NCBI GenBank assembly: GCA_928724745.1
Contig: CAKMXJ010000007.1
Coordinates: 496,001 to 560,000, forward strand
Length of the DNA: 64,000 nucleotides
Direction of reading: 5' to 3'
Origin: Anthracocystis setariae
Taxonomy: Eukaryota > Basidiomycota > Ustilaginomycetes > Ustilaginales > Ustilaginaceae
Both the position numbers and the translations under genes were made by a program. Below the pieces are notes generated by a model. That model made no database searches. It was not told where the DNA came from and worked only from the letters and a program-made list of their open reading frames with translations. Shown in pieces: positions 1 to 64,000 of this stretch. Within the stretch, counting starts at the first letter, position 1. Each line of letters opens with the position of its first letter.

Positions 1-1236
1 TTTTTTTTGTTTCGCTAGAATAGAATTCAAGGGCCGATGCTCCGACAGAGAGTGAACTACAGTAGTAACAGGCTCTCATTCAGGCAAAACAGACCGCCAA
101 CGATCCAAGCCTCTGGTTACAAGGTTGACAGACTGTCGATCTTGCTGCGTCAAGACTGCTTGCCATCGGCTTGACGCGGCTCTCCTGCCCGAGACTTGCC
201 CTTCCGTCGTTTCGCCTGTCATCAGATGCAGCATGTTGCGTTCATGTGGCTCAGTGTTGTCCCCAGGGGCAGCCATGCGCGCTCAAATCAACTCTAGCTG
301 CGATGCCAATCCTGCCCTGCCCTGCCCTGCCCTGCCTGTACTCCCATTACCACTCCCACTCTCCCGTCATCACTGTACCTTGGAGTTCTGCTCCTGAGTT
401 GACTAAGACCAATTTGCTCCTCGACAATCCATCAAGCCTCACCGTCGTGGATAAACTGATGCAAACCGTCTCTGCACCATCTCACTTCGAAAACACCTAC
501 CTCCTCCCCTCCCCTCGTTTCATCTCCTCGTTTCCTGCGCTGCACGAGCTGAGCTTACCCTTTCGTCGTTCCGCTGCCGCCTCAGATTTTCAATTGCTCC
601 TCCCTAGCCTTGCGCGAAACGATAGCCGCCTAACTCAGCTGAACAACGCAAGCTCAGCTTAATCATTTTAGCAGAGGCATCGCTCCAACTTCTCCCTCCG
701 CTGTTTTCATCTCAGCCCATCTTTGCGTCGCTTCACCGTGGCCAAGTTACACTCCGCTACCTCCCCTTCGATTCAATTTGCGACGAAACGAACTCACTCA
801 CAGACTCTGCCGCGCCTGCCTCAAACCTTTGGGCTCTCAGCTGCCGTCTCGTTTCACACCAATACTTTATTGTCTCACCTTTCTTTGACAGCTCCTTCCA
901 CCAACGCATCTCTTGCCTACATCTACCATCCATACCCTTCCCCTTTTACCTCGAACCGAATTTCCGGTTTCGTCTCGTCTGTCTCACTCGTCAATCCGCA
1001 TTGCTATCGACCTTACCACCAACCTCACCACTTGATCATATATACCTGATACCTATCTTTCCGTCCTTGGGCTATCCCACAACGCTACTGGAACCAGCCG
1101 CAGGCTTTTCATACAACCTCAACGTTGCCGCCCTATTCACGATCCTCACATCGCTCTTGCAACCGGCCGTTTTCTCACCACCCGTCCGAGTATCTAAAGG
1201 GAAGCGCGCAGCTTCCCGCTCTCCGATCGATTCAAC
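1..1236. other. Upstream region of the first gene, CT-rich leader
   Basis: No convincing gene is visible. The + strand becomes strongly pyrimidine-rich from about 300 to 1230, as is common for promoters and 5' leaders of fungal genes. A five-base tandem repeat (CCTGC, about five copies) lies at 311-335 and a T run at 1-8. A TATA-like stretch (CATATATAC) lies near 1037-1045, about 190 bases before the start codon of the next gene. Short ORFs here are low-complexity Ser/Pro/Leu reads of the CT-rich sequence and are not annotated. Confidence 0.5.
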
Positions 1237-4200
1237 ATGGCAAGCGCAGTGTTGATGGCCTCCACAAAGTCGCTCGGCAGCCGCCACAACTCTCATTCCA
1301 ACCTGATCAGGTCCGACAGCTTAACGGACTGGGTCTCGAACTCTCGTGACAACACACCCAAGACCAACACCGCCATGGTAACGCACAGCACTCTGGCTCG
1401 CCAGGACAGCCTCTCCAGCTTGACCGACGGTTTCGACATTGTATCGCCTACAGCACTTTCGTGGAACAATGCTGAAGAGACCAAGATCGTCGGCTTGAAC
1501 AACGCCGATGACTATCTCTCTAATCTGGCGGCCCACTCGATTGGTAAGTGTCCTCCGCATTCCCAAGACTCCATGCCGGTAAGGTGTGGACTAACATCCT
1601 GTCGACCATCTTGCTTGATCGAAACAGACCTCAAGACATCTTTCACCGAGACATTACACGTCGATGACTTCTTCCAAGACTCGATGTCCAACTCCAGCAG
1701 TCCGTATCTTGGCATGACCATCAACCTTCCAGGCTGGAACAGTGGGCCTGAGGTGGTTGGAGGTCTCACGGACTCGGATGTGGATTCACCTGAAGGCGTC
1801 TGGTACGGTCAGACACATAGCATCACAGCCAAGAACGTTCGTAGAGGAACCAACGCACCCGACTTTGCTCTCAACGTCGATAACTTGGATCAGGAAGCCT
1901 CTCCCGGCGCGCCCACCGCTGCCAGACTCGACTCTCTGAATCCAGCCACTCCACCCATCGGCGGTGATAGTCCCGGACTGCTTGGTGCTCCAGCTCGTTC
2001 TTTGCGCTCCTGCATCAGCGCACCTCTCCTCCAACGTGACGACCCTGTGCTCGAAGCCGCGGGAACACAGAGCCTGATCAACGATTATCTTGTCGACGCG
2101 GGCTTCCCGCAAGAGAGGATCCCTGAGTCCAGCGCCAACGCACTAGGTGTCGTTTTGGGTCCTGCATCGAGTGCAGTCAGCAGTCCACTTTCCGGCCAAG
2201 ATATCAAGGGTGACAATGGTGCTACCCTTGCCCGCGAGAGCAGGAAAGGCAGTCTCTCCGTCGTCACGGATCTTTCCAACAACACAAGCGGGGCCCAGTC
2301 TTCCGCCTTGTTCCAACGTCGTGCTGTGCAGCGCGAATTGGCGGCTCCTGCGCCAGTCGCGGTTTCTGCCCTGACTGACGAAGCCGAAGCAGTGAGCGAA
2401 CAGGCCGTCAAAAGTGAAACAGGACCGACTGTGAACGTCCACAACCCCATCGAGGCAAACATCGATCCCGAGAACATGACGGAAGAACAACGACGAAGGC
2501 TTGTACAGATGCATCAAATCCACGTCGCACAACAAGCGGCCAGGCTGGGAGTCTACCAGGACTTTGTAACTCCTTCTCAGCAATTCGCCGGCCAAGAGGC
2601 GAGCGAACGTGCTGCCAAGGCAGTTCAGGCTGCACTCATGTATGGCATGGACGGTAATGCGCCGCGTAGGCTCAGCGCTGGCACGACGGGCATGCTCACC
2701 CCTGTCACTCCAGGGCATCCTCTCCAGCCAGGACCTATGCAGTCGTACTTGGCTGGGCAGATGCCCGGCTTTGCCGGCGCTGTGTTTGACCCCCGCCTGC
2801 CAGGCGTGCCCCTCTCTGCTGACTCGGCCAACTTCGCCCCTTCGATTCAGAACCAGTTCTCGAATCTTCATGTCGCTCAGCAACAGGCTCAGCAAGAACA
2901 GCAGCGAGGCTTCTTCACACCCCAGTTCCTCCACCAGAACGACGCAACTCTGTTCATAGGTCAGAGCAGTGTTGGCCCACAGGACATGTCTGGGTACACC
3001 TCGGTCTACCCTCCACCGCGACACAGTAGCGTGGCTGGCTCGGGTTCGGGTGAGCGTGGTGCTGGAGGGTATGTGTTGACCGTGTCTACGAGCGGCATGG
3101 TCGGTCCAGCTGGTCATGCGGCTGCGGCTGCGGGTGCAGGTGCCGGAGAGGCGATGCTGATGGCGCAAGGCAACGGTGTTCCTACAGGGCTGAGGTCGTC
3201 CGGCTCGTCGCCCTCACTGGCGACTCAGATTGCAGCCAATCCTATGCAGCTGCAACCGCCATTCGCACAACAGCAGCAAGTACCGACGACACTGGAACCA
3301 GCCAAACTCCTGGGTGGCGGAGATGCGGTCCAGATCGGTCTGGCATCGCCTACGATGCCGGTAGGAGCCAGCACACCACGCTCGGCGCCCGCCGACGCAT
3401 CGCGCGACCACCTCGCCATGCAACAGAACCGAATACGACAACTGCAGCAACAGCAGATGCAGATCTTTCACATGCAGCAGCAGAATCAAACCCAATCACC
3501 GCAGATCAACACGATGTTGGCATCTAGCAAGGTACCCAGCTCTCTCACTGCGCCTTTGAGTCCACCGCGGTCGCCGAGCAAGATGAAGTCGACGCCTCAT
3601 TTGAGACTCGCGCTCGCCGGGGCTGGAATGAGTCTGCCGCCATCGCCGACCAAACCGAGTCTGCGAAAGATCGCTTCGAACCGGCGCATCACCACTACGT
3701 CGTCGCTCATGGCCAATGCGGACAACGCCGGCTCGAGCTCTTCTGCTTCTTCCGCCTCCGGTAGTGGCATACTCAAGAACAAGGGCAGCATGAGTGGGTT
3801 TACACTCGAACTCACCACGTCGGCTTCGCCAACACGGTCGCGAACGATTTCGCACCAGAGCAGTAGCTCTGCGCGTTCGAGTCCGACCAAGTCAAAATCG
3901 CCGACTCCTGGTGCGCTCGCTTCTGGCAACGGTGGCGGTGGGTTTTCTTTCGGACAGCTTTCGTTTGTCAACTATGGTATGGACGATGCCGATGAGATCT
4001 GTTCGGCTGTTGCTCCTAGTGGCAGTTACAAGGTACCGCTTCGTGGATTTGGTTCTTCTGGTGAAGAGGATGAGTTTGACGACGAGACAAGCTCGGCACG
4101 TACCCGAACCGCCAGCAACGTCACTGGCATCACCGCAAACAATGGGTCGGATGACGACGAAACCGACTTGCGAAGCCCCAACTCCACCCTCAGCCCAATC

Positions 4201-4404
4201 ACTCCAGGAAGTCCCACAAAGAAGCTTCGCAAAAACGCAAGCAGACCCAACCTCAAATCGAAGCGCAGTCTAGCCAACCTCAGCTCAGCCCCAGGCTCCA
4301 GATCTTTCGACCTCAACCGATCACCCCGGAAAGTCAAGTCGACAATGATCCTCAGCCCCGTTTCCAGTGCTGGTGGCGGTGAGCGCAGCCTCGCTGCTGC
4401 CTAG
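1237..4404 (+). CDS. Large Ser/Gln-rich low-complexity protein, function unknown
   Basis: The reading frame of 1055 codons starts at an ATG in good context (TCAACATGG). A probable intron lies at 1544-1627 (GTAAGT donor, CTAAC branch at 1591-1595, AAACAG acceptor). It is 84 nt, a multiple of three without a stop, so the frame stays open whether or not it is spliced; the spliced product would have 1027 residues. The protein is Ser/Pro/Gln/Ala-rich and likely largely disordered. It has short glutamine runs in the middle, an alanine stretch, many SP/TP sites near the C-terminus (SPPRSPSK, PPSPTKPS), and basic patches (KLRKNASR, KSKRS). The only helical segment I see is near residue 415 (TEEQRRRLVQMHQ). 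I do not recognise a catalytic or DNA-binding domain. A nuclear or cytoplasmic regulatory scaffold is possible, but that is inference. Confidence 0.85.
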   Translation: MASAVLMASTKSLGSRHNSHSNLIRSDSLTDWVSNSRDNTPKTNTAMVTHSTLARQDSLSSLTDGFDIVSPTALSWNNAEETKIVGLNNADDYLSNLAAHSIGKCPPHSQDSMPVRCGLTSCRPSCLIETDLKTSFTETLHVDDFFQDSMSNSSSPYLGMTINLPGWNSGPEVVGGLTDSDVDSPEGVWYGQTHSITAKNVRRGTNAPDFALNVDNLDQEASPGAPTAARLDSLNPATPPIGGDSPGLLGAPARSLRSCISAPLLQRDDPVLEAAGTQSLINDYLVDAGFPQERIPESSANALGVVLGPASSAVSSPLSGQDIKGDNGATLARESRKGSLSVVTDLSNNTSGAQSSALFQRRAVQRELAAPAPVAVSALTDEAEAVSEQAVKSETGPTVNVHNPIEANIDPENMTEEQRRRLVQMHQIHVAQQAARLGVYQDFVTPSQQFAGQEASERAAKAVQAALMYGMDGNAPRRLSAGTTGMLTPVTPGHPLQPGPMQSYLAGQMPGFAGAVFDPRLPGVPLSADSANFAPSIQNQFSNLHVAQQQAQQEQQRGFFTPQFLHQNDATLFIGQSSVGPQDMSGYTSVYPPPRHSSVAGSGSGERGAGGYVLTVSTSGMVGPAGHAAAAAGAGAGEAMLMAQGNGVPTGLRSSGSSPSLATQIAANPMQLQPPFAQQQQVPTTLEPAKLLGGGDAVQIGLASPTMPVGASTPRSAPADASRDHLAMQQNRIRQLQQQQMQIFHMQQQNQTQSPQINTMLASSKVPSSLTAPLSPPRSPSKMKSTPHLRLALAGAGMSLPPSPTKPSLRKIASNRRITTTSSLMANADNAGSSSSASSASGSGILKNKGSMSGFTLELTTSASPTRSRTISHQSSSSARSSPTKSKSPTPGALASGNGGGGFSFGQLSFVNYGMDDADEICSAVAPSGSYKVPLRGFGSSGEEDEFDDETSSARTRTASNVTGITANNGSDDDETDLRSPNSTLSPITPGSPTKKLRKNASRPNLKSKRSLANLSSAPGSRSFDLNRSPRKVKSTMILSPVSSAGGGERSLAAA

Positions 4405-4773
4405 CCTCGTCGACTGGTCGTCGTTCCAAGCTCCAATGGTGGTGGTGGTGTTGTCGTCGCATTTCCTTGTTTGTGTTCTCGCTTTTCTTGCTGTTTTTAG
4501 GGTCCCCTTTTAAGACCCCTTTTTATTTTTATTTTTTTTTGGTGCTTCGCAAATTTCCTCCCTTGCACCCTTTCGCTTCACCCTCTCTCCCGTCTCGTGA
4601 TGATCTTGTTTAGTAGACTCAATGTGCTCTTGCTTCCATGACACCTCGACAATGTACTGTTTCTCTCCTCGAATGATTCTGGGTCTGTGTGCTATGGATT
4701 TTCGTGCGTGAACTTGTGTCTGATTTCTTCAGATCCTGCTAATGTTACAATATGAATGTGAGTTTCGACCGGC
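4405..4773. other. Convergent 3' intergenic region
   Basis: This holds the 3' ends of the two converging flanking genes. A T-rich run at about 4519-4550 is a plausible 3'-end signal for the + strand transcript. Nothing else is seen. Confidence 0.5.
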
Positions 4774-5865
4774 TTAGGCACCGATCTTGACGACCATCTT
4801 GCCGACGTTCTTACCGGCAAAGAGGTCGTTGAGTGCACGAGGGCACTGCTCGAGACTCTTACCAGCCTGCCTGTCACTTGCACTGAGCTCTTCACCAACG
4901 ACGTGGAACTTGCGAGCAAGCTTGCCCTCCTTCATCCACCTAGTCATGTCATCCTCAGCCTCGGCGTATCGCTTGGCATAGTCAAAGACGATGAAGCCCT
5001 GCAGCTTGATACGCATGGCAATGATGGCCTGGTAGTTCTTGAGACCCTCAGGCTTTGGGTTGTTGTAGTCCGAGATGGCACCGCAAAGGGCGATACGAGC
5101 GTGCGGCTTCATGCACAGGAGCGACATGTCGAGGATCTCACCACCGACGTTTTCAAAGATGGCGTCGATGTAGCCGTACTTCTTGGTGACCATGTCACGG
5201 TAGGTCTTCTTAAAGTTGAGGTCCTTGTAGTTGAGCGCCTCATCGGCACCGAGGGATTCCTTGAGCCACTTGCACTTGTCATCTGCACCGGCTACCGCGA
5301 TGACCTTGCAGCCCTTGAGCTTGGCGAGCTGGACAGCGATCGACCCGACCGAGCCGGCAGCACCAGTGACGACCACGACGTCACCCTCCTTGATGGCAGC
5401 AACGTCAAAGATACCCCAGTAAGCGGTCTGACCGGACGACCCGAGGGGACCAAGGTAGTCGAGAAGGGAACCGCCTTCGCGGATCTGACGCTTCTCGACG
5501 GTCTTACCGGGAAGGCGAGCGTACTGCTGCCATCCAAAGGTACCGCTGACCTGATCACCCTTGGTGAGACCGGCGAACTTGGAAGCGACAACGACACCGA
5601 CACCACCGGCACGCATCACCTCGCCGATCTGAACAGGAGGGAGGTAGGAACGAGCATCGCGTAGCCAGCCACGCATGGCAGGGTCGAGCGAGACGTATTC
5701 GACACGAACGAGGACCTCGCCATCCTTGAGCTCGGACTCCTTGGCTACGGGTACGGTAATCTTCTCGTACGTCGAGTCGTTTGCGCCGAGCGTGTCTTTG
5801 ACGGCCGCGGTAGGGCGCTCACGCAGCACAATCTGGGTTTGTTGAGAGGGGATCGAGAACGACAT
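4774..5865 (-). CDS. MDR-family NADPH-dependent oxidoreductase (PTGR/alkenal reductase-like)
   Basis: An intronless gene of 363 residues. It belongs to the zinc-independent medium-chain dehydrogenase/reductase superfamily, closest in appearance to prostaglandin reductase/leukotriene B4 12-hydroxydehydrogenase and yeast YML131W-type enzymes. An N-terminal GroES-like fold carries the typical VEYVSLDPAMRGW segment near residue 55. The cofactor-binding fold has VVVTGAAGSVGSIAVQLAK near residue 165 (AxxGxxG). A second family motif, IFENVGG, follows near residue 238. Such enzymes reduce alpha,beta-unsaturated aldehydes and ketones in the cytosol with NADPH. No catalytic-zinc cysteines are seen, as expected for this branch. 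It converges on the preceding gene and diverges from UPF2. The exact substrate cannot be read from the sequence. Confidence 0.9.
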   Translation of the reverse strand: MSFSIPSQQTQIVLRERPTAAVKDTLGANDSTYEKITVPVAKESELKDGEVLVRVEYVSLDPAMRGWLRDARSYLPPVQIGEVMRAGGVGVVVASKFAGLTKGDQVSGTFGWQQYARLPGKTVEKRQIREGGSLLDYLGPLGSSGQTAYWGIFDVAAIKEGDVVVVTGAAGSVGSIAVQLAKLKGCKVIAVAGADDKCKWLKESLGADEALNYKDLNFKKTYRDMVTKKYGYIDAIFENVGGEILDMSLLCMKPHARIALCGAISDYNNPKPEGLKNYQAIIAMRIKLQGFIVFDYAKRYAEAEDDMTRWMKEGKLARKFHVVGEELSASDRQAGKSLEQCPRALNDLFAGKNVGKMVVKIGA

Positions 5866-6754
5866 GCTTGTGTGCTACCAAGTAGAGGGTATGATGATGG
5901 AGGAAAGGAAGGAAGCGGGTAGTGTCCATGATGAGACTTGGACATTTATGGCTTTGCAAGTCTAACCGAACCGGTTATACTTCTGCTGTCTCCACGGGGC
6001 TTCAACTCAACCGGTGCTCGCTCTGGTCATACACCCGGAGATAGTATCCATCCCGAAACAAGGACACAGAACTCGGTCAACTGTACAGTACCGTGCTGCT
6101 GCAGCATGCCAAGAAGAGCTGGTGCGAGCCACAAAGATTCCCGAAGAGGATCCGGCAAGCATTGGGCGGAACGTTAGCGGTAACAGTTGTCGGATCGCAC
6201 TTACTCTGGCCGCGTTTAAGAAGCCGGCTAAGGAAACGAAACGACCGACTTTCGAATTTGTGAACGCGCACGGCTCTGACACACACGCAAAGTCACGCAT
6301 GCATCTCACACTTTTCGCAAGCAAGTTCTCGGGTGGGCTGCCATGTGGCGAAACCAGCTGCCGATTTCTGAGCTCACAAAAAAATGATATTTCTCGGTCA
6401 AATAATGTGAGGTCCTGCAATCGCACATGCATGCAAAGATTGGACCCTGAGCCAAAACAGTTCGGATGTCGCGAAGCTCGCCTGCAGTCAGAAAAAGGCA
6501 AACACACCGCGTGGAGGAAACGCAGCCAGAAGCCCTCTCTTCTCACGATTCGAGCAGACTTCCGACACCTTTTGTTCGGCTCATCCGACCTTTGACTCAC
6601 AGGACACACCGTCCCGTTGCTGCTCTGTAGGCGCTACACCTTCTAGAGGCCACATCGTTCATCCTGTCATCCTGCCATACTTAGTGCCGCAGCTTCAAAG
6701 CACCCCTTCGCATGCAGTCTCTCTAGGAGGGGGAAACCACGAGATTCGCACCTC
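5866..6754. other. Divergent promoter region, MDR gene / UPF2
   Basis: An 889-base region between two divergent start codons. ORFs of about 190-200 codons exist on both strands between 6007 and 6609, but they overlap each other, resemble nothing and are judged chance. A TGTACAGTACC motif at 6082-6092 recurs in other intergenic regions of the window. Confidence 0.45.
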
Positions 6755-9700
6755 ATGGTGAGTGCCGCAGCCTCGCTGGCCTCCAACAGCGCAGTAGCAG
6801 TCGCAGCAGCGTCAAAGGGAGGTCAGCCATCATCCACAGTGCCACCCGCCAAAGACGAATCACAGGCTCAAGCTCTCTACAAAGAACGAGAGAAGAAGAG
6901 GCGTCACCTCCGCGCTGCCAACCTTGGCGTTTGGAAGCATGGTCCTCAACCTCTTCCAAAGGCGCTCGACTCCAACCTCAAGAAGAATACCGCCTTCGTT
7001 AAGCGTGTCAAACAGAGCATCGGTCATGATGCCCGCGACCAACTCCTCAAAGATCTGCCCGCGCTCAGTCTCGAAAAGTACCTTCAGGAGCTCATCCAAG
7101 CTGTACCCGAAGGTCTCGCTAGATGTGCCACTGCGAAGGACTGCTTCGCTGCTGCCGAGATAGTGTCTGCATTCCATGTCCGATTTGGCGGCGATGCATT
7201 CAGCACACTGCTAACGACTGCGCTCGAGCAGGCCCTCGGCCCGCCCACCAAGTCTTTGTACCAGAACGTAGCACCAGATCAGAGGGAGAGAGACGAAGTC
7301 GCGCGAGTAGCTCGTCAAAAGCCGTTGCTTCGAGTCACAGCCGAGCTTGCCCTTGTTGATGCGATAGGCTACTCAACGGAAGGCACCGGTTCGACGTGGC
7401 TCTTTTCATTACTCAAGAACCTCTTGGCCACCGACAAGGAGCATTTCAACGTTCCGCTCCTCATTACCCTTCTGAAAGGTCTCAGCCAGTCCATTCTCGC
7501 TTCGACCGCGGAATCAAGCTCTACTCAGCCTGCCGACTCACAGCTGTCCGAAAAGGGCAATGCCGCTCTCTCAATAGGTGACGCTGTAGATGTCGATGCT
7601 CTGGATCAATCGGACCCATCCACTGCACCGCTTGTGTCGTCAGAGATGCAGGCCAAGTTTCGCAAGCTTTTCGAAACTTACTTCCAAACGCTCGCTCGTC
7701 GCATCATCAAAGAGCATCAGAGGCTGCAAGACCAAGACCGAAGGAACCACGAGGCCTACATCCGCTTCGGTGAGATCTTCGAAGACCGCCAGCAAAACTA
7801 CGAGCGCATGACAAAGAGCTTCGAACGGATTCGTGAATGGGGTCGTATCCTCTCTGAGCTCCTCAACGTTCCTATGCCTCAGCTCGAATCCTCGGCTTCG
7901 GCGAGCAACTCCGCTGCCCTTGGCGTCAACCTCGATTCCAAGTCGGCTTTCGAGCGTGCAGATGAAGAGTTTGCAGCCGATCAAAGTCCATGGGAGGACC
8001 AGGATTCGCAAAAGTTTTATGAAGACATTCTCGATCTGGGCGACATTATCCCCCCGACCATCTTGGCTCAGACCACCGGCATCAGCGAAAGTGTGACGAT
8101 CGCTGCCAAGGCAGATGGCGGAGACGCCGGCACGGCTCACGCCGAGGCTGCAGCACCGAAAAGCGCAGAGTCCAGGTCACCTCAACTTGACCCTGATCCG
8201 CTTGAAGGGCCGATGAATGCCGGCCCAGCCGCACAGCTCACTACACTTATGGCCAAGCTGCCGGACATGACGAACCGCAGCATGATAGATAGTGCTGCTG
8301 TTGACTTCGCTTTCATTGCCGCCAAGCCAGCTCGTAGAAAGCTGGTCAAGCATCTTGCATCGCTCCCGCGCAATCGCATCGACTTGGCACCCTACTACGC
8401 TCGCCTCACAGCCACCCTCACCAAGTACATGCCTGACATCGGTGCAGGTCTGAATGCTTTACTCGAAGACGAATTCCGCTATCTGCAGCGCAAAAAGAAC
8501 GTCGACCTCACAGAGTCCCGAGCCAAGAATGCTCGCTTCCTCTCAGAGCTCACCAAGTTCAAGGTTACACCAACGCATGCCATCTTCCACTGCCTCAAGG
8601 TGTGTCTGGAGGATTTTTCTGGTCCCAACATCGATGTTCTTGCTTCCTTACTTGAAGGGTGCGGCAGATATCTTCTCCGCACCGAAGAGACCTCTGCCAT
8701 GATGAGAAGTATGCTCGAAATGCTTCGACGCAAGCGTGCGGCTGCCAACTTGGATCAGCGCCAACTGCTCATGCTCAACAACGCCTACTTCCAGTGCAAT
8801 CCGCCTAAACGCAAGGCCATCGAGCAAAAGACCAGGCAACCAATGGAGCTCTACATTCGCCACCTCATCTACCATGTGCTCTCCAAGAAGTCGGTCGACA
8901 ATGTCGTGATACAACTACGCAAGCTGCATTGGGACGATTCAGAGGTATATGGCTGGTTGAAAGATGCTTTCACCCGAGCATGGCGCATCCGCTATTCAAA
9001 CATCCATCTGCTCGCCATTCTTGTGTACGACCTCGACCGCTTCCATCCCGCCTTCTCCATCGACATCATCGACCAAGTCCTCGAGAACATCCGAATGGGC
9101 ATGGAAGAGAACATTTTCAAGCACAACCAGCGTCGAGTTGCCACGGTGTGCTACCTTGGCGAACTTTACAACTATCGCCTCATCAATAGTGGGCTTATCT
9201 TTGAACAGCTCTGGTCCATCGTCACCTTTGGTCATCCGAACGGTCGACCTTGGCCGGGACAAGTGGCGCCGCTGGATGCACCGGACGATTATTTCAGAAT
9301 CAGGCTGGTCTGCACGCTTCTCGACACGTGCGGTGCTTGTTTCGATCGAGGAGCATTGAAGAATAAGCTGGATGACTTTTTGGTCTACCTCAATTTCTAC
9401 GTCATGTGCAAGGAGCAGCCTTTGCCGATGGATGTCGAATTCATGCTTGCAGAGACAATCGAGACGCTTCGACCAGGCTTGATGTTCAAGAGGAACATCG
9501 CAGAGGCACTTGGCGCATTAGAGGAGATGATGGCGCACCAGAAGCTGCAAACAGCGCAGACCGAGGCGGAACCAGAGGACGATAGTGATGAGCGCAACAG
9601 CTCCGACGGCGCAGGTAAAGGGCTTAGAGCCAAGTCTAGGAATGTGGCCGCCCTTGCTTCTGATAGCAGCGACGACTCTTCGGACTCGTCGGACTCAGAC

Positions 9701-10444
9701 ACCTCCTCGTCTGGCTCGTCTTCGTCTGCCGAGTCAGGCACGCCCGGGGAAAGTGACGATGCGGCGTCAGACTCTGCTTCCGACGATGCCGACTCCGATG
9801 AGGAAGATGAAGTCAGCCGCTACCGCAGGGACGAGGAGCTTGCACTCCGTCAGGAAGCCGATGACGAATTTGATCGCGAGCTCGCGAAGATGATGGCTGA
9901 GCTCGGATCTTCGAGCAGTGCTGCTGTGCCTCCTGCTCCAGCTACCGCGTCTCAGCGCTCGCAACTTTTCGCCCGTTCTGGCCTGCCGTCTTCTTCGACT
10001 GGTCATGTCCACACGCATAGCCATGGTCACACTAATGCTTCTGGTCTGTCCGAGATCGGTCTCCCGATCAAGAAGAAGGCGGCTGAACATCACAATCAAA
10101 ATGCTGCTCTGGCCGAAGATGGACATATGAAGTTCTCTCTGCTATCGAAGAAAGGGTCGAGGCAAGTCACCCATGAGGTCAGCGTACCTACTACAGCATC
10201 GATCGCTATCACAACACGCAACAAGCAGATCAAAGACGAGGCAGAGCGACAGCAGCTCAAGAAGCTTGTCCTGGCCTACGAACGAAGCTCGGAGCACAGT
10301 CAGCAATCGACTTTGCCCCCGCAGAGCTCCTCAACTCGTAGACCGCCTCAACAGCAGCCTCAGCAAAGGGAGGATAACAGCAACGCCAGAGGCGGAACCA
10401 ATAAGGGAGACGATTTCAAGATCTGGACCAGTCATGGGTTCTGA
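6755..10444 (+). CDS. UPF2: UPF2/NMD2, nonsense-mediated mRNA decay factor
   Basis: An intronless frame of 1229 residues. UPF2 bridges UPF1 and the UPF3/exon-junction complex, stimulates the UPF1 helicase and so triggers decay of mRNAs with premature stops; it acts in the perinuclear cytoplasm. Three MIF4G-type helical repeat domains can be followed: roughly residues 60-310 (begins LRAANLGVWKHGPQPLPKALDSN in type), 500-700, and 710-930 (with RQPMELYIRHLIYHVLSKK at the start). After them comes a long Asp/Ser acidic tract near residues 965-1040 (SSDDSSDSSDSD). The C-terminal UPF1-binding region is near residues 1130-1190 (MKFSLLSKKG ... LKKLVLAYE), followed by a Gln-rich tail. Length and order match fungal and animal UPF2. 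The start ATG follows a purine-rich leader. Confidence 0.95.
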   Translation: MVSAAASLASNSAVAVAAASKGGQPSSTVPPAKDESQAQALYKEREKKRRHLRAANLGVWKHGPQPLPKALDSNLKKNTAFVKRVKQSIGHDARDQLLKDLPALSLEKYLQELIQAVPEGLARCATAKDCFAAAEIVSAFHVRFGGDAFSTLLTTALEQALGPPTKSLYQNVAPDQRERDEVARVARQKPLLRVTAELALVDAIGYSTEGTGSTWLFSLLKNLLATDKEHFNVPLLITLLKGLSQSILASTAESSSTQPADSQLSEKGNAALSIGDAVDVDALDQSDPSTAPLVSSEMQAKFRKLFETYFQTLARRIIKEHQRLQDQDRRNHEAYIRFGEIFEDRQQNYERMTKSFERIREWGRILSELLNVPMPQLESSASASNSAALGVNLDSKSAFERADEEFAADQSPWEDQDSQKFYEDILDLGDIIPPTILAQTTGISESVTIAAKADGGDAGTAHAEAAAPKSAESRSPQLDPDPLEGPMNAGPAAQLTTLMAKLPDMTNRSMIDSAAVDFAFIAAKPARRKLVKHLASLPRNRIDLAPYYARLTATLTKYMPDIGAGLNALLEDEFRYLQRKKNVDLTESRAKNARFLSELTKFKVTPTHAIFHCLKVCLEDFSGPNIDVLASLLEGCGRYLLRTEETSAMMRSMLEMLRRKRAAANLDQRQLLMLNNAYFQCNPPKRKAIEQKTRQPMELYIRHLIYHVLSKKSVDNVVIQLRKLHWDDSEVYGWLKDAFTRAWRIRYSNIHLLAILVYDLDRFHPAFSIDIIDQVLENIRMGMEENIFKHNQRRVATVCYLGELYNYRLINSGLIFEQLWSIVTFGHPNGRPWPGQVAPLDAPDDYFRIRLVCTLLDTCGACFDRGALKNKLDDFLVYLNFYVMCKEQPLPMDVEFMLAETIETLRPGLMFKRNIAEALGALEEMMAHQKLQTAQTEAEPEDDSDERNSSDGAGKGLRAKSRNVAALASDSSDDSSDSSDSDTSSSGSSSSAESGTPGESDDAASDSASDDADSDEEDEVSRYRRDEELALRQEADDEFDRELAKMMAELGSSSSAAVPPAPATASQRSQLFARSGLPSSSTGHVHTHSHGHTNASGLSEIGLPIKKKAAEHHNQNAALAEDGHMKFSLLSKKGSRQVTHEVSVPTTASIAITTRNKQIKDEAERQQLKKLVLAYERSSEHSQQSTLPPQSSSTRRPPQQQPQQREDNSNARGGTNKGDDFKIWTSHGF

Positions 10445-10877
10445 TGTCGAAAAAGTCACAACCATTCATAATACTCTTAATAGTTCACTTTGTTGTCCTC
10501 ATCGTGTATGTGATGTCGTGCGGCTGCTCCAGATGTGTTAGATCGGATAACTTTCCGCTGTTTGCATCACGTGACGCGTCATTCTCCACGAAAGGGTCGC
10601 AAGACTGAGAATATCTCACCACACCCTGCAGACGACACCATCTTGCTTCCACACCACCCGTCTCAACGTCTTCCTTACGTGCTCTTCGTGTCCTTCCCCG
10701 CATCGCTGCAGATTCTCCTCTCTCTCTGAATGCACGCTGCTCTCCATCGATAATCTGGATTGGCAGGATCCATTGGAAGCGCATATCTTCGGTTTTGAAG
10801 GTCAACTCCGGCCTCGGCGGCGCAGGCTCTTACCCATCACGACTTCCCTCGAGCGTGCGCTCTAAACACAGCTCAAA
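10445..10877. other. Intergenic region UPF2-RPB3
   Basis: A 433-base spacer between tandem genes. It is CT-rich toward its right half, as expected for the RPB3 promoter and leader. No other feature is seen. Confidence 0.4.
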
Positions 10878-12090
10878 ATGAACGGGCGATACGACGCTAC
10901 ATCCTCTCGGCCCAAGATTACAGTGCGACAGCTGAACAGGGATCATGCCAACTTTATCTTGGAAAATGTGGACCTATCATTTGCAAACTCGTTGAGAAGG
11001 ATCATGATTGCCGACATCCCAACGGTGGCGATCGACATGGTGGAGATCAGGAATAACACAACGGTGCTACCAGACGAGTTCTTGGCGCATAGGCTGGGAA
11101 TGATTCCGTTGCTGAGCATGGATTGTGCCAAAGCGTTGGTGGATCACAGGGTAAGTAGAAGGAGTCTCGTGCGCGGATGACATTGATCCGACACTTACGT
11201 CTCTCTGTTTGTCCTTCCTTTCACCGCTGTTCAAACGTATATCTCGCTCCCCTCCTCCGCGACGACACACGCATCACGTCTACTTCATCGCTGTTCTCAT
11301 CACTGCGGCTTTGCACGAACAGGACTGCGCGTGTGAAGATGGCTGCGACCGTTGCTCTGTCGAGCTCACTCTGCGTGCACGCTGCACTACACGCGGTAAC
11401 CTCGAAGTGACCTCGCGCGACTTGATACGCTCCGACACGATCGAATCCGCCGTCACATACGATGATGACGGGCTCAACGAAGCCGCAGCCCCCAAGCACC
11501 CAGACTTTGGTCGTCCCGTTGGCCATGACGGCTCGATCCCGCCCATCATGCTGGTCAAGATGTCCAAGGGCCAAGAGCTCGACATCCGCTGCATTGCACG
11601 TAAAGGTTTCGCCAAGGAGCACGCGAAATGGTCGCCATGCTCTGCGGTTGGGTTCGAATACGATCCGCACAACTCGCTGCGTCACACCACCTACTGGTAC
11701 GAATTCGACGCCAAGCAGGAGTGGCCCGAGGGACCTAACGCCGAATGCGAAGAGCCTCCACAGGAGGGCGCGCCGTTCGACTACAACAAGAAGGCGAACA
11801 AGTTCTACTTTGACGTCGAGGCGAGTGGATCGATGCATCCGGCCGAGATCGTGGAGACGGGGTTGGGATTGCTCGAGTATAGGGTGGCGCAGATCGTGCA
11901 GGAATTGAGCATGTTGGATGCGCAACCGGGCGAGGGTGGCGCGGGGGGGATGGAAAATGGCATGATGGATCCGTATGGAGATATGAACGGTGGTATGGAT
12001 CTGAATGGGGGAGGTGGAATGGGAGATATGAACGGATACCATCAACAAGCTGCTCAGGCAAATCCCTATACCGGCAGTGGTTGGGACTGA
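10878..12090 (+). CDS. RPB3: RNA polymerase II subunit RPB3
   Basis: Two exons: 10878-11150 and 11323-12090. The intron (11151-11322, 172 nt) starts GTAAGT and ends GAACAG in phase 0, giving 346 residues. RPB3 is the alpha-like subunit that pairs with RPB11 to nucleate assembly of RNA polymerase II in the nucleus. Exon 1 carries the alpha-family dimerisation motif [19 protein letters not shown] near residue 35 and HRLGMIPL near residue 74. Exon 2 begins with the zinc-binding loop, Cys93, 95, 99 and 102 (CxCx3CxxC). It continues with [22 protein letters not shown] near residue 155 and the FEYDP and TYWYE segments. A Gly/Met-rich tail of about 40 residues at the C-terminus ([10 protein letters not shown] and so on) goes beyond the conserved core. 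The splice sites are inferred from protein continuity. Confidence 0.96.
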
Positions 12091-12964
12091 GCACAGATAC
12101 GATACTACTTACGTTCTTGTGGCTGAGTGGCGTAGGACCCGAAAGAGCCGCCAGAGCTCATGCCATACATCGCCAGCTTCTGTCCCTCATTGTCATGTCC
12201 TCCCCTCCCGCGCACACTCCGGGTTCGTTTACTCTGGCTTGGAAGGCCGAAATCCTACCATAAAATTAATTGTACTTGTAGACATCAACCATGAAAACCA
12301 CACTTTTTTGGCCATGATTTGTATGTACTGTACATGTACAGTACAGTACCGTACAGTATCGTATGCGTGAGGTGCTTCTGTGATAATGATTTCAGTGTCG
12401 AGAGAGCGAGATCTGATCGCCGATGAAATCCAGTCCTTGTTTGTTGGAAATCAGATTTATTTTCGACCCATTGATCGTGTTAGGTCAGCAACGCGCTGGC
12501 GGGTTGGATCAGGGTCTTTATAATAGCACCGATGACAGCTTGACTACTTTCGAGTTCGTCTGTTTGCCTCGTCTTAACATTGCAATCGACGGACCAAGGT
12601 GACGACGGTCCGCCTCCATGAGGCGGTCCTGTCGAAAACACAGTAGAGCGACCATCTGGGAAATGGCCTCCTAGCTGACTGGATTGCTTCCCAAGTCTGG
12701 GCAGTTTTTCTTTGTTTTCAAGGTGTGAGGTTTGTTTTCGAGGTATGTACTGCACTTGTCTCTTCGACTGTAATGCCAATCAAGGATGCCGACATTCGGA
12801 TCACTCAGCCTTCATTTGCATGCACCACATCGATACCTTCACTGCCTACAGTATATTTCGGCCACAGTCTCATGTACCGTACCCAGTGAAACAGCGATAG
12901 CTAGCCTCGTATACAACCTCGTCTGACTGTGAGGAGAGACATGGGAAGCGATGCACAGACTTTA
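12091..12964. other. Intergenic region between RPB3 and retroelement A
   Basis: No gene is seen. The 3' end of RPB3 lies at the left. A perfect 20-bp palindrome, GTACTGTACATGTACAGTAC, is at 12325-12344, followed by more GTACAGTA units to 12358. The last five bases (CTTTA, 12960-12964) are the left copy of the target-site duplication of element A. Confidence 0.5.
12960..12964. repeat. Target-site duplication of element A, left copy (CTTTA)
   Basis: CTTTA directly precedes the LTR here and directly follows the other LTR at 27530-27534, the 5-bp duplication made by Ty3/Gypsy integrase. Confidence 0.9.
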
Positions 12965-13149
12965 TGTTACACGAACACGCTACAAGGCATTCGGATAACA
13001 AGAAGATGGTATTTCTAAGGAAGGAATGACGACGGTGAGAGCTATATACATACCAGCTGCACATAGCTATATGCGTCTCACATGCCGTAAGGCATGTGAA
13101 TGAGGCTCGCGCGGGTGTCTCGCGCGAGAGGTTACGCATCGGCGTAACA
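12965..13149 (-). repeat. Element A, 3' LTR
   Basis: 185 bp, identical by eye to 27345-27529. On the element strand it starts TGTTAC and ends GTAACA. Immediately upstream in element sense (13153-13163 on the + strand) is the polypurine tract AAAAGGGGGGG, which primes plus-strand DNA synthesis. The LTR contains consecutive inverted repeats (see findings) and a TATATAG box. Confidence 0.95.
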
Positions 13150-13484
13150 TTGCCCCCCCTTTTAAGAAAGACGACGGTTTAAGAGAAGGAACGAAGAAAC
13201 CGTGCGACTGTGAAACCCAATCGAGATCCGAAAACGAGAACGGAACGGAAAAGAACATGAGGCGGGGAAGACGAGGAGAAGGCGAGAACATGTTGAAGGA
13301 CTGCCGAGAACGAAGGAAAGGAACGAACAGCAAGGAAGGCAAGAAGGGCGAAACCGTGTTGAAGGAATGCCAAGAACGGAGGAAGAACGATCCAGAGACG
13401 GAGACTGAGACAGAACAAGAACCCAAGGGAGCAAGGCGGGAACGAGACGAGACGGACAGCGAGACGAAAGGTGAGGATTGCGAG
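13150..13484 (-). other. Element A, untranslated region between pol stop and 3' LTR
   Basis: 335 bases with no convincing gene. It holds the 3' untranslated part of the element RNA and the polypurine tract. The + strand is purine-rich (many GAAGGAA, CGAGA runs). The corresponding 363 bases of element C (46936-47298) are equally non-coding and pyrimidine-rich in element sense. Confidence 0.6.
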
Positions 13485-16307
13485 TTAGCCGGCGGGAGGG
13501 GCGGCTTGTGCTTGACGTTGAGCCCAAGCGTCGAGGACCGCCTGATCGGTGACGGTCGAAGCCGGAACCCATTTATCGTGACCGGCATGTTCGAAACGAA
13601 CCAAGTACATCTTACCCCGGGTGCGACCGGTACGCTCGTTTAGAATGACTGAGATGGTGGCGGAAGTGACCGGTTTCTCGGACGGAACGTACGGTTCTAG
13701 ATGCTGAATTGAAACCACGGGGTGAAGGCGGCTACCGGTTGGAAACTGAAGTTCGTATGCGAGCGGACTGATAACGCGTTTGATTCGATACGGGCCCACA
13801 CGCTGAACACCAAGACGGCGATCAGGAGGCAGCAGGCCCTTCGGGAGGGAGTATCCGTCATGCAGCTCAAGCCAGACCCAGTCGCCGACGGAAAGCGAGG
13901 GGGGAGCGGCGTGCAATTGATCGTAGCGCTGCCGCATGTACGCTTGGACCATGGCCAGATGGTCGAGAGCTTGTTGTCGCATCGCGATGCGGCGATCGGG
14001 AAGGGAAAGGTCGCTGGTGACGGTGGATGGCTGGAGCGCGGTGAATGGATCTCGGAGCTTGAGACCATACAGCAAGTCGTTGGGAGCGGCGTTCATCGAA
14101 GCGTTCACGCGGTTGCCCAATAGCAACTCTACAAGGCTGAGATGAGTTGGCCAGTCGTCCGCCCAGGCGTTACAGAGCCCCCGAAGAAGGAGCTCGACGG
14201 ACTGAATAGCTCGCTCGCTTTGACCGTCGCTTTTGTGGTGGGCTGTGGAAGTGGCAAGTTCGCATCCGTAGCGCTCGTTCAAGCTCCGCCAGAATTGCGA
14301 CGTGAGACGAGAATCCCTATCGCTGATGATTTTCTTAGGCCAACCGATATGAGGAAGGAGCCGGTCCGCATAACGCTGACTCCATCGCTCAGCTGACCAG
14401 CTGGTCGCGCCTGCGAGCAGGTAGATACGGCGGGTGGCTGTATCAGTAAGAACTAAGATTGTGTCGTTCTCTTCAAGATCAAAAGGAGCCCGGGCTGTTG
14501 GTAAACGAACAATGAAATCGCAAGATACAGTTACAAATGGCGTGTCGGGGGCCGGGAGGGGTTGGAGAGCGCCATAAGGCCGATGACGTAGTGTGCGTGT
14601 TTGCTGACAATGGGAGCAGCGACGCACAAACTCCTCGACATGATGCAATGAGTGCGGCGAATAAGCCACAGCGCGGAAACGATCGAAGGTGGCTTGCGCG
14701 CCCAGATGTCCGGAGTGCGCCAGTGAGATAACGCGCGACAAGGCGAGCGGGCCAACGCAGATGCGCCACAAGCCGGTGGAATCAATCTTGTGCAGCAGAT
14801 CCTTGGTGGTGAGACCAAAGGAACCATTATCGAAAGGGCGAGTAGAGCCAGCGGCTTTGCGGAGTTCGCAGATGATCCGTTGCATTGCTGAATCTGCTTG
14901 CTGGGCGCGGCGGAGGTCGGACTTGAGGCCGGAACTAAGGACCAATTCCGTGGCGTGAAGGGTGTTGGCGGCGGTTTCGCTGGCGTGGATTCGGCTCAGC
15001 GCGTCGACGTGTGCCATGTACATACCTTTGCGATGAAGAATGCGTAATTTCGGCCGGAATTCCGCCAGCAAGAGAGCGAAACGCACGAGACGAGGATTTC
15101 GAGCAGCCGGAGTGGCGGAAAAGGGCTTGGCATCTGCGATCGAAGTCACGGCAAGGTGGTCCGTGAAGAGCAAATGGGGCCCTGGCGAAGCGTCGAGAAA
15201 ACGTCGCACGCGCCCAAGGGCCCAAACGGCGGCGGCCGCTTCAAGCTCAGTCGGCCAATAGGCTCGTTCAGCTGGTTTCAGAGCGCGTGAGTCAAACCAG
15301 ATCGGGACTTCGGCTGCAGCATCGGGTGAATCAGGATGGATGACATCAAGGCATGCGATCGCAGGCTCGGTGTCCTCCGAAAACCGGTTCTGATGAAGAG
15401 CGAGCGCAAAACCGTTCTGTTGGGAGGCGTCCACGTACAGTAAGAACGGTTTATCGTAGTTGGGAAAGCGGAGCGTGCGGTCTTGGAGGATTTGCTTAAG
15501 TTCGATGAGCGCCTGCCAAGCTGATGGTTTGTCGGGAACGGAGGTTCCGTTACAGTAGGACTTGCGAGCGTGTCCCGACTTAGGCGCCGACTTGGTAAGC
15601 AGGTTCTTAAGCCGCAGCAATGGAGCGATTAGCGCTGCGAAACGTGGTACATAGTTTTTGTAGTAAGAGAAAAAACCGACCACATGTTCGAGCTGGTTGA
15701 GGGTGGTGGGGTAAGGAATGGAACCGATGGCGTCACACTTAGCTGGGGCCGTGCGCGTGCCCAGGCCAGAAACGAGATGTCCCAAAAGGGGAACTTCGGT
15801 CCGGGCGACGTGAGCCTTGTCACGGGACAGGGTAAGGCCCAGGTCCTTGATTACTTGCAGAATGGCTTTGACGTGGCGCTCATGCTCCTCGAGGGTGCTC
15901 GAACGGACTCCGAAGTCGTCGACGTAGACAAAAGCGATTTCCGCGAGGCCAGCTGCGCGGAAGGCATTGGTGAGAACGCGTTGAAGGAAGGCGACGGAAC
16001 GAGACTGGCCCATGATCGTACAGGATAGCGTCTCTTGTCCCCGATGAGTGAGTACTGTCGCCTTCCACCGGTCATCGACGTGCAGTGGCATTTGATAGAA
16101 GGCTTTTCGCAGGTCAAAGGTAGTAATATACTTAGCACCTGCGAGACGTTCGCGAAGCTCATCTGGTGTGGGCAATGGATAATGATCGGGGTCGACAACT
16201 TCATTGAGCCGTCGCAGATCTACGACTGGCCTAGGCTTGCCGTTACGATACACGACGAAAACTGGCCAACCGCAAGCGGTGCCCGGCGGAGCCGGTGCTA
16301 GGCGGCC
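13485..16307 (-). pseudogene. pol: Element A pol, 3' part (RT, RNase H, integrase), separated by element B
   Basis: Read from 16307 down to the stop at 13485. It resumes pol exactly where the 5' part (24921-25819) is cut. Domains in order: reverse transcriptase with TTFDLRKAFYQMPL and the catalytic box YVDD; RNase H (LLYVDASQQNGFALALHQ, acidic residues also in TELEAAAA and FTDHLAV); integrase HHCC zinc finger (AHSGHLGAQATFDR ... CSHCQQT); DDE core (SCDFIV, ISDRDSR, QSERAIQ); GPY-type module (GPYRIKR). At the C-terminus is a chromodomain-like segment (KMYLVRFEHAGHDKWVP). No stop or frameshift is seen. The gene is broken only by the insertion of B. An apparent upstream extension to 16421 is translated LTR of B and is not part of this gene. 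Confidence 0.93.
16303..16307. repeat. Target-site duplication of element B, left copy (CGGCC)
   Basis: CGGCC is present here and again at 24921-24925, directly outside the two LTRs of element B. Keeping one copy restores the pol codons of element A (…CAGGGCCG CTAGC… in the sense strand), which proves the insertion point. Confidence 0.95.
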
Positions 16308-16802
16308 TGTTAAGCGCCAAGGGTCTGACAACCTCCTGACTGTGCGGCGTGGCACGCGGTGCGCGAGGCTTGGGCTTGGGAGCGCGTGGCGGGGGTGGTG
16401 GCCACGAGAGTCACCGAGCACGATCCTGAGGTTAACGGTTCTACCGTTGGGTCTGATATTCGCTATTACTCAAGGTAACTAAGAATACATTCGACGGCGG
16501 ACAACAAGGAGGTGGCGCGCGGCCCCCACCTTATAAGGCATCACGCGTGCCACGCGCCGCGCGCCTCTTCCTAGAAACACGCGGCTCGCGCGCGGCCCCG
16601 ATTCACGACATATGGGTTGGGCCCCTGTGTCGAACGCTGCGCGGCGCGCCTCCCTCTTCAGGAAGCGACGCGCGGCGCGCTCCTCCATTCCCAGCATCCC
16701 CCGTAGCTCGCCCCCTAATGGTAACACCCCGCGTGGCACGCCCTCTCCCCAGCGCGGCCGTCGGACAGCACGCTGGTTGAGAGCCTTCGCCCAGCCGTAA
16801 CA
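16308..16802 (-). repeat. Element B, 3' LTR
   Basis: 495 bp, TGTTA...TAACA ends, identical by eye to the 5' LTR. GC-rich with many GCGCGC-containing words. In element sense it carries a TTATAA box followed 40 nt later by GTCGAATGTA, the predicted RNA start and self-primer. The adjacent polypurine tract (GGGGGGGTAA in element sense) is at 16803-16812. Confidence 0.95.
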
Positions 16803-17078
16803 TTACCCCCCCGCCTCGGGGTGCGCGCACTCCGGAGCGCGCAAGCCCCACTCGTTGCGGCGGCGGGAGTGGTTCCAAAAAATTTTCGCCCGTGGGGCAC
16901 GGAGCGGCGCACGCGTCAATGGCTGGGCGCACAAAGCGTTGCGCAGCGGGGGACTCAGCCTCATTTGGGGTGCTGCGGCTCCCAATGATTGACCTACGGG
17001 GGTACACACCTTTCCTTCCTCCCACCACCTGATCACAACTCGACTCCCACGCCGGGTGAGCAAGATAGCTGAGCAGCA

Positions 17079-18957
17079 ATGACCGATAACAGTAAGTATG
17101 GGCACGTTCCGGGGTACGATACCGGCGGCGAGACGCTGACTGACGCGTGGCTCTGAATTTCCGGTTCCTGTGCCTGACCAGCCGACAAGTCCTCAAACGA
17201 GAAAACGCGCGCCGAAGCTGAGGCCGCGTCGACCCTTCGCGCGATCCTGGCCGTGGTCCCCGATCCCCCGGGCGACAAGCGAGGCCACTGCGACCGTGGT
17301 AGAGCCCCCCGCCAACCGCGACCTCTCCATCCGGGACGGCCGGTGAGTAACCCTTTCCCTCGGCGTGTTGATCGGTACGCATACTGACCCCAAACCTCCC
17401 TGGTGGGACTCCGCCATTTGACAGCGCCCACAACGATGAGTGCCCCTGTGATCGAGATTTCTTCTTCGCCTCCGCCCCAGGCTCGCGATGGCATTCCTTC
17501 CCCCGAGGCTCGCGACGGCGTTCCGTCTCCCGAGGCTCGCGCTCAACCTTCCGCCGAGGCTAGCGGCCAAACCCCCTTCTACCGCCGACGACCGTGCCGA
17601 CCAGAGCCAATTCCGTTACCAGGTGTGGGAGATCCTGCCGTGGGGTGAGCGGAGCTGTCCTATCGTGGACTCTCTGATGCGCGAGCGCAAGGACCAGCCT
17701 ATCGGCGATGTCCCCTTCGTGGTACGTCTCATCAAGGCCGCCCTGGTAGTTAGCGATCCCGACTGCGAGGAGTTCATGGCGCCCTGCTACGCGTGCGAGC
17801 ACAAGGGCTGCGACGCCGCGGCGTGCCACGCGGACCCCGAGCGTGGCGCAGTGACGGGCAGGCGCGACGCCGGCGCCAGAATCCCCGACGAGATCGCCGA
17901 AGCCTTCGAGGGCATGCCGACGCCCTGCAGCGCGTGCGGCACGAAACGTAAGTGCGACTGGCGCGGCCGGGTCCCGTGGCTGGGGAATCGGCTCGAGGGC
18001 CCGTGGCTGATGGAAGCCTACCTCTGGATGCGCGTCCTGGGCCATCGTCCCAATCCCGCCCTGACCCCGTCGATGGTGCCGGTAGGTGCGCTCCCGCCGT
18101 ACATGGAGGCCGAGCGCGCCGCTGTAGCACAGCGCTACGCCCGGCGTCGCTGGCCGCGTGCCAGCCGTCGAACCAGGGATGACAACAGCGACGACAACGA
18201 GAGCAGCGAGAGCGATGGGGAGTCTGTAGAGGGGGGGCGCGAGCCCGCCACTCCCAGTCCCCGCGCGACCCGTACCACCCGAGGCCGCGCTGCCGACCGT
18301 CCCCGCCCTCTGGGCTCCCCCAAGGCCCCTCGTCCCCGCCGCGCTGCTGCGCGCAAGCCGCTCAGCGCCCTTCCGGGGGTGAGCGCTACTGTTCGCGCGA
18401 CGCCGCGCAACCGTGACGAGGAAGCTGGGGGGTCGTCTACCCTGGGTTCCAATCCGCCGGCGCCATCGGCCTCTTACCGGAAACAGGCGGTGCATCTTCA
18501 ACGTAGTACGGAGGCCATCGAGCGCGCGCTCGACGACCTCAAGGTTACGATTCGGCAGTGCGCTGCCGCTGGCCTGCTGGAGGGTATGGACGTGCAGTCG
18601 TCCACCATGAAGCGGCACCTGATGATGCTGGAGTCTACGCCCGCTGCTCTGCGAACGACGCTGCACGAGCTCGTCGACTACTGGCGGGTGAGCGGGCCCG
18701 CGTATCTGATCGCCTCGGACTCGTCGGACTCGGACAGCGCGTCCCACGTTGCCGCCGCTCGCGAGCGTGTTGGGCGCCTCCTGGACCACGCGCCGCCGGC
18801 TAGCGCCCCGCATCCGGCCGCTGGCTCTCCCGTCGCTGTGGTGCCCGCGCGCCGCGCATCGCCCTCGTCTCCCTTGGTGGCGGAGGCCCCTCGCACGCCC
18901 AAGCGTCCGCGCCGGCAAGCACTCCCTGGTGGTGGAGAAGGCGCGGGCCCGGCCTGA
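17079..18957 (+). CDS. Cysteine-rich protein encoded antisense inside element B
   Basis: A gene on the strand opposite to gag-pol, between pol and the 3' LTR. The firm part is an open frame of about 460 codons ending at 18957. Its protein has two Cys/His clusters (PCYACEHKGCDAAACHADP and TPCSACGTKRKCDWRG), conserved-looking tryptophans, an acidic Ser/Asp tract (DDNSDDNESSESDGES), basic Pro/Arg-rich linkers and a helical C-terminal half (residues like RSTEAIERALDDLKV). The clusters could bind zinc; the second resembles half of a Zn2Cys6 motif. Upstream are good splice signals: candidate exons 17079-17091, 17182-17342 and 17425 onward, with introns GTAAGT...CTGACCAG and GTGAGT...TTGACAG. Exon 3 starts the segment SAPVIEISSS, a SUMO-interaction-like motif. 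Reading through needs one C less at 17572-17576, and probably at 17265-17269 and 17305-17310. Function unknown; a DNA- or chromatin-binding accessory factor is inference. Confidence 0.62.
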
Positions 18958-19389
18958 GTCTCTAGCTGTGCCGCGCGCCCCTTGCTCTGTTGCTCCAATG
19001 TCTGTTGGCCGGCTCCGGTAACCCCGTAGTCGGCCTTGAAATCCAAAATGTTCCCCGTGTTGTTGTGCTTGTGCCCTTGCGTTCGTGTCTGAGTAAAAGT
19101 GAGGCTTGAGCGTGGCGGGATCCGGTGGGTGCTGTGGCGCGCGGGGTTGCGGGATCTCTGGCGAGCCGCGCGGTACTGGGGAGCTGTGTAAGGGTGTCGG
19201 GCACGCCAGCAAGGGTGACGAGCGCGCCGTGAGCGAGACGACGCGAGGCGGGTTGGGAGCCCGTCCTGGGGGTGCGCGCGCCGACGCGGGTGACGAGCGC
19301 GCCATGAGTGTGACAACGCGAGGCGGGTCAGGAGCTCGCCCTGAGGGAGCGCGCGGCATTATGAGGTTGCCGCTTGCCCCCGGCCACCG
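18958..19389. other. Element B, spacer between antisense gene and pol, with 75-bp tandem repeat
   Basis: The 3' ends of pol (minus) and the antisense gene (plus) converge here. From 19213 an imperfect unit beginning GGGTGACGAGCGCGCC is repeated with a 75-base period (19213-19287 and 19288-19362). It reaches close to the pol stop codon. No other coding sequence is supported. Confidence 0.6.
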
Positions 19390-22266
19390 TCAGGCCTGCC
19401 TTCGTCTTGTGGGCGCTCCTGGGTGTGACCTGTGGAACTCGTCCACCAGCTCTTGGCTATTGGCGAGGTGATGCGCCGGCTCCCATGTGGGCTCGTCATA
19501 ACCGGCCCACTTGACCTGGTACTCGAGGCCCCGTCTGCTCGTCCGTGCCTCCAGCAGGCGTTCCACCTCGAAGTCTTGGCGGTCGTCTTGGAGGTTGGTG
19601 GCTTGTGGCGCGTGCTCCGTGGGGCGCGCGCCCGCTGGGTATGGCTCGAGCAAGCTCACATGGAACACCGGGTGAACGCGGGAGCCTGCTGGCAGGTCCA
19701 ACCTGTACGCGCGCTGGCCCACGGCCTCTAGAACCGTAAATGGTCCGGCGAGGGGGTTGGACAGCTTCTTGGACGGTCTGTCCTGGCGCAGGTGTCTGGT
19801 GCGCAGCAGTACTTGGTCACCCCCGGTGTAAGACCGATCCGTCCTGGATCGGTTTGCGAGGCTCGCCATGGTGCGCGCGGCACGCGCGATGTTGTCTTGG
19901 CAGAACGCGATGAGCATTTGCAGGGAAGCCGGGGAGGGTGGCGCACCATCGGGGGCGAGCGCGGGGGAACCTGGGAGCGTTTTGGGCGTAAACCCGAAAA
20001 GGGGGAGGGTGGATGGGAGACCGGTAGCGCCAGCGGGGCGGTTGTTGATGGCGAGCTGCGCGTGCGGGAGCCACGCGGCCCAGTCATCTTGCTGGTAGTT
20101 GACGTAGAGGCGCAAAAAGACCTCCAGGGTTTGATTGGTGCGCTCGGTCTGGCCGTCGGTTTGAGGGTGATAGGCGGTGGATAGCGCCGGGCGGACCTGG
20201 AGTTGTTGCAGCACTGCTCGCCAGAGGGAGGCGATGAAAGTGCGCCCGCGGTCGGAGACAATCTGGTCAGGCAATCCAAAATAGCAAAACACACTTGTAA
20301 AGAGCATGCGTGCGAGGTCGGGAACGGTGTCGGATTGCCGAGCTGGGATAAAAATCACAAACTTGGTGAGGCGGTCTACAACTACAAGGATGGAATCGAA
20401 GAGTGTGCCGCCCACGCGCGAGCGCGGGAGGCCCTCGATGTGATCCATGGAGATGGACCCGAACGGCCGATCGGGCGCGCCCAACGGGAGTAGCAGCCCA
20501 TAAGGTTTATGGCGCGGGGCTTTGGCGCGCTTGCAGGCAGAGCAGGTGGCGACGTAGGTGACAACATCTTGCGCGAGGGTGGGCCAGCTGTGGTGGCGGC
20601 GGACGAGCGCGGTGGTAGTAGCCACGCCGGGGTGCCCCGCGGTGGGGTGGTCATGATAGCGGGACAGGATGGCGGCGATGTCAGCCGCGCTAGAAGGGGT
20701 GGCCGGAAGGGCGGTCGCCGGGAGGAGAGCCGCGCGGCGCGCGGCCGGGGCCAGGAAGTCGACGGGGTCGACGCCGGTTGTCTCGGGGTGGATGAACAGG
20801 GAGGGCGGCAAGAGGGTAGCTACGTTAGCGGGGTCGCCGTGGCGTTGGGCGTCCGCGAGGTTTGGGTGGCCATCGGATCGGCGTGACAGGGCGTCCGGCC
20901 GCGCGGCCTCTGTGCCCGGGCGGTAGGTGATGGAGAATGCGAACTCCGCCAGGGCGATGCCCCAACGGGCCTGACGGCGATTGAGCTGGCGCTTGGTTTG
21001 GAAGTACTGGAGAGCTTGGTGGTCCGTGAGGACATCAAACGGTGCGTGCAGCCCGTGTAAGTAGTGGCGCCACGCTTGAAGGGAGTCGACGATGGCCAGG
21101 AGCTCCTTATCGTGGATCTCGTAGTTGCGCTCGGCGGGCTGCATCTTCCGTGACCAATACGCCACTGGGTGGAGACGGTGCGTGCTCGGGCGCGGCGCTG
21201 TTGTAGTGGCGGGGTTGATTGGGTACCATTGGGACAGGACGGCCGCCACGACGTAGTCGCTGGCGTCGGTTTCCACTACTGTGGGCAGCGCCGGGTCAAA
21301 ATGTTGCAGGATAGGGGCCGTGGTGAAGGCGCGCTTGAGGGTCTCGAATGCGGCCAGCTCGGAGGGCTCTAAGGAGATGCGCCCGCTTGCTTTGCCCTTG
21401 AGGCGGTCTGTGAGCGGGCGAGCCACGCGCGAATAGTGCTTGATGAATCGTCGGTAGAAGTTGGCAAAGCCAAGGAATACCTGGATGTCACGAATGGTCG
21501 TGGGTGCGGGCCAGGTAGTTACGGCCTCGACCTTCGCCGGGTCCATGGAGATGCCGGCCGGGCTGACTCGGTAGCCCAGGAACTCCACCGAGGTGACCCC
21601 AAATTCGCACTTGTCGGCGGCGCAATATAGCTGGTTATGGCGCAAACGGCGGAGTACCTCGCGCACGTGTGTGTCGTGCTCGGCGGGATCGCGGGAGAAC
21701 ACGAGGATGTCGTCCAGGTACACCACCACGGACACGTCGAGCAGGTCGTGCAGGATGTGGTTCATTAAGCGCTGGAACGTAGATGGCGCGTTGCACAACC
21801 CGAATGGCATTACCATGTATTCGAAACTACCGTAGCGCGTGCGGAATGCCGTTTTCCATTCGTGCCCCTCCTTGATACGGAGGAGGTTGTACGCCCCCTT
21901 CAGGTCGAGTTTGGTGAAGACGCGCGCTCGCGCGAGGCAGTCCAAGTGTTCGGCGATGAGGGGTATGGGGTACTTGTCTTTGATGGTCACGCTGTTGAGC
22001 GCGCGGTAGTCTACACATGGTCGGAGGCGACCGTCTTTCTTAGGTACAAAGATGATAGGGGGCCGCGGCGGGGCTCTGCGATTCCCGAATGAAGCCAATA
22101 GCGAGCATCTTGTCAATGTACTTCTTGAGCTCGTCGAGCTCGCGTGCGGACAGAGAGTATAGTGGCCCGTGTGGGATCTTGGCTCCCGGCAGGAGGTTGA
22201 TCTCGTGGTCCTGGGGGCGCGGGCGCGGCAGGATGTCGGCGTTGGCCTCGTTGAACACCTCCGCAA
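19390..22266 (-). CDS. pol: Element B pol: reverse transcriptase, RNase H, integrase, chromodomain
   Basis: The frame is open from 22266, but the conserved protein joins it only at about 22057. There the RT begins (IIFVPKKDGRLRPCVDYRALN in type); the preceding RT/protease linker lies in the other frame. RT shows FTKLDLKGAYNLLRI, the catalytic YLDD and the FLGYRVS motif. RNase H follows (VVETDASDYVVAAVLSQW; YEIHDKELLAIV; LTDHQAL). Integrase has the HHCC finger (HPGVATTTALVRRHH ... CSACKRAK), the DDE triad (SMDHIEG, VSDRGRTF, QTERTNQ) and a GPF/Y module (GPFTVLEAVGQRAYRLDLP). It ends in a chromodomain (FEVERLLEARTSRRGLEYQVKWAGYDEPTWEP), used by chromoviruses to target histone marks. The stop is at 19390. 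A +1 shift relative to the protease frame is needed at a C5 run (22058-22062). Confidence 0.93.
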   Translation of the reverse strand: MRRCSTRPTPTSCRARAPRTTRSTSCREPRSHTGHYTLCPHASSTSSRSTLTRCSLLASFGNRRAPPRPPIIFVPKKDGRLRPCVDYRALNSVTIKDKYPIPLIAEHLDCLARARVFTKLDLKGAYNLLRIKEGHEWKTAFRTRYGSFEYMVMPFGLCNAPSTFQRLMNHILHDLLDVSVVVYLDDILVFSRDPAEHDTHVREVLRRLRHNQLYCAADKCEFGVTSVEFLGYRVSPAGISMDPAKVEAVTTWPAPTTIRDIQVFLGFANFYRRFIKHYSRVARPLTDRLKGKASGRISLEPSELAAFETLKRAFTTAPILQHFDPALPTVVETDASDYVVAAVLSQWYPINPATTTAPRPSTHRLHPVAYWSRKMQPAERNYEIHDKELLAIVDSLQAWRHYLHGLHAPFDVLTDHQALQYFQTKRQLNRRQARWGIALAEFAFSITYRPGTEAARPDALSRRSDGHPNLADAQRHGDPANVATLLPPSLFIHPETTGVDPVDFLAPAARRAALLPATALPATPSSAADIAAILSRYHDHPTAGHPGVATTTALVRRHHSWPTLAQDVVTYVATCSACKRAKAPRHKPYGLLLPLGAPDRPFGSISMDHIEGLPRSRVGGTLFDSILVVVDRLTKFVIFIPARQSDTVPDLARMLFTSVFCYFGLPDQIVSDRGRTFIASLWRAVLQQLQVRPALSTAYHPQTDGQTERTNQTLEVFLRLYVNYQQDDWAAWLPHAQLAINNRPAGATGLPSTLPLFGFTPKTLPGSPALAPDGAPPSPASLQMLIAFCQDNIARAARTMASLANRSRTDRSYTGGDQVLLRTRHLRQDRPSKKLSNPLAGPFTVLEAVGQRAYRLDLPAGSRVHPVFHVSLLEPYPAGARPTEHAPQATNLQDDRQDFEVERLLEARTSRRGLEYQVKWAGYDEPTWEPAHHLANSQELVDEFHRSHPGAPTRRRQA

Positions 22267-23283
22267 ACTCCTGGTACGCAGCGGGGATGTCCTTAGGCGA
22301 TGGTACGGCGGCGAGCTCGTCCGCGTGCGCCTGGACGAGGGCGCAGTGTTCGGCGGTATTGTCGGTAAACGGCGGCGAGGGGATGGCCCCGGCCGGGGGC
22401 GTCACGGCCTCGTGCTCGCCTTGCCCGGGCAGTGGAAATCGCATAGCGCGAGCCTCGTAGTCGAGGACGGGGCGCGTGGCCTCGATCCAGTCCAAGCCTA
22501 AGATGGCGTCGTAGCTCGATATGCGCGGGGCCACGAAGAAGCGGTGGTGGGGGGCGACAGTGAGGCCCGCCAGCCCCACGGCTGCCCTGCAGGTATGAGT
22601 GATGGGCTCCGAGGCTGCGTCAAACGTCGCTGTCTTAACCGGGGTGGCCAACCCGTGCAGGTCGATGCCCGCGCCCTCGAGGAGATCCTTCGCCACGAAG
22701 GACGCGGTAGCGCCGCCGTCGATGAGAGCGCGCGCCCGCAGGTGGTCAATGGTGACCCAGCACTCGTAGGCCGGAATGCTGGGGTGGCGACTCACACGGA
22801 TGTGGTCGCCCTGAACAGATGGCTCCGCGATGGGTTCCAGTGCGGCGACATGCGTGCGGAGTGGGAACCAATCGGGGTGAGTCAGTAGTTGAGCCACGGC
22901 CGCGCGCGGAGGGAAAAGGGCGTCCTCAAAACCCAGGGGGTCGAGGGTGGGGTCGTAGACCGCTTCGTCGTAGGCATCCCTTTCGGCCGGGGGGTCGCAT
23001 TCGGTAGGCGCGTGGTCTGAAGCGGGATCTTCTCCTTCGGGCGGCAGGAGGTAGTTGCCTGTAGTGGGCTCAACCGTAATGACATTAGCGCGCAGCGCGC
23101 GCTCCTGCGTGGCCTGTGGGCAATCGCGCGCGAGGTGCTTCTCGCCACAGGTGTAGCACAGGTTGTTCTCGCGCCGGTAGCGGCGTGTGTCCTCCGTGAG
23201 CTTCTGCAAAGCCGTGTTGGCGCGGGCCGGAGCATGGAAAGTTGGGCGCGCGGCGGCCGGGGCGGCGGCGGGGCGGGCGGCGT
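22040..23283 (-). CDS. Element B zinc knuckle and aspartic protease frame
   Basis: An open frame that lies in -1 relation to gag. It is open from about 23341 and overlaps gag by about 58 bases. It contains the nucleocapsid zinc knuckle CYTCGEKHLARDC (CX2CX3HX4C), a linker of about 120 residues, and the retroviral-type protease. The protease active site reads ALIDGGATASF, with Gly where Ser or Thr is usual (D-T/S-G), and the flap-side motif ILGLDWI follows. It ends with the RT entry segment (DELKKYIDKMLAIGFIRESQSPAAAP) and then a premature stop at 22040, because the frame is shifted at a run of five C. No ATG is needed if it is reached by frameshifting from gag. Confidence 0.85.
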
Positions 23284-24387
23284 TCAGCCCACCAGTCGGG
23301 GCTCCCGTCGGGGTCGTACCGGGCTCCGGTCGGGGCGCTCGTCATTGCGGCCCGTAGCGCGGCCCGGAATGTGGGCGGTTCCGGCCGAGTCGAGGCCGGT
23401 TTCGAGCATCTGCTGCTCGGTGCGTACAGCAGCGTTGATGTACTCCTGCAGGTCGTGGGTCTGCACATGTAGGAGGTGGCGCCGGAACGTCTCCCGGAGT
23501 CCCAGCTGGAACGTAGTGAGCAGCTGCTGCTTGTCGGTAGCGTTGGCTCGCGTGGCCAGCGCCTGAAACTCGGCAGCGAAGCGGCTGACGCTCCCGGTTT
23601 GACGCAGCTTCTGCAGCTGCATCCTGGCCGTATGTCCTGGGTGAGGATCGCCGTACGTGCGGCGTAGGGAACCGCAGTAGCGCGGCCAGTCGTGGAAGAT
23701 CGGGTCGTGGGGGCTCGCCTGGCGCATGTTGCGCAGGTGGTCGCGAGGCGCGCCACCCACGTGTGCCAGGGCCCAGAGGACCCGGCGGTTGTCTGTGGCA
23801 AAGCGTGCCGGGTTGAGGTCGAAGTGCAGCTCGCACTGCTCAATGTAGGCCTCCAGCTCTTCCCGCTTACCGTCCCAGTCGGGGGCAGCGATGCGGAGTT
23901 CGGGAGCTTTGTCGAGGCTCGCGTCCAGGGGAGCGGTCCACGGCACCAGAGGAGGGACCGGGAGGGAGTACCCGGGCTGCGACTCGCGGGCGTGGTGGGG
24001 GTCCTGCTCCATCCGGCGGGTGGCTCGCTCGTAGCGCTGCTCGGATGTCTCGCGATCCGTCACCGGGTTGGGAGCCTCTCTGGGGGGCTCCGCTTCGGCG
24101 GCCCTGGGCGAACGCTGGGAGGGGGTAGCCGCGGGGGGTGGTTGGCCCCTTTGCTCGCGGCGCAACGCGCGCATCTCCAGGACCAATTCCTGTAGGACGG
24201 CCATTTGCTCCTGGAGCACCGCCATCAGCGGGACGGCGGCCTCCCGGGGTGGGCGCGGGGAGTTGGTGGTGGTCGCGCTCGCCGAGGAGGGTGCGGCGAC
24301 CATGGGAGGGTCTTCCCCGGCGGAGGACCAGTCGTCCAAGGGGTTTTGGTTGGCGACCTGGCTGCGAGTCACCGGCATGGGGAGCAT
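23284..24387 (-). CDS. gag: Element B gag (capsid)
   Basis: About 367 residues from the ATG at 24387 (MLPMPVTRSQ); an in-frame extension upstream into the LTR is open but has no ATG. A Pro/Gln-rich N-terminus with a helix (LQEQMAVLQELVLEMRALRREQ) is followed by the retrotransposon gag core: LRIAAPDWDGKREELEAYI, HFDLNPARFATDNRRVLWALAHVGG, RYCGSLRRTYGDPHPGHTARMQL, VSRFAAEFQALATR. It ends in an Arg/Pro-rich tail at the TGA at 23284. The nucleocapsid knuckle lies in the -1 frame, so a Gag-Pol fusion would need -1 frameshifting near the end of this gene. Confidence 0.9.
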   Translation of the reverse strand: MLPMPVTRSQVANQNPLDDWSSAGEDPPMVAAPSSASATTTNSPRPPREAAVPLMAVLQEQMAVLQELVLEMRALRREQRGQPPPAATPSQRSPRAAEAEPPREAPNPVTDRETSEQRYERATRRMEQDPHHARESQPGYSLPVPPLVPWTAPLDASLDKAPELRIAAPDWDGKREELEAYIEQCELHFDLNPARFATDNRRVLWALAHVGGAPRDHLRNMRQASPHDPIFHDWPRYCGSLRRTYGDPHPGHTARMQLQKLRQTGSVSRFAAEFQALATRANATDKQQLLTTFQLGLRETFRRHLLHVQTHDLQEYINAAVRTEQQMLETGLDSAGTAHIPGRATGRNDERPDRSPVRPRREPRLVG

Positions 24388-24414
24388 TGTTTGAGCGTGC
24401 GGGGTGACGGGTAG

Positions 24415-24425
24415 GTCGAATGTAA
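24415..24425 (-). promoter_or_regulatory. Element B primer-binding site, self-priming type
   Basis: In element sense the 5' LTR is followed by TTACATTCGACC, which does not begin with TGG as tRNA-primed sites do. Its TACATTCGAC (24415-24424 on the complementary strand) is a perfect 10-nt complement of GTCGAATGTA inside the LTR (24604-24613), which lies 40 nt after a TTATAA box (24649-24654), where the RNA should start. This is the arrangement known for Tf1-type self-priming elements, in which the RNA 5' end folds back as primer. Confidence 0.75.
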
Positions 24426-24920
24426 TGTTAAGCGCCAAGGGTCTGACAACCTCCTGACTGTGCGGCGTGGCACGCGGTGCGCGAGGCTTGGGCTTGGGAG
24501 CGCGTGGCGGGGGTGGTGGCCACGAGAGTCACCGAGCACGATCCTGAGGTTAACGGTTCTACCGTTGGGTCTGATATTCGCTATTACTCAAGGTAACTAA
24601 GAATACATTCGACGGCGGACAACAAGGAGGTGGCGCGCGGCCCCCACCTTATAAGGCATCACGCGTGCCACGCGCCGCGCGCCTCTTCCTAGAAACACGC
24701 GGCTCGCGCGCGGCCCCGATTCACGACATATGGGTTGGGCCCCTGTGTCGAACGCTGCGCGGCGCGCCTCCCTCTTCAGGAAGCGACGCGCGGCGCGCTC
24801 CTCCATTCCCAGCATCCCCCGTAGCTCGCCCCCTAATGGTAACACCCCGCGTGGCACGCCCTCTCCCCAGCGCGGCCGTCGGACAGCACGCTGGTTGAGA
24901 GCCTTCGCCCAGCCGTAACA
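24426..24920 (-). repeat. Element B, 5' LTR
   Basis: 495 bp, identical by eye to 16308-16802. In element sense the promoter is marked by TTATAA (24649-24654). The predicted transcript start is about 24613 (GTCGAATGTA). Confidence 0.95.
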
Positions 24921-25819
24921 CGGCCCTGCTGAGTGAGCGTGTCGAAAACCTCGTCGATTGCCTTGCGATCCCGAGGAGAGACTCTGTAAAGACGAGGCTT
25001 GAACAACCGCGGGTTGGAGTCCAGCTGCTTAGAAGGCAAACGCATGGCCTCGCCGGTGGTAAGGAGGCCCAGTTCTGGACGCCAAATCTCCGGAAATTGA
25101 GCGAAGAGATGCAAGAAACGTTGACGGACATCCTCGGATACTTGATCATCGAAAACTGGAAGCGCGTCCGAATGCGGATGATCGGGAATGATTGTAAAAG
25201 GAACTGAGTAATCATCCATGTCCGGAGGCGCTCGCATGTCGGGAGCGAGTACGGACGGGCCCGGCGGAGCTTCGACGTGGGCCACAACGGCTGCAGCCGG
25301 CTTGGAGACACCTGCGACGCTAGCACGCAGGCCGCACGACTGTAGAGTGATGACGCCCTTGACCGCGTCGTATAGAATGCCATGAGTGAGCACGAAATCC
25401 ATCCCCAATATCAGGCGAGGACCCAGGGATGGAAGGACGAAACACTGCACCTTGGCGCGCGCGACGTGCCCGTCGAGGCAAGGCACGTGAAGGGCGATGG
25501 TCGTGACGCCGAGCACTTTAGTTGGAGTGCTAGCAGTGAAGATGGTGATGTCGCTAGGCTTGAGTTCATGATGAAAGAGGGCCAGGGTTGGTTGATCGAT
25601 GAGAGAGACTGAAGAGCCTGTATCGAGGCAGGCCTCGAAGGCGTTCTTGCCAGCAGAACGCACGGACAGCCGGAGATACGTGGGAGAGAGTTGAAAGGTG
25701 ATTGGGGTGGTGGTAGCATCAACAATGATAGGATCAGACGATTGCGTTAAGCCGACGAAAGGAGGATCGGGCGGCGTTTCGGGCGGAGGAGACTTAGGAA
25801 TTGCCTCCTCCGCGAGTTC
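24921..25819 (-). pseudogene. pol: Element A pol, 5' part (protease and start of RT), cut by element B
   Basis: It follows the gag UAG in the same frame with no start codon of its own. About 50 residues of Pro-rich linker lead into FQLSPTYLRLSVRS and the aspartic protease active site CLDTGSSVSLID. The flap-side motif LILGMDFVLTHGILYD follows, then the linker to RT (FPEIWRPELGLLTTGEAMRLPSKQLD, RLYRVSPRDRKAIDEVFDTLTQQG). The frame stops abruptly at the CGGCC target duplication of element B and continues at 16307. Apparent longer frames that run on into 24721-24920 are chimeras with LTR sequence. Confidence 0.93.
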
Positions 25820-25822
25820 CTA
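25784..25822 (-). promoter_or_regulatory. Element A gag-pol junction: UAG plus stem-loop (readthrough signal)
   Basis: The gag stop is UAG (25820-25822). After 7-8 nt a perfect 8-bp stem follows, CGGAGGAG (25805-25812) with CTCCTCCG (25784-25791), and a 13-nt loop. The pol frame continues in phase directly after the UAG. Element C has the same layout with a compensated base pair, which supports a functional recoding signal. Confidence 0.75.
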
Positions 25823-27082
25823 GGCTGAGCCATATGAGTTATCCGCCGAAGTGTCGGGCGAATAGGTGAGCTCAGGGGCGGACTCGTTGTCAGAGGACGT
25901 GCCCGCTCCCGCATGAGCGAGTTGCAAACGCTGATAGTCCAGTTCGCTATATTCCTGGTCGGTGATTTCGACCGCCTCTGTGTGATGCGCAGCAATAGCT
26001 GGTGGCTGGCGAGCTGATAGCTTGATGGCCTTGGAGCAGTCGCTGTCCCAGTGAGGACCGGAACAATGGCGGCAAGGACGTGGAGGCGGACGGTGGACCG
26101 GGCGATCGGCCAGGGCTTTCGGAGGGTTGGAAGCCTGAGGTTGGCCGGAGGCTGCGGCGCAAGGAGCATTACCAGAGCGCTGATGTTGATCACCGCGGCG
26201 TGAAAGAAGAGTTGAGCGCTGGGCGAGGCAACGGCGGCGGAACAGGTTAAGATCGCCGGCGTCAGGTCCTTTGAGGCAGCTGGCCAGGGCATTGCGCATC
26301 TCGAAGGGCAGCCCAGCGAAGATGTGCTGGACGACTAACTCGGGCGCGTGAATGCCGGCGATGCGAGCTAGACGAACCTTGCGTTCATGGTAAGCATGGT
26401 AATCACTGTTGATGTCGTAGCGGAGGGTGCCCAACGCGTTGTGTGCCTCCGTGACACTGATTCCGAAACGTGCGCGCAGAAGGCGAGTCCATGCCTCAGG
26501 GCTAGAACGAAGCAGGTCATGTTCGTCTTTGTCCAGGTTAGTATACCATTCCGTAGCGGTGGAACGGAGGCACTGAGGGAGGACTTCGCAGACCGCGGCG
26601 GCCCCTTTGGCGATCGCCATATCCTTGATACGGCGACAGAAGACCTCGACATCATCGTTGTTCGCTGGGTTGAAGATGGCGATTTCGTCGGGCTTCAAGG
26701 CGCGTGATTCCCTGGGAAGGAGATGCGGCGGCGGGGAGCGGTGCTGGCGCTCGCTACCGTCCAAGCCCGGAGGAGGGAAGGAGTGAGCTCTAACACCCAT
26801 GAACCCTCGCTCAGGACCGTACGGGTGATGAGTAGGCTGAGCTGCAGGCGGGATGAAACCTCGCTCAGAACCGTAGGGGTGAGCAGGCTGAACTGCAGGC
26901 GGGGCTGTATGCTTCGCCAGCAGGAGCTCCAGCAGTCGCTGCGTCGCGGCGGCCTGGTCGACAATTGCCTGGGCCCAGGCGGGCGCGGTTTCCGTGGCTG
27001 CCGTGGTTGGATGCTCGTTAACCGGCGTGGTGCCCGAAGATGTATGCGCTCCCGAAGGAGGCGTAGAGACGTTTTCGGGCAT
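25820..27082 (-). CDS. gag: Element A gag
   Basis: 420 residues from the ATG at 27082. The N-terminus is Ala/Pro/Thr-rich with a helix AWAQAIVDQAAATQRLLELLLAKH. The capsid-like core includes EIAIFNPANNDDVEVFCRRI, CLRSTATEWYTNLDKDEHDLL, ALGTLRYDINSDYHAYHERKVRLARIAG and QHIFAGLPFEMRNALASCLKG. The nucleocapsid zinc knuckle CRHCSGPHWDSDC (CX2CX3HX4C) lies near residue 338. It is a close relative of the element C gag. It ends at UAG, beyond which pol is in the same frame. Confidence 0.92.
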   Translation of the reverse strand: MPENVSTPPSGAHTSSGTTPVNEHPTTAATETAPAWAQAIVDQAAATQRLLELLLAKHTAPPAVQPAHPYGSERGFIPPAAQPTHHPYGPERGFMGVRAHSFPPPGLDGSERQHRSPPPHLLPRESRALKPDEIAIFNPANNDDVEVFCRRIKDMAIAKGAAAVCEVLPQCLRSTATEWYTNLDKDEHDLLRSSPEAWTRLLRARFGISVTEAHNALGTLRYDINSDYHAYHERKVRLARIAGIHAPELVVQHIFAGLPFEMRNALASCLKGPDAGDLNLFRRRCLAQRSTLLSRRGDQHQRSGNAPCAAASGQPQASNPPKALADRPVHRPPPRPCRHCSGPHWDSDCSKAIKLSARQPPAIAAHHTEAVEITDQEYSELDYQRLQLAHAGAGTSSDNESAPELTYSPDTSADNSYGSA

Positions 27083-27344
27083 GCTTGGCGCAATAGAAGT
27101 CGCTGGCGTAGACCTAGCTTCGTCTGAAACGTCTGTCTGTTGCTTTGACTTGAGCAGTTGATCGGGATAATCGAGAACGTCGGCGAGAGGGCCGCCTGAA
27201 GCTCTGGTTACGTACCGAGGAACAATCTTGGGCGAAACGTTAGAGATGTTGGAGGATTATTGGAGCATCCGATCGAGATCGGATTGGATTGAGTGGTTAT
27301 GAGAAGAACAGAGGTAACGCGGAAGTGCTGACAGAAGCTACCAA
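27083..27344 (-). other. Element A leader and primer-binding site
   Basis: Between the 5' LTR and gag. Directly after the LTR the element strand reads TTGGTAGCTTCTGT, identical to the same place in element C. TGGTAGC would match the 3' end of an initiator-methionine tRNA (as in Ty1), but only 7 nt fit. Confidence 0.6.
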
Positions 27345-27529
27345 TGTTACACGAACACGCTACAAGGCATTCGGATAACAAGAAGATGGTATTTCTAAGG
27401 AAGGAATGACGACGGTGAGAGCTATATACATACCAGCTGCACATAGCTATATGCGTCTCACATGCCGTAAGGCATGTGAATGAGGCTCGCGCGGGTGTCT
27501 CGCGCGAGAGGTTACGCATCGGCGTAACA
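27345..27529 (-). repeat. Element A, 5' LTR
   Basis: 185 bp, identical by eye to 12965-13149, and followed by the second CTTTA target duplication (27530-27534). Confidence 0.95.
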
Positions 27530-28433
27530 CTTTATTTTTGGCTCTTCTCTTGTTTTCCTATGCGAGACTGAACTGTGCAGTACGGAGCGAGAGGAAGGAG
27601 ACGGAGGAGAGAGAGAGGGAGAGAGGTTCGGCTGGAACGCTTTTCTGCAACGGAAGGTCGAGCCAAACATCGCTAACCAAAACTCCGACGTTGACGACAG
27701 CGCTACAGTAGCCCGCCTGCAAACATGCATGCATAACATGGCCGCCAGGTGTCCCGAAACAAACAAAGCTCTGGTAGCCAGCAAACAGGGTCCACTAGCA
27801 GCAAAATCGCAGATCCGTTCGTGCTCCGGTCTCTGAGCTACAGTAGCCTCGCCCTTTCTTCCGTTTCTCCTCTCTTCTCTGGAGGGAGGGAAATGAAAAT
27901 GAATCAAGCCGGCCCGCATGGACTGTGCAGCAGAAGCCAAGTTTCATACCCAGCCACAGATCAACAAAACAACAAAGCCCACATGGAATGGAAGGCAGTT
28001 TTGTTCTTGTCGCCCCATTCCACTTAAAGTCGTACCGAAGCCGCTGGCTTGGTCGCCGTGGCTGAAAGGAAGAGTGCAAGATGCACGATGCAGGTTGCAT
28101 GCAGCACCAGCAACAGTCGGGAATCTTGTTCGAGGCTGGCGAGGTCCCATTGCCCACCGCCGGCTCTGACATCGATGTCCTCCGCCGTCTCTGGGGACGA
28201 GCTGCAAGCATCAGATCCCGAATGTCTCACCACTGGCTCCCTTGCAAGTTCCGAAAGAAATGGACTCGAAGGTATGAACAAAGTATATATGCAGACATGC
28301 CATAGATCTTCAACGCCACCTTCCTCCTTCACCAAACTTGAAGAGGTCCGGTCCACTCCCTTGAACCAGCCTCGCCTCGACCTATACCCTCTTTTCTCAT
28401 CCCCACTCGGAAAGGAGCCCTTCATCCACAAAT
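27530..28433. other. Region between element A and the GMC oxidoreductase gene
   Basis: Contains the right CTTTA duplication and then about 900 bases upstream of a + strand gene, presumably its promoter and leader. The last 130 bases are CT-rich. Several ORFs of 90-195 codons on both strands overlap one another and have no recognisable content; none is annotated. Confidence 0.45.
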
Positions 28434-30344
28434 ATGCAGCTCGTGCGCTCCTTCGCCGCCTTGTGCGCCATTGTGGCGCTCTCCACCTCGTCGGTCTTGG
28501 CCCACAACTCGCCGAGCGATTACACCAATACGCATATCGACTACATCGTCGTCGGTGGTGGTCTTGCCGGTCTCACCGTCGCCAATCGTCTTTCTGCCGA
28601 CCCCAGCAAGACCATCCTCGTCATCGAAGCCGGTAACGATGACCGCAACAACCCGCAGATCTGGAACGTCACCAAGTACGGCGCTGCCTTCACCGACGAC
28701 CTCTCCTACAAGTTCCACACCGTCCCGCAGCTGGGTGGTCACAGCAAGACATTGATCGCCGGTCACACGCTTGGTGGTTCAACGAGCATCAACGGTGCTG
28801 CATGGAACCGAGCCTCCAAGTCGCAATACGATGCGCTGGGCAGTATCATTGCGGGTGGCGATGGCAACACGCCTGCCGACGGCTGGAGCTGGGACCGTCT
28901 GCTCACGTACATGAAGAAGAGCGAAGGCTTTGTCAACCCGAACCAGCAACAGTACAACGCTGGTGCTCGCTACAATGCTTCTGTGCATGGATACAACGGT
29001 CCACTCCACATCGGCTTTTCTCCGATGCGCGGAAATGCCAAAACCAAGAGTGGTGAGGGTGGAGCCACCACGGTGTGGAAGCGAATGTACACGGGACCAC
29101 AGACGGCGGCGTTCATCAAGTCAATCGGCGAAACACTCGGCGTCCAGCAAGTGACGGACCAATGTGCAGGCGAGGCCAACTCGGTGGCTTACACGCCCAA
29201 CTCGATCGATCCGCAAGGCCGTCGCGTCTCGTCCGCCACCGCTTACTACGGCCCCGTTGAGCAACGCAGCAACCTGCTTCTTCTCCTCAACACAAGGGTC
29301 AAGGAGATCGTCTGGCAGAATAACGGCGGTACCTTGACGGCAACGGGGGTCAAGGTGATGCAGTCTAGCGGTGGACAGGAGTGGATGCTGTCAGCTGCCA
29401 AGGAGGTCCTCTTAGCCGCTGGTGCACTGAACACGCCAACCATCTTGCAGAGGTCCGGTGTCGGCGATGCCAAGGACCTGCAGCAGATTGGCGTTGCCAC
29501 CAACCTTGTCCTCGCCGGTGTGGGAAAGAACCTTCAGGACCAGACTACCACGAGCATTGGATCCAAAGCCAATGTGGACCGTAGCGGTGGAGGACCTCCG
29601 GCAACGATCGGCAACCCGAACATCTTCCAGATCTTTGGTCGGGATGCATACAACAAAAAGATGTCGATCGTGTCCAACATGCAAGCTTGGGCTCAGAAGC
29701 TGTACGATCTCGGCCACATTGCGTCGGTGGAAGGGGTTTTGGTGCAGTGGAACACGTATGTTGACCTGATTTTCGAGAAAAAGGCTCCGGTGCTGGAGCT
29801 GTTCTTCAACTCTGGCTTTCCCGTTGGCACGTACGGGATTGACCTGTGGCCGCTGCTACCGTTTTCGCGTGGCTCGATCCGGGCGAATTCCACGGATCCA
29901 TGGGCAAATCCCGTGCTGGATCCCAACTACTTTGGCCTGTCCATCGATATGGACATGCACGTGCAGTCTTTGCGCGCCGCACGTCGTGTCATGGACAACT
30001 CGAACATGAGGAAACTCACGATCAACGGCGAAACCGTACCCGGCTTCACACTGGTGCCCAACAACAACGAGGCGGGCGATTACGACCAGTGGCAGTCGTG
30101 GATCTTGGGCAATCTCACCGGCGCTGGCACGGGCTACGGTGCGGTATGGCATCAGTTGGGCACTTGTCAGATGGGCAAGCAGTCGCTTGGAGGCGTCGTC
30201 GATCACAAGTTTAGGGTATATGGAACTCAGAATGTGAGGGTCGTCGATGCTAGTGTTATGCCCGTTCAGGTGTCGGCACATTTGAGTGCTACGCTTTACG
30301 GTGTGGCCGAAATGGCGGCGGATGTCATTATCGCTGATCAATAG
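28434..30344 (+). CDS. Secreted GMC oxidoreductase (glucose oxidase/dehydrogenase-like)
   Basis: An intronless gene of 636 residues. A signal peptide covers about residues 1-23 (LVRSFAALCAIVALSTSSVLA), so the enzyme should be secreted. The FAD-binding motif VVGGGLAGLTVANRL starts near residue 39, and the GMC signature GHTLGGSTSINGAAWNR near residue 117. The second signature LAAGALNTPTILQRSG is near residue 328. Catalytic His573 lies in AVWHQLGTC, with the partner His616 in VSAHLSATLYG. Several NxS/T sites are present, as in glycosylated secreted enzymes. The family oxidises sugars or alcohols with oxygen or quinones, often supplying H2O2 to peroxidases. Substrate choice cannot be told from motifs. 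Element A lies 904 bases upstream of the start. Confidence 0.93.
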   Translation: MQLVRSFAALCAIVALSTSSVLAHNSPSDYTNTHIDYIVVGGGLAGLTVANRLSADPSKTILVIEAGNDDRNNPQIWNVTKYGAAFTDDLSYKFHTVPQLGGHSKTLIAGHTLGGSTSINGAAWNRASKSQYDALGSIIAGGDGNTPADGWSWDRLLTYMKKSEGFVNPNQQQYNAGARYNASVHGYNGPLHIGFSPMRGNAKTKSGEGGATTVWKRMYTGPQTAAFIKSIGETLGVQQVTDQCAGEANSVAYTPNSIDPQGRRVSSATAYYGPVEQRSNLLLLLNTRVKEIVWQNNGGTLTATGVKVMQSSGGQEWMLSAAKEVLLAAGALNTPTILQRSGVGDAKDLQQIGVATNLVLAGVGKNLQDQTTTSIGSKANVDRSGGGPPATIGNPNIFQIFGRDAYNKKMSIVSNMQAWAQKLYDLGHIASVEGVLVQWNTYVDLIFEKKAPVLELFFNSGFPVGTYGIDLWPLLPFSRGSIRANSTDPWANPVLDPNYFGLSIDMDMHVQSLRAARRVMDNSNMRKLTINGETVPGFTLVPNNNEAGDYDQWQSWILGNLTGAGTGYGAVWHQLGTCQMGKQSLGGVVDHKFRVYGTQNVRVVDASVMPVQVSAHLSATLYGVAEMAADVIIADQ

Positions 30345-30447
30345 AACCGAGAAATGTCGACTTGCGTATTGTACTTTTAATTTAATTAGATGGAAAGTCG
30401 GAACGTTCCTTTCCCCGGTGTTGTGGTGATGTTTGTGGAAGGGGGTG

Positions 30448-30990
30448 TCATTTGGATCGTTTGCTGGATTGATCTGAGGATGGGACGGTGCGTTTGCGTT
30501 TGTTCACCGAGGTGGGGGTCGAATCTTCCTCGTCAGTTTCTTGAATTTCTGTTCGAGAGGGCAACGGTTTGGGGGTTAAGGCTTTGCAACACTATGAGTG
30601 GCTCGAGTCTATAGAGGCTAGTGGCTTACCTGGATCATCGTCTTCGGAATCGTCGTCTTCCTCGAAATCTTCATCCTCAGATTCGTCCTCCGAGTGCTAC
30701 CGTGCTGTGGTTAGTAAGCGTGGATCTGGTAATTTGCAGGAGGGGGGATTGGAGGGACTCACATCTTCCAACAGATATGACAGGCCTACGTTGCCTTCAT
30801 TTGGAGAGGACGGGGAGGAGTCGTGGTCTTGCTCTTCGTCGTCATCGTTATCATTGCCCTCCTCCGATTCCTCGTCTTCCGAGGGTTGGTCCTCATTTGA
30901 TTGCTCGGCATCGTGCTCCGCGGTCGGCTTTTCTTTGGCTGGTGGCGAGGTTTCGACCAATGGAGTATTGCGCTCTGTAACGTCAGCCAT
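30448..30990 (-). CDS. Small acidic nuclear protein, histone-chaperone-like composition
   Basis: Three exons on the minus strand: 30990-30763, 30696-30630 and 30548-30448, giving 131 residues. Intron 1 (66 nt) has GTGAGT, TACTAAC and a TAG acceptor; intron 2 (81 nt) has GTAAG and GAACAG. The exon phases fit only this combination, and all three exons then continue an acidic protein. The sequence is dominated by Glu/Asp/Ser runs in all exons, with one hydrophobic motif NVGLSYLLED and a basic C-terminus NKRKRTVPSSDQSSKRSK that looks like a nuclear localisation signal. Composition and layout recall small acidic histone chaperones such as CHZ1, but I see no family motif that proves it. It is transcribed away from the GMC gene end, converging on it. 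Confidence 0.75.
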
Positions 30991-31258
30991 GGTCTAAGCA
31001 ATGCAAAGGTCTATAGAGGGAGTGAGTGGGAGAGGGGAGAGACAAGTTGATGGTCGACGGATTCGGAATGCAGGGTCTTGGTCATTGATCCGTGCCTCGT
31101 TCGCAGAGCCTGACACCTTTGCCAAACTCAAAATGCCGCGCGATGAAATTTACGCGACGGTTGAGCCGGTCATATTTATGTTACATCGCACAAACACAAT
31201 TCTCTAGAAATACAGGGCTTCTTGACTACAGTCGTAAGTATGCTTTGCTACTACTACA

Positions 31259-32005
31259 CTACCTTTGCACCTCTCTATCCTCCTCGGGACTGCTAAGCAT
31301 AGCCCTTTGGACTTGCTCACTATCCTTTGTCAGTACCGACTGATCTTTCGACCACGCTATATGCTCTTGCCTCATTCTGACATACTCTTCGTTCGTCCAC
31401 ACCTTGTCGTCCAGCACGGCTTTGAATATCCTCGCCGCCTCGACCTTGTCTGGATCCTGATCTGCCACTTGGAGCCTCTCGATCTCCTTCCTCTTCTCTC
31501 CCTTGGGATACACATACTTTCTACCTCCCTTGTGATTCGCATATCGCCTCGCACGCGTGTATCCCATCTGGATGAATTTGCGCGTCATGTCCGCTCCCAC
31601 AAAGTCGGCTTGCTCGATGTATGATGTGAAGATCGAGTAGAGCTTCGCAGACGACTCGGTAGCGGTGGATGGGTTCTTGAAGCGCCAATGAGGCAGGATC
31701 TCGGATTTATACGGCTCCACGGAGAGCACTCCTTGTTCGCCGATGCCCGTGCGATATAAGTGCGGGTGTTTGCGAAGATCAAGGGAAGGATAGGGGAGGT
31801 TGTATTGGAATTTGGACGAGCCTGATCGCGATGCTTGTGCTTTTGGTCTGCTGGGCTTGGATGTAGAAGCAGGAGAGGAAAGAGAGGAGGACCGACGAGA
31901 CTTGGCTTGTGTCGGGTTGCTTGTAGTTTTGGTTGAAGATGAGCGAGCGCTTGAGGAAGAACGAGTGGAGACCATCTTTCTCCATACATTACGCAGGAAT
32001 CTCAT
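31259..32005 (-). CDS. DUF4385 family protein
   Basis: 248 residues from the ATG at 32005; a second ATG 30 bases in (MVSTRSS) could be used instead. The first 70 residues are Ser/Lys/Arg-rich and probably disordered. The rest matches the DUF4385 family as I know it: FQYNLPYPSLDLRKHPHLYRTGIGEQGVLSVEPYKSEILPHWRF, then DFVGADMTRKFIQMGYTRARRYANHKGGRKY, then a charged helical tail. The family occurs in fungi, bacteria and viruses and has no established function. It shares a 368-base divergent promoter with the MFS transporter gene. Confidence 0.85.
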   Translation of the reverse strand: MRFLRNVWRKMVSTRSSSSARSSSTKTTSNPTQAKSRRSSSLSSPASTSKPSRPKAQASRSGSSKFQYNLPYPSLDLRKHPHLYRTGIGEQGVLSVEPYKSEILPHWRFKNPSTATESSAKLYSIFTSYIEQADFVGADMTRKFIQMGYTRARRYANHKGGRKYVYPKGEKRKEIERLQVADQDPDKVEAARIFKAVLDDKVWTNEEYVRMRQEHIAWSKDQSVLTKDSEQVQRAMLSSPEEDREVQR

Positions 32006-32373
32006 TCAACGACGAGAGGTTTCCTTCGATGGAGCGATGGTGGCGGATACAAAGTGGACGAGACGATGGACTGCTGGTTTGTGCAGTGCGGCGGTCAGTC
32101 CGTCACTGACGGTTGAGGCGCGAAAAGTGTTGGTGTGGAGGTTTCGTTGTGTGCTTTGCTTATGGCCAAAAAATTAAAAAAAAAAAAAAAAATGTAAATG
32201 TTTTGCGCTATTCGACTTTTTTTATTTTTTATTTTTATTTTTGTTGCCGGTCCGGCTGGCTTACCACGCGGTGGAACGGCACAACTTTCTCGAGACATGA
32301 CACCATCATTTCCAAGTATGTTTCTTCCTTCTTTCTCCCCCTCGTCACATCATCCCCTAGACGTCTAGAGGCC
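32006..32373. other. Divergent promoter, DUF4385 gene / MFS transporter
   Basis: 368 bases between two divergent start codons. It contains an A-rich tract at about 32167-32192 and a T-rich tract at about 32215-32243. The MFS reading frame is open through part of this region, but its sequence there is low-complexity and the conserved protein begins at 32374. Confidence 0.5.
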
Positions 32374-33840
32374 ATGTCACGTCCTTCGAGCGACGAAGAA
32401 CAACCGCTTCTACAGCAAACCCAGCCATCCCTCTACTCTTCCAACCAAATCGCCCCAACCGAACCCCAAGATGTCGCTACACAGAACAACGCAGCTCCGA
32501 CCAAATCCACTCCACTTCCCACCGCCCAGATCGCCGTTCTCTGTCTGATGCGCGTATCAGAGCCCATGATTAACACAGTCATCTACCCCTTCGTCGTCCA
32601 GATGCTTCGCTCTCATCTTCCAGACTCGATCCCAGATAATCAACTCGGTTACTACGCAGGCACCGTCGAGTCTGCCTTTGCACTCTCACAGTTTCTGACC
32701 ATCTTCTTTTGGGCGAGACTCTCGGATCGGATCGGACGAAAGCCGGTACTTTTGCTCGGACTAGGTGGATCTTTCATCTCGATCAATGCATTCGGATTTG
32801 CAAAATCTCTCCCGCAGATGGTCATGGCAAGGATGATCGCAGGCCTGATGAACGGTAACATTGCCATTCTCAAAAGCGTTCTCGCCGAGATCACGGATGA
32901 CACCAATCAGGCCAGAGCCTTCACTCTGCTGCCGCTCTGTTTTGCCGTCGGAAACATCGTCGGTAACGGCTTGGGTGGGTGGCTGGTGGGTGTCGGCAAT
33001 ACGCCGTTCTTGAAAAACAACCCGTTCTGGTTGCCGTGCGGTGTAGCGAGCTGCTTCAACTTGGTAGCTATCGTCACGGGAGCTGTCTTCCTCAAAGAGA
33101 CCCTTCCTAACAAAGCGTTCAATCCGGACAGATCCACACCGGACGCAGCACAGCCAAACTCCGAGTCACCGGCAACGATCCGATCGCTGCTGTCGAGTGC
33201 CAACCTTCGACGAATCCTCGGCACCCAGTTCTGCCTCAACTTTCTCAACTCGTGCCATGCTGCCCTCCTGCCGCTCTTCTGCTACACTGCCATCTCGCAT
33301 GGCGGTCTATCGCTCTCGTCTTCCGACATCGGTACCGTACTCGCCACCAATGGTGCATTTACCATCCTGATCCAACTCTTCTGCTTCCCTTACCTCGAAC
33401 GCACGCTCGGTGGAGCCCTTCCCGTGTATAGACGCGTCACTCTGGCGCTCCCCTTCCTCTGGCTCTGCTTCCCTCTCGCCCACCTCCTCGCAACCCTCCA
33501 CCCGTCACTCAAGATCTACCCTATGGTAGCCCTGATCCTCTCGATCATGCTCAAAGGTGTCAGCAATATGTCGATCGTATGCAGCAACCTGCTCGTCAAC
33601 AACTCGGCGCCTTCGCGCGCTAGTCTCGCTACCATCAACAGCCTAAGTCAGATGGCAGGCTGTCTCAGTAGATTTATAGGTCCAAGTACAAGTACGAGTC
33701 TATTTGCGTTGAGTATCTCCACCGCGTTCCTGAGTGGCCAGTTGATTTGGTTGGTTATGTGGACGGTCAGTGCTGCAACGTGGTTGGTGACACTCAGGAT
33801 GCATGCGCCTCCAATCGCCGCTTGGAGGACCAAACTTTAA
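32374..33840 (+). CDS. MFS transporter (ZIFL/tetracycline-resistance-like)
   Basis: 488 residues from the ATG at 32374, just after an in-frame CT-rich leader; the frame is open further upstream but without transporter-like sequence. The protein has a hydrophilic N-terminus with an acidic di-leucine signal (DEEQPLLQQ) typical of vacuolar or endosomal membrane proteins, followed by about 12 hydrophobic segments. MFS motif A lies between segments 2 and 3 (FWARLSDRIGRKPVLLLG), and motif C-like glycines are in AVGNIVGNGLGGWL. This resembles the zinc-induced-facilitator-like and YCR023C group of fungal drug:H+ antiporters. The substrate is not predictable. It converges with QNS1; the stop codons are 87 bases apart. 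Confidence 0.9.
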   Translation: MSRPSSDEEQPLLQQTQPSLYSSNQIAPTEPQDVATQNNAAPTKSTPLPTAQIAVLCLMRVSEPMINTVIYPFVVQMLRSHLPDSIPDNQLGYYAGTVESAFALSQFLTIFFWARLSDRIGRKPVLLLGLGGSFISINAFGFAKSLPQMVMARMIAGLMNGNIAILKSVLAEITDDTNQARAFTLLPLCFAVGNIVGNGLGGWLVGVGNTPFLKNNPFWLPCGVASCFNLVAIVTGAVFLKETLPNKAFNPDRSTPDAAQPNSESPATIRSLLSSANLRRILGTQFCLNFLNSCHAALLPLFCYTAISHGGLSLSSSDIGTVLATNGAFTILIQLFCFPYLERTLGGALPVYRRVTLALPFLWLCFPLAHLLATLHPSLKIYPMVALILSIMLKGVSNMSIVCSNLLVNNSAPSRASLATINSLSQMAGCLSRFIGPSTSTSLFALSISTAFLSGQLIWLVMWTVSAATWLVTLRMHAPPIAAWRTKL

Positions 33841-33927
33841 ATTTTTTTCAGCTTCCAGCTGGCTTTAGCTTTCCTACAATGTTTGCGTAATAATGGGTTA
33901 CAGGGTTTGCTACACTTTCCGGTGTGA

Positions 33928-36285
33928 CTAGTTGGACTTGGTTTCGTCAGTGAGTGGTTGAAGCCTGTGAACGAGTTCGTCGATCTTTCGGAACTGGAAC
34001 GGGAAGCGACTCGGGTACAGGAAAGGTCGAAGGTCGAAGCGGTTATCATCCGGACTATACCCTTCTGCATGGTAACTCGGCGTGAGCGTGGTCATCTTAT
34101 GCCGATTCCGAGCGTACTCGAACCAAAACAACTTCACCTTCTCCGCCACCTTCTCCGCGCCCAACATCGGCCCCCATTCCTGCAACAACTTGTTAAACAT
34201 CCCATACGGCCCACACTTTAAATTCTTCCTCAACCTCCCAAACACACTCAGCTCGTCATACGTCATCCCCATATCCGCCTCATCCGCCTGGACATAATTC
34301 TCGGTAATCGGCTCGAGCTCCGCCGTTGGAACCGCCGTCAGGAAATCATGCAGGATCGGGAGCTCAAACGCATCCCTTGCATATGCGATAAACGCCTTGA
34401 GATCCGTCTTGGATATGCCTCCGATCGGATTCACGTCTGCGGAACTACAGTCGTACTTGGTCAGATACCCGCGCAGCGACTCATCCACATTCGCCGAACC
34501 CAACACCAACAGTCCACCCCACGACCCACGAACCCACGGCGTCAGTTGGGCAAACATGTATGCGAGCAACATCCGCAGTCGCGCTTGGATGTTTTGCAGC
34601 GCAAGGTTCTCTGCGGGGCTTCCACCGTGGACGCGAAAGCGGGGGGTAGCGCCCGTGACCGTGGTGAAGAGCGTGATGATGGCACGAACAACAATGTCCA
34701 TGTTGAGATCGACGTGGTAGGCACCGATGGCGTCGGCGAGCGATTTGGCGCGCGCCCGCGTTTCCGCCGACGAGTTTTCCGTACCCATGTAGCACGTTAC
34801 AAAGATACGGTTGCACAGTTCCTGAGGAGAAGACGGGATCCACGACGATGCTTCCTTTTCGTTGCAGATGCGACGGACGTCAGCAAGCACTTGCGCTTTC
34901 GTATCGGTGGTTAGCGATGACGTACCCGACGCCGAACGCTTGCCAGCGAAGTCGGACGTGATGGCGGCCATGACAAGCCTGCACATGGAGAAGACGATCG
35001 TCGCGGTGGCGCACGAGTCGATACCACCGGAGAGAGGCACAAAGTAGCCCTGCGTGCGCGAACGACGCAGATAGTCCCACAGCCAGCACGCAGGGCCGAG
35101 AGCGATCTCCTCCTCGGGAGAGTGGTAGCGCACCTCGACGGGCTGGCTTAGTGGGGTAAAGTAGCGCTTGAACAGTCGTTTAGCATCGTGCCGTTCACCG
35201 CTCTTCGGCTGGCCGTCTTGAACGGTGGGTGTCGAGGTGCCAGGAGTTTTGGAACCGTATTCTTCCGATTCGCCCACTTCAAAGTCGACATTGATGCGAG
35301 GGCAGCCATTGCCAACCACCTCACTGACGGCCTGCATACCGCGGCTCTTGGCGCTCCGATGCGCTCGCACATCGTCCAGATCGACGGTAGCCGAAATCAC
35401 CTGGACATCATCAAGCGAGAACTGGCTTCCTTGAGCAACGATCTGGCCGTTGACCGCGATCAGCGGACATCCATCGTAGTACAGCCTGTCGCCGTCACAT
35501 CCCTGCTGGTTCGCATACAGATAGACTCCGCCGAGCTTCAAGGTTGCCTCCTTGATGAGTTCCACCCTTCTGTACAGCTTCCTGAGCTCGTGGTGCGAGG
35601 CTGAGCTGTTGGTGAAGATCTCGACGCCATCCAATCCCTGCCTGATGTGCGGCGAGTTGGGCGTAAACAGTTCCTCACACAGCTCCACGCCGACCACTGT
35701 GTCTCTCGTCTTGACCACCGCATCACCAAACGGAACCGTGTCCTGCCCTGTCACCTCGCTGACGATCCTCGGTAGTGTGAACTCGTCCGTCGAATTCGTC
35801 CTGGTCCAAGGGGTGAAGTACCTCATCTCGCGGTAGTTGCCATCGTTGGCGAGCCACATCTTGGGTCGGATGTGGAGGATCTTGCGATCGAGCAGGAGCA
35901 TACGGCAATTGTAGAGCGTCGAACGATGGAGCACGGGCATGCCGACATCGCAGAGGATTCCATGGGTAGCATCGGAAGATAGGATCTCGGCGAGAACCTG
36001 CCAGGAGTGCAGTACGGTGTCGGGCTCGAGAAAGTGGTCGAAACAGCCATAGCCGGGGATTTCGAGCTCAGGACCGACGCGGAGACGAGAGCCTGCGGAT
36101 TTGGCCAGTGCGATCGAGGAGAGGATGCGGTCGCGGTTGCCGTCAAAGTCCAACGCCCACTGGTTGAGCGAGCAAGTGGAAACGGTACTGCGCGATCAAA
36201 ATCGGAAAGAAAGGGGTCAGAAGACACGCCGAGCAACACTGCTGAAGCGGGCGGACGGGAGATTTGCTTACATTGGTAGCCCCAT
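33928..36285 (-). CDS. QNS1: Glutamine-dependent NAD+ synthetase
   Basis: Two exons: a 14-nt first exon (36285-36272) and 36187-33928. The intron (36271-36188, 84 nt) starts GTAAGC and ends GCGCAG; joining restores the family N-terminus ([18 protein letters not shown]) and gives 757 residues. The enzyme makes NAD+ from deamido-NAD with ATP and glutamine-derived ammonia, the last step of de novo and nicotinate salvage synthesis. The N-terminal nitrilase-fold glutaminase has Glu in [10 protein letters not shown] (about residue 45), Lys in [10 protein letters not shown] and the nucleophilic Cys in GVELCEELF. The C-terminal synthetase has the ATP pyrophosphatase loop [14 protein letters not shown]. 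The length agrees with eukaryotic QNS1 (about 700-740). Confidence 0.95.
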
Positions 36286-36809
36286 CTTGGAGTGATGTTA
36301 GCCCGGATGAATCGCGGGAGCTTGATATGGTGGCAGAGCGCAAGATACAGATTGGAAGAACCAAGGCGAGAGAAGCATTTCTCGCTTTGACCATCTCTGT
36401 TTGCTTTGCACCGTCGGTCGGGACCCTGGCCAATCTATCCGAACTGTAAACAACATTCACCCTAACAATGTATGATATTGGCCATCGACTCGCGTGGCAG
36501 CTGCACAAAATTGCCAGGCGCGTCATCGTGCGTGGTCTGACAGCGGCAAAGTCGTTGTGTAGTACAGTACAGCATTGCTCACCGCTCTCCACATGGGCAG
36601 CACGAGGCAGGTCTTCTGGACATCGGTTGCAGCAGTATTCGAGCTTCCGCGAAGTTGTTGCTTCCGACTCTGCTCCTTGAGTCAGCAGAGACATCTCCGT
36701 CAACCCTCTCCGACCCAATCTCAATGCAGAGTCCAAACGATTGATGGCCTTAGACCTCCATCGCTCCTCACCACCACCATCCACACCAAGTTCCCCACGA
36801 TCGCCTACG
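36286..36809. other. Divergent promoter, QNS1 / small helical protein gene
   Basis: 524 bases between divergent starts. A TAGTACAGTACAGC motif lies at about 36559-36572, of the same kind as at 6082, 12325, 47641 and 47916. No gene is seen. Confidence 0.45.
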
Positions 36810-37431
36810 ATGTCAGAGCAAGAAGGAACCCCGAACGTTGCGTTCCAGAACGAAGCGTAAGCACGCCCCCTCCCTTGCTTCTCCATTTCACCACCTCAAT
36901 CCAACCTCTGACGTCTCTCCTCCTTCTTCTTCATTTGGCAGAAAATACCCTGGACAGACCACCGAGTTTCGCGGCCCTGGAGTGTCTGCTGAAAACCCAG
37001 CTGGGGCTTTCCCACGAGACACTCGCCAACGTACGTCTCCCCCTTTCCCCCCAACCACTTTTTACACAAACTAACCTTTACCCTACCTGTGATACACAGC
37101 CCATCCCGACCCACCGCAAGCACACCAGGCCAAACCCACCATCGCCTCGGCCATCGAAAACCCATACGCCCTCCAAGACGCCATCAACAAACTCGAATCC
37201 TCCCTCGACGATATCATCAGCCTCTTCCAAGCAGAGAAAAACACCCTAGCCAGAGAAGGCAACTTCACAAAGGGAAAACAAGGGTATGCTCCATCCCCCC
37301 TCCGCCTCCCTCCTCCTTTTAGCCCAAGCCCAACATCGTGCTAACAAAGATCTGCTCTCTTCCGATACAGAATCGAACTGTTCGAATCATGGAAACAACA
37401 ACTCGAACGCATCAAAGCCGGTGAAGAGTAA
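36810..37431 (+). CDS. Small four-exon protein with C-terminal coiled coil, unknown function
   Basis: Exons 36810-36856, 36942-37030, 37100-37283 and 37371-37431 give 126 residues. All three introns (85, 69 and 87 nt) have good signals (GTAAGC, GTACGT and GTATGC donors; GGCAG, CACAG and TACAG acceptors), and the phases are consistent. The N-terminal half is Pro/Gly-rich (YPGQTTEFRGPGVSAENPAGAF, then a PHPDPPQAHQA segment). The C-terminal half is helical (ENPYALQDAINKLESSLDDIISLFQAEKN and GIELFESWKQQLERIKAG), with a heptad-like pattern. I do not recognise it; a small subunit of a larger complex is plausible. It converges with the zinc-cluster factor; the ends are 120 bases apart. Confidence 0.72.
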
Positions 37432-37442
37432 TCCAAAACCTT

Positions 37443-37476
37443 ACACACACAAACACACACACACACACACACACAT
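37443..37476. repeat. CA dinucleotide microsatellite
   Basis: An imperfect (AC)n run of about 34 bases lies in the short convergent 3' region between two genes. Confidence 0.9.
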
Positions 37477-37551
37477 ATCCCCACGGCGTCTGGTGGTGCT
37501 AGTAATACAGTCCGATTCCCTTCAACTACCCCTGGCCTCCAGCGCGAAGTT

Positions 37552-40500
37552 TTATTGTGCAGGATTCGTAGTTGGTGCACTGGTGGTGGTGTCCGGAGGG
37601 GGAAACGTTGCAGTGGCGGTTGTAGTGGTGGCAGCATTTGGCAGTACCGCGGCTGCGTTGTTTGTCGCTGCCGACATGCCGTTAAGTGCCTCCATGTAAG
37701 ACGACGTAAAGTTAGCCCACGAAAGCGCGTCTTCGGACGATAGAGGCATGGCGCCCCAGTAGCTCGTGTCGTGAAGTTTCAGATACGCCGTTGGATCCAC
37801 CTGTCCACCGATGAATCCCGCACCCAGAGTCGACTCGGCTGGAATGGCTGGTGCAACAACCGTTGTGGTGGTAGTCACCGGTAGCGCAGACGTAGTGTGG
37901 TCGAACAACCCGGACGCTCCCGGCGTGACAAGCCTCGAGGCAGCATTCGACATGGTCGGCCAGCCAAACAACTGTCCAGGATTTTGACCCTGCGCCTGGA
38001 ATTGCGCCTGCAAATCGTCCTGCAGCGCCGGTGCCAGCTGGTAACTCGTCCTCGACTTAGCCAGAGACATTGGAGCGCCGATGGGCCCTGGCACCGACAA
38101 GCCTATGGTATCGTCTGCAACCATACCCGCTGCTGTAGCGCCATCGACACCCTCTGGCCCCACAGCTTTCGGCTGCCCCTCCGCTACACTGGGCAACGCT
38201 GTGGCACTGACGCCTTCGGCCAGCTCGGCCAACGGTTTCGTCGTCTCGTTCGTAGCCGCAGTCGGACTATGAGCCCTACTGACGTTCTTACTCGGCAAAC
38301 CCGTCCCATCCAAATCCGCATCGATCCCATGTCCCAACTGCTCGAGAATCTTGAGATGATGACTCGCGCTCTGCCAAGTGCCACTCATCCTCGACAACCA
38401 CGTCATGAACTTCTTCAGCCTCCGCTTGGCCTCGACTGCCGTGACCGCATCCGTGCTCGTCGTATTTGCGATCTCGATCGTAGACGCAGTAAAAATGCAG
38501 TAGGTGAACGTGGAAGAAAGTTTGCGCATGCCAAAGTTGTTGTCGTAGGCGGTCAGGATGTCGCAGATGGTGCCGACAGCGTCGGTGCAGATGCGATGCG
38601 AGGGGGGCAGGTCCGGACGAGAGGAGCGCTTGAGAATGTAGGGCCGATGCAGCATCACCTTGCAGGCCTGGAACCACAGCTGCTGCGACAGGGTGTTTGG
38701 AAGGCAGTGGGATGGCTCTTCGAATCGGAGACGGTAGGGGAGGTCGCGCTCCCAGGCGTCGAGCGCGCGGTTGAGCTTGATCAGCCGGGTTTCCCATTCG
38801 GGGATCTCGTCTTCAACCTTGCCATCCGTAGATGAGCCGGCCTCTTCGTCCTCGTCGGGTCGCCTGACCTGGGTATACATGGCAATCACCCTTTCGCAGA
38901 GGTGGCCCAATCGCACACCGAAGCGCAGATGCGTCATGGCTGCCACCGGCGTCTTCATGAGCATGCTTCTGGCATGATCCTTGATGAGCGAGCTGTTGTT
39001 GGTCGTTTCGGCCCACGTCTCTTGCTCGTCTGCTTCATCTACATTTGGCAGCGGGCAGTCGATCTCGGCATATCTGAGCATCACCGGCCGTCCCAACGAG
39101 GCAGAGGAAGTCTTATCCAATAGATAAAGGCACCAGAAGATTCGCCTTCTCGCCTGTTCTTCCGCATGCGAGAAATGCAATCCTAGTACCGACGAAAAGT
39201 CCCGCTGTCTATGCAATCCCAAGTCGATACACATCCTACATGCGGTTGATATGTACGCTGACGCTTGACTTGCTCTACCGTTGCCCCCCTCTCGCAAGGC
39301 CAAGAACAGAAGTGACTGGATCGTCTCCAAGCTCGGCTCGTTGTTCGTCTTGACCAGATAGTACTTGGCGCGTGCGAGGAAGATGTCGCCCAGATCAGCC
39401 GCTGAGAGGCGTCCGAGACTTGTGCCATTGCCGAGCTGAACGGGTGCTTGACTGAAAGTCAGATCCGACGCGGTGCGTTCGACCCAATCAGACTGCGTGG
39501 CTTCTGTATCTTCTTCCGAAATGCCAAAATCGCCTGAATCCCAAGCTACGGCCGCGAGAGCACAGGACGCATTGTGAAGCATTGGGTGCTTTTCGGGATC
39601 GATCACGTTGAACTCGGTGAGACACAGCGCTGGCTTGTACAGAGCTGGCCAGATGGTCTGAACGATACCCCAAAAGATGGTAAACAGTCTTTCTTGAATC
39701 AGAGGCGGGATCTCCGGCTTGGTTAGCGATACGCCAAAACGCTTGACGCCGAAGCGATTTTCGTCCCCCGGTTCGACCCACAGGAGCGGTTCGAGGTTGG
39801 TATCATCTTGCGGAATCTGTGACCGGCCCGTGGCGATGGAATTTGAGAGCGTTTTGCGGTCACGATCACGATCGCGATCCTGTTGCATTTGTAAAAGAGC
39901 GCCTTCCACAAGCAGCTGGTTGCTGTCGCCTGTAGTTGCTTGACGCACTGCAGCCGGTCTGTCGATGCGCGCCTTGCCACTATCAATCGGATCCGCCTTC
40001 GTCTTCGACGTCGCGACGCTTTGCCCCGGAGACCACGCACTGGTGCCTGGTACCTCGGTCGATGGTGCCCCCAGTCCTGCCGTGGATCCAGGACGAGAGT
40101 CGTAGCGAGTAGGTTCGGAGCTCGTGCCCGGAAGATGCGATGCTGCCGACGAGGACAGAGCCGGGATAGTTGCCGAGGGCGACGGTTTCGCAAACGGAGC
40201 GGACGACTTGTGAATCGAGCGATTCGAGCCCGTTCTTGCCGAGAATACGGATTCAAAAGTATCGGATGTGATCGAGAGTCTGCCATAATTGCTAGGCGAA
40301 GACGGCGAGCGTATCGATGGCCGACTATAAAAGTCAAGCGGCGGCAACTTGCGATCGGCCGCGCCAGGTGGAGGACGAATGAAGCCAAGCCCGCTGCTGC
40401 TGCCACGGTAGAAGGTCTCGGATCGTGGTTTGGGCGCATGAGAAGACGACAACGATGGATCGTAGCGCGATGGATAAGAATGAGACGGATAGTAGCTGCC

Positions 40501-41151
40501 GGGACTTGGGCCGTTGACACCGTAGTTGGGACTACTGATGCTGCCATCTGCGGCTGTTCGGTGGCTATCTGTGCGGTAGCTACCTTCTGGCGAAGCATGG
40601 CGTGAAGTCGAAGCCTGATCCTGCCGTAAGTCGAACAGGTATGGCGCAGCGGGGTATGGTGCAGTTGAGGGAGGAGCTTGTGCGTGCTGGTATGCGGGAT
40701 GCGGGTTCAGTGGGTGCATAGCCGCGTATCTAGATGACTCCGTGGTTTGAGCGGGTGCGGCTGTATAAGTTGCTGCTGCGTCTGGATATGATGTCGCAGA
40801 TGAGGTGGTAGCATAGTCTCGGGTTGTCTGAATGGGCAAAGATGCAGCAGCTTGGTAGGTAGTAGCAGTACGCGCTTGAGCTTGAGCTTTGCGCTTAGCT
40901 GCCTTGCTTCCTCCGCGGGTGGAACCTTTGGGTGGGCCGCGCTTCTTGGGCTGGCCATACTCGCAGGTTTCACCGGAGCGGATGCAGGTGACACAAGGAT
41001 GGGAACCGTCACATTTGACTCGTTTGATACCGCATGGCCGACAAGCTTGCTGAATACGCTTCTTCTTGAGACCGCTGGTTGGCTGTTCTTCTCTGCTGTC
41101 GTCGGGATTGGGCTCATGGCCGTCATCCGACCGATCATTTGACTTTGCCAT
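37552..41151 (-). CDS. Zn2Cys6 transcription factor with fungal-specific domain
   Basis: An intronless frame of 1199 residues. The N-terminal zinc cluster has Cys37, 40, 47, 53, 56 and 63 (CRPCGIKRVKCDGSHPC..C......C), preceded by basic KKKR and followed by an AT-hook-like KKRGPPKG linker. Such proteins bind CGG-type sites as nuclear regulators of metabolism. Residues of about 90-470 are Ser/Pro/Tyr-rich and disordered. The fungal-specific transcription factor domain spans about 500-900 (RLFTIFWGIVQTIWPALYKP; SAYISTACRMCIDLGLHR; EEQARRRIFWCLYLLDKTSSASLGRP). The C-terminus is a Thr/Ala/Pro-rich region that could activate transcription. The Gly-Pro-Pro-Lys-Gly linker recalls XlnR-like and related regulators, but target genes cannot be assigned. 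Retroelement C sits only 400 bases upstream of its start codon. Confidence 0.92.
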   Translation of the reverse strand: MAKSNDRSDDGHEPNPDDSREEQPTSGLKKKRIQQACRPCGIKRVKCDGSHPCVTCIRSGETCEYGQPKKRGPPKGSTRGGSKAAKRKAQAQARTATTYQAAASLPIQTTRDYATTSSATSYPDAAATYTAAPAQTTESSRYAAMHPLNPHPAYQHAQAPPSTAPYPAAPYLFDLRQDQASTSRHASPEGSYRTDSHRTAADGSISSPNYGVNGPSPGSYYPSHSYPSRYDPSLSSSHAPKPRSETFYRGSSSGLGFIRPPPGAADRKLPPLDFYSRPSIRSPSSPSNYGRLSITSDTFESVFSARTGSNRSIHKSSAPFAKPSPSATIPALSSSAASHLPGTSSEPTRYDSRPGSTAGLGAPSTEVPGTSAWSPGQSVATSKTKADPIDSGKARIDRPAAVRQATTGDSNQLLVEGALLQMQQDRDRDRDRKTLSNSIATGRSQIPQDDTNLEPLLWVEPGDENRFGVKRFGVSLTKPEIPPLIQERLFTIFWGIVQTIWPALYKPALCLTEFNVIDPEKHPMLHNASCALAAVAWDSGDFGISEEDTEATQSDWVERTASDLTFSQAPVQLGNGTSLGRLSAADLGDIFLARAKYYLVKTNNEPSLETIQSLLFLALREGGNGRASQASAYISTACRMCIDLGLHRQRDFSSVLGLHFSHAEEQARRRIFWCLYLLDKTSSASLGRPVMLRYAEIDCPLPNVDEADEQETWAETTNNSSLIKDHARSMLMKTPVAAMTHLRFGVRLGHLCERVIAMYTQVRRPDEDEEAGSSTDGKVEDEIPEWETRLIKLNRALDAWERDLPYRLRFEEPSHCLPNTLSQQLWFQACKVMLHRPYILKRSSRPDLPPSHRICTDAVGTICDILTAYDNNFGMRKLSSTFTYCIFTASTIEIANTTSTDAVTAVEAKRRLKKFMTWLSRMSGTWQSASHHLKILEQLGHGIDADLDGTGLPSKNVSRAHSPTAATNETTKPLAELAEGVSATALPSVAEGQPKAVGPEGVDGATAAGMVADDTIGLSVPGPIGAPMSLAKSRTSYQLAPALQDDLQAQFQAQGQNPGQLFGWPTMSNAASRLVTPGASGLFDHTTSALPVTTTTTVVAPAIPAESTLGAGFIGGQVDPTAYLKLHDTSYWGAMPLSSEDALSWANFTSSYMEALNGMSAATNNAAAVLPNAATTTTATATFPPPDTTTSAPTTNPAQ

Positions 41152-41551
41152 GGTACGGCTGTGCTCCTGCTCGAGCCGAGCAGTGGCCTGAAATGGGTTC
41201 AGAGCCAGTCCAGAGAGGCGGCTGCGCTGAAAGGGACACCTGCAGAAGCACGAGTCGGGTGGGTTGTTCGTTGGGCGGGAGTTGTTTTGTCAGCCAAGGG
41301 GAGGTGGGTTCGAGGTAGAAGAAGGTCCGAACGTCGGGCGTTTTGGTTAAAGCGGCTGATATTCTGCGCCAATGTGGGGGCAAAGCCTATGCGGTCTTGC
41401 TAGAGCTCTTCGAGAGATTGATCGAGATCGTGCGGATCTGGTCGCGGTGATGACGAGGGGATCGTTCGCGGGCTAGGATTGCCGGCATGGTCAGTCACCT
41501 CGGAAAGAAGGTCGAAAGAGGGTGGACGGCGGTCGGTGGATGGTGTACAGG
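41152..41551. other. Proximal promoter of the zinc-cluster factor, up to element C
   Basis: 400 bases from the start codon of the minus-strand factor to the 5' LTR of element C. No gene is seen. The last five bases (ACAGG, 41547-41551) are the left target-site duplication of element C. Confidence 0.6.
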
Positions 41552-41735
41552 TGTTACGCCGATGCGTAACCTCTCGCGCGAGACAGTCGCGCGAGCCTCA
41601 TTCACATGCCTCCGGCATGTGAGACGCATATAGCTATGTGCAGTTGGTATGTATATAGCTCTCATCGTTGACATTCCTTCCTCAGAAATACCATCATCTA
41701 GTTATCCGAATGCCTTGTAGAGTGTTCGTGTAACA
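41552..41735 (+). repeat. Element C, 5' LTR
   Basis: 184 bp, TGTTAC...GTAACA. Three inverted repeats follow each other in the first 71 bases (arms 41553-41559/41564-41570, 41573-41581/41587-41595 and 41602-41610/41614-41622). A TATATAG box follows at about 41654-41660, so RNA should start about 35 nt later, near CAGAAATACC. Confidence 0.95.
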
Positions 41736-41748
41736 TTGGTAGCTTCTG
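41736..41748 (+). promoter_or_regulatory. Element C primer-binding site
   Basis: TTGGTAGCTTCTG follows the 5' LTR directly and is identical in element A. TGGTAGC fits the 3' end of initiator-methionine tRNA (CCA plus acceptor stem) over only 7 nt. Alternatively it pairs imperfectly (two blocks of 5 bp) with CAGAAATACCA in the LTR near the predicted RNA start. Which primer is used is open. Confidence 0.5.
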
Positions 41749-41994
41749 TGGTTACATCTGCGTCCCAAATTCTCAACTTCTCTCACTCTCCACCTCTCAC
41801 TCTTCTCCATTCCGACCTCCAGCGGTTTCCTCCGCCGCCTCTCCATCATCACTCCTCGCTACGTTACCAGATCGTCTGGTGGCCCTCTTGAAGAGCCCCT
41901 CGGACAACCCGACAAGCTGCTGAGCTCCAAACTTCAGCAGTCCGCCGCCACGGCTAGTCGTAAGTCTACCCCGCCAACATCCATCGCGCCCAGT

Positions 41995-43203
41995 ATGCCG
42001 GATAACGCTTCCACGCCTCCTCCTGGCGTGCATACATCCACGGGTACAGCACCGTCAACCGAAACACCAGCCGCCGCGGGCACGGAAGCCATGCCCGTCT
42101 GGGCTCAAGCTATGGTTGACCAAGCCGCCGCTACTCATCGCCTTCTCGAGCTGCTTCTCGCCAAGCAGACTGTTCAGCCCCCTCAGCATCCCGCCTATGG
42201 ATCGGAGCAAAGTTTCGCGGCTGCCAGGCCTCACTCCTTCCCTCCTCAGGGTGCGGACATCGGTATCGGTGATCATCATTACCGCTCCCCTCCTCCGGCT
42301 ATCCCTCCTTCTCGTCCTATTAAGCCTGAGGAGATCGCGGTCTTCAACCCGACTAATGGCGATGACGTCGAGGTCTTCTGCCGACGTATCCAAGATATGA
42401 CTCTCGCCAAGGGACCGATGGCCGTCTGTGAAGTGCTTCCTCAATGCCTTCGTGCCACTGCCACCGAGTGGTACACCAATCTTGACGAGGGCGAACATAA
42501 CCTCCTCCGTACTAGCCCCCAAGCTTGGACCCGTCTGCTTCGTGCTCGCTTCGGGATCAGCGTTACCGAAGCGCACAACGCCTTGGGCACCCTGCGTTAC
42601 GATATCAACACCGATTATCACGCTTATCACGAACGCAAGGTGCGTCTCGCTCGCCTCGCTGGCATCCATTCCCCCGAGCTGGTGGTCCAGCACATCTTTG
42701 CTGGCCTTCCATTCGAGATGCGCAACACCTTAGCTAGCTGCCTTGAGGGTCCCGACGCCAGCGACCTCAATCTCTTCCGCCGCCGTTGCCTTGCTCAGCG
42801 CGCAACCCTGCTTTCTCGTCGTGGTGACCAGCGCTCCAATATTGCTCCGCGCTCGGCAGGGCCTGCACTTGAGCGTGCTCGCTCCACCAACCCACAGCGA
42901 GCACTCGCCGACCGCCCGGTCCAACGCCCGCCTCCGCGCCCGTGCCGTCACTGCGGTGGCCCTCACTGGGACAGCGACTGTCCCAAGTCTTCTAGGCCGG
43001 CCAACCATCTTCCCCCCGCCGTTGCTGCTCACCATGCTGAAGCCGGAGAGATCAGCGACCAGGAATATGCGGAGCTCGACTATCAGCGGCTTGAATTGGC
43101 TCATGTAGCCAGCGCTACCTCCACTCCGTCCGAGTCCGACGTGGCTCCGGACCTCACTCACTCGCCTGACACTTCAGCCGACACTTCCTATGGTTCCGTC
43201 TAG
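41995..43203 (+). CDS. gag: Element C gag
   Basis: 402 residues from the ATG at 41995. Ala/Pro/Thr-rich N-terminus, helix VWAQAMVDQAAATHRLLELLLAKQ, capsid-like core (EEIAVFNPTNGDDVEVFCRRI; CLRATATEWYTNLDEGEHNLL; ALGTLRYDINTDYHAYHERKVRLARLAG; QHIFAGLPFEMRNTLASCLEG). Zinc knuckle CRHCGGPHWDSDC (CX2CX3HX4C) near residue 319. It ends in UAG at 43201-43203, with pol in the same frame after it. Confidence 0.93.
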   Translation: MPDNASTPPPGVHTSTGTAPSTETPAAAGTEAMPVWAQAMVDQAAATHRLLELLLAKQTVQPPQHPAYGSEQSFAAARPHSFPPQGADIGIGDHHYRSPPPAIPPSRPIKPEEIAVFNPTNGDDVEVFCRRIQDMTLAKGPMAVCEVLPQCLRATATEWYTNLDEGEHNLLRTSPQAWTRLLRARFGISVTEAHNALGTLRYDINTDYHAYHERKVRLARLAGIHSPELVVQHIFAGLPFEMRNTLASCLEGPDASDLNLFRRRCLAQRATLLSRRGDQRSNIAPRSAGPALERARSTNPQRALADRPVQRPPPRPCRHCGGPHWDSDCPKSSRPANHLPPAVAAHHAEAGEISDQEYAELDYQRLELAHVASATSTPSESDVAPDLTHSPDTSADTSYGSV

Positions 43204-43238
43204 GATACCGCGGAGGGGACGACACCTGCCTCCCCTCC
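43201..43238 (+). promoter_or_regulatory. Element C gag-pol junction: UAG plus stem-loop (readthrough signal)
   Basis: UAG (43201-43203), an 8-nt spacer (GATACCGC), then GGAGGGG (43212-43218) pairing with CCCCTCC (43232-43238) around a 13-nt loop. Element A has the same spacer, stem length and loop length, with G-C replaced by A-U at one stem position. The layout is like the gammaretroviral type of stop-codon readthrough, although I see no clear pseudoknot. Confidence 0.75.
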
Positions 43239-46200
43239 ACCTACGAAACCGCCCGACTTCACCTTTGTGGGCCTTGTTCAGTCATCCGCGCCAGTAATCG
43301 TTGACGCTATCACCGCTCCCGTCACATTCCAGTTGTCACCAACATACTTGCGCCTCAACGTCTGCGCTCCGCACAAGGAGGTTTTTGAGGCTTGCCTCGA
43401 TACTGGCTCGTCGGTTTCACTTATCGACAAGGAAACCCTCAAGCTCTTCCATCATGAGATCGCTAATAGCGAGGTAACTATCAACACTGCCAGTACGCCT
43501 ACCAAGGTGCTGGGTGTCACCGCGATCGTAATCCATGTACCCTGTCTCAATGGTCACGTCGCTCGCGCCAAACTACAGTGTTTTGTGGTTCCCTCGCTTG
43601 GCCCTCGTCTTATTCTGGGTATGGATTTTGTGCTGGCTCACGGTATCCTATATGATGCAATCAAGGGCGTCGTCACTCTCCAATCCTGCGGTCTTCGCGC
43701 TAGTGTCACCGGTGTCTCTAAGGCAGCGGCCGCGATCGTAGCTCATGTGGATTCTCCCCCGGCCAATGCAGTTCTCGCTCCAGACATGCGTGCACCCCCT
43801 GACATGGATGAGTACGCGTTGCCGTTTACCGTGGTGCCTGATCATCCGCATTCCAACGAGCTACCTACCTTCGATGCCGAAGCCTCTGCGGCTTTCCGGA
43901 CTCGTTTCTTGGAGATCTTCGCTCAGTTCCCCGAAATCTGGCGTCCGGAACTCGGCCTCCTCCGCACTGGCGAGGCCATGCGCTTACCCTCGAAGCAACT
44001 GGATCGCATGCCACGCATGTTTAAGCCTCGACTGTACCGTGTTTCTCACCGCGATCGCAAGGCCATTGACGAAGTATTTGACGAGTTGACTCGCCAGGGT
44101 CGCCTCTCTCCTGCTCCGGCTGGTACTCCCTGCGGCTGGCCCGTCTTTGTCGTCTATCGCAATGGTAAGCCTCGGCCGGTCGTGGACCTCCGTCAACTGA
44201 ATGAGGTCGTTGACCCCGACGCATATCCCCTGCCGTCGCCGGACGAACTCCGCGAGCGTCTAGCTGGTGCGAAATATATCACTACATTCAATCTTAGGAA
44301 AGCCTTTTACCAGATGCCCCTCCATGCCGAGGATCGGTGGAAGGCGACTGTGCTCACTCACCGCGGTCAAGAGACACTCTCATGTACCATTATGGGTCAG
44401 TCTCGTTCCGTGGCATTCCTACAGCGAGTGCTAACCAACGCATTCCGCGAAGCCGGCCTTGCGGACGTGGCCTTCGTGTATGTGGATGACTTTGGTGTAC
44501 GGTCCAACTCCCTCGATGAGCATGCCCAACACGTTCGCGCGATTCTCACAGTCATCCGCGATCTCGGCCTCACCTTGGCTCGTGATAAGGCTCACGTCGC
44601 CCGCACGGAGGTTCCGCTTCTCGGGCATTTCGTCTCAGGTCTCGGAACTCGGACTACTCCAGCGAAATGCGCAGCAATTCACTCGATTCCTTACCCCACT
44701 ACTGTTGGTCAGCTCGAGCACATCGTCGGTTTCTTCTCATACTACAAGAATTACGTCCCTCGTTTCGCAGCCTTGATCGCTCCATTGCTGCGGCTGAAGA
44801 AACTCCTATTACAGCCCGCGCCAAAAGCTGGTCAGGCGCGCAAACGCTACTGTGCGGGTACCTCCGTGCCGGACGAGCCTGCGGCTCGTCAGTCCCTGAT
44901 CGAGTTGAAGCAAATCCTCCAGGATCGCGCCCTTCGCTTTCCTGACTACGACCGCCCTTTCCTCCTGTACGTAGACGCCTCGCAACAGCACGGTTTCGCC
45001 CTCGCCCTCCATCAGAACCGGCCGACGTCCGATATGGGCACTACAGCGCAATGCGCCGACACCATCGACCCGAACTCGCCTAATGTCTCAGCCGAAGTTC
45101 CGGTCTGGTTCGATTCCCGCGCTCTCAAACCTGCCGAGCGCGCCTATTGGCCCACCGAGCTCGAGGCCGCGGCCGCTATTTGGGCTCTCGGACGGGTTAA
45201 ACGCTTTCTGGACGCATCGCCGGGGCCTCATCTCCTCTTCACCGACCATCTCGCTGTCACCTCGATCGCCGATGCCAAGCCCTTCTCTTCGACTCCGGCC
45301 GCTCGCAATCCTCGCCTGATCCGTTTCGCTCTTCTGCTTGCCGAATTCCGTCCTAAGCTTCGAATTCTGCACCGGAAGGGTATGTATATGGCGCACGTCG
45401 ATGCCCTCAGCCGAATTCAAGCCAGCGAAGCAGCAGCAAACGCCTTCCATGTCACTGAACTCGTCCTCAGCGATGGCTTAGAATCCGATCTCCGCCAATC
45501 TCAGCTGTCGGATTCCGCTATGAAACGTTTGATCTCCGAGTTACACAATGCAGCCGGGCAGACTCGCCCGTTCGACCTCAACTCGTTTGGCATTAAGGAA
45601 AATGGCCTCTTGTACAAGATCGATGCCAGCGGCCTTTGGCGCGTGTGTGTTGGACCTCTCGCCTTGCCGCGCTTGATCTCTCTGGCCCACGTTGGTCACC
45701 TGGGCGCCAAGGCCACCTTCGATCGACTGCGGGCCGTCGCTTACTTGCCCCACATGCTGCGCCACGTCGAAGAGTACGTTCGTCGATGCACCCATTGCCA
45801 GCAGACACGCACCCTCCGCCACCGTCCGTATGGTGCCCTTCAGCCTCTGCCAGCTCCCGACACGCCTTTCGTAACGATGTCGTGCGATTTCATAGTACGT
45901 CTTCCCACAGCGCGAGCGCCGTTCGATCTCGAAGAAAACGATACTGTTCTGGTCCTTATGGATACAGGAACCCGTCGCGTCTACCTCCTTGCGGGTTCTT
46001 CCAGTTGGTCCGCGGAAAGGTGGAGTCAACGGTACGCTGATCGTCTTCTTCCACACATCGGGTGGCCTCGGAAAATCATCAGCGACCGAGATTCCCGCCT
46101 TACCTCTCAGTTCTGGAGAAGCCTTAACGAGCGGTATGGATGCGAGCTCGCTACTTCGACGGCCCATCATAAAAGCGATGGGCAAAGTGAACGGGCTATT

Positions 46201-46935
46201 CAGTCAGTAGAACTTCTGCTTCGAGGTCTCTGTAACGCCTGGGCCGACGATTGGCCTACGCACCTCAGCCTCGTCGAGTTACTCTTGGGCAACCGCGTCA
46301 ATGCGTCGCTGAACGCTGCTCCCAATGACCTACTCTACGGCCTCAAACTGCGCGACCCGTTTACAGCCATTCAACCCGCCTCCGCCGAAAGTGATCTCTC
46401 CTTAACTGACCGTCGCGCGGCCATGCAAGCTCAAGCCCTGGACCACTTGGCTATAGTTCAAGTGTACATGCGCCAACGTTATGACCAGTTGCACGCCCCA
46501 CCTCCAACGCTCTCCGTAGGCGATTGGGTGTGGCTCGAACTAGGAGACGGCTACACCCTTCCTAAGAGCCTCTTGCCTCCTGATCGACGTCTCGGTGTGC
46601 AACGAGTGGGTCCCTACCGCATCAAGCGCGTCGTCAGCCCCCTTGCTTACGAACTGCAGTTTCCTCCCGGCAGTCGACTTCACCCGGTAGTTTCCATCCA
46701 GCATCTCGAACCATACATTCCGTCGGAGAAACCCGTCACTTCGGCCACCATTTCCGCAATTCTTAACGAGCGTACTGGACGCACTCGCGGAAAGATGTAT
46801 CTCGTCCGTTTCGAGCACGCTGGGCACGACAAGTGGGTTCCAGCCTCAACAGTAACGGATCAAGCCGTTCTCGACGCCTGGGCTCAGCGTCAGAAAGATG
46901 CCGCGCCCCCGGCTACTCGCATTCCTTCCAGCTAG
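43204..46935 (+). CDS. pol: Element C pol: protease, RT, RNase H, integrase
   Basis: The frame follows the gag UAG without a break and has no ATG near its start, so it is expected as a Gag-Pol fusion (1243 codons after the UAG). Domains: aspartic protease (CLDTGSSVSLID ... LILGMDFVLAHG); reverse transcriptase (PVFVVYRNGKPRPVVDLRQL, TTFNLRKAFYQMPL, catalytic YVDD, PLLGHFVSGLG); RNase H (LLYVDASQQHGFALALHQ; TELEAAAAIWALG; LLFTDHLAV); integrase HHCC finger (HVGHLGAKATFDR ... CTHCQQT); DDE core (SCDFIV, ISDRDSR, QSERAIQ); GPY module; C-terminal chromodomain-like segment (GKMYLVRFEHAGHDKWVP). All catalytic residues are present. Confidence 0.95.
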   Translation, partial: DTAEGTTPASPPPTKPPDFTFVGLVQSSAPVIVDAITAPVTFQLSPTYLRLNVCAPHKEVFEACLDTGSSVSLIDKETLKLFHHEIANSEVTINTASTPTKVLGVTAIVIHVPCLNGHVARAKLQCFVVPSLGPRLILGMDFVLAHGILYDAIKGVVTLQSCGLRASVTGVSKAAAAIVAHVDSPPANAVLAPDMRAPPDMDEYALPFTVVPDHPHSNELPTFDAEASAAFRTRFLEIFAQFPEIWRPELGLLRTGEAMRLPSKQLDRMPRMFKPRLYRVSHRDRKAIDEVFDELTRQGRLSPAPAGTPCGWPVFVVYRNGKPRPVVDLRQLNEVVDPDAYPLPSPDELRERLAGAKYITTFNLRKAFYQMPLHAEDRWKATVLTHRGQETLSCTIMGQSRSVAFLQRVLTNAFREAGLADVAFVYVDDFGVRSNSLDEHAQHVRAILTVIRDLGLTLARDKAHVARTEVPLLGHFVSGLGTRTTPAKCAAIHSIPYPTTVGQLEHIVGFFSYYKNYVPRFAALIAPLLRLKKLLLQPAPKAGQARKRYCAGTSVPDEPAARQSLIELKQILQDRALRFPDYDRPFLLYVDASQQHGFALALHQNRPTSDMGTTAQCADTIDPNSPNVSAEVPVWFDSRALKPAERAYWPTELEAAAAIWALGRVKRFLDASPGPHLLFTDHLAVTSIADAKPFSSTPAARNPRLIRFALLLAEFRPKLRILHRKGMYMAHVDALSRIQASEAAANAFHVTELVLSDGLESDLRQSQLSDSAMKRLISELHNAAGQTRPFDLNSFGIKENGLLYKIDASGLWRVCVGPLALPRLISLAHVGHLGAKATFDRLRAVAYLPHMLRHVEEYVRRCTHCQQTRTLRHRPYGALQPLPAPDTPFVTMSCDFIVRLPTARAPFDLEENDTVLVLMDTGTRRVYLLAGSSSWSAERWSQRYADRLLPHIGWPRKIISDRDSRLTSQFWRSLNERYGCELATSTAHHKSDGQSERAIQSVELLLRGLCNAWADDWPTHLSLVELLLGNRVNASLNAAPNDLLYGLKLRDPFTAIQPASAESDLSLTDRRAAMQAQALDHLAIVQVYMRQRYDQLHAPPPTLSVGDWVWLELGDGYTLPKSLLPPDRRLGVQRVGPYRIKRVVSPLAYELQFPPGSRLHPVVSIQHLEPYIPSEKPVTSATISAILNERTGRTRGKMYLVRFEHAGHDKWVPASTVTDQAVLDAWAQRQKDAAPPATRIPSS

Positions 46936-47298
46936 CCCCTACCTTCCTCCTCTGGCCGCAGCATTTAGCTTCTTGTCCTTGTCTCTTCGCATCGCTCTCG
47001 TCGCATCGTTCTCTTCTCATTCCCAGCCGCTTCCAACAAGCTCCCTCCCCTGTCGAGTGTACCTTCAACACGGTCCGCGTCAGCTCCCAACTTTGGAATC
47101 CCGGTCTTGTTTCGTTCTTCGCTTCTCGCATGGTTTCGCATTCCTCACTTCGCTCCGGTTCTTTGCTTCCGTTCGCATTGTTTTGTCTCCCTGTTTCGTC
47201 TCGGTTCTCACAGTTCGGGTTTCCCGATGTTGGTTTCACAGTCGCCACGGTTTCTTCGTCCTTCTCTGAAACCGTCGTCTTTCTTTTAGGGGGGGCAG
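46936..47298 (+). other. Element C, untranslated region between pol stop and 3' LTR
   Basis: 363 pyrimidine-rich bases without a convincing gene. It ends with the polypurine tract AGGGGGGG (47288-47295) and CAG before the LTR. Confidence 0.7.
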
Positions 47299-47482
47299 TG
47301 TTACGCCGATGCGTAACCTCTCGCGCGAGACAGTCGCGCGAGCCTCATTCACATGCCTCCGGCATGTGAGACGCATATAGCTATGTGCAGTTGGTATGTA
47401 TATAGCTCTCATCGTTGACATTCCTTCCTCAGAAATACCATCATCTAGTTATCCGAATGCCTTGTAGAGTGTTCGTGTAACA
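47299..47482 (+). repeat. Element C, 3' LTR
   Basis: 184 bp, identical by eye to 41552-41735, followed by the ACAGG duplication at 47483-47487. Confidence 0.95.
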
Positions 47483-47487
47483 ACAGG
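47483..47487. repeat. Target-site duplication of element C, right copy (ACAGG)
   Basis: ACAGG directly after the 3' LTR; the left copy is 41547-41551. Confidence 0.9.
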
Positions 47488-48105
47488 ACAGTCCACAACT
47501 TTGGTGGAATGACACAGCATGGCAGACGTCTGAGGCCGTGTCCCGAGATCGCGTCCGAGCCCAAAAAGCGGCGCTTCCATCTCCGATCCAGCAGCGTTGC
47601 AAGCGCAGCTGATCTCTGTGGGGAACAACATCACAGGTACTGTACAGTACAGTTCAGTTCAGTTCAGTTACGGAAATGAAACAGACGGGATTTCATTCGG
47701 CTCGGTTGCGAAAACCAAATTCGAAAATCGCCGTCGCTGTTCGATTCCGACTTTGGCTCCTTTGGCACTGCAGTGCAGTCAGGCTCTGTCGCTTGTACAG
47801 CGCCTGTGACATATCCGAGCTCGATGATGGCGTATCAATGCGCTGCCTGCCTAGCCCAACTTGACTCAACATCAAAGGAATCATTCATTTTGCTATTGTC
47901 CTCACGATCCTGTCTTGTACAGTACGTCTGTGAAACTCACAATGCTTCACGGCACGGTGTCGAAACAGATGACTGCTGCTCGTCGGTGTTCCGACATACG
48001 ATGCTGCTAAGGGTATCACTGCATTGATGTCTTGTACGTGAGCGGGCGATCGATTGAGTGAGTGAGTGAGTGAGTGAGTCAGTCAGTCCGTCAGTAGAGA
48101 ATGGC
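47488..48105. other. Intergenic region between element C and SEC6
   Basis: No gene is seen. Before the insertion of C this and 41152-41551 were one intergenic region of about 1 kb. It holds TGTACAGTAC (47641-47650) followed by three GTTCA units, another TGTACAGTAC at about 47917-47926, and a GAGT tetranucleotide repeat at about 48055-48079 close to the 3' end of SEC6. Confidence 0.5.
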
Positions 48106-50718
48106 TCAGTCTTTGCTCTTCCAGCCTCCTGAGATCACGTTCTGCGCAAAGCTGTTGAGCCCCAGCGCTTGCTTGGCAGTGGCAGCAGCCATGCCAGCTC
48201 CTCCGAGGTTGGCGAGCAAGCCTCCGCCGCTGGATGCATACGCCTGCGCCACTCTGCTCATCACCGTCGGTCCACCCGTTTCTGGCACCAGGTCGTTCAA
48301 TCCTTCGCTCTTGACTTTTCGTCGTGCGCTCTCCATCAAGCCGTTGACGTCGTCCTTCTTCAGATCGTCCCTTGCCTTCATGATGGCCTCCAAGAAACCG
48401 AGATGCGCTCCATGCGCCTTTGCGAAACTCCAGTAGGGCAAGAACACCATCGTGGCCGAACTCGTCATCATGCCCAAGATAGCGTTAAGCACCTCGAACT
48501 TTTCGTTGACCTCCTCCTCCTTCTTGAACGCCAGGAACAGCATCTTGGCATCTTCCAAATCTTTACGCATCTGTTCGCCCGCCGCCGGCATGCGCAACTT
48601 GCCGCTACCGACGCGGCGCAGAGCACCAATGTACGACACCAGGAAGCGATCGATCATGTCATCGCACAGCACGTCGAATAAGTTGGGGTTCAGACGCTCG
48701 CTGTAATCCGACGTATAGTCGCGCATGGTCTCGACGATCGTCGTCATAGTACCCTCCGAATACCAGATGGGGAACGTGAAAAGGTCCTTGATCGCGGGCT
48801 GCAAGTCGGCAAACACCAGATCCACAAGCACCTGCGTGCATCTTTTCGTGACATCCAAGAAACCGTTGAGTGCATTGTCCACCGCCTCTCGGATGCCGGC
48901 TTGATACTTTTTGCTGACCATCGGCTCGAGTCGCGCTATCAGTGCTTCGGCGTAATCGGCGGATTTCAGCTGATCGTTCGCGAGCGCAATCACATACTCC
49001 ACCAATCCACCCACAACCTCGTCTGGAGACTTGGCCTCGCGCTGCTTTTTAAATTCGCTCTCCAAAACCCGCAGCCACGTCGCTTGCGTCGAGTGCATTG
49101 CCTTTGCGGCGTGATCCACCACTTTCGCCAGCACGCTGGCTTGACCAGAATCCGCGGCCACATCCACTTGCTGGTTGACCATCTGAAACAGAATCGCTGA
49201 GCCCTGCAGACCGTACAAGCCTTCAATGTCCTCGTCGGGTGGGTTGTTTCGCGCGACAAACTCGCGCACTTCATCCGACATCAGATTGGCCGTCCATTCG
49301 TCAATCTTCTTGGTGATCAAGCCCAGATAGTCATCGATGATGCCTTGTTCCTTACCCGCAAGCAGCGTTGGCTCGAGCCACGCCTTGTCCGCTCCAATCT
49401 CTTTGGTCAGCGTCTTGGTATATTCCTGTGTAAACTGGTACAATTCCAGTAATGCGCTCGCTTCGGGATCGGTAGCCAGGATGCGCTCACGCAGGATCTT
49501 GCCCAGATGCTTGTGGTAGCTCTTGACGAACATCCGTAAGACGTTGTAGTCCTGCGGGAACAAAGGCGTGAGCTCAGCTTTCACGAAACGCATATCGTCG
49601 TAGATCCAATCGAGATGGCCGAGAAACTCCAAGCTCGTACCGTCGGCACCGAAGCGTGACCAGCATTCGTCAAACAGCTCCGCCGTCGAGCGATCGATGG
49701 CTTCAACGAACTTGTGTCGGTAGAGCTTGATGATGCGTGCGTTTGCAATGACCGAGCGGAAGCGCGCAGCTCCTTCGAGGTTGGCGCGTTTGGCCAGACG
49801 AATGGCTGCTGCACGTTCGTCTTCGCGCGACTCTTTCTCGATGATCTTGATGAGCTTGACCACGACTGCCGGCCTGCCTTCCCGTACCAGATCCATGGTT
49901 CGCTCGGCGAGGACCATGAGGTATTCCTCAAAGGCTCGGACAAGCCCATCGAGGGGCTCAAAGAACTCTGTGACCGTGTTGCGCACGTCAACCGAGCAAG
50001 TGCGCGCGATCTGGAAGGTTTCGTTTCGGAAGGCTTCCAGCTGCGAGAGGTGGAAATGTAATGGGAGAAGATCCGGAGCTGGACCCATGATATCTTCCTG
50101 GCCGCGCTGCAGCATGTGTGCTAATTGCCCAATCTGGGCTGGCAGAGCGTCGAGCTTTTCGAGGGTTGTGCTGGTCTGCACAAAGTTACGGTGGATCTGC
50201 GAGACTTGGCTGATGCCACGGAACGATTTGTTCGCGCTGGATGTATTCGAGCCAGAAGCTTCATCCCCCTCTGTGTTGCTGTAGAGTGCTTCAACTTGCC
50301 CAAATGCCTCCCTGATCGCTGCGATGTCTTTCCGCGTTGCTTGAAGCTTGAGCAGACCGTCTCGAGTCGCTTCCAGCTGTTCCTTGGCGCCCAACTTCAG
50401 CTTCGCCGACAAGGTCGCTTGCTCCTTGAGCAGCTTTTTGCGCAGTGCTGAAATCTTTGTGAGATCATCTGGTGATTTGAGGAGCTCAGCGACGAGGTTC
50501 GAAGAACTGGGGATGGCGCCAGGAAGCGTAGCGGCGGATAGTGTAGTCGACATGGGAACGGCGGCAAGGCCGTGCGTCAATGAGCTGCCATGGCCGTGTG
50601 AGGATGACGAAGGTGGAGAGACTGGCTGAGCTGCGTGTCGCTGAGTACCCGTTCGCTTGACGCCGAGTGATTGGGCAGACATGCTCACCAGATGGTGGGC
50701 GGGGAGGGCGAAGCTCAT
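48106..50718 (-). CDS. SEC6: Exocyst complex subunit SEC6
   Basis: An intronless gene of 870 residues (ATG 50718; a second Met at residue 13 is also possible). SEC6/EXOC3 is a core subunit of the octameric exocyst that tethers secretory vesicles at sites of polarised growth, such as hyphal tips and the bud. A Ser/Gly-rich N-terminus of about 70 residues is followed by the family N-terminal coiled coil (LVAELLKSPDDLTKISALRKKLLKEQATLSAKLKLGAKEQLEATRDGL). Next come VVVKLIKIIEKESREDERAAAIRLAK and ARFRSVIANARIIKLYRHKFVEAI, and then the helical rods of the PF06046-type C-terminal region (TKKIDEWTANLMSDEVREFV; FLDVTKRCTQVLVDLVFADL; DVLCDDMIDRFLVSYIGALRR). The length exceeds yeast Sec6 (805) mainly through the N-terminus. 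Confidence 0.92.
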   Translation of the reverse strand: MSFALPAHHLVSMSAQSLGVKRTGTQRHAAQPVSPPSSSSHGHGSSLTHGLAAVPMSTTLSAATLPGAIPSSSNLVAELLKSPDDLTKISALRKKLLKEQATLSAKLKLGAKEQLEATRDGLLKLQATRKDIAAIREAFGQVEALYSNTEGDEASGSNTSSANKSFRGISQVSQIHRNFVQTSTTLEKLDALPAQIGQLAHMLQRGQEDIMGPAPDLLPLHFHLSQLEAFRNETFQIARTCSVDVRNTVTEFFEPLDGLVRAFEEYLMVLAERTMDLVREGRPAVVVKLIKIIEKESREDERAAAIRLAKRANLEGAARFRSVIANARIIKLYRHKFVEAIDRSTAELFDECWSRFGADGTSLEFLGHLDWIYDDMRFVKAELTPLFPQDYNVLRMFVKSYHKHLGKILRERILATDPEASALLELYQFTQEYTKTLTKEIGADKAWLEPTLLAGKEQGIIDDYLGLITKKIDEWTANLMSDEVREFVARNNPPDEDIEGLYGLQGSAILFQMVNQQVDVAADSGQASVLAKVVDHAAKAMHSTQATWLRVLESEFKKQREAKSPDEVVGGLVEYVIALANDQLKSADYAEALIARLEPMVSKKYQAGIREAVDNALNGFLDVTKRCTQVLVDLVFADLQPAIKDLFTFPIWYSEGTMTTIVETMRDYTSDYSERLNPNLFDVLCDDMIDRFLVSYIGALRRVGSGKLRMPAAGEQMRKDLEDAKMLFLAFKKEEEVNEKFEVLNAILGMMTSSATMVFLPYWSFAKAHGAHLGFLEAIMKARDDLKKDDVNGLMESARRKVKSEGLNDLVPETGGPTVMSRVAQAYASSGGGLLANLGGAGMAAATAKQALGLNSFAQNVISGGWKSKD

Positions 50719-51147
50719 CTCGGTGCGCCAAGATGCGGATTGCCGGTCCGGATCACGATGTCTGCATCAGATTGGCGGCTGTGCTTCGGCGCGCTCCTTG
50801 ATGCCTCCAAGTGTGTCTTTGGTGATGTTCGGGCTTCGCGATGCTGCGGCTTCTCTGTAGGTAGTGGATGGTGGTGGTCGAGGCTATATGAACAGCGTGA
50901 CTGTCATATTCAGCTCAATCGGCAGTCCGCCGAAAAGGTCCGAGCGCGCCTCACGGAAGGAAAACCTGAATAAATTTGTGCGTTGGCGTCGCCCTCACAC
51001 GGATTTCAGAATTGCACCCTGTACGTCGACAGCATCGCATGGTAAACAGTGCCAAAACTTCCTCAGGTCTCATGGTCAGTACTTTACTACAGACTTCATA
51101 CTGAAAGGGCGAGAACAGGACGATTCGAGGGGGGTGAACAATGCAAG
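50719..51147. other. Intergenic region upstream of SEC6
   Basis: 429 bases between the SEC6 start and the 3' end of the next minus-strand gene. No feature beyond a presumptive promoter is seen. Confidence 0.4.
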
Positions 51148-52265
51148 CTAGACAGAGGAGCGGTCCAAGTACTTTGCTTGGATCTGGCGGAGGATCTGGT
51201 CAGCAGACCTTTCACCTTGGATGGTGATCTGCGAATCAACGTCAGAGGTGGAGGTGAGAGCAGTCTCCTTGGAGGAAACGAGGGAGAATGTCTCACTCTG
51301 TGAGCAAGTAGAGGCGGGGGTGGTGGAGAGGCTGCGGATGGCAGGAGAAAGCGATTCGGCTGCTTCGGCCTGCGCTCGAATGGCGTGGATCAAATCAAAG
51401 AGGCGACACGAGATTCGATCGGAAAAGCAAAGCAGTTCATCCTTTCGCTCCAGATCGAGACGAAGAGCTTCAGCTTCGCGCTGCAGAGTGCTGACAGAGA
51501 TGGCAGTATTGTCCAGCTCGTCCGTCAACGCTTGCTTCTCGCTTCTGACAGTAGAGAAATCGTCCGGGGGAGAAAGTGATCAGAAACAAGTTTTCGCCTT
51601 GAATGGGCCATGTCGTGATGGTGGTGAGACGTACTCTTTTGTCGCTAGCTGGGCTCGCAGCTTAGCACATTCCTCGCCGTGAGCTTGCTGTACCTGTAGG
51701 ATGGAAAGTACGAGAATGTTGACATCAGAGCACCTGAAGTTGATCGTTTGTTTGCGTTATTTCCGAAGCGGTATCGAACTGCGTAGCACTTACCATTCTC
51801 AGGCTTTCGAGCTCTCGGCTCTGTTGAGATACAGCGTCAAGGCAAAAATTTCAGGGGTTTTGGCTTGATCATCAGCGTCTGAGCCCGTCTCACCCGCCAG
51901 AGTCGAACCATATCGATTACCTTTTCATCAAAAGCCAGAGCGATGTGGCGCAATGAATGGGCGATGCTAGAACTGCCTAGCCTCTGGTCTAGCTCGTCAT
52001 CCTGATCGCTTCTGTGCTCGTGCCGAACAGATTCGTCGATGGCAACGCCGCTATCGCCTGAGGATGTCCCTGACCCAGGCTCGGAACTGGGCCTGCGCGG
52101 CTCAGTCCCCAACAATTCGTCACGGATCATGGCTGCCCGCTGGGTCAAAGACCCTGAGTCGCTGCTTGCCCGGTTGCTCTCTACGGACGCATCATTCTCA
52201 TTCGTGTTTGAAGTGCGAGGATCCGAGCTGAAAGCCTCTGCTGGCGTGTCGCTGTTGAAGTCCAT
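51148..52265 (-). CDS. Four-exon coiled-coil protein, unknown function
   Basis: Exons on the minus strand: 52265-51894, 51820-51794, 51693-51635 and 51544-51148, giving 284 residues. The introns (73, 100 and 90 nt) begin GTGAGA, GTAAGT and GTACGT and end CAACAG, CTACAG and TGTCAG; phases agree throughout. Exon 1 encodes an acidic Ser-rich N-terminus, then a helix (LDQRLGSSSIAHSLRHIALAFDEKVIDMVRLWR). The 27-nt exon 2 and exon 3 continue a coiled coil (SRELESLRM, AHGEECAKLRAQLATKESEKQ). It runs into exon 4 (STLQREAEALRLDLERKDELLCF), followed by a Ser/Thr-rich tail. The continuous heptad pattern across four exons is the main evidence for the model. No family is recognised. Confidence 0.78.
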
Positions 52266-53242
52266 GTTTGAAATGTAGTCGCTCGGCTAGGAATCTAGTT
52301 GAAAGCGGATGCCAGGGCCTGGATGATGACGACTAGGCCTCTATAAATTTGTTTGAACCTAGATTGCTTTAGCCCGAAGGCAGTGATGGAGGGACAAAGG
52401 TATCTGGTAAGGTTGAATCCAACGCCAAGCAGTTTGGTTCCTCGTGTTTCCACTCGAGCGGTCAGGATCAGCGACAGGCTCGGCTTAGCCACCAGTTCAA
52501 GGTGGACATATACCTCCGGTCCAATACCGCAGCTTAGAGGACCCAAGGTTGTTGCAAGCAGGGTGAAACTTCGCCGGAAAAACGAGCTGGATCTTGAACC
52601 GGGATTGTGATCGTACCTGCTGCTCATCCGTGTTGTTCCGTGAGATTTTGAAGCTGCAAGAAGGTGTTGAGGACCGCTCCAGCTTGGTGGTGGTGCGCTA
52701 TCCTGCTCTTGTTTAATGAACGCTTGGATACTTGAACAATGCAGTGAAGTCGAAACGAAGAGCAGTTGCGAAATCGATGCGAATGTAGGTAAAAAAGGCT
52801 AGGGACACGGGAAGCAACGAAAGATGTGTCGTATCCAGCAACTTGCCATTTGATGGAGAGTATATAGGTTGTGGTGAGACTAGGGTGGGACAATCTCGGG
52901 AGAGAGAGAGAGAGAGAGACAGAAAAGAGAGCCAGCAGAGGGAAAAGGCGGTCTGTCTATTGATAAAGTGCATATCTTTTTGCGTGCGGAAAAAGTACAT
53001 GAGAGGGGTGTGTTGATACCAAAAACGATGCGGCGTGCGGATAGCAGGCTTTTGAAAGCGGAAGAACAGACCAATGCCAATGCTTTGGCAATCTGTCTAC
53101 GTTCTGCGCGCATTGCAGTCCATGGGGCTTCGGTGCATGCTTGAACAGCACCGATCTTGTCCCGACTGTGACCCGTGACGATGCGGAGAAACGTATTCGC
53201 CAGAACTTTGAGATGCGCCAACATTGAGCAGATGGGTTTTCT
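52266..53242. other. Intergenic region between coiled-coil gene and MIA40
   Basis: 977 bases. An (AG)n run lies at about 52899-52919. A 110-codon minus-strand ORF (52295-52627) has a fairly protein-like middle part but no recognisable domain and no clear gene model, so it is not called. The left end should hold the promoter of the coiled-coil gene and the right end the 3' UTR of MIA40. Confidence 0.4.
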
Positions 53243-53986
53243 TTATGAGCTCTGATCCTTGGGTTCGGACTTGCTCTCCTCGTCTTGCTTCTCTGCAGTC
53301 TGTTGCTCTGATTCGGCCTCCTCTTTCTCGAAGGCTGCGTTGGCGGCCTCGTCGTCCTCGATTTCGTCCTTGTACACATCCGGGTGCTCGCGGAAGCAAT
53401 CCTGCATCGCCTTGAACTTGTCTACGCAATCGATTCCCTTCGGCTCAGCCTCGGAGTAGACGAAACATGAAAATGCTGCCTTGAACTGCTCGCCGCATGG
53501 GCCGTGCGCCATGCCACCGAGACACGGACAGTCCCAGTTGATCTCGCCAGTCTCGGGGTCGTAGGCAGACTGCTGACCTTGGGCGGTTTCCTCTTCGGTC
53601 TCTTCTACGGCTACCTCGATAGCGACGGGGGTCTCCTTGGCGGCTTCAACGTGCTCATCGTGAGCGTGGGCAGAGGCGGGGGCATGACGCTCATGTGCAT
53701 CCTTGTGGAGGAAGGCATCGCCCTTAGACTCCTTGGGTTTGAGACGTTCGTTCCAGGCTTGACGGGGTTGGCATTGAATAGGAGAAGAGCGGGGCGCAAT
53801 AGCGTAGACAGCGGCAGAGACACCGATGGCGGCAGCAGCGGCAACAGTGTAGGAAGCCAAGCCGGAGGAACGGGATGGACCGGCAGTGCTCTTGGTGGCA
53901 ACCCCACGAGTGGTCGGGAGAAGGTTTCGCGAAGCCTGCTGGAGGAAGCGGCTTCCCGAGCGACCGACAGACAGACCCGATAGCAT
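53243..53986 (-). CDS. MIA40: Mitochondrial import and assembly oxidoreductase MIA40
   Basis: 247 residues from the ATG at 53986. The frame is open 36 codons further upstream, but the mitochondrial presequence begins here ([23 protein letters not shown]). After the Arg-rich presequence comes one transmembrane segment (about residues 42-64, [21 protein letters not shown]) that anchors the protein in the inner membrane. An acidic linker leads to the redox CPC motif (Cys153-Pro-Cys155 in [14 protein letters not shown]) and the twin CX9C motifs ([11 protein letters not shown] and [11 protein letters not shown]). MIA40 introduces disulfides into small proteins imported into the intermembrane space, together with ERV1. 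The tail is acidic. Fungal-type architecture, with the membrane anchor that animal CHCHD4 lacks. Confidence 0.96.
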
Positions 53987-54174
53987 TTTGAAGCGAGTGG
54001 GATGGATGACGAAAGGATAAGTCCGGAAGAGCGGGTGAGAATATGAATGGGCGAGAAGAAGGATGTACGAAGCGTTCAGCACGAGCTTTGCCACGGAGCA
54101 GCCAAGAGTGGAGGTATACTGTACACAACCTCCGATTTAGGAACGAATCGGTTCGAGCAAGTCAGCCGGAAAGG

Positions 54175-54208
<34 letters not shown>

Positions 54209-54709
54209 AAGAAAGGAAGGAAGGAAAGAAACAAAAGGACAGAAATAGAAGAAAGCAACAGCACAGCGCAGTATTGGATGTAAAGTCGTTGCTCTGTTCT
54301 CGCTAATTTTGCGATTTTCATTTCTTCTCGTCGCTTCCTCGCAGCCGACTTCCGTAGCTCTGCAGCTCCGTGGCTCCGTAGCGCCTCATCTTAGCCAAGT
54401 TTTTGACATCGGGCTTGGTTCGTTTCACGATCCGATCGCTCTTCGCCTAGCCGGCTCCACTTCCGCGGCCGCGAAGATCTTCGCGTGTGACACAGTGTGT
54501 ACAGCAACCGTGCCCTTTGTGACTACTGTCCCTTTCATGATTGTTGCTTGGACTCGTCAGCGTCGAGCCAAAACGCTGAGCTAAGGACACGACGGGGATA
54601 TCTTGCTTCATTCCATCCTATCACCACATTGCATTCGCTGGTTCGACCGATCGACAAAAACCGTCACGGAGGGTTCTGTTGTGCTAGCCAGAACAGCTGA
54701 AGGAAGACC
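53987..54709. other. Divergent promoter, MIA40 / SppA-like protease
   Basis: 723 bases between divergent starts. A run of 32 consecutive A lies at 54175-54206 on the + strand and continues into GAAA/GGAA repeats to about 54245; such poly(dA:dT) tracts exclude nucleosomes in fungal promoters. No gene is seen. Confidence 0.55.
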
Positions 54710-57514
54710 ATGTCGAATTCGCGTAGCTCAAGCAGCCAAGCGCAACCTGGCTCTGCTGGAGGCGCCTCGAATGGTGCAGCCTTCGCCTCGCTCCGCAAGC
54801 GTTTCCCACGTGTGGCTTTTGTCGTCAATAAGATCGCCACCTCACGTACCGGACGCACAACAGCAACGGCGTGGTCCTATCGTCGTCCCCTCCTGTTTGG
54901 CCTCTTTGTAACCTACACTGCCGTCGGCTACCTCAAGCTGCGACGAGATGCGTACCTGCGCGACACAATCCATCCCGATACCTACTTGGTCTGGAAGGTG
55001 TACGATGGATCCATCGTCGAGTGCCGTGGTCCACCCTCCGTCAGCGCCCTCGTCAACGCTCCCGCCGCCGGCGAAGAAGCGCCACACGTTATGGAGATGT
55101 TCGAGATCATTCGGACTCTCAAGTGGGCTCAGGCGGATGATCGCATCAAGGGGATCTTTGCAGACTTCAGTGGACTCCATCTTCCATCCTCCGTGGCTCC
55201 CAATCGTCTTGGGATGGCGCAGATCGAAGAGCTCATGAACACCATTCACGAATTCAAGGTCGCAAAGAAGCAACAGCATGGCGAAAACGCCCGTCCCTCG
55301 ATCGCCTGGGCAGACACGTTCAACAGCCAAGGTAACTTCCTCCTCGCCTCCACCTTTGACGAGCTGTGGATCCAGCCAACCGGCTCCATCCCGCTTACAG
55401 GTCTCGGTGCACAGATCCCCTTCTTTAAAAAGGTGCTCGACTACTTCGGTGTCAAGGTCCTCGCCGAGGCAAGACGCGAGTACAAGTCGATGATTTCGAC
55501 GTTCAGTCGCGAGGATTCGCTGCCAGAGCCACAAGTTCAGAACGAAGCTGAGCTGCTAGGTGAGCTCAACCGTGGTCTCGTTCACGCTATCGCAGTCAAC
55601 CGTTTCCCGGACCAAGACGCAGACGTCATGTCAGCCAAGCTTGAACAGTGGATGAAGCATGGGCCGTTCTCGGCTCGCGAAGCTACCGAGATGGGGCTGA
55701 TCAACGGTACCGCTTTCAAGAGGGATATCGTCAAGCGTCTCATCGACCCCAACCATGGAGGCAACGACGAAACCAAATTCAAGTCGTTGCACCATTACCA
55801 CGAGGTTATGAAACGCTCCATCGAACATCAATTTGTCGGGGATCAGGCTATCCAAGTCGGGGTCGTCTACCTTTTGGGAGGCATCAGCTCCGCCCCAGGC
55901 GAGTTTTCCACCTCGTCCGTGCTCAAGGGTCTCAAGGAGGCCGCTGAGCACCCAAACATCAAGTCCATCGTGCTCCGTATCGATTCGGGTGGTGGAGATG
56001 TCGTAGCAAGCGAGTCCATCTGGGATGCCGTTCGCCGTGTGCGTCAAGACTACGGCAAGCATGTGATCGCTTCCTTCGGTAATGCCGCCGCATCCGGTGG
56101 ATACTACGCTGCCAGCGCTGCCGACGCCATCATTGCATGCGAGAACACCGTCACTGGCTCGATTGGCGTCGCCTCTCTGCGACCTACCATAACGCGTTCC
56201 TTCTTTGATCGCTTCAACATCGGTATCCAGTCCTTCTTTACCGGGTCGACGTCGATGTCGACGCTGCACGAGCTCGACGAGGCACAGCGCGCCAAGTCGG
56301 CCAAGCACATCGACGAGATGTACGATGATTTCCTAGAAAAGGTTTGCGATGGCCGCCAAATCTCGCGCGACGTCATCGAGAGCTTGGCTGGAGGACGCGT
56401 AATGACCGGTCTCAAGGCTTGGGCGACTTGCAACCCTGACGCTGAAGTCAATCAAGTGCAAATGAGTGGCTCTTGTGCCAAACCGCCCGCTGCGACGATC
56501 GTCAAGCTTGGTCAAGAAGCGATGATCGAAAAGTGGAAGACCGACAAACAAGGAGGAACCGGCGCCGAGGAGACTGCCAAATCATCTATCCGCAAGATCG
56601 AAGCCGTCAGCTTGACCAGTCAGTGGAAGACACAGCAAGTTGACGCTAGCAGCGGTAACAACACTGTCATGATTGAACGCGTCGGACCTATGCAGCCGCC
56701 CGCTGTAGAGGATGACGAGCATCCCGGCATTCTGTCCGACGTCATTGCCAAAGCCGAGGCAGCAATTCTCGGTGGTACCGAGTCAGCACCTACCAGCGGT
56801 CAACAGACAACATCTGAGGCATCGTCCAAGCCACTGACGGGTGAGGAGAAGCTCAAGGAGCGAATGGAAGAGGAAGATTCGCGCCTCGCTGTCGCCGCCC
56901 ACTCCGCCGCCGAAGAGTCTCGCAAGTCCGAACCCTCATCTGAGCCGGTCGACTCAGCTACCACTTCTGCTGATCCATCCACACCTCCTTCTCTGTATGG
57001 TAAAGGCCTAGTCGACGCCATCGGCGGTTTCTGGGACTCGGCCGTCTATGCTATGGATCTCACCATTTGGGCTGAGGTCGAAGCCCTGATGACAAAGTAT
57101 AACCTCACTTTCGAGCAAGGCTGTGCCAAGATCCGTCCCACAGCAGATCGCGCAGTCACTCCAAGTGGATTGACCGTGCTTGCCACGGATCTACGCTTGG
57201 TGCGATTCCCCGAAGAAAAGCCGTTCTGGAAAAAGGTGCAGGAGGCGAACGCGAAAGGCGATCGGCCCCAGTTGTCATTGTTGCCGAGAGTGGTTGGCAA
57301 CACATTGGGTATGATGATAGAGGAGGCAGGAGAACGCGCGGCTCGGGCAGCAGTGAGGATGATGATTGCAACGGCGGCAGATCCGAGTGGGATCGCTGCG
57401 GCGTTCGATGATCCGCAGTTGGCAGCAAAGTTGAGGGCAAACAATGGCTTAGGCATGGGTAGCACGAGGGGACGGGCCAAGGCCGAATATCCATTGGCCT
57501 CGCTGTTTACCTAG
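54710..57514 (+). CDS. SppA-like signal peptide peptidase / protease IV (S49 family)
   Basis: An intronless gene of 934 residues. A basic N-terminus is followed by one hydrophobic segment (about residues 60-75, LLFGLFVTYTAVGYL) that could anchor it in a membrane or serve in mitochondrial targeting. Two S49 repeats follow as in the 67-kDa bacterial SppA. The first, at about 85-340, has SIAWADTFNSQGNFLLASTFDELWIQPTGSIPLTGLG and the candidate catalytic Lys259 in EYKSM. The second, at about 385-620, has the nucleophile Ser462 in FGNAAASGGYYAASAAD and TVTGSIGVASLRPTI. This Ser/Lys dyad cleaves leftover signal peptides within membranes in bacteria and plastids. The C-terminal 300 residues are acidic Ser/Glu-rich and then a helical domain without a family I recognise. 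The gene is codon-adapted to its neighbours. Confidence 0.88.
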   Translation: MSNSRSSSSQAQPGSAGGASNGAAFASLRKRFPRVAFVVNKIATSRTGRTTATAWSYRRPLLFGLFVTYTAVGYLKLRRDAYLRDTIHPDTYLVWKVYDGSIVECRGPPSVSALVNAPAAGEEAPHVMEMFEIIRTLKWAQADDRIKGIFADFSGLHLPSSVAPNRLGMAQIEELMNTIHEFKVAKKQQHGENARPSIAWADTFNSQGNFLLASTFDELWIQPTGSIPLTGLGAQIPFFKKVLDYFGVKVLAEARREYKSMISTFSREDSLPEPQVQNEAELLGELNRGLVHAIAVNRFPDQDADVMSAKLEQWMKHGPFSAREATEMGLINGTAFKRDIVKRLIDPNHGGNDETKFKSLHHYHEVMKRSIEHQFVGDQAIQVGVVYLLGGISSAPGEFSTSSVLKGLKEAAEHPNIKSIVLRIDSGGGDVVASESIWDAVRRVRQDYGKHVIASFGNAAASGGYYAASAADAIIACENTVTGSIGVASLRPTITRSFFDRFNIGIQSFFTGSTSMSTLHELDEAQRAKSAKHIDEMYDDFLEKVCDGRQISRDVIESLAGGRVMTGLKAWATCNPDAEVNQVQMSGSCAKPPAATIVKLGQEAMIEKWKTDKQGGTGAEETAKSSIRKIEAVSLTSQWKTQQVDASSGNNTVMIERVGPMQPPAVEDDEHPGILSDVIAKAEAAILGGTESAPTSGQQTTSEASSKPLTGEEKLKERMEEEDSRLAVAAHSAAEESRKSEPSSEPVDSATTSADPSTPPSLYGKGLVDAIGGFWDSAVYAMDLTIWAEVEALMTKYNLTFEQGCAKIRPTADRAVTPSGLTVLATDLRLVRFPEEKPFWKKVQEANAKGDRPQLSLLPRVVGNTLGMMIEEAGERAARAAVRMMIATAADPSGIAAAFDDPQLAAKLRANNGLGMGSTRGRAKAEYPLASLFT

Positions 57515-58001
57515 TTTCCATGGCCCAATCCTTTATCTAGATAGATGCTTGGTGAGCCTTCATGCAGTGAAGACACAACAACCTAATATGAGCACTTTAC
57601 AAATGCTCACGCCGTGTGTGGTCAGCGTCCTGGGATGAGCTTGAGAGTGATATGAGAGGAGGGATTGGTTCACTTGCGGAAAATTCTTGGTTTTTTGTTA
57701 GACCTTCGAAAGATTGCAGCTATCGAATTCGCGTTCGGCCAACTCCGAGGTTTCAGGGTGGCGGAATCAAGTTTGGCATGCAGGCACCGCTGCCATTCGC
57801 GAAACTCTCCACTCGTCCTATCTATCACCCACAAACGATAACCAGTCTGCTGTCCCTCGATCCGACCTTCCGATATCCTCCCTCACTGACAGCTACGGTG
57901 TACCACGCTTCCGACATGCTCCCCACCTAATTTCGGTTTATCCTGGCTTCCAACGCCATCATCTTTGATTACGAACACAGAGGGCTGTTCTCGACGCCAA
58001 C
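57515..58001. other. Intergenic region upstream of molybdenum-cofactor sulfurase
   Basis: 487 bases between tandem genes. It holds the 3' end of the protease gene and the promoter of the next gene. Nothing else is seen. Confidence 0.4.
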
Positions 58002-60776
58002 ATGGCGCAGTCGACCTTGTTGCCGGCGTTGGTAGCAGTGCTTGTCTGCCTGACATCTCCGTATCTGCTTGCTTTGCTGGCGCAGCTCAGCCTTGTGCAG
58101 CGAGCGTCAGTTGGCTTGTGTGCCTATGTTGTTGTCTCGGCACACTTGCAACATAGATCTGCGAAACGATTCCAAGTGCCATCGCACACACGAAGCCCAC
58201 GATCTGGCCATGAAGGAGCGGACGCAAGCGAGGATGTGATCTCAAGCTCTCCCAACATAGTCACGCAATTGCTTTCACCCAAGCCGAACCGCTTGCCCGC
58301 AAGGACTTCCTCTGAAAGGAACCATGATAGCACGCTGGCTCAAACCGTGTCCCGCATCCGTGCCGAACAATGTCCGCAACTCCTCGATGTCTGCTACCTC
58401 GACGCAGCCGCATCACCACCTTACCCTTCTGGCCTCGTCCAATCAGTCGCTGAAGACCTCTCTACAAAGCTTGTTTCGAACCCTCACTCCAAGTCGCCCT
58501 CGGCCATCTCAACTGCCGACCACATCGCTTCCATCCGTCTGCGCGTCATGCGCGAGCTGTTCGGCATTCAAGATACCCACAACTGGCATCTAGTATTTAC
58601 TTCGGGCACTACATCCAGCTTGAAGCTTGTCGGAGAAGCTTTCGATTGGAACATCGTCGCGAAAGGAGCCGTCGGGTTCCGGTATCTTCTTCAGAGCCAT
58701 ACGAGTGCCGTTGGGATCAGGGATCTTGCTGCTCGCGCCGGTGTGGCTTTCTCCGCATTCACAGAGAACGATGATTTGCCACAAGTGACGAAGCAAGGGC
58801 TGGTGGTTTTGCCGCTTCAGTGCAATGCGTCAGGGCGTAGGTATGTGGATCTCATGAGACGAGTCTCTCGCGCCAAAGGAGAAGAGGCGTTGGTCATGGT
58901 GGACGCAGCTTCCTACCTCTCCTCCTCGACTCGGCTCGACTTCTCGCAGCTCGGACCCGAAGAAACACCGGATGCTCTAGCTTTCTCCTTTTACAAGATC
59001 TTCGGATACCCGACTGGGCTCGGTGGACTTCTCGTCAAGTCGTCGGCCGCTCCGCTTCTGACTAAGAAGACGTATTTTGGGGGCGGAACGGTCGATTCGA
59101 TCCTCGCCGAAAGTGGCTGGACCAAACTTCGAAAGGATTTCGAAGCGAGATTCGAAGATGGCACTCCCAACATCCATGGTATATTCGCTGTCGATAAGGC
59201 GCTCGATTACTACAAGCAAACGTTCGGGCATTGGGATCAACGAGGGGATCACGTTGCCGGCTTGCGAGCAAAACTCTTGCGAGCCATGCAGGGGCTAACG
59301 CATGGCAACGGCAAACCGGTCGTTCGGCTCTATGCTGACCAAAAGCTAGGGAAGGAGTGTGCAGAGTATGGCCCGATCGTCAACTTTAACGTCGTGACCC
59401 CTCACTCTTCCATCGTTCCCCCACAAGAAGTCGACCGCCTCGCCAGCATCAGCAATATCCACCTTCGCGCGGGCAGACACTGCAACCCCGGCTTTGTCAC
59501 CTCCCAGCTCTGCATTCCGCCTTCGCAGTTGAAACAGGAGTACGCCGAGGGGGCCGGATGTGATGACGCAGGCGCCGATGCGGGGCTGCTGGCTTCGGCA
59601 TCACTCAGGGCAAGCCTTTGCTTGCTCAACACCGAAGAGGACGTGGAGAGATTGGTGGGATTTCTTGCGCGCTTCTTTCTGTCTCTCACCCCCCATCCCA
59701 CTCCTACGATCTCTCACTCTTCCGCTCACCCTATAGCTAAAGATGGATCCAGGACAGCCAAGACATTCAAGTTGGACAACATCACTGTCTACCCGATCAA
59801 GTCTTGCGCAGGCCAGAATCTTACTGGCGGCCAAGAATGGAGGCTGACTCGGCATGGGTTGGAGTGGGATAGGGAATGGATCGTGATGAATCTGGCCAAC
59901 GGGAAAGCTCTTAGTCAGAAGAGGTATCCGAAGATGGCGCTGGTTCGACCACGCATCGACTTGACATCACGCAAGATGATGGTCGCCATCACGGGCACGA
60001 CCAAGTCGTTTGCGATTGACTTGGACGACCAGGCTCAATACGTATCCACGCCCATCCTCACTAACGCCACAGAAGTGTGCGGTGCAGAAATTCGGCCTCG
60101 AGCGCACAAGAGCGAGGTGCTACGAATGATGCTCACGGAACTTCTCGGAGTCTCGTGCACGCTAGCCAAACAGGCGAGTAACGTCAGCCGGCACTCAAAG
60201 CTTAGTTTGGGGAGCGACAAAATTCCGCTGATTTTCAGCAACGAGTCGCCTTTCTTGCTGATCAACTCCGCCTCGGTAGCTGAGGTACAGCGCTGGGTCC
60301 AAGACGATTGCCCCCCAGCGTCCATTTCTGCTTGTAGCTCGATTGTGAATGACGAAGTGGCGTCCGATTCGGGCTACTCGTCCGCCTCGCAAAGCGCATC
60401 TTCGGTGCACAAAGAAGGCAGGTCATCTATGCTCGACTTTGCCGCAAGTTTCCGGGCGAACTTCCTCATTTCTTCACCCGCCGAAGAGCCTCGGCAGCCA
60501 TGGGCAGAGGATGGGATGCAACGACTGGTGTTAGGCGGAAAGCACGTTTTCGGTGTTTTGGGGGAGTGCAGGCGGTGTCAGATGGTTTGCGTCGATCAGA
60601 AGAGTGGGCAAGTCAAGCCGCAGACGCTCAAGACGCTAGCAAAGCACCGAAGAAACGAGAGGGGCAGGATCATCTTTGGCTCCCATCTAGCGTGGTTGCC
60701 CAACCTCGGCCCCGGTGCCGAAGACGGTGGGCAGGAGGCGAGCGTTTGGGTCGGCATGGAAGTCACCACGTCCTGA
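58002..60776 (+). CDS. Molybdenum cofactor sulfurase (aminotransferase V + MOSC), with N-terminal membrane segments
   Basis: An intronless gene of 924 residues. The enzyme transfers sulfur from cysteine to the molybdenum cofactor, activating xanthine dehydrogenase and aldehyde oxidase (HxB of Aspergillus, ABA3, MCSU). The NifS-like domain covers about residues 125-570: CYLDAAASPPYPSG, LVFTSGTTSSLKLV, PLP-binding Lys332 in FSFYKIFGYPTGLGG, and the persulfide loop HLRAGRHCNPGF with Cys494. The MOSC domain covers about 585-920 (ITVYPIKSCAG, LEWDREWIVMN, HVFGVLGECRRCQMVCVDQKSG). Two things are odd. The first 50 residues hold one or two hydrophobic segments (LLPALVAVLVCLTSPYLLALLAQL), not usual in this cytosolic family. 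The persulfide loop also keeps only one of the usual cysteines. No frame break is seen. Confidence 0.92.
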   Translation: MAQSTLLPALVAVLVCLTSPYLLALLAQLSLVQRASVGLCAYVVVSAHLQHRSAKRFQVPSHTRSPRSGHEGADASEDVISSSPNIVTQLLSPKPNRLPARTSSERNHDSTLAQTVSRIRAEQCPQLLDVCYLDAAASPPYPSGLVQSVAEDLSTKLVSNPHSKSPSAISTADHIASIRLRVMRELFGIQDTHNWHLVFTSGTTSSLKLVGEAFDWNIVAKGAVGFRYLLQSHTSAVGIRDLAARAGVAFSAFTENDDLPQVTKQGLVVLPLQCNASGRRYVDLMRRVSRAKGEEALVMVDAASYLSSSTRLDFSQLGPEETPDALAFSFYKIFGYPTGLGGLLVKSSAAPLLTKKTYFGGGTVDSILAESGWTKLRKDFEARFEDGTPNIHGIFAVDKALDYYKQTFGHWDQRGDHVAGLRAKLLRAMQGLTHGNGKPVVRLYADQKLGKECAEYGPIVNFNVVTPHSSIVPPQEVDRLASISNIHLRAGRHCNPGFVTSQLCIPPSQLKQEYAEGAGCDDAGADAGLLASASLRASLCLLNTEEDVERLVGFLARFFLSLTPHPTPTISHSSAHPIAKDGSRTAKTFKLDNITVYPIKSCAGQNLTGGQEWRLTRHGLEWDREWIVMNLANGKALSQKRYPKMALVRPRIDLTSRKMMVAITGTTKSFAIDLDDQAQYVSTPILTNATEVCGAEIRPRAHKSEVLRMMLTELLGVSCTLAKQASNVSRHSKLSLGSDKIPLIFSNESPFLLINSASVAEVQRWVQDDCPPASISACSSIVNDEVASDSGYSSASQSASSVHKEGRSSMLDFAASFRANFLISSPAEEPRQPWAEDGMQRLVLGGKHVFGVLGECRRCQMVCVDQKSGQVKPQTLKTLAKHRRNERGRIIFGSHLAWLPNLGPGAEDGGQEASVWVGMEVTTS

Positions 60777-60905
60777 ACAAAGTGTCGCCTTCTTGTGCAA
60801 TCACGGATGTTCTCATGATCGCATCTCTTTGTGTGTTGGATATCGTTGAATGCGTGGGTGAAAGTGTTGTTGCTTTCGTGTGTTAGTGTACAAGAGGAAA
60901 CGAGA

Positions 60906-61406
60906 CTAGAACGGCCAGTACCAATTCTTAGCACTCTTGCTGGATGGTTCTGCTTCTGGGACGTTTGGGGAGAGCTTGTGAGCTGCGGCTTCGACCTTGT
61001 GTGTCAAGCTTCTTGCTGTTGCTTCCAACTCGATTGTGTGGTTGTTCATGAGCTTGGTCTGCTCATCGCGATCGAGGATGTTCCAAAGTAGATGAAGGCC
61101 AAAGTAAGCGGTGCTGCCGTAAGCAAGAATCCGTAAGAGGGCTGGAAAGAGTTGGCTGTAGAGGGAGGCGTGACGTGCTGAGGCGGAGTTGGGGTTGGCG
61201 GCATGAGTAGCTTTGCGTGCAGCTTTGTCGGCCAGGTAGCGTTGTGCTTCGTTGAGTTGCTGCGTTTCCTTCTGGGTTGGTGGTGCAGCGTAGGAGGTTC
61301 GGGGAGAGGTTTGAATGGTTCGCAATGGTGGTGATCGGTGCGGTGTGTGGAGGAGGGCAGAGCGAGAGTAAGCCCAAAGTGTCGCTTTTGATCTGGATGT
61401 CAGCAT
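60906..61406 (-). CDS. Small mitochondrial membrane protein, unknown function
   Basis: 166 residues from the ATG at 61406. The frame is open further upstream to 61586, but the sequence there is unlike a protein start, whereas MLTSRSKATLWAYSRSALLHTP and the following Arg/Ser-rich stretch form a typical mitochondrial presequence. A short basic helix (LNEAQRYLADKAARKATHAA) precedes one hydrophobic segment (about residues 92-110, LFPALLRILAYGSTAYFGLHLLW), then an amphipathic helix and a C-terminal YWPF. The layout fits a single-pass inner-membrane protein. I do not recognise the family. It converges with the sulfurase gene; the ends are 129 bases apart. Confidence 0.72.
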   Translation of the reverse strand: MLTSRSKATLWAYSRSALLHTPHRSPPLRTIQTSPRTSYAAPPTQKETQQLNEAQRYLADKAARKATHAANPNSASARHASLYSQLFPALLRILAYGSTAYFGLHLLWNILDRDEQTKLMNNHTIELEATARSLTHKVEAAAHKLSPNVPEAEPSSKSAKNWYWPF

Positions 61407-61832
61407 CTTTGGAGTGTGTACGGTGTGGAGAAGAAGCAACACGACACGATGGCGGTGCTGTTGGTTTGTGCGATATCGTTGAAAAGCGGACCGATGTGCA
61501 GATCGACATGGCATCGGAAAGGAGAGGATGCCATCGGGCTTCGATGGAATCATGACAATTGAACAGCGCGTTGGATGTCCGCCCAAATCATGAAAACACG
61601 CGTCTCAACGAAATCATGAAATGAATGAATATATAATCAAATGCACTTTTTCCACCAAAATCACGTCTCGTTCCCACCTCTCCACTCCCCACCATCCATC
61701 ATCTTCATACATCATACCTCCCTCTCCTCCTCCTCCTCCTCCTCCTCCTCCTCGTCCTCTCATCCTTTCTCCTCGTCCAGCACATCCATACGGCATGCCT
61801 TCCGCACCGATCTCGGCACAACCAACGCTCAT
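61407..61832. other. Divergent promoter with TCC repeat
   Basis: 426 bases between divergent starts. A TCC trinucleotide repeat at about 61725-61752 gives a serine run if the next gene is read from an upstream ATG at 61641; I take this part as leader. Confidence 0.5.
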
Positions 61833-63461
61833 ATGATGGTCTCTGAAGTACAGACAGCCGCCACGGACCCACATCCAGCGCCAAAACCACGCGGCAGACC
61901 ACGCAAGGTCCAGCCCAAGATCGACCCCACTCTCCCTCTCCATCCCTGGGCTTCGTCCAAGGTCGTATCGACGACTGCAACGGCGACGAGCCATGCTTCC
62001 GGGCAAAAGCAGACAGGACAGTATGGAAAGAATGTGAAGCCTATTGCTCAGCCTCAACCACCACAACAACTCCAACCCCAGCCTCAGCCCACAGCTGCAC
62101 CCGTTCCAGCGCCGCTATTTTATGCCCAGCAGCAACCACATCCGCCAAACCATGTCCATCAGAGAGCCATGGCTACGCCAGCACCAGAATCGCATCACTT
62201 TGTCCCACCATCCGCATCCGTGACAACCTTGAAGAGGAGAGGACCATCAAGGGCCGATTTGGACTTTTTGCTTGGAGGTGCCAGCAGGGCTCGATCGGTG
62301 ACGCCGCAAGTGTCGAGAGCCTCGGTTGCTCCGACCTCGGCGCTCGCCCGGCATCCGTCTTTATCTCTTCCATATGAATCCGAACCAGCAGTTGCAGGGC
62401 CCAGCAGATCCGCGATCCAGCCAGCTCCATTACCAATTGCTCCAGCCGCCGAAACCATTCGCTCTCATCCCCAGGCAGAAGCGCACGACCAAGACCAAGA
62501 CCAAGACATGGTCGACGATGGACTTGCGCTCGGAGCTGAAGCGCTGATGGAATCCGACCATGACCCCTCCTCTCCTGGCTCTTCCCACCCAGATAACGAA
62601 GCAGACCCCACTGCCGCGTTCGACGATCCCAACGATCACGACTTCCGTCCACCGTCTCACGTTCGCCGTTCTCTGCCGAATGGTACCAACACGCTCACCA
62701 CGCCCGCCACCGTGCCCCAGCGGCGAGCACGTGCTTCCTTAGGCACCTCCAGCAGTGGTGGCAAGGTGGCGGGTTCCACCTCGTCCAACCCGGCTCCCAA
62801 ACGCGGGCGGCCCAAAGCCAACGCATACACGCCTGATATGGTGGAGAAGCTGCGCATCGCCAACGAGATCCTCGCTGCGGCCGAGGCCGATCTCGAGTCG
62901 GATAAACCGCTGCGTCTGGACCGCATCATTGATCGCAAGACACGCAAGGCGCTCAGCCCAGAGATGCAAAAGGTGATTCTCATGGCGAGAAACACGCAGC
63001 TTCAGCGCGTAAGGAGGGAGAGGCTTAGGCAGGAGGAGCTCCTTGCGAATGGAGGCGTGGTGGTGCAGAAGAAGAAGAAGCGCGGAAGGCCAACCGTGGA
63101 AAGTAAGAAGCAGGGTGAGCCGACGCTGGCTACGGCTATGGCGGAAGAGTCGGGCGAGGGAGTGGTAGAGCGCGCCAAGGGCAAGGTGAGCGAGTGGATC
63201 AAGACGTTGAGCTCCGAACCGCAGGCGAATTCGGGTCAAGTTGAAGTGTTGGATCCAAATATCGACCCTCGACTTGGGAAGCAGGAACAAGACGATCACG
63301 AGATGCCAGCCGATGGATTCTTTTCCCGCTTCGGCACCGTCACTGGTACCTACAAGCCTGTCTCTGCATCTACCACGCCTCAGGATGGCATTCCGGGCGT
63401 AAACGACGTCAAATCTTACCAGGCCGGCACTCTACAAGACGAGTACTACTTTTCAAATTGA
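61833..63461 (+). CDS. AT-hook DNA-binding protein
   Basis: 542 residues from the first of two adjacent ATGs (61833, 61836). Three AT-hooks are visible: PKPRGRPRK (residues 17-25), PKRGRPK (about 322-328) and KKRGRPT (about 415-421). AT-hooks bind the minor groove of A/T-rich DNA, so a nuclear chromatin or transcription role is likely. Between them are Pro/Gln-rich and acidic low-complexity stretches and a helical segment (ADLESDKPLRLDRIIDRKTRKALSPEMQKVILMARN ... RVRRERLRQEEL). The C-terminus (DGFFSRFGTVTGTYKPVSAS) looks conserved but is not a domain I know. An upstream in-frame ATG at 61641 would add 64 residues read mostly from a TCC repeat; it is less likely. It converges with MMS19. Confidence 0.85.
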   Translation: MMVSEVQTAATDPHPAPKPRGRPRKVQPKIDPTLPLHPWASSKVVSTTATATSHASGQKQTGQYGKNVKPIAQPQPPQQLQPQPQPTAAPVPAPLFYAQQQPHPPNHVHQRAMATPAPESHHFVPPSASVTTLKRRGPSRADLDFLLGGASRARSVTPQVSRASVAPTSALARHPSLSLPYESEPAVAGPSRSAIQPAPLPIAPAAETIRSHPQAEAHDQDQDQDMVDDGLALGAEALMESDHDPSSPGSSHPDNEADPTAAFDDPNDHDFRPPSHVRRSLPNGTNTLTTPATVPQRRARASLGTSSSGGKVAGSTSSNPAPKRGRPKANAYTPDMVEKLRIANEILAAAEADLESDKPLRLDRIIDRKTRKALSPEMQKVILMARNTQLQRVRRERLRQEELLANGGVVVQKKKKRGRPTVESKKQGEPTLATAMAEESGEGVVERAKGKVSEWIKTLSSEPQANSGQVEVLDPNIDPRLGKQEQDDHEMPADGFFSRFGTVTGTYKPVSASTTPQDGIPGVNDVKSYQAGTLQDEYYFSN

Positions 63462-63625
63462 TTGCATTCCATCATCGTCCATCGCACATCAATGTTGTTT
63501 TTCTTCTCCTCTTTATATCCAGCATCATTCATGTGTGAGGTGACGCTTCTTTCAATTTTAATTCGCGTTGAAACTTGTGCTGAAAGCTGGGGAGGTGTAG
63601 TTTTGAGCGAAGGGAGGGGGGGGGG

Positions 63626-64000
63626 TTAGGTTTCGGAAATGGCGAACCAGGCATCTCTGGCGTCGACGGCGACGTTTCTTACAGCACGCACTTTGTCGTC
63701 GATACCGTTGTTTGGCATGGCGAGTTGTTTGAGCACCCGATTTCGGAGAGGTTGGAGATGGTGGTGCTGCAACCCTGCTACGCCGCTGGTTGGGGGTTTG
63801 GACAGGGGATCCATCAGTTCGTCTTGGGCGGGTTTGGCGGCGAGACTGGTGAGCGTTCGAAGCGCTGCGATTCGAGTAACTGCCGGTGTGTGTGGTCCGA
63901 CTTGAATATTGGCGATCAACTTGGCTACGATCGACGAGAGATGCGAGGCGATGAGGTTTGTCGGATCAAACCCTTGCATATCACCAACCTTCTTTCCGAC
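63626..64000 (-). CDS. MMS19: MMS19, C-terminal part (cut by window edge)
   Basis: Frame open to the right edge; 124 codons plus stop are visible. The end reads VTRIAALRTLTSLAAKP ... LRNRVLKQLAMPNNGIDDKVRAVRNVAVDARDAWF, which matches the last HEAT repeats of MMS19 (RIAAL ... LDDKKRLVRKEAV-type ending). MMS19 is the adaptor of the cytosolic iron-sulfur assembly targeting complex that delivers clusters to DNA polymerases and helicases such as XPD. The assignment rests on this short region. The 3' UTR contains a G-rich stretch at 63614-63625 on the + strand. Confidence 0.75.
   Translation of the reverse strand, partial: VGKKVGDMQGFDPTNLIASHLSSIVAKLIANIQVGPHTPAVTRIAALRTLTSLAAKPAQDELMDPLSKPPTSGVAGLQHHHLQPLRNRVLKQLAMPNNGIDDKVRAVRNVAVDARDAWFAISET

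Follow-up and report, generated by a model that had tools for sequence, protein, structure and literature searches.

Antisense genes for cysteine-rich proteins downstream of pol in four related families of chromodomain Gypsy retrotransposons of Anthracocystis setariae

Genes running against gag-pol in the interval between pol and the 3' LTR are already known, both from plant retrotransposons and from the fungal element Boty. Boty of Botrytis carries the antisense gene brtn in this position (Zhao et al. 2011, as cited in the available parts of PMC7264820, PMC8365987 and PMC4227169), the gag-pol of Boty-like elements includes a chromodomain (PMC4227169, in part), and a Monilinia transcript is described as matching a truncated Pol together with BRTN (PMC5987419, in part); in the available part of PMC8365987, brtn is said to be absent from the last B05.10 annotation. 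Among plants, the elements with antisense genes of this type (aORF-3R) include Grande with gene23, RIRE2, and Retand with TRP28, the product being a nuclear protein in Grande and TRP28 of Retand being predicted to bind DNA (excerpts of PMC7264820 and PMC11963269). The same excerpts of these plant reviews describe the function of such antisense genes as unknown. A survey of chromodomain Gypsy elements of fungi marks an additional ORF of unknown function, the likeness to the present case being that of an extra ORF in a chromodomain Gypsy element as given in a figure legend alone (PMC2864245). In searches of the open-licence literature, no account of such a gene in a basidiomycete element came up, and a paper on the retrotransposons of smut fungi does not use the word "antisense" in its main text (PMC9603552, in part).

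Here we describe such a gene in a Gypsy element, designated B, located in a 64,000-nt stretch of Anthracocystis setariae DNA (hereafter, the window), along with its relatives in families D, E1 and E2 of the same genome. A preliminary description of the locus stated that no such cysteine-rich protein was known from fungal Gypsy elements; in view of brtn, the absence of anything comparable is not supported, and the genes described here are a variant of a known arrangement. Like the Boty-like elements of Botrytis cinerea and Sclerotinia, all four families are fungal Gypsy elements with a chromodomain and an antisense gene in the same slot (PMC7264820 and PMC4227169, in part); Boty differs in having an ascomycete host, and the likeness to BRTN is one of position. 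Retand belongs to a non-chromovirus lineage, unlike B, D, E1 and E2, and the TRP28 domain (PF04195) had no match in B (E up to 1) or in the other three families (E up to 10). In layout, the B gene also parallels HBZ of HTLV-1, which is likewise spliced and runs antisense at the 3' LTR end of its retroelement, with no homology claimed: HBZ encodes a retroviral bZIP factor, whereas the product considered here is a cysteine-rich protein of a fungal retrotransposon. In HTLV, an antisense promoter is located in the 3' LTR (PMC7264820, in part). With about 80 loci in four related families, both intact and broken versions of the gene, conserved introns, and gene-less Gypsy-like elements as controls, this genome makes the question of antisense-gene function testable.

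Element B is a chromodomain Ty3/Gypsy element on the minus strand of the window, flanked by identical LTRs (495 bp compared; 3' LTR at 16308-16802 and 5' LTR at 24426-24920) and by a target duplication, CGGCC, at 16303-16307 and 24921-24925. Domain matches assign the reverse transcriptase (RT), RNase H, integrase and chromodomain to a minus-strand frame at 19390-22401, with the pol stop at 19390, and the protease and zinc knuckle to another at 22040-23341, where the zinc knuckle and two of the three protease models score below the Pfam cut-off; the minus-strand gag frame (23284-24528) extends at its upstream end into the LTR. The chromodomain at the end of the integrase matches PF00385 above the cut-off, which identifies B as a chromovirus. 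In the window copy, gag-pol (19390-24528) is shared among three frames despite the identical LTRs, and several other B copies carry it as a single frame of 1,712 codons; the split possibly reflects recent decay or a homopolymer assembly error. Just inside the 5' LTR, ten bases (24415-24424) are complementary to an LTR site (16495) about 40 bases past a TATA-like stretch, which we take to be the pattern expected of self-priming of the Tf1/sushi type. In the interval that separates the 3' LTR from the pol stop (19390), the plus strand is open at 17452-18957, and a minus-strand frame continuing that of pol is free of stops over 609 codons.

The antisense gene occupies positions 17079-18957 of the plus strand (1,879 bp), entirely within this interval, in agreement with the spliced gene of about 1.9 kb with proper plus-strand introns that had been proposed from the sequence of the window. 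Exon 1 (17079-17091) starts with an ATG at 17079 that is present in all 20 copies holding the 5' part of the gene; intron 1 (17092-17181, GTAAGT...CAG) keeps the form GT[AG]AGT...[CT]AG in 20 of 20 copies at a length of 89-90 nt; exon 2 (17182-17342) is followed by intron 2 (17343-17424, GTGAGT...CAG), which is equally constant (GT[AG]AGT...CAG in 20/20 copies, 81-82 nt); and exon 3 (17425-18957), ending with the stop codon at 18955-18957, encodes the bulk of the protein. The genome holds at least 24 DNA matches to the gene stretch, including that in the window, which was aligned with the 23 others; pairwise identity among the 18 longest of these 24 copies is 84-99.9%, the 5' part is held by 20 of the 24, and 17 are full-length. 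When spliced as they stand, 11 of the 17 full-length copies are open to the natural stop, yielding 563-568 aa, one of them (L007) crossing a locally shifted stretch. The other six are defective. One of these is the window copy, which, despite its identical LTRs, is disrupted in the 5' part of the gene, with exon 2 partly out of frame and a stop at residue 62 of the spliced reading. Among six subfamily representatives of B, identical columns make up 85% of the exon-3 core, 91% of the predicted helical part (over 18471-18720) and 49% of the body of intron 2; the body of intron 1 (74%, versus 64% for exon 2) is at odds with this simple picture. The conservation of the introns would imply that transcription in the antisense direction is intended.

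Comparison of the copies revealed the purifying selection that the preliminary description had singled out as a check. In six pairs of B copies, omega was 0.10-0.19 in the gene frame (17578-18954, 459 codons; bootstrap intervals within 0.02-0.32) and 0.95-3.03 in the open sense-strand frame of the same pairs, a combination that identifies the antisense frame as the coding one. Three further B pairs gave 0.09-0.16 in the gene frame, and nine pairs were compared for the pol C-terminus of B: eight gave 0.07-0.15, and the ninth, whose members are nearly identical, gave 0.35. The antisense gene of B is a protein gene under purifying selection, with a constraint about equal to that on pol. For the antisense genes of families D and E2, omega was 0.11-0.22 and 0.03-0.10, respectively. 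Exon 2 yielded 0.29-0.47 in nine of 10 pairs from five copies and 0.79 in one pair with few changes, values that are not decisive on their own because another stop-free frame there scores about equally low. A further minus-strand frame with omega of 0.15-0.32 was rejected as a candidate gene, given that its third positions coincide with those of the antisense gene and that it contains 2-10 stop codons in each listed comparison. Between the window copy and L008, dS is 0.129 in the antisense gene (17578-18954) and 0.021 in pol (19393-20299); such an excess, found in some pairs, suggests exchange between subfamilies, so that the pairwise omega and dS values need not share a single history.

Beyond the B copies, the B protein matched 37 further places in the genome with 31-44% identity, up to about residues 40-290. 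At the five loci read, these matches fall in family D, which has a pol about 70% identical to that of B, followed by an antisense gene whose product is homologous to the B protein. In two more distant families, E1 and E2, the pol is 42-47% identical to that of B, and antisense frames with paired cysteine groups were read downstream of pol, at L060 878-2710 in E1 and as two exons at L061 in E2, both antisense to pol. The E2 gene has one intron of 70-73 nt, with splice sites kept and in frame in five of five chosen copies; L063, considered as a further family, was excluded from these five copies, which were used for the omega and intron analyses, its pieces reading like a degenerate E2 copy. The E1 and E2 proteins are homologous to each other (32% identity, E 1e-18), and the profiles of the B/D and E pairs match weakly over the second cysteine group (probability 3%, p 0.013). 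The position of the genes and the six-cysteine layout of their products suggest a common origin of the two pairs.

The position and orientation of the gene are fixed within this genome. Of the 22 B loci and 41 D loci, 18 and 35, respectively, have a pol within 3 kb of the 3' end of the gene, and the gene is antisense to it in all 53 cases; the same holds for all 27 cases in the E families, with pol within 3 kb at three of three E1 and 24 of 26 E2 loci. Thus, 80 of the 80 B, D and E genes with a pol within 3 kb run antisense to that pol, the loci lacking one at this distance (4/22 B, 6/41 D and 2/26 E2) being left out of the orientation counts. Seen from pol, the gene is present at 53 of 56 B/D loci and 27 of 28 E loci, that is, at 80 of the 84 loci found; the single E pol locus lacking the gene sits at a contig end, one pol locus (C28:1931509) was counted with E, and these pol counts are lower bounds because the search scored 104 of 180 candidates. 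An LTR immediately precedes the gene in the examined copies of all four families, with 276 (B), 290 (D), 144 (E1) and 147 nt (E2) between the LTR and the first in-frame ATG. In position and conservation, the genes agree with the aORF-3R class: in all four families an ORF runs against gag-pol after the end of pol and ahead of the 3' LTR, most copies have it (80/84 pol loci), and omega in B (0.10-0.19 in six pairs) compares with 0.07-0.15 for all but one of the nine pairs at the pol C-terminus. One D copy (L055 1878-2236 and L068 21-379) has 359-bp LTRs that are 97% alike, with flanks lacking a target-site duplication, and frames lying beside a D copy at L056 4559-5925 resemble, judged by eye only, a Tc1/mariner-type transposase.

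The two clusters of the CxxC type noted originally in the B protein are both present and conserved across subfamilies, and two cysteine groups occur in the proteins of all four families. In B, the first group (C-x2-C-x4-C-x4-C, 17785-17826, plus strand) has its first three cysteines in invariant columns of the B/D alignment, and all three cysteines of the second (C-x2-C-x5-C, 17926-17955, plus strand) are invariant; the overall layout is C-x2-C-x4-C-x4-C-x33-C-x2-C-x5-C, and the corresponding spacings are 2, 10, 22, 2, 6 in D, 2, 6, 18, 2, 7 in E1 and 2, 6, 19, 2, 6 in E2. These layouts resemble the fungal Zn(II)2Cys6 DNA-binding domain, though with a longer linker; the usual pattern of such clusters is C-x2-C-x6-C-x5-12-C-x2-C-x6-8-C. 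Each half of it fits E1 and E2 (C-x2-C-x6-C ... C-x2-C-x6/7-C), the linker being too long for the full pattern at 18-19 residues, whereas B and D depart further, with linkers of at least 22, and the Pfam fungal zinc-cluster domain had no match in any of the four. More generally, no Pfam family was matched in B (E up to 1) or in the other three families (E up to 10), and among solved structures the E1 protein had no match at E up to 10, the E profile matched only PPR1, a zinc-cluster protein, at a non-significant E of 2.4, and the best match of the B/D profile was a non-significant one to sirtuin-3 (E 0.21), outside the cysteine groups.

Other features of the B protein include a predicted helical part (18469-18693, plus strand; low to middling confidence) and a nuclear-signal-like stretch, PKRPRR, at 18898-18915 of the plus strand, a pattern match only. 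The VIEIS stretch placed near the start of the protein in the preliminary description, which we take to be SUMO-interaction-like, does exist (17448-17462, plus strand), with VIEI retained in the six subfamily representatives, but it sits about 70-80 residues into the full protein rather than at its very start. An AlphaFold model of the exon-3 protein is poor (mean pLDDT 45). The N-terminal part of the E1 protein (L060 884-1452) is built of 219-nt repeats carrying an RRSxRL-like motif, which is likewise a pattern match only.

Judging from the cysteine spacing, our best guess is that the product acts in the nucleus as a regulator of the element, binding zinc and nucleic acid; the nuclear-signal-like and RRSxRL-like patterns would suit such a role. 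In the reading that we favor, and that we consider about evenly balanced between right and wrong, this accessory gene of the retrotransposon would encode a nuclear protein that binds zinc and nucleic acid or chromatin and regulates the transcription, silencing or integration of its own element. Transcription of the gene would start at a dedicated antisense promoter located within the 3' LTR or close to it, and its introns would survive retrotransposition because the sense genomic RNA would hold only their complement; the cysteines of the product would bind zinc, and the product would enter the nucleus, bind nucleic acid or chromatin and act there on transcription, silencing or integration. The persistence of protein constraint across copies suggests a benefit to the encoding copy or its near kin, and, given the weak match between the B/D and E proteins (p 0.013), a single function common to both pairs is a possibility. 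A bolder version, which we advance tentatively and think less likely to be right than wrong by a good measure, would have the gene go back to the ancestor of an entire clade of chromodomain retrotransposons in fungi, as a module of which brtn of Boty may be one example: a nuclear zinc protein, with introns and promoter preserved by encoding on the opposite strand, that acts with the chromodomain on the landing site or on silencing and constitutes a counterpart of HBZ that evolved independently.

Among the alternatives to an accessory regulator, an integration cofactor, which would assist the chromodomain integrase in selecting target chromatin or opening it up rather than regulate transcription, appears unlikely, if still credible. 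The chromodomain is present in D, E1 and E2 (PF00385 above the cut-off in each) as in B, and no chromodomain was found in element A of the window or at L062, where the sequence read contains no such gene. The correlation spans four families and two elements, however, and might be explained by shared descent. Both gene-less cases belong to the F-type pol loci (31-36% identity), at which searches with the antisense proteins had no match; absence of the gene was judged from sequence reading at L062 and element A and from protein searches only at the other ten loci. A role of the protein in shielding the element against silencing by the host, or in keeping its copy number down, we regard as rather improbable. 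Proteins for copy-number control and anti-silencing exist in other elements, and the nuclear-signal-like and SUMO-interaction-like stretches, as patterns only, would suit such a role, but a self-limiting gene would not obviously be retained by selection in copies able to lose it.

An antisense RNA as the functional product, forming double-stranded RNA or interfering with the sense transcript and leaving the protein of little weight, would be in keeping with a gene that is antisense to and convergent with pol, and has been discussed for the plant cases (PMC7264820, in part); such a role alone fails to explain why, in B, D and E2, most changes are synonymous with respect to one frame, and we consider it very unlikely. 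We attach slightly less credence still to a host gene captured by the element, ancient capture included. Capture is a known route and introns are normal in host genes, but there is no free host copy among the 22 B loci (18 with pol, three with LTR sequence and one fragment), a weak match to E1 on contig 6 falls in a host frame that looks unrelated, and the fact that all four families carry such a gene in one and the same slot argues against the one-off capture that the original account had entertained. Searches beyond this genome identified no relatives at E up to 1 with the B protein, E1 residues 380-590 or the E profile, no match in viral contigs for the E profile, the B/D profile or pol, and no match in contigs of prokaryote genomes for the E profile, all of them run without a positive control for fungal content, so that these misses say little. 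Finally, a chance frame in GC-rich DNA that is open on both strands, or a sense-strand, in-frame extension of pol (609 codons), can be dismissed given omega of 0.95-3.03 on the sense strand versus 0.10-0.19 on the antisense strand.

Two observations concern the surroundings of the gene in the window. Element B is nested inside the Gypsy-like element A (12964-16469 and 24921-27500), the repeat of which starts at 12964, and the stretch between pol and the antisense gene contains two tandem 75-bp copies (19201-19350) that are 80% alike.
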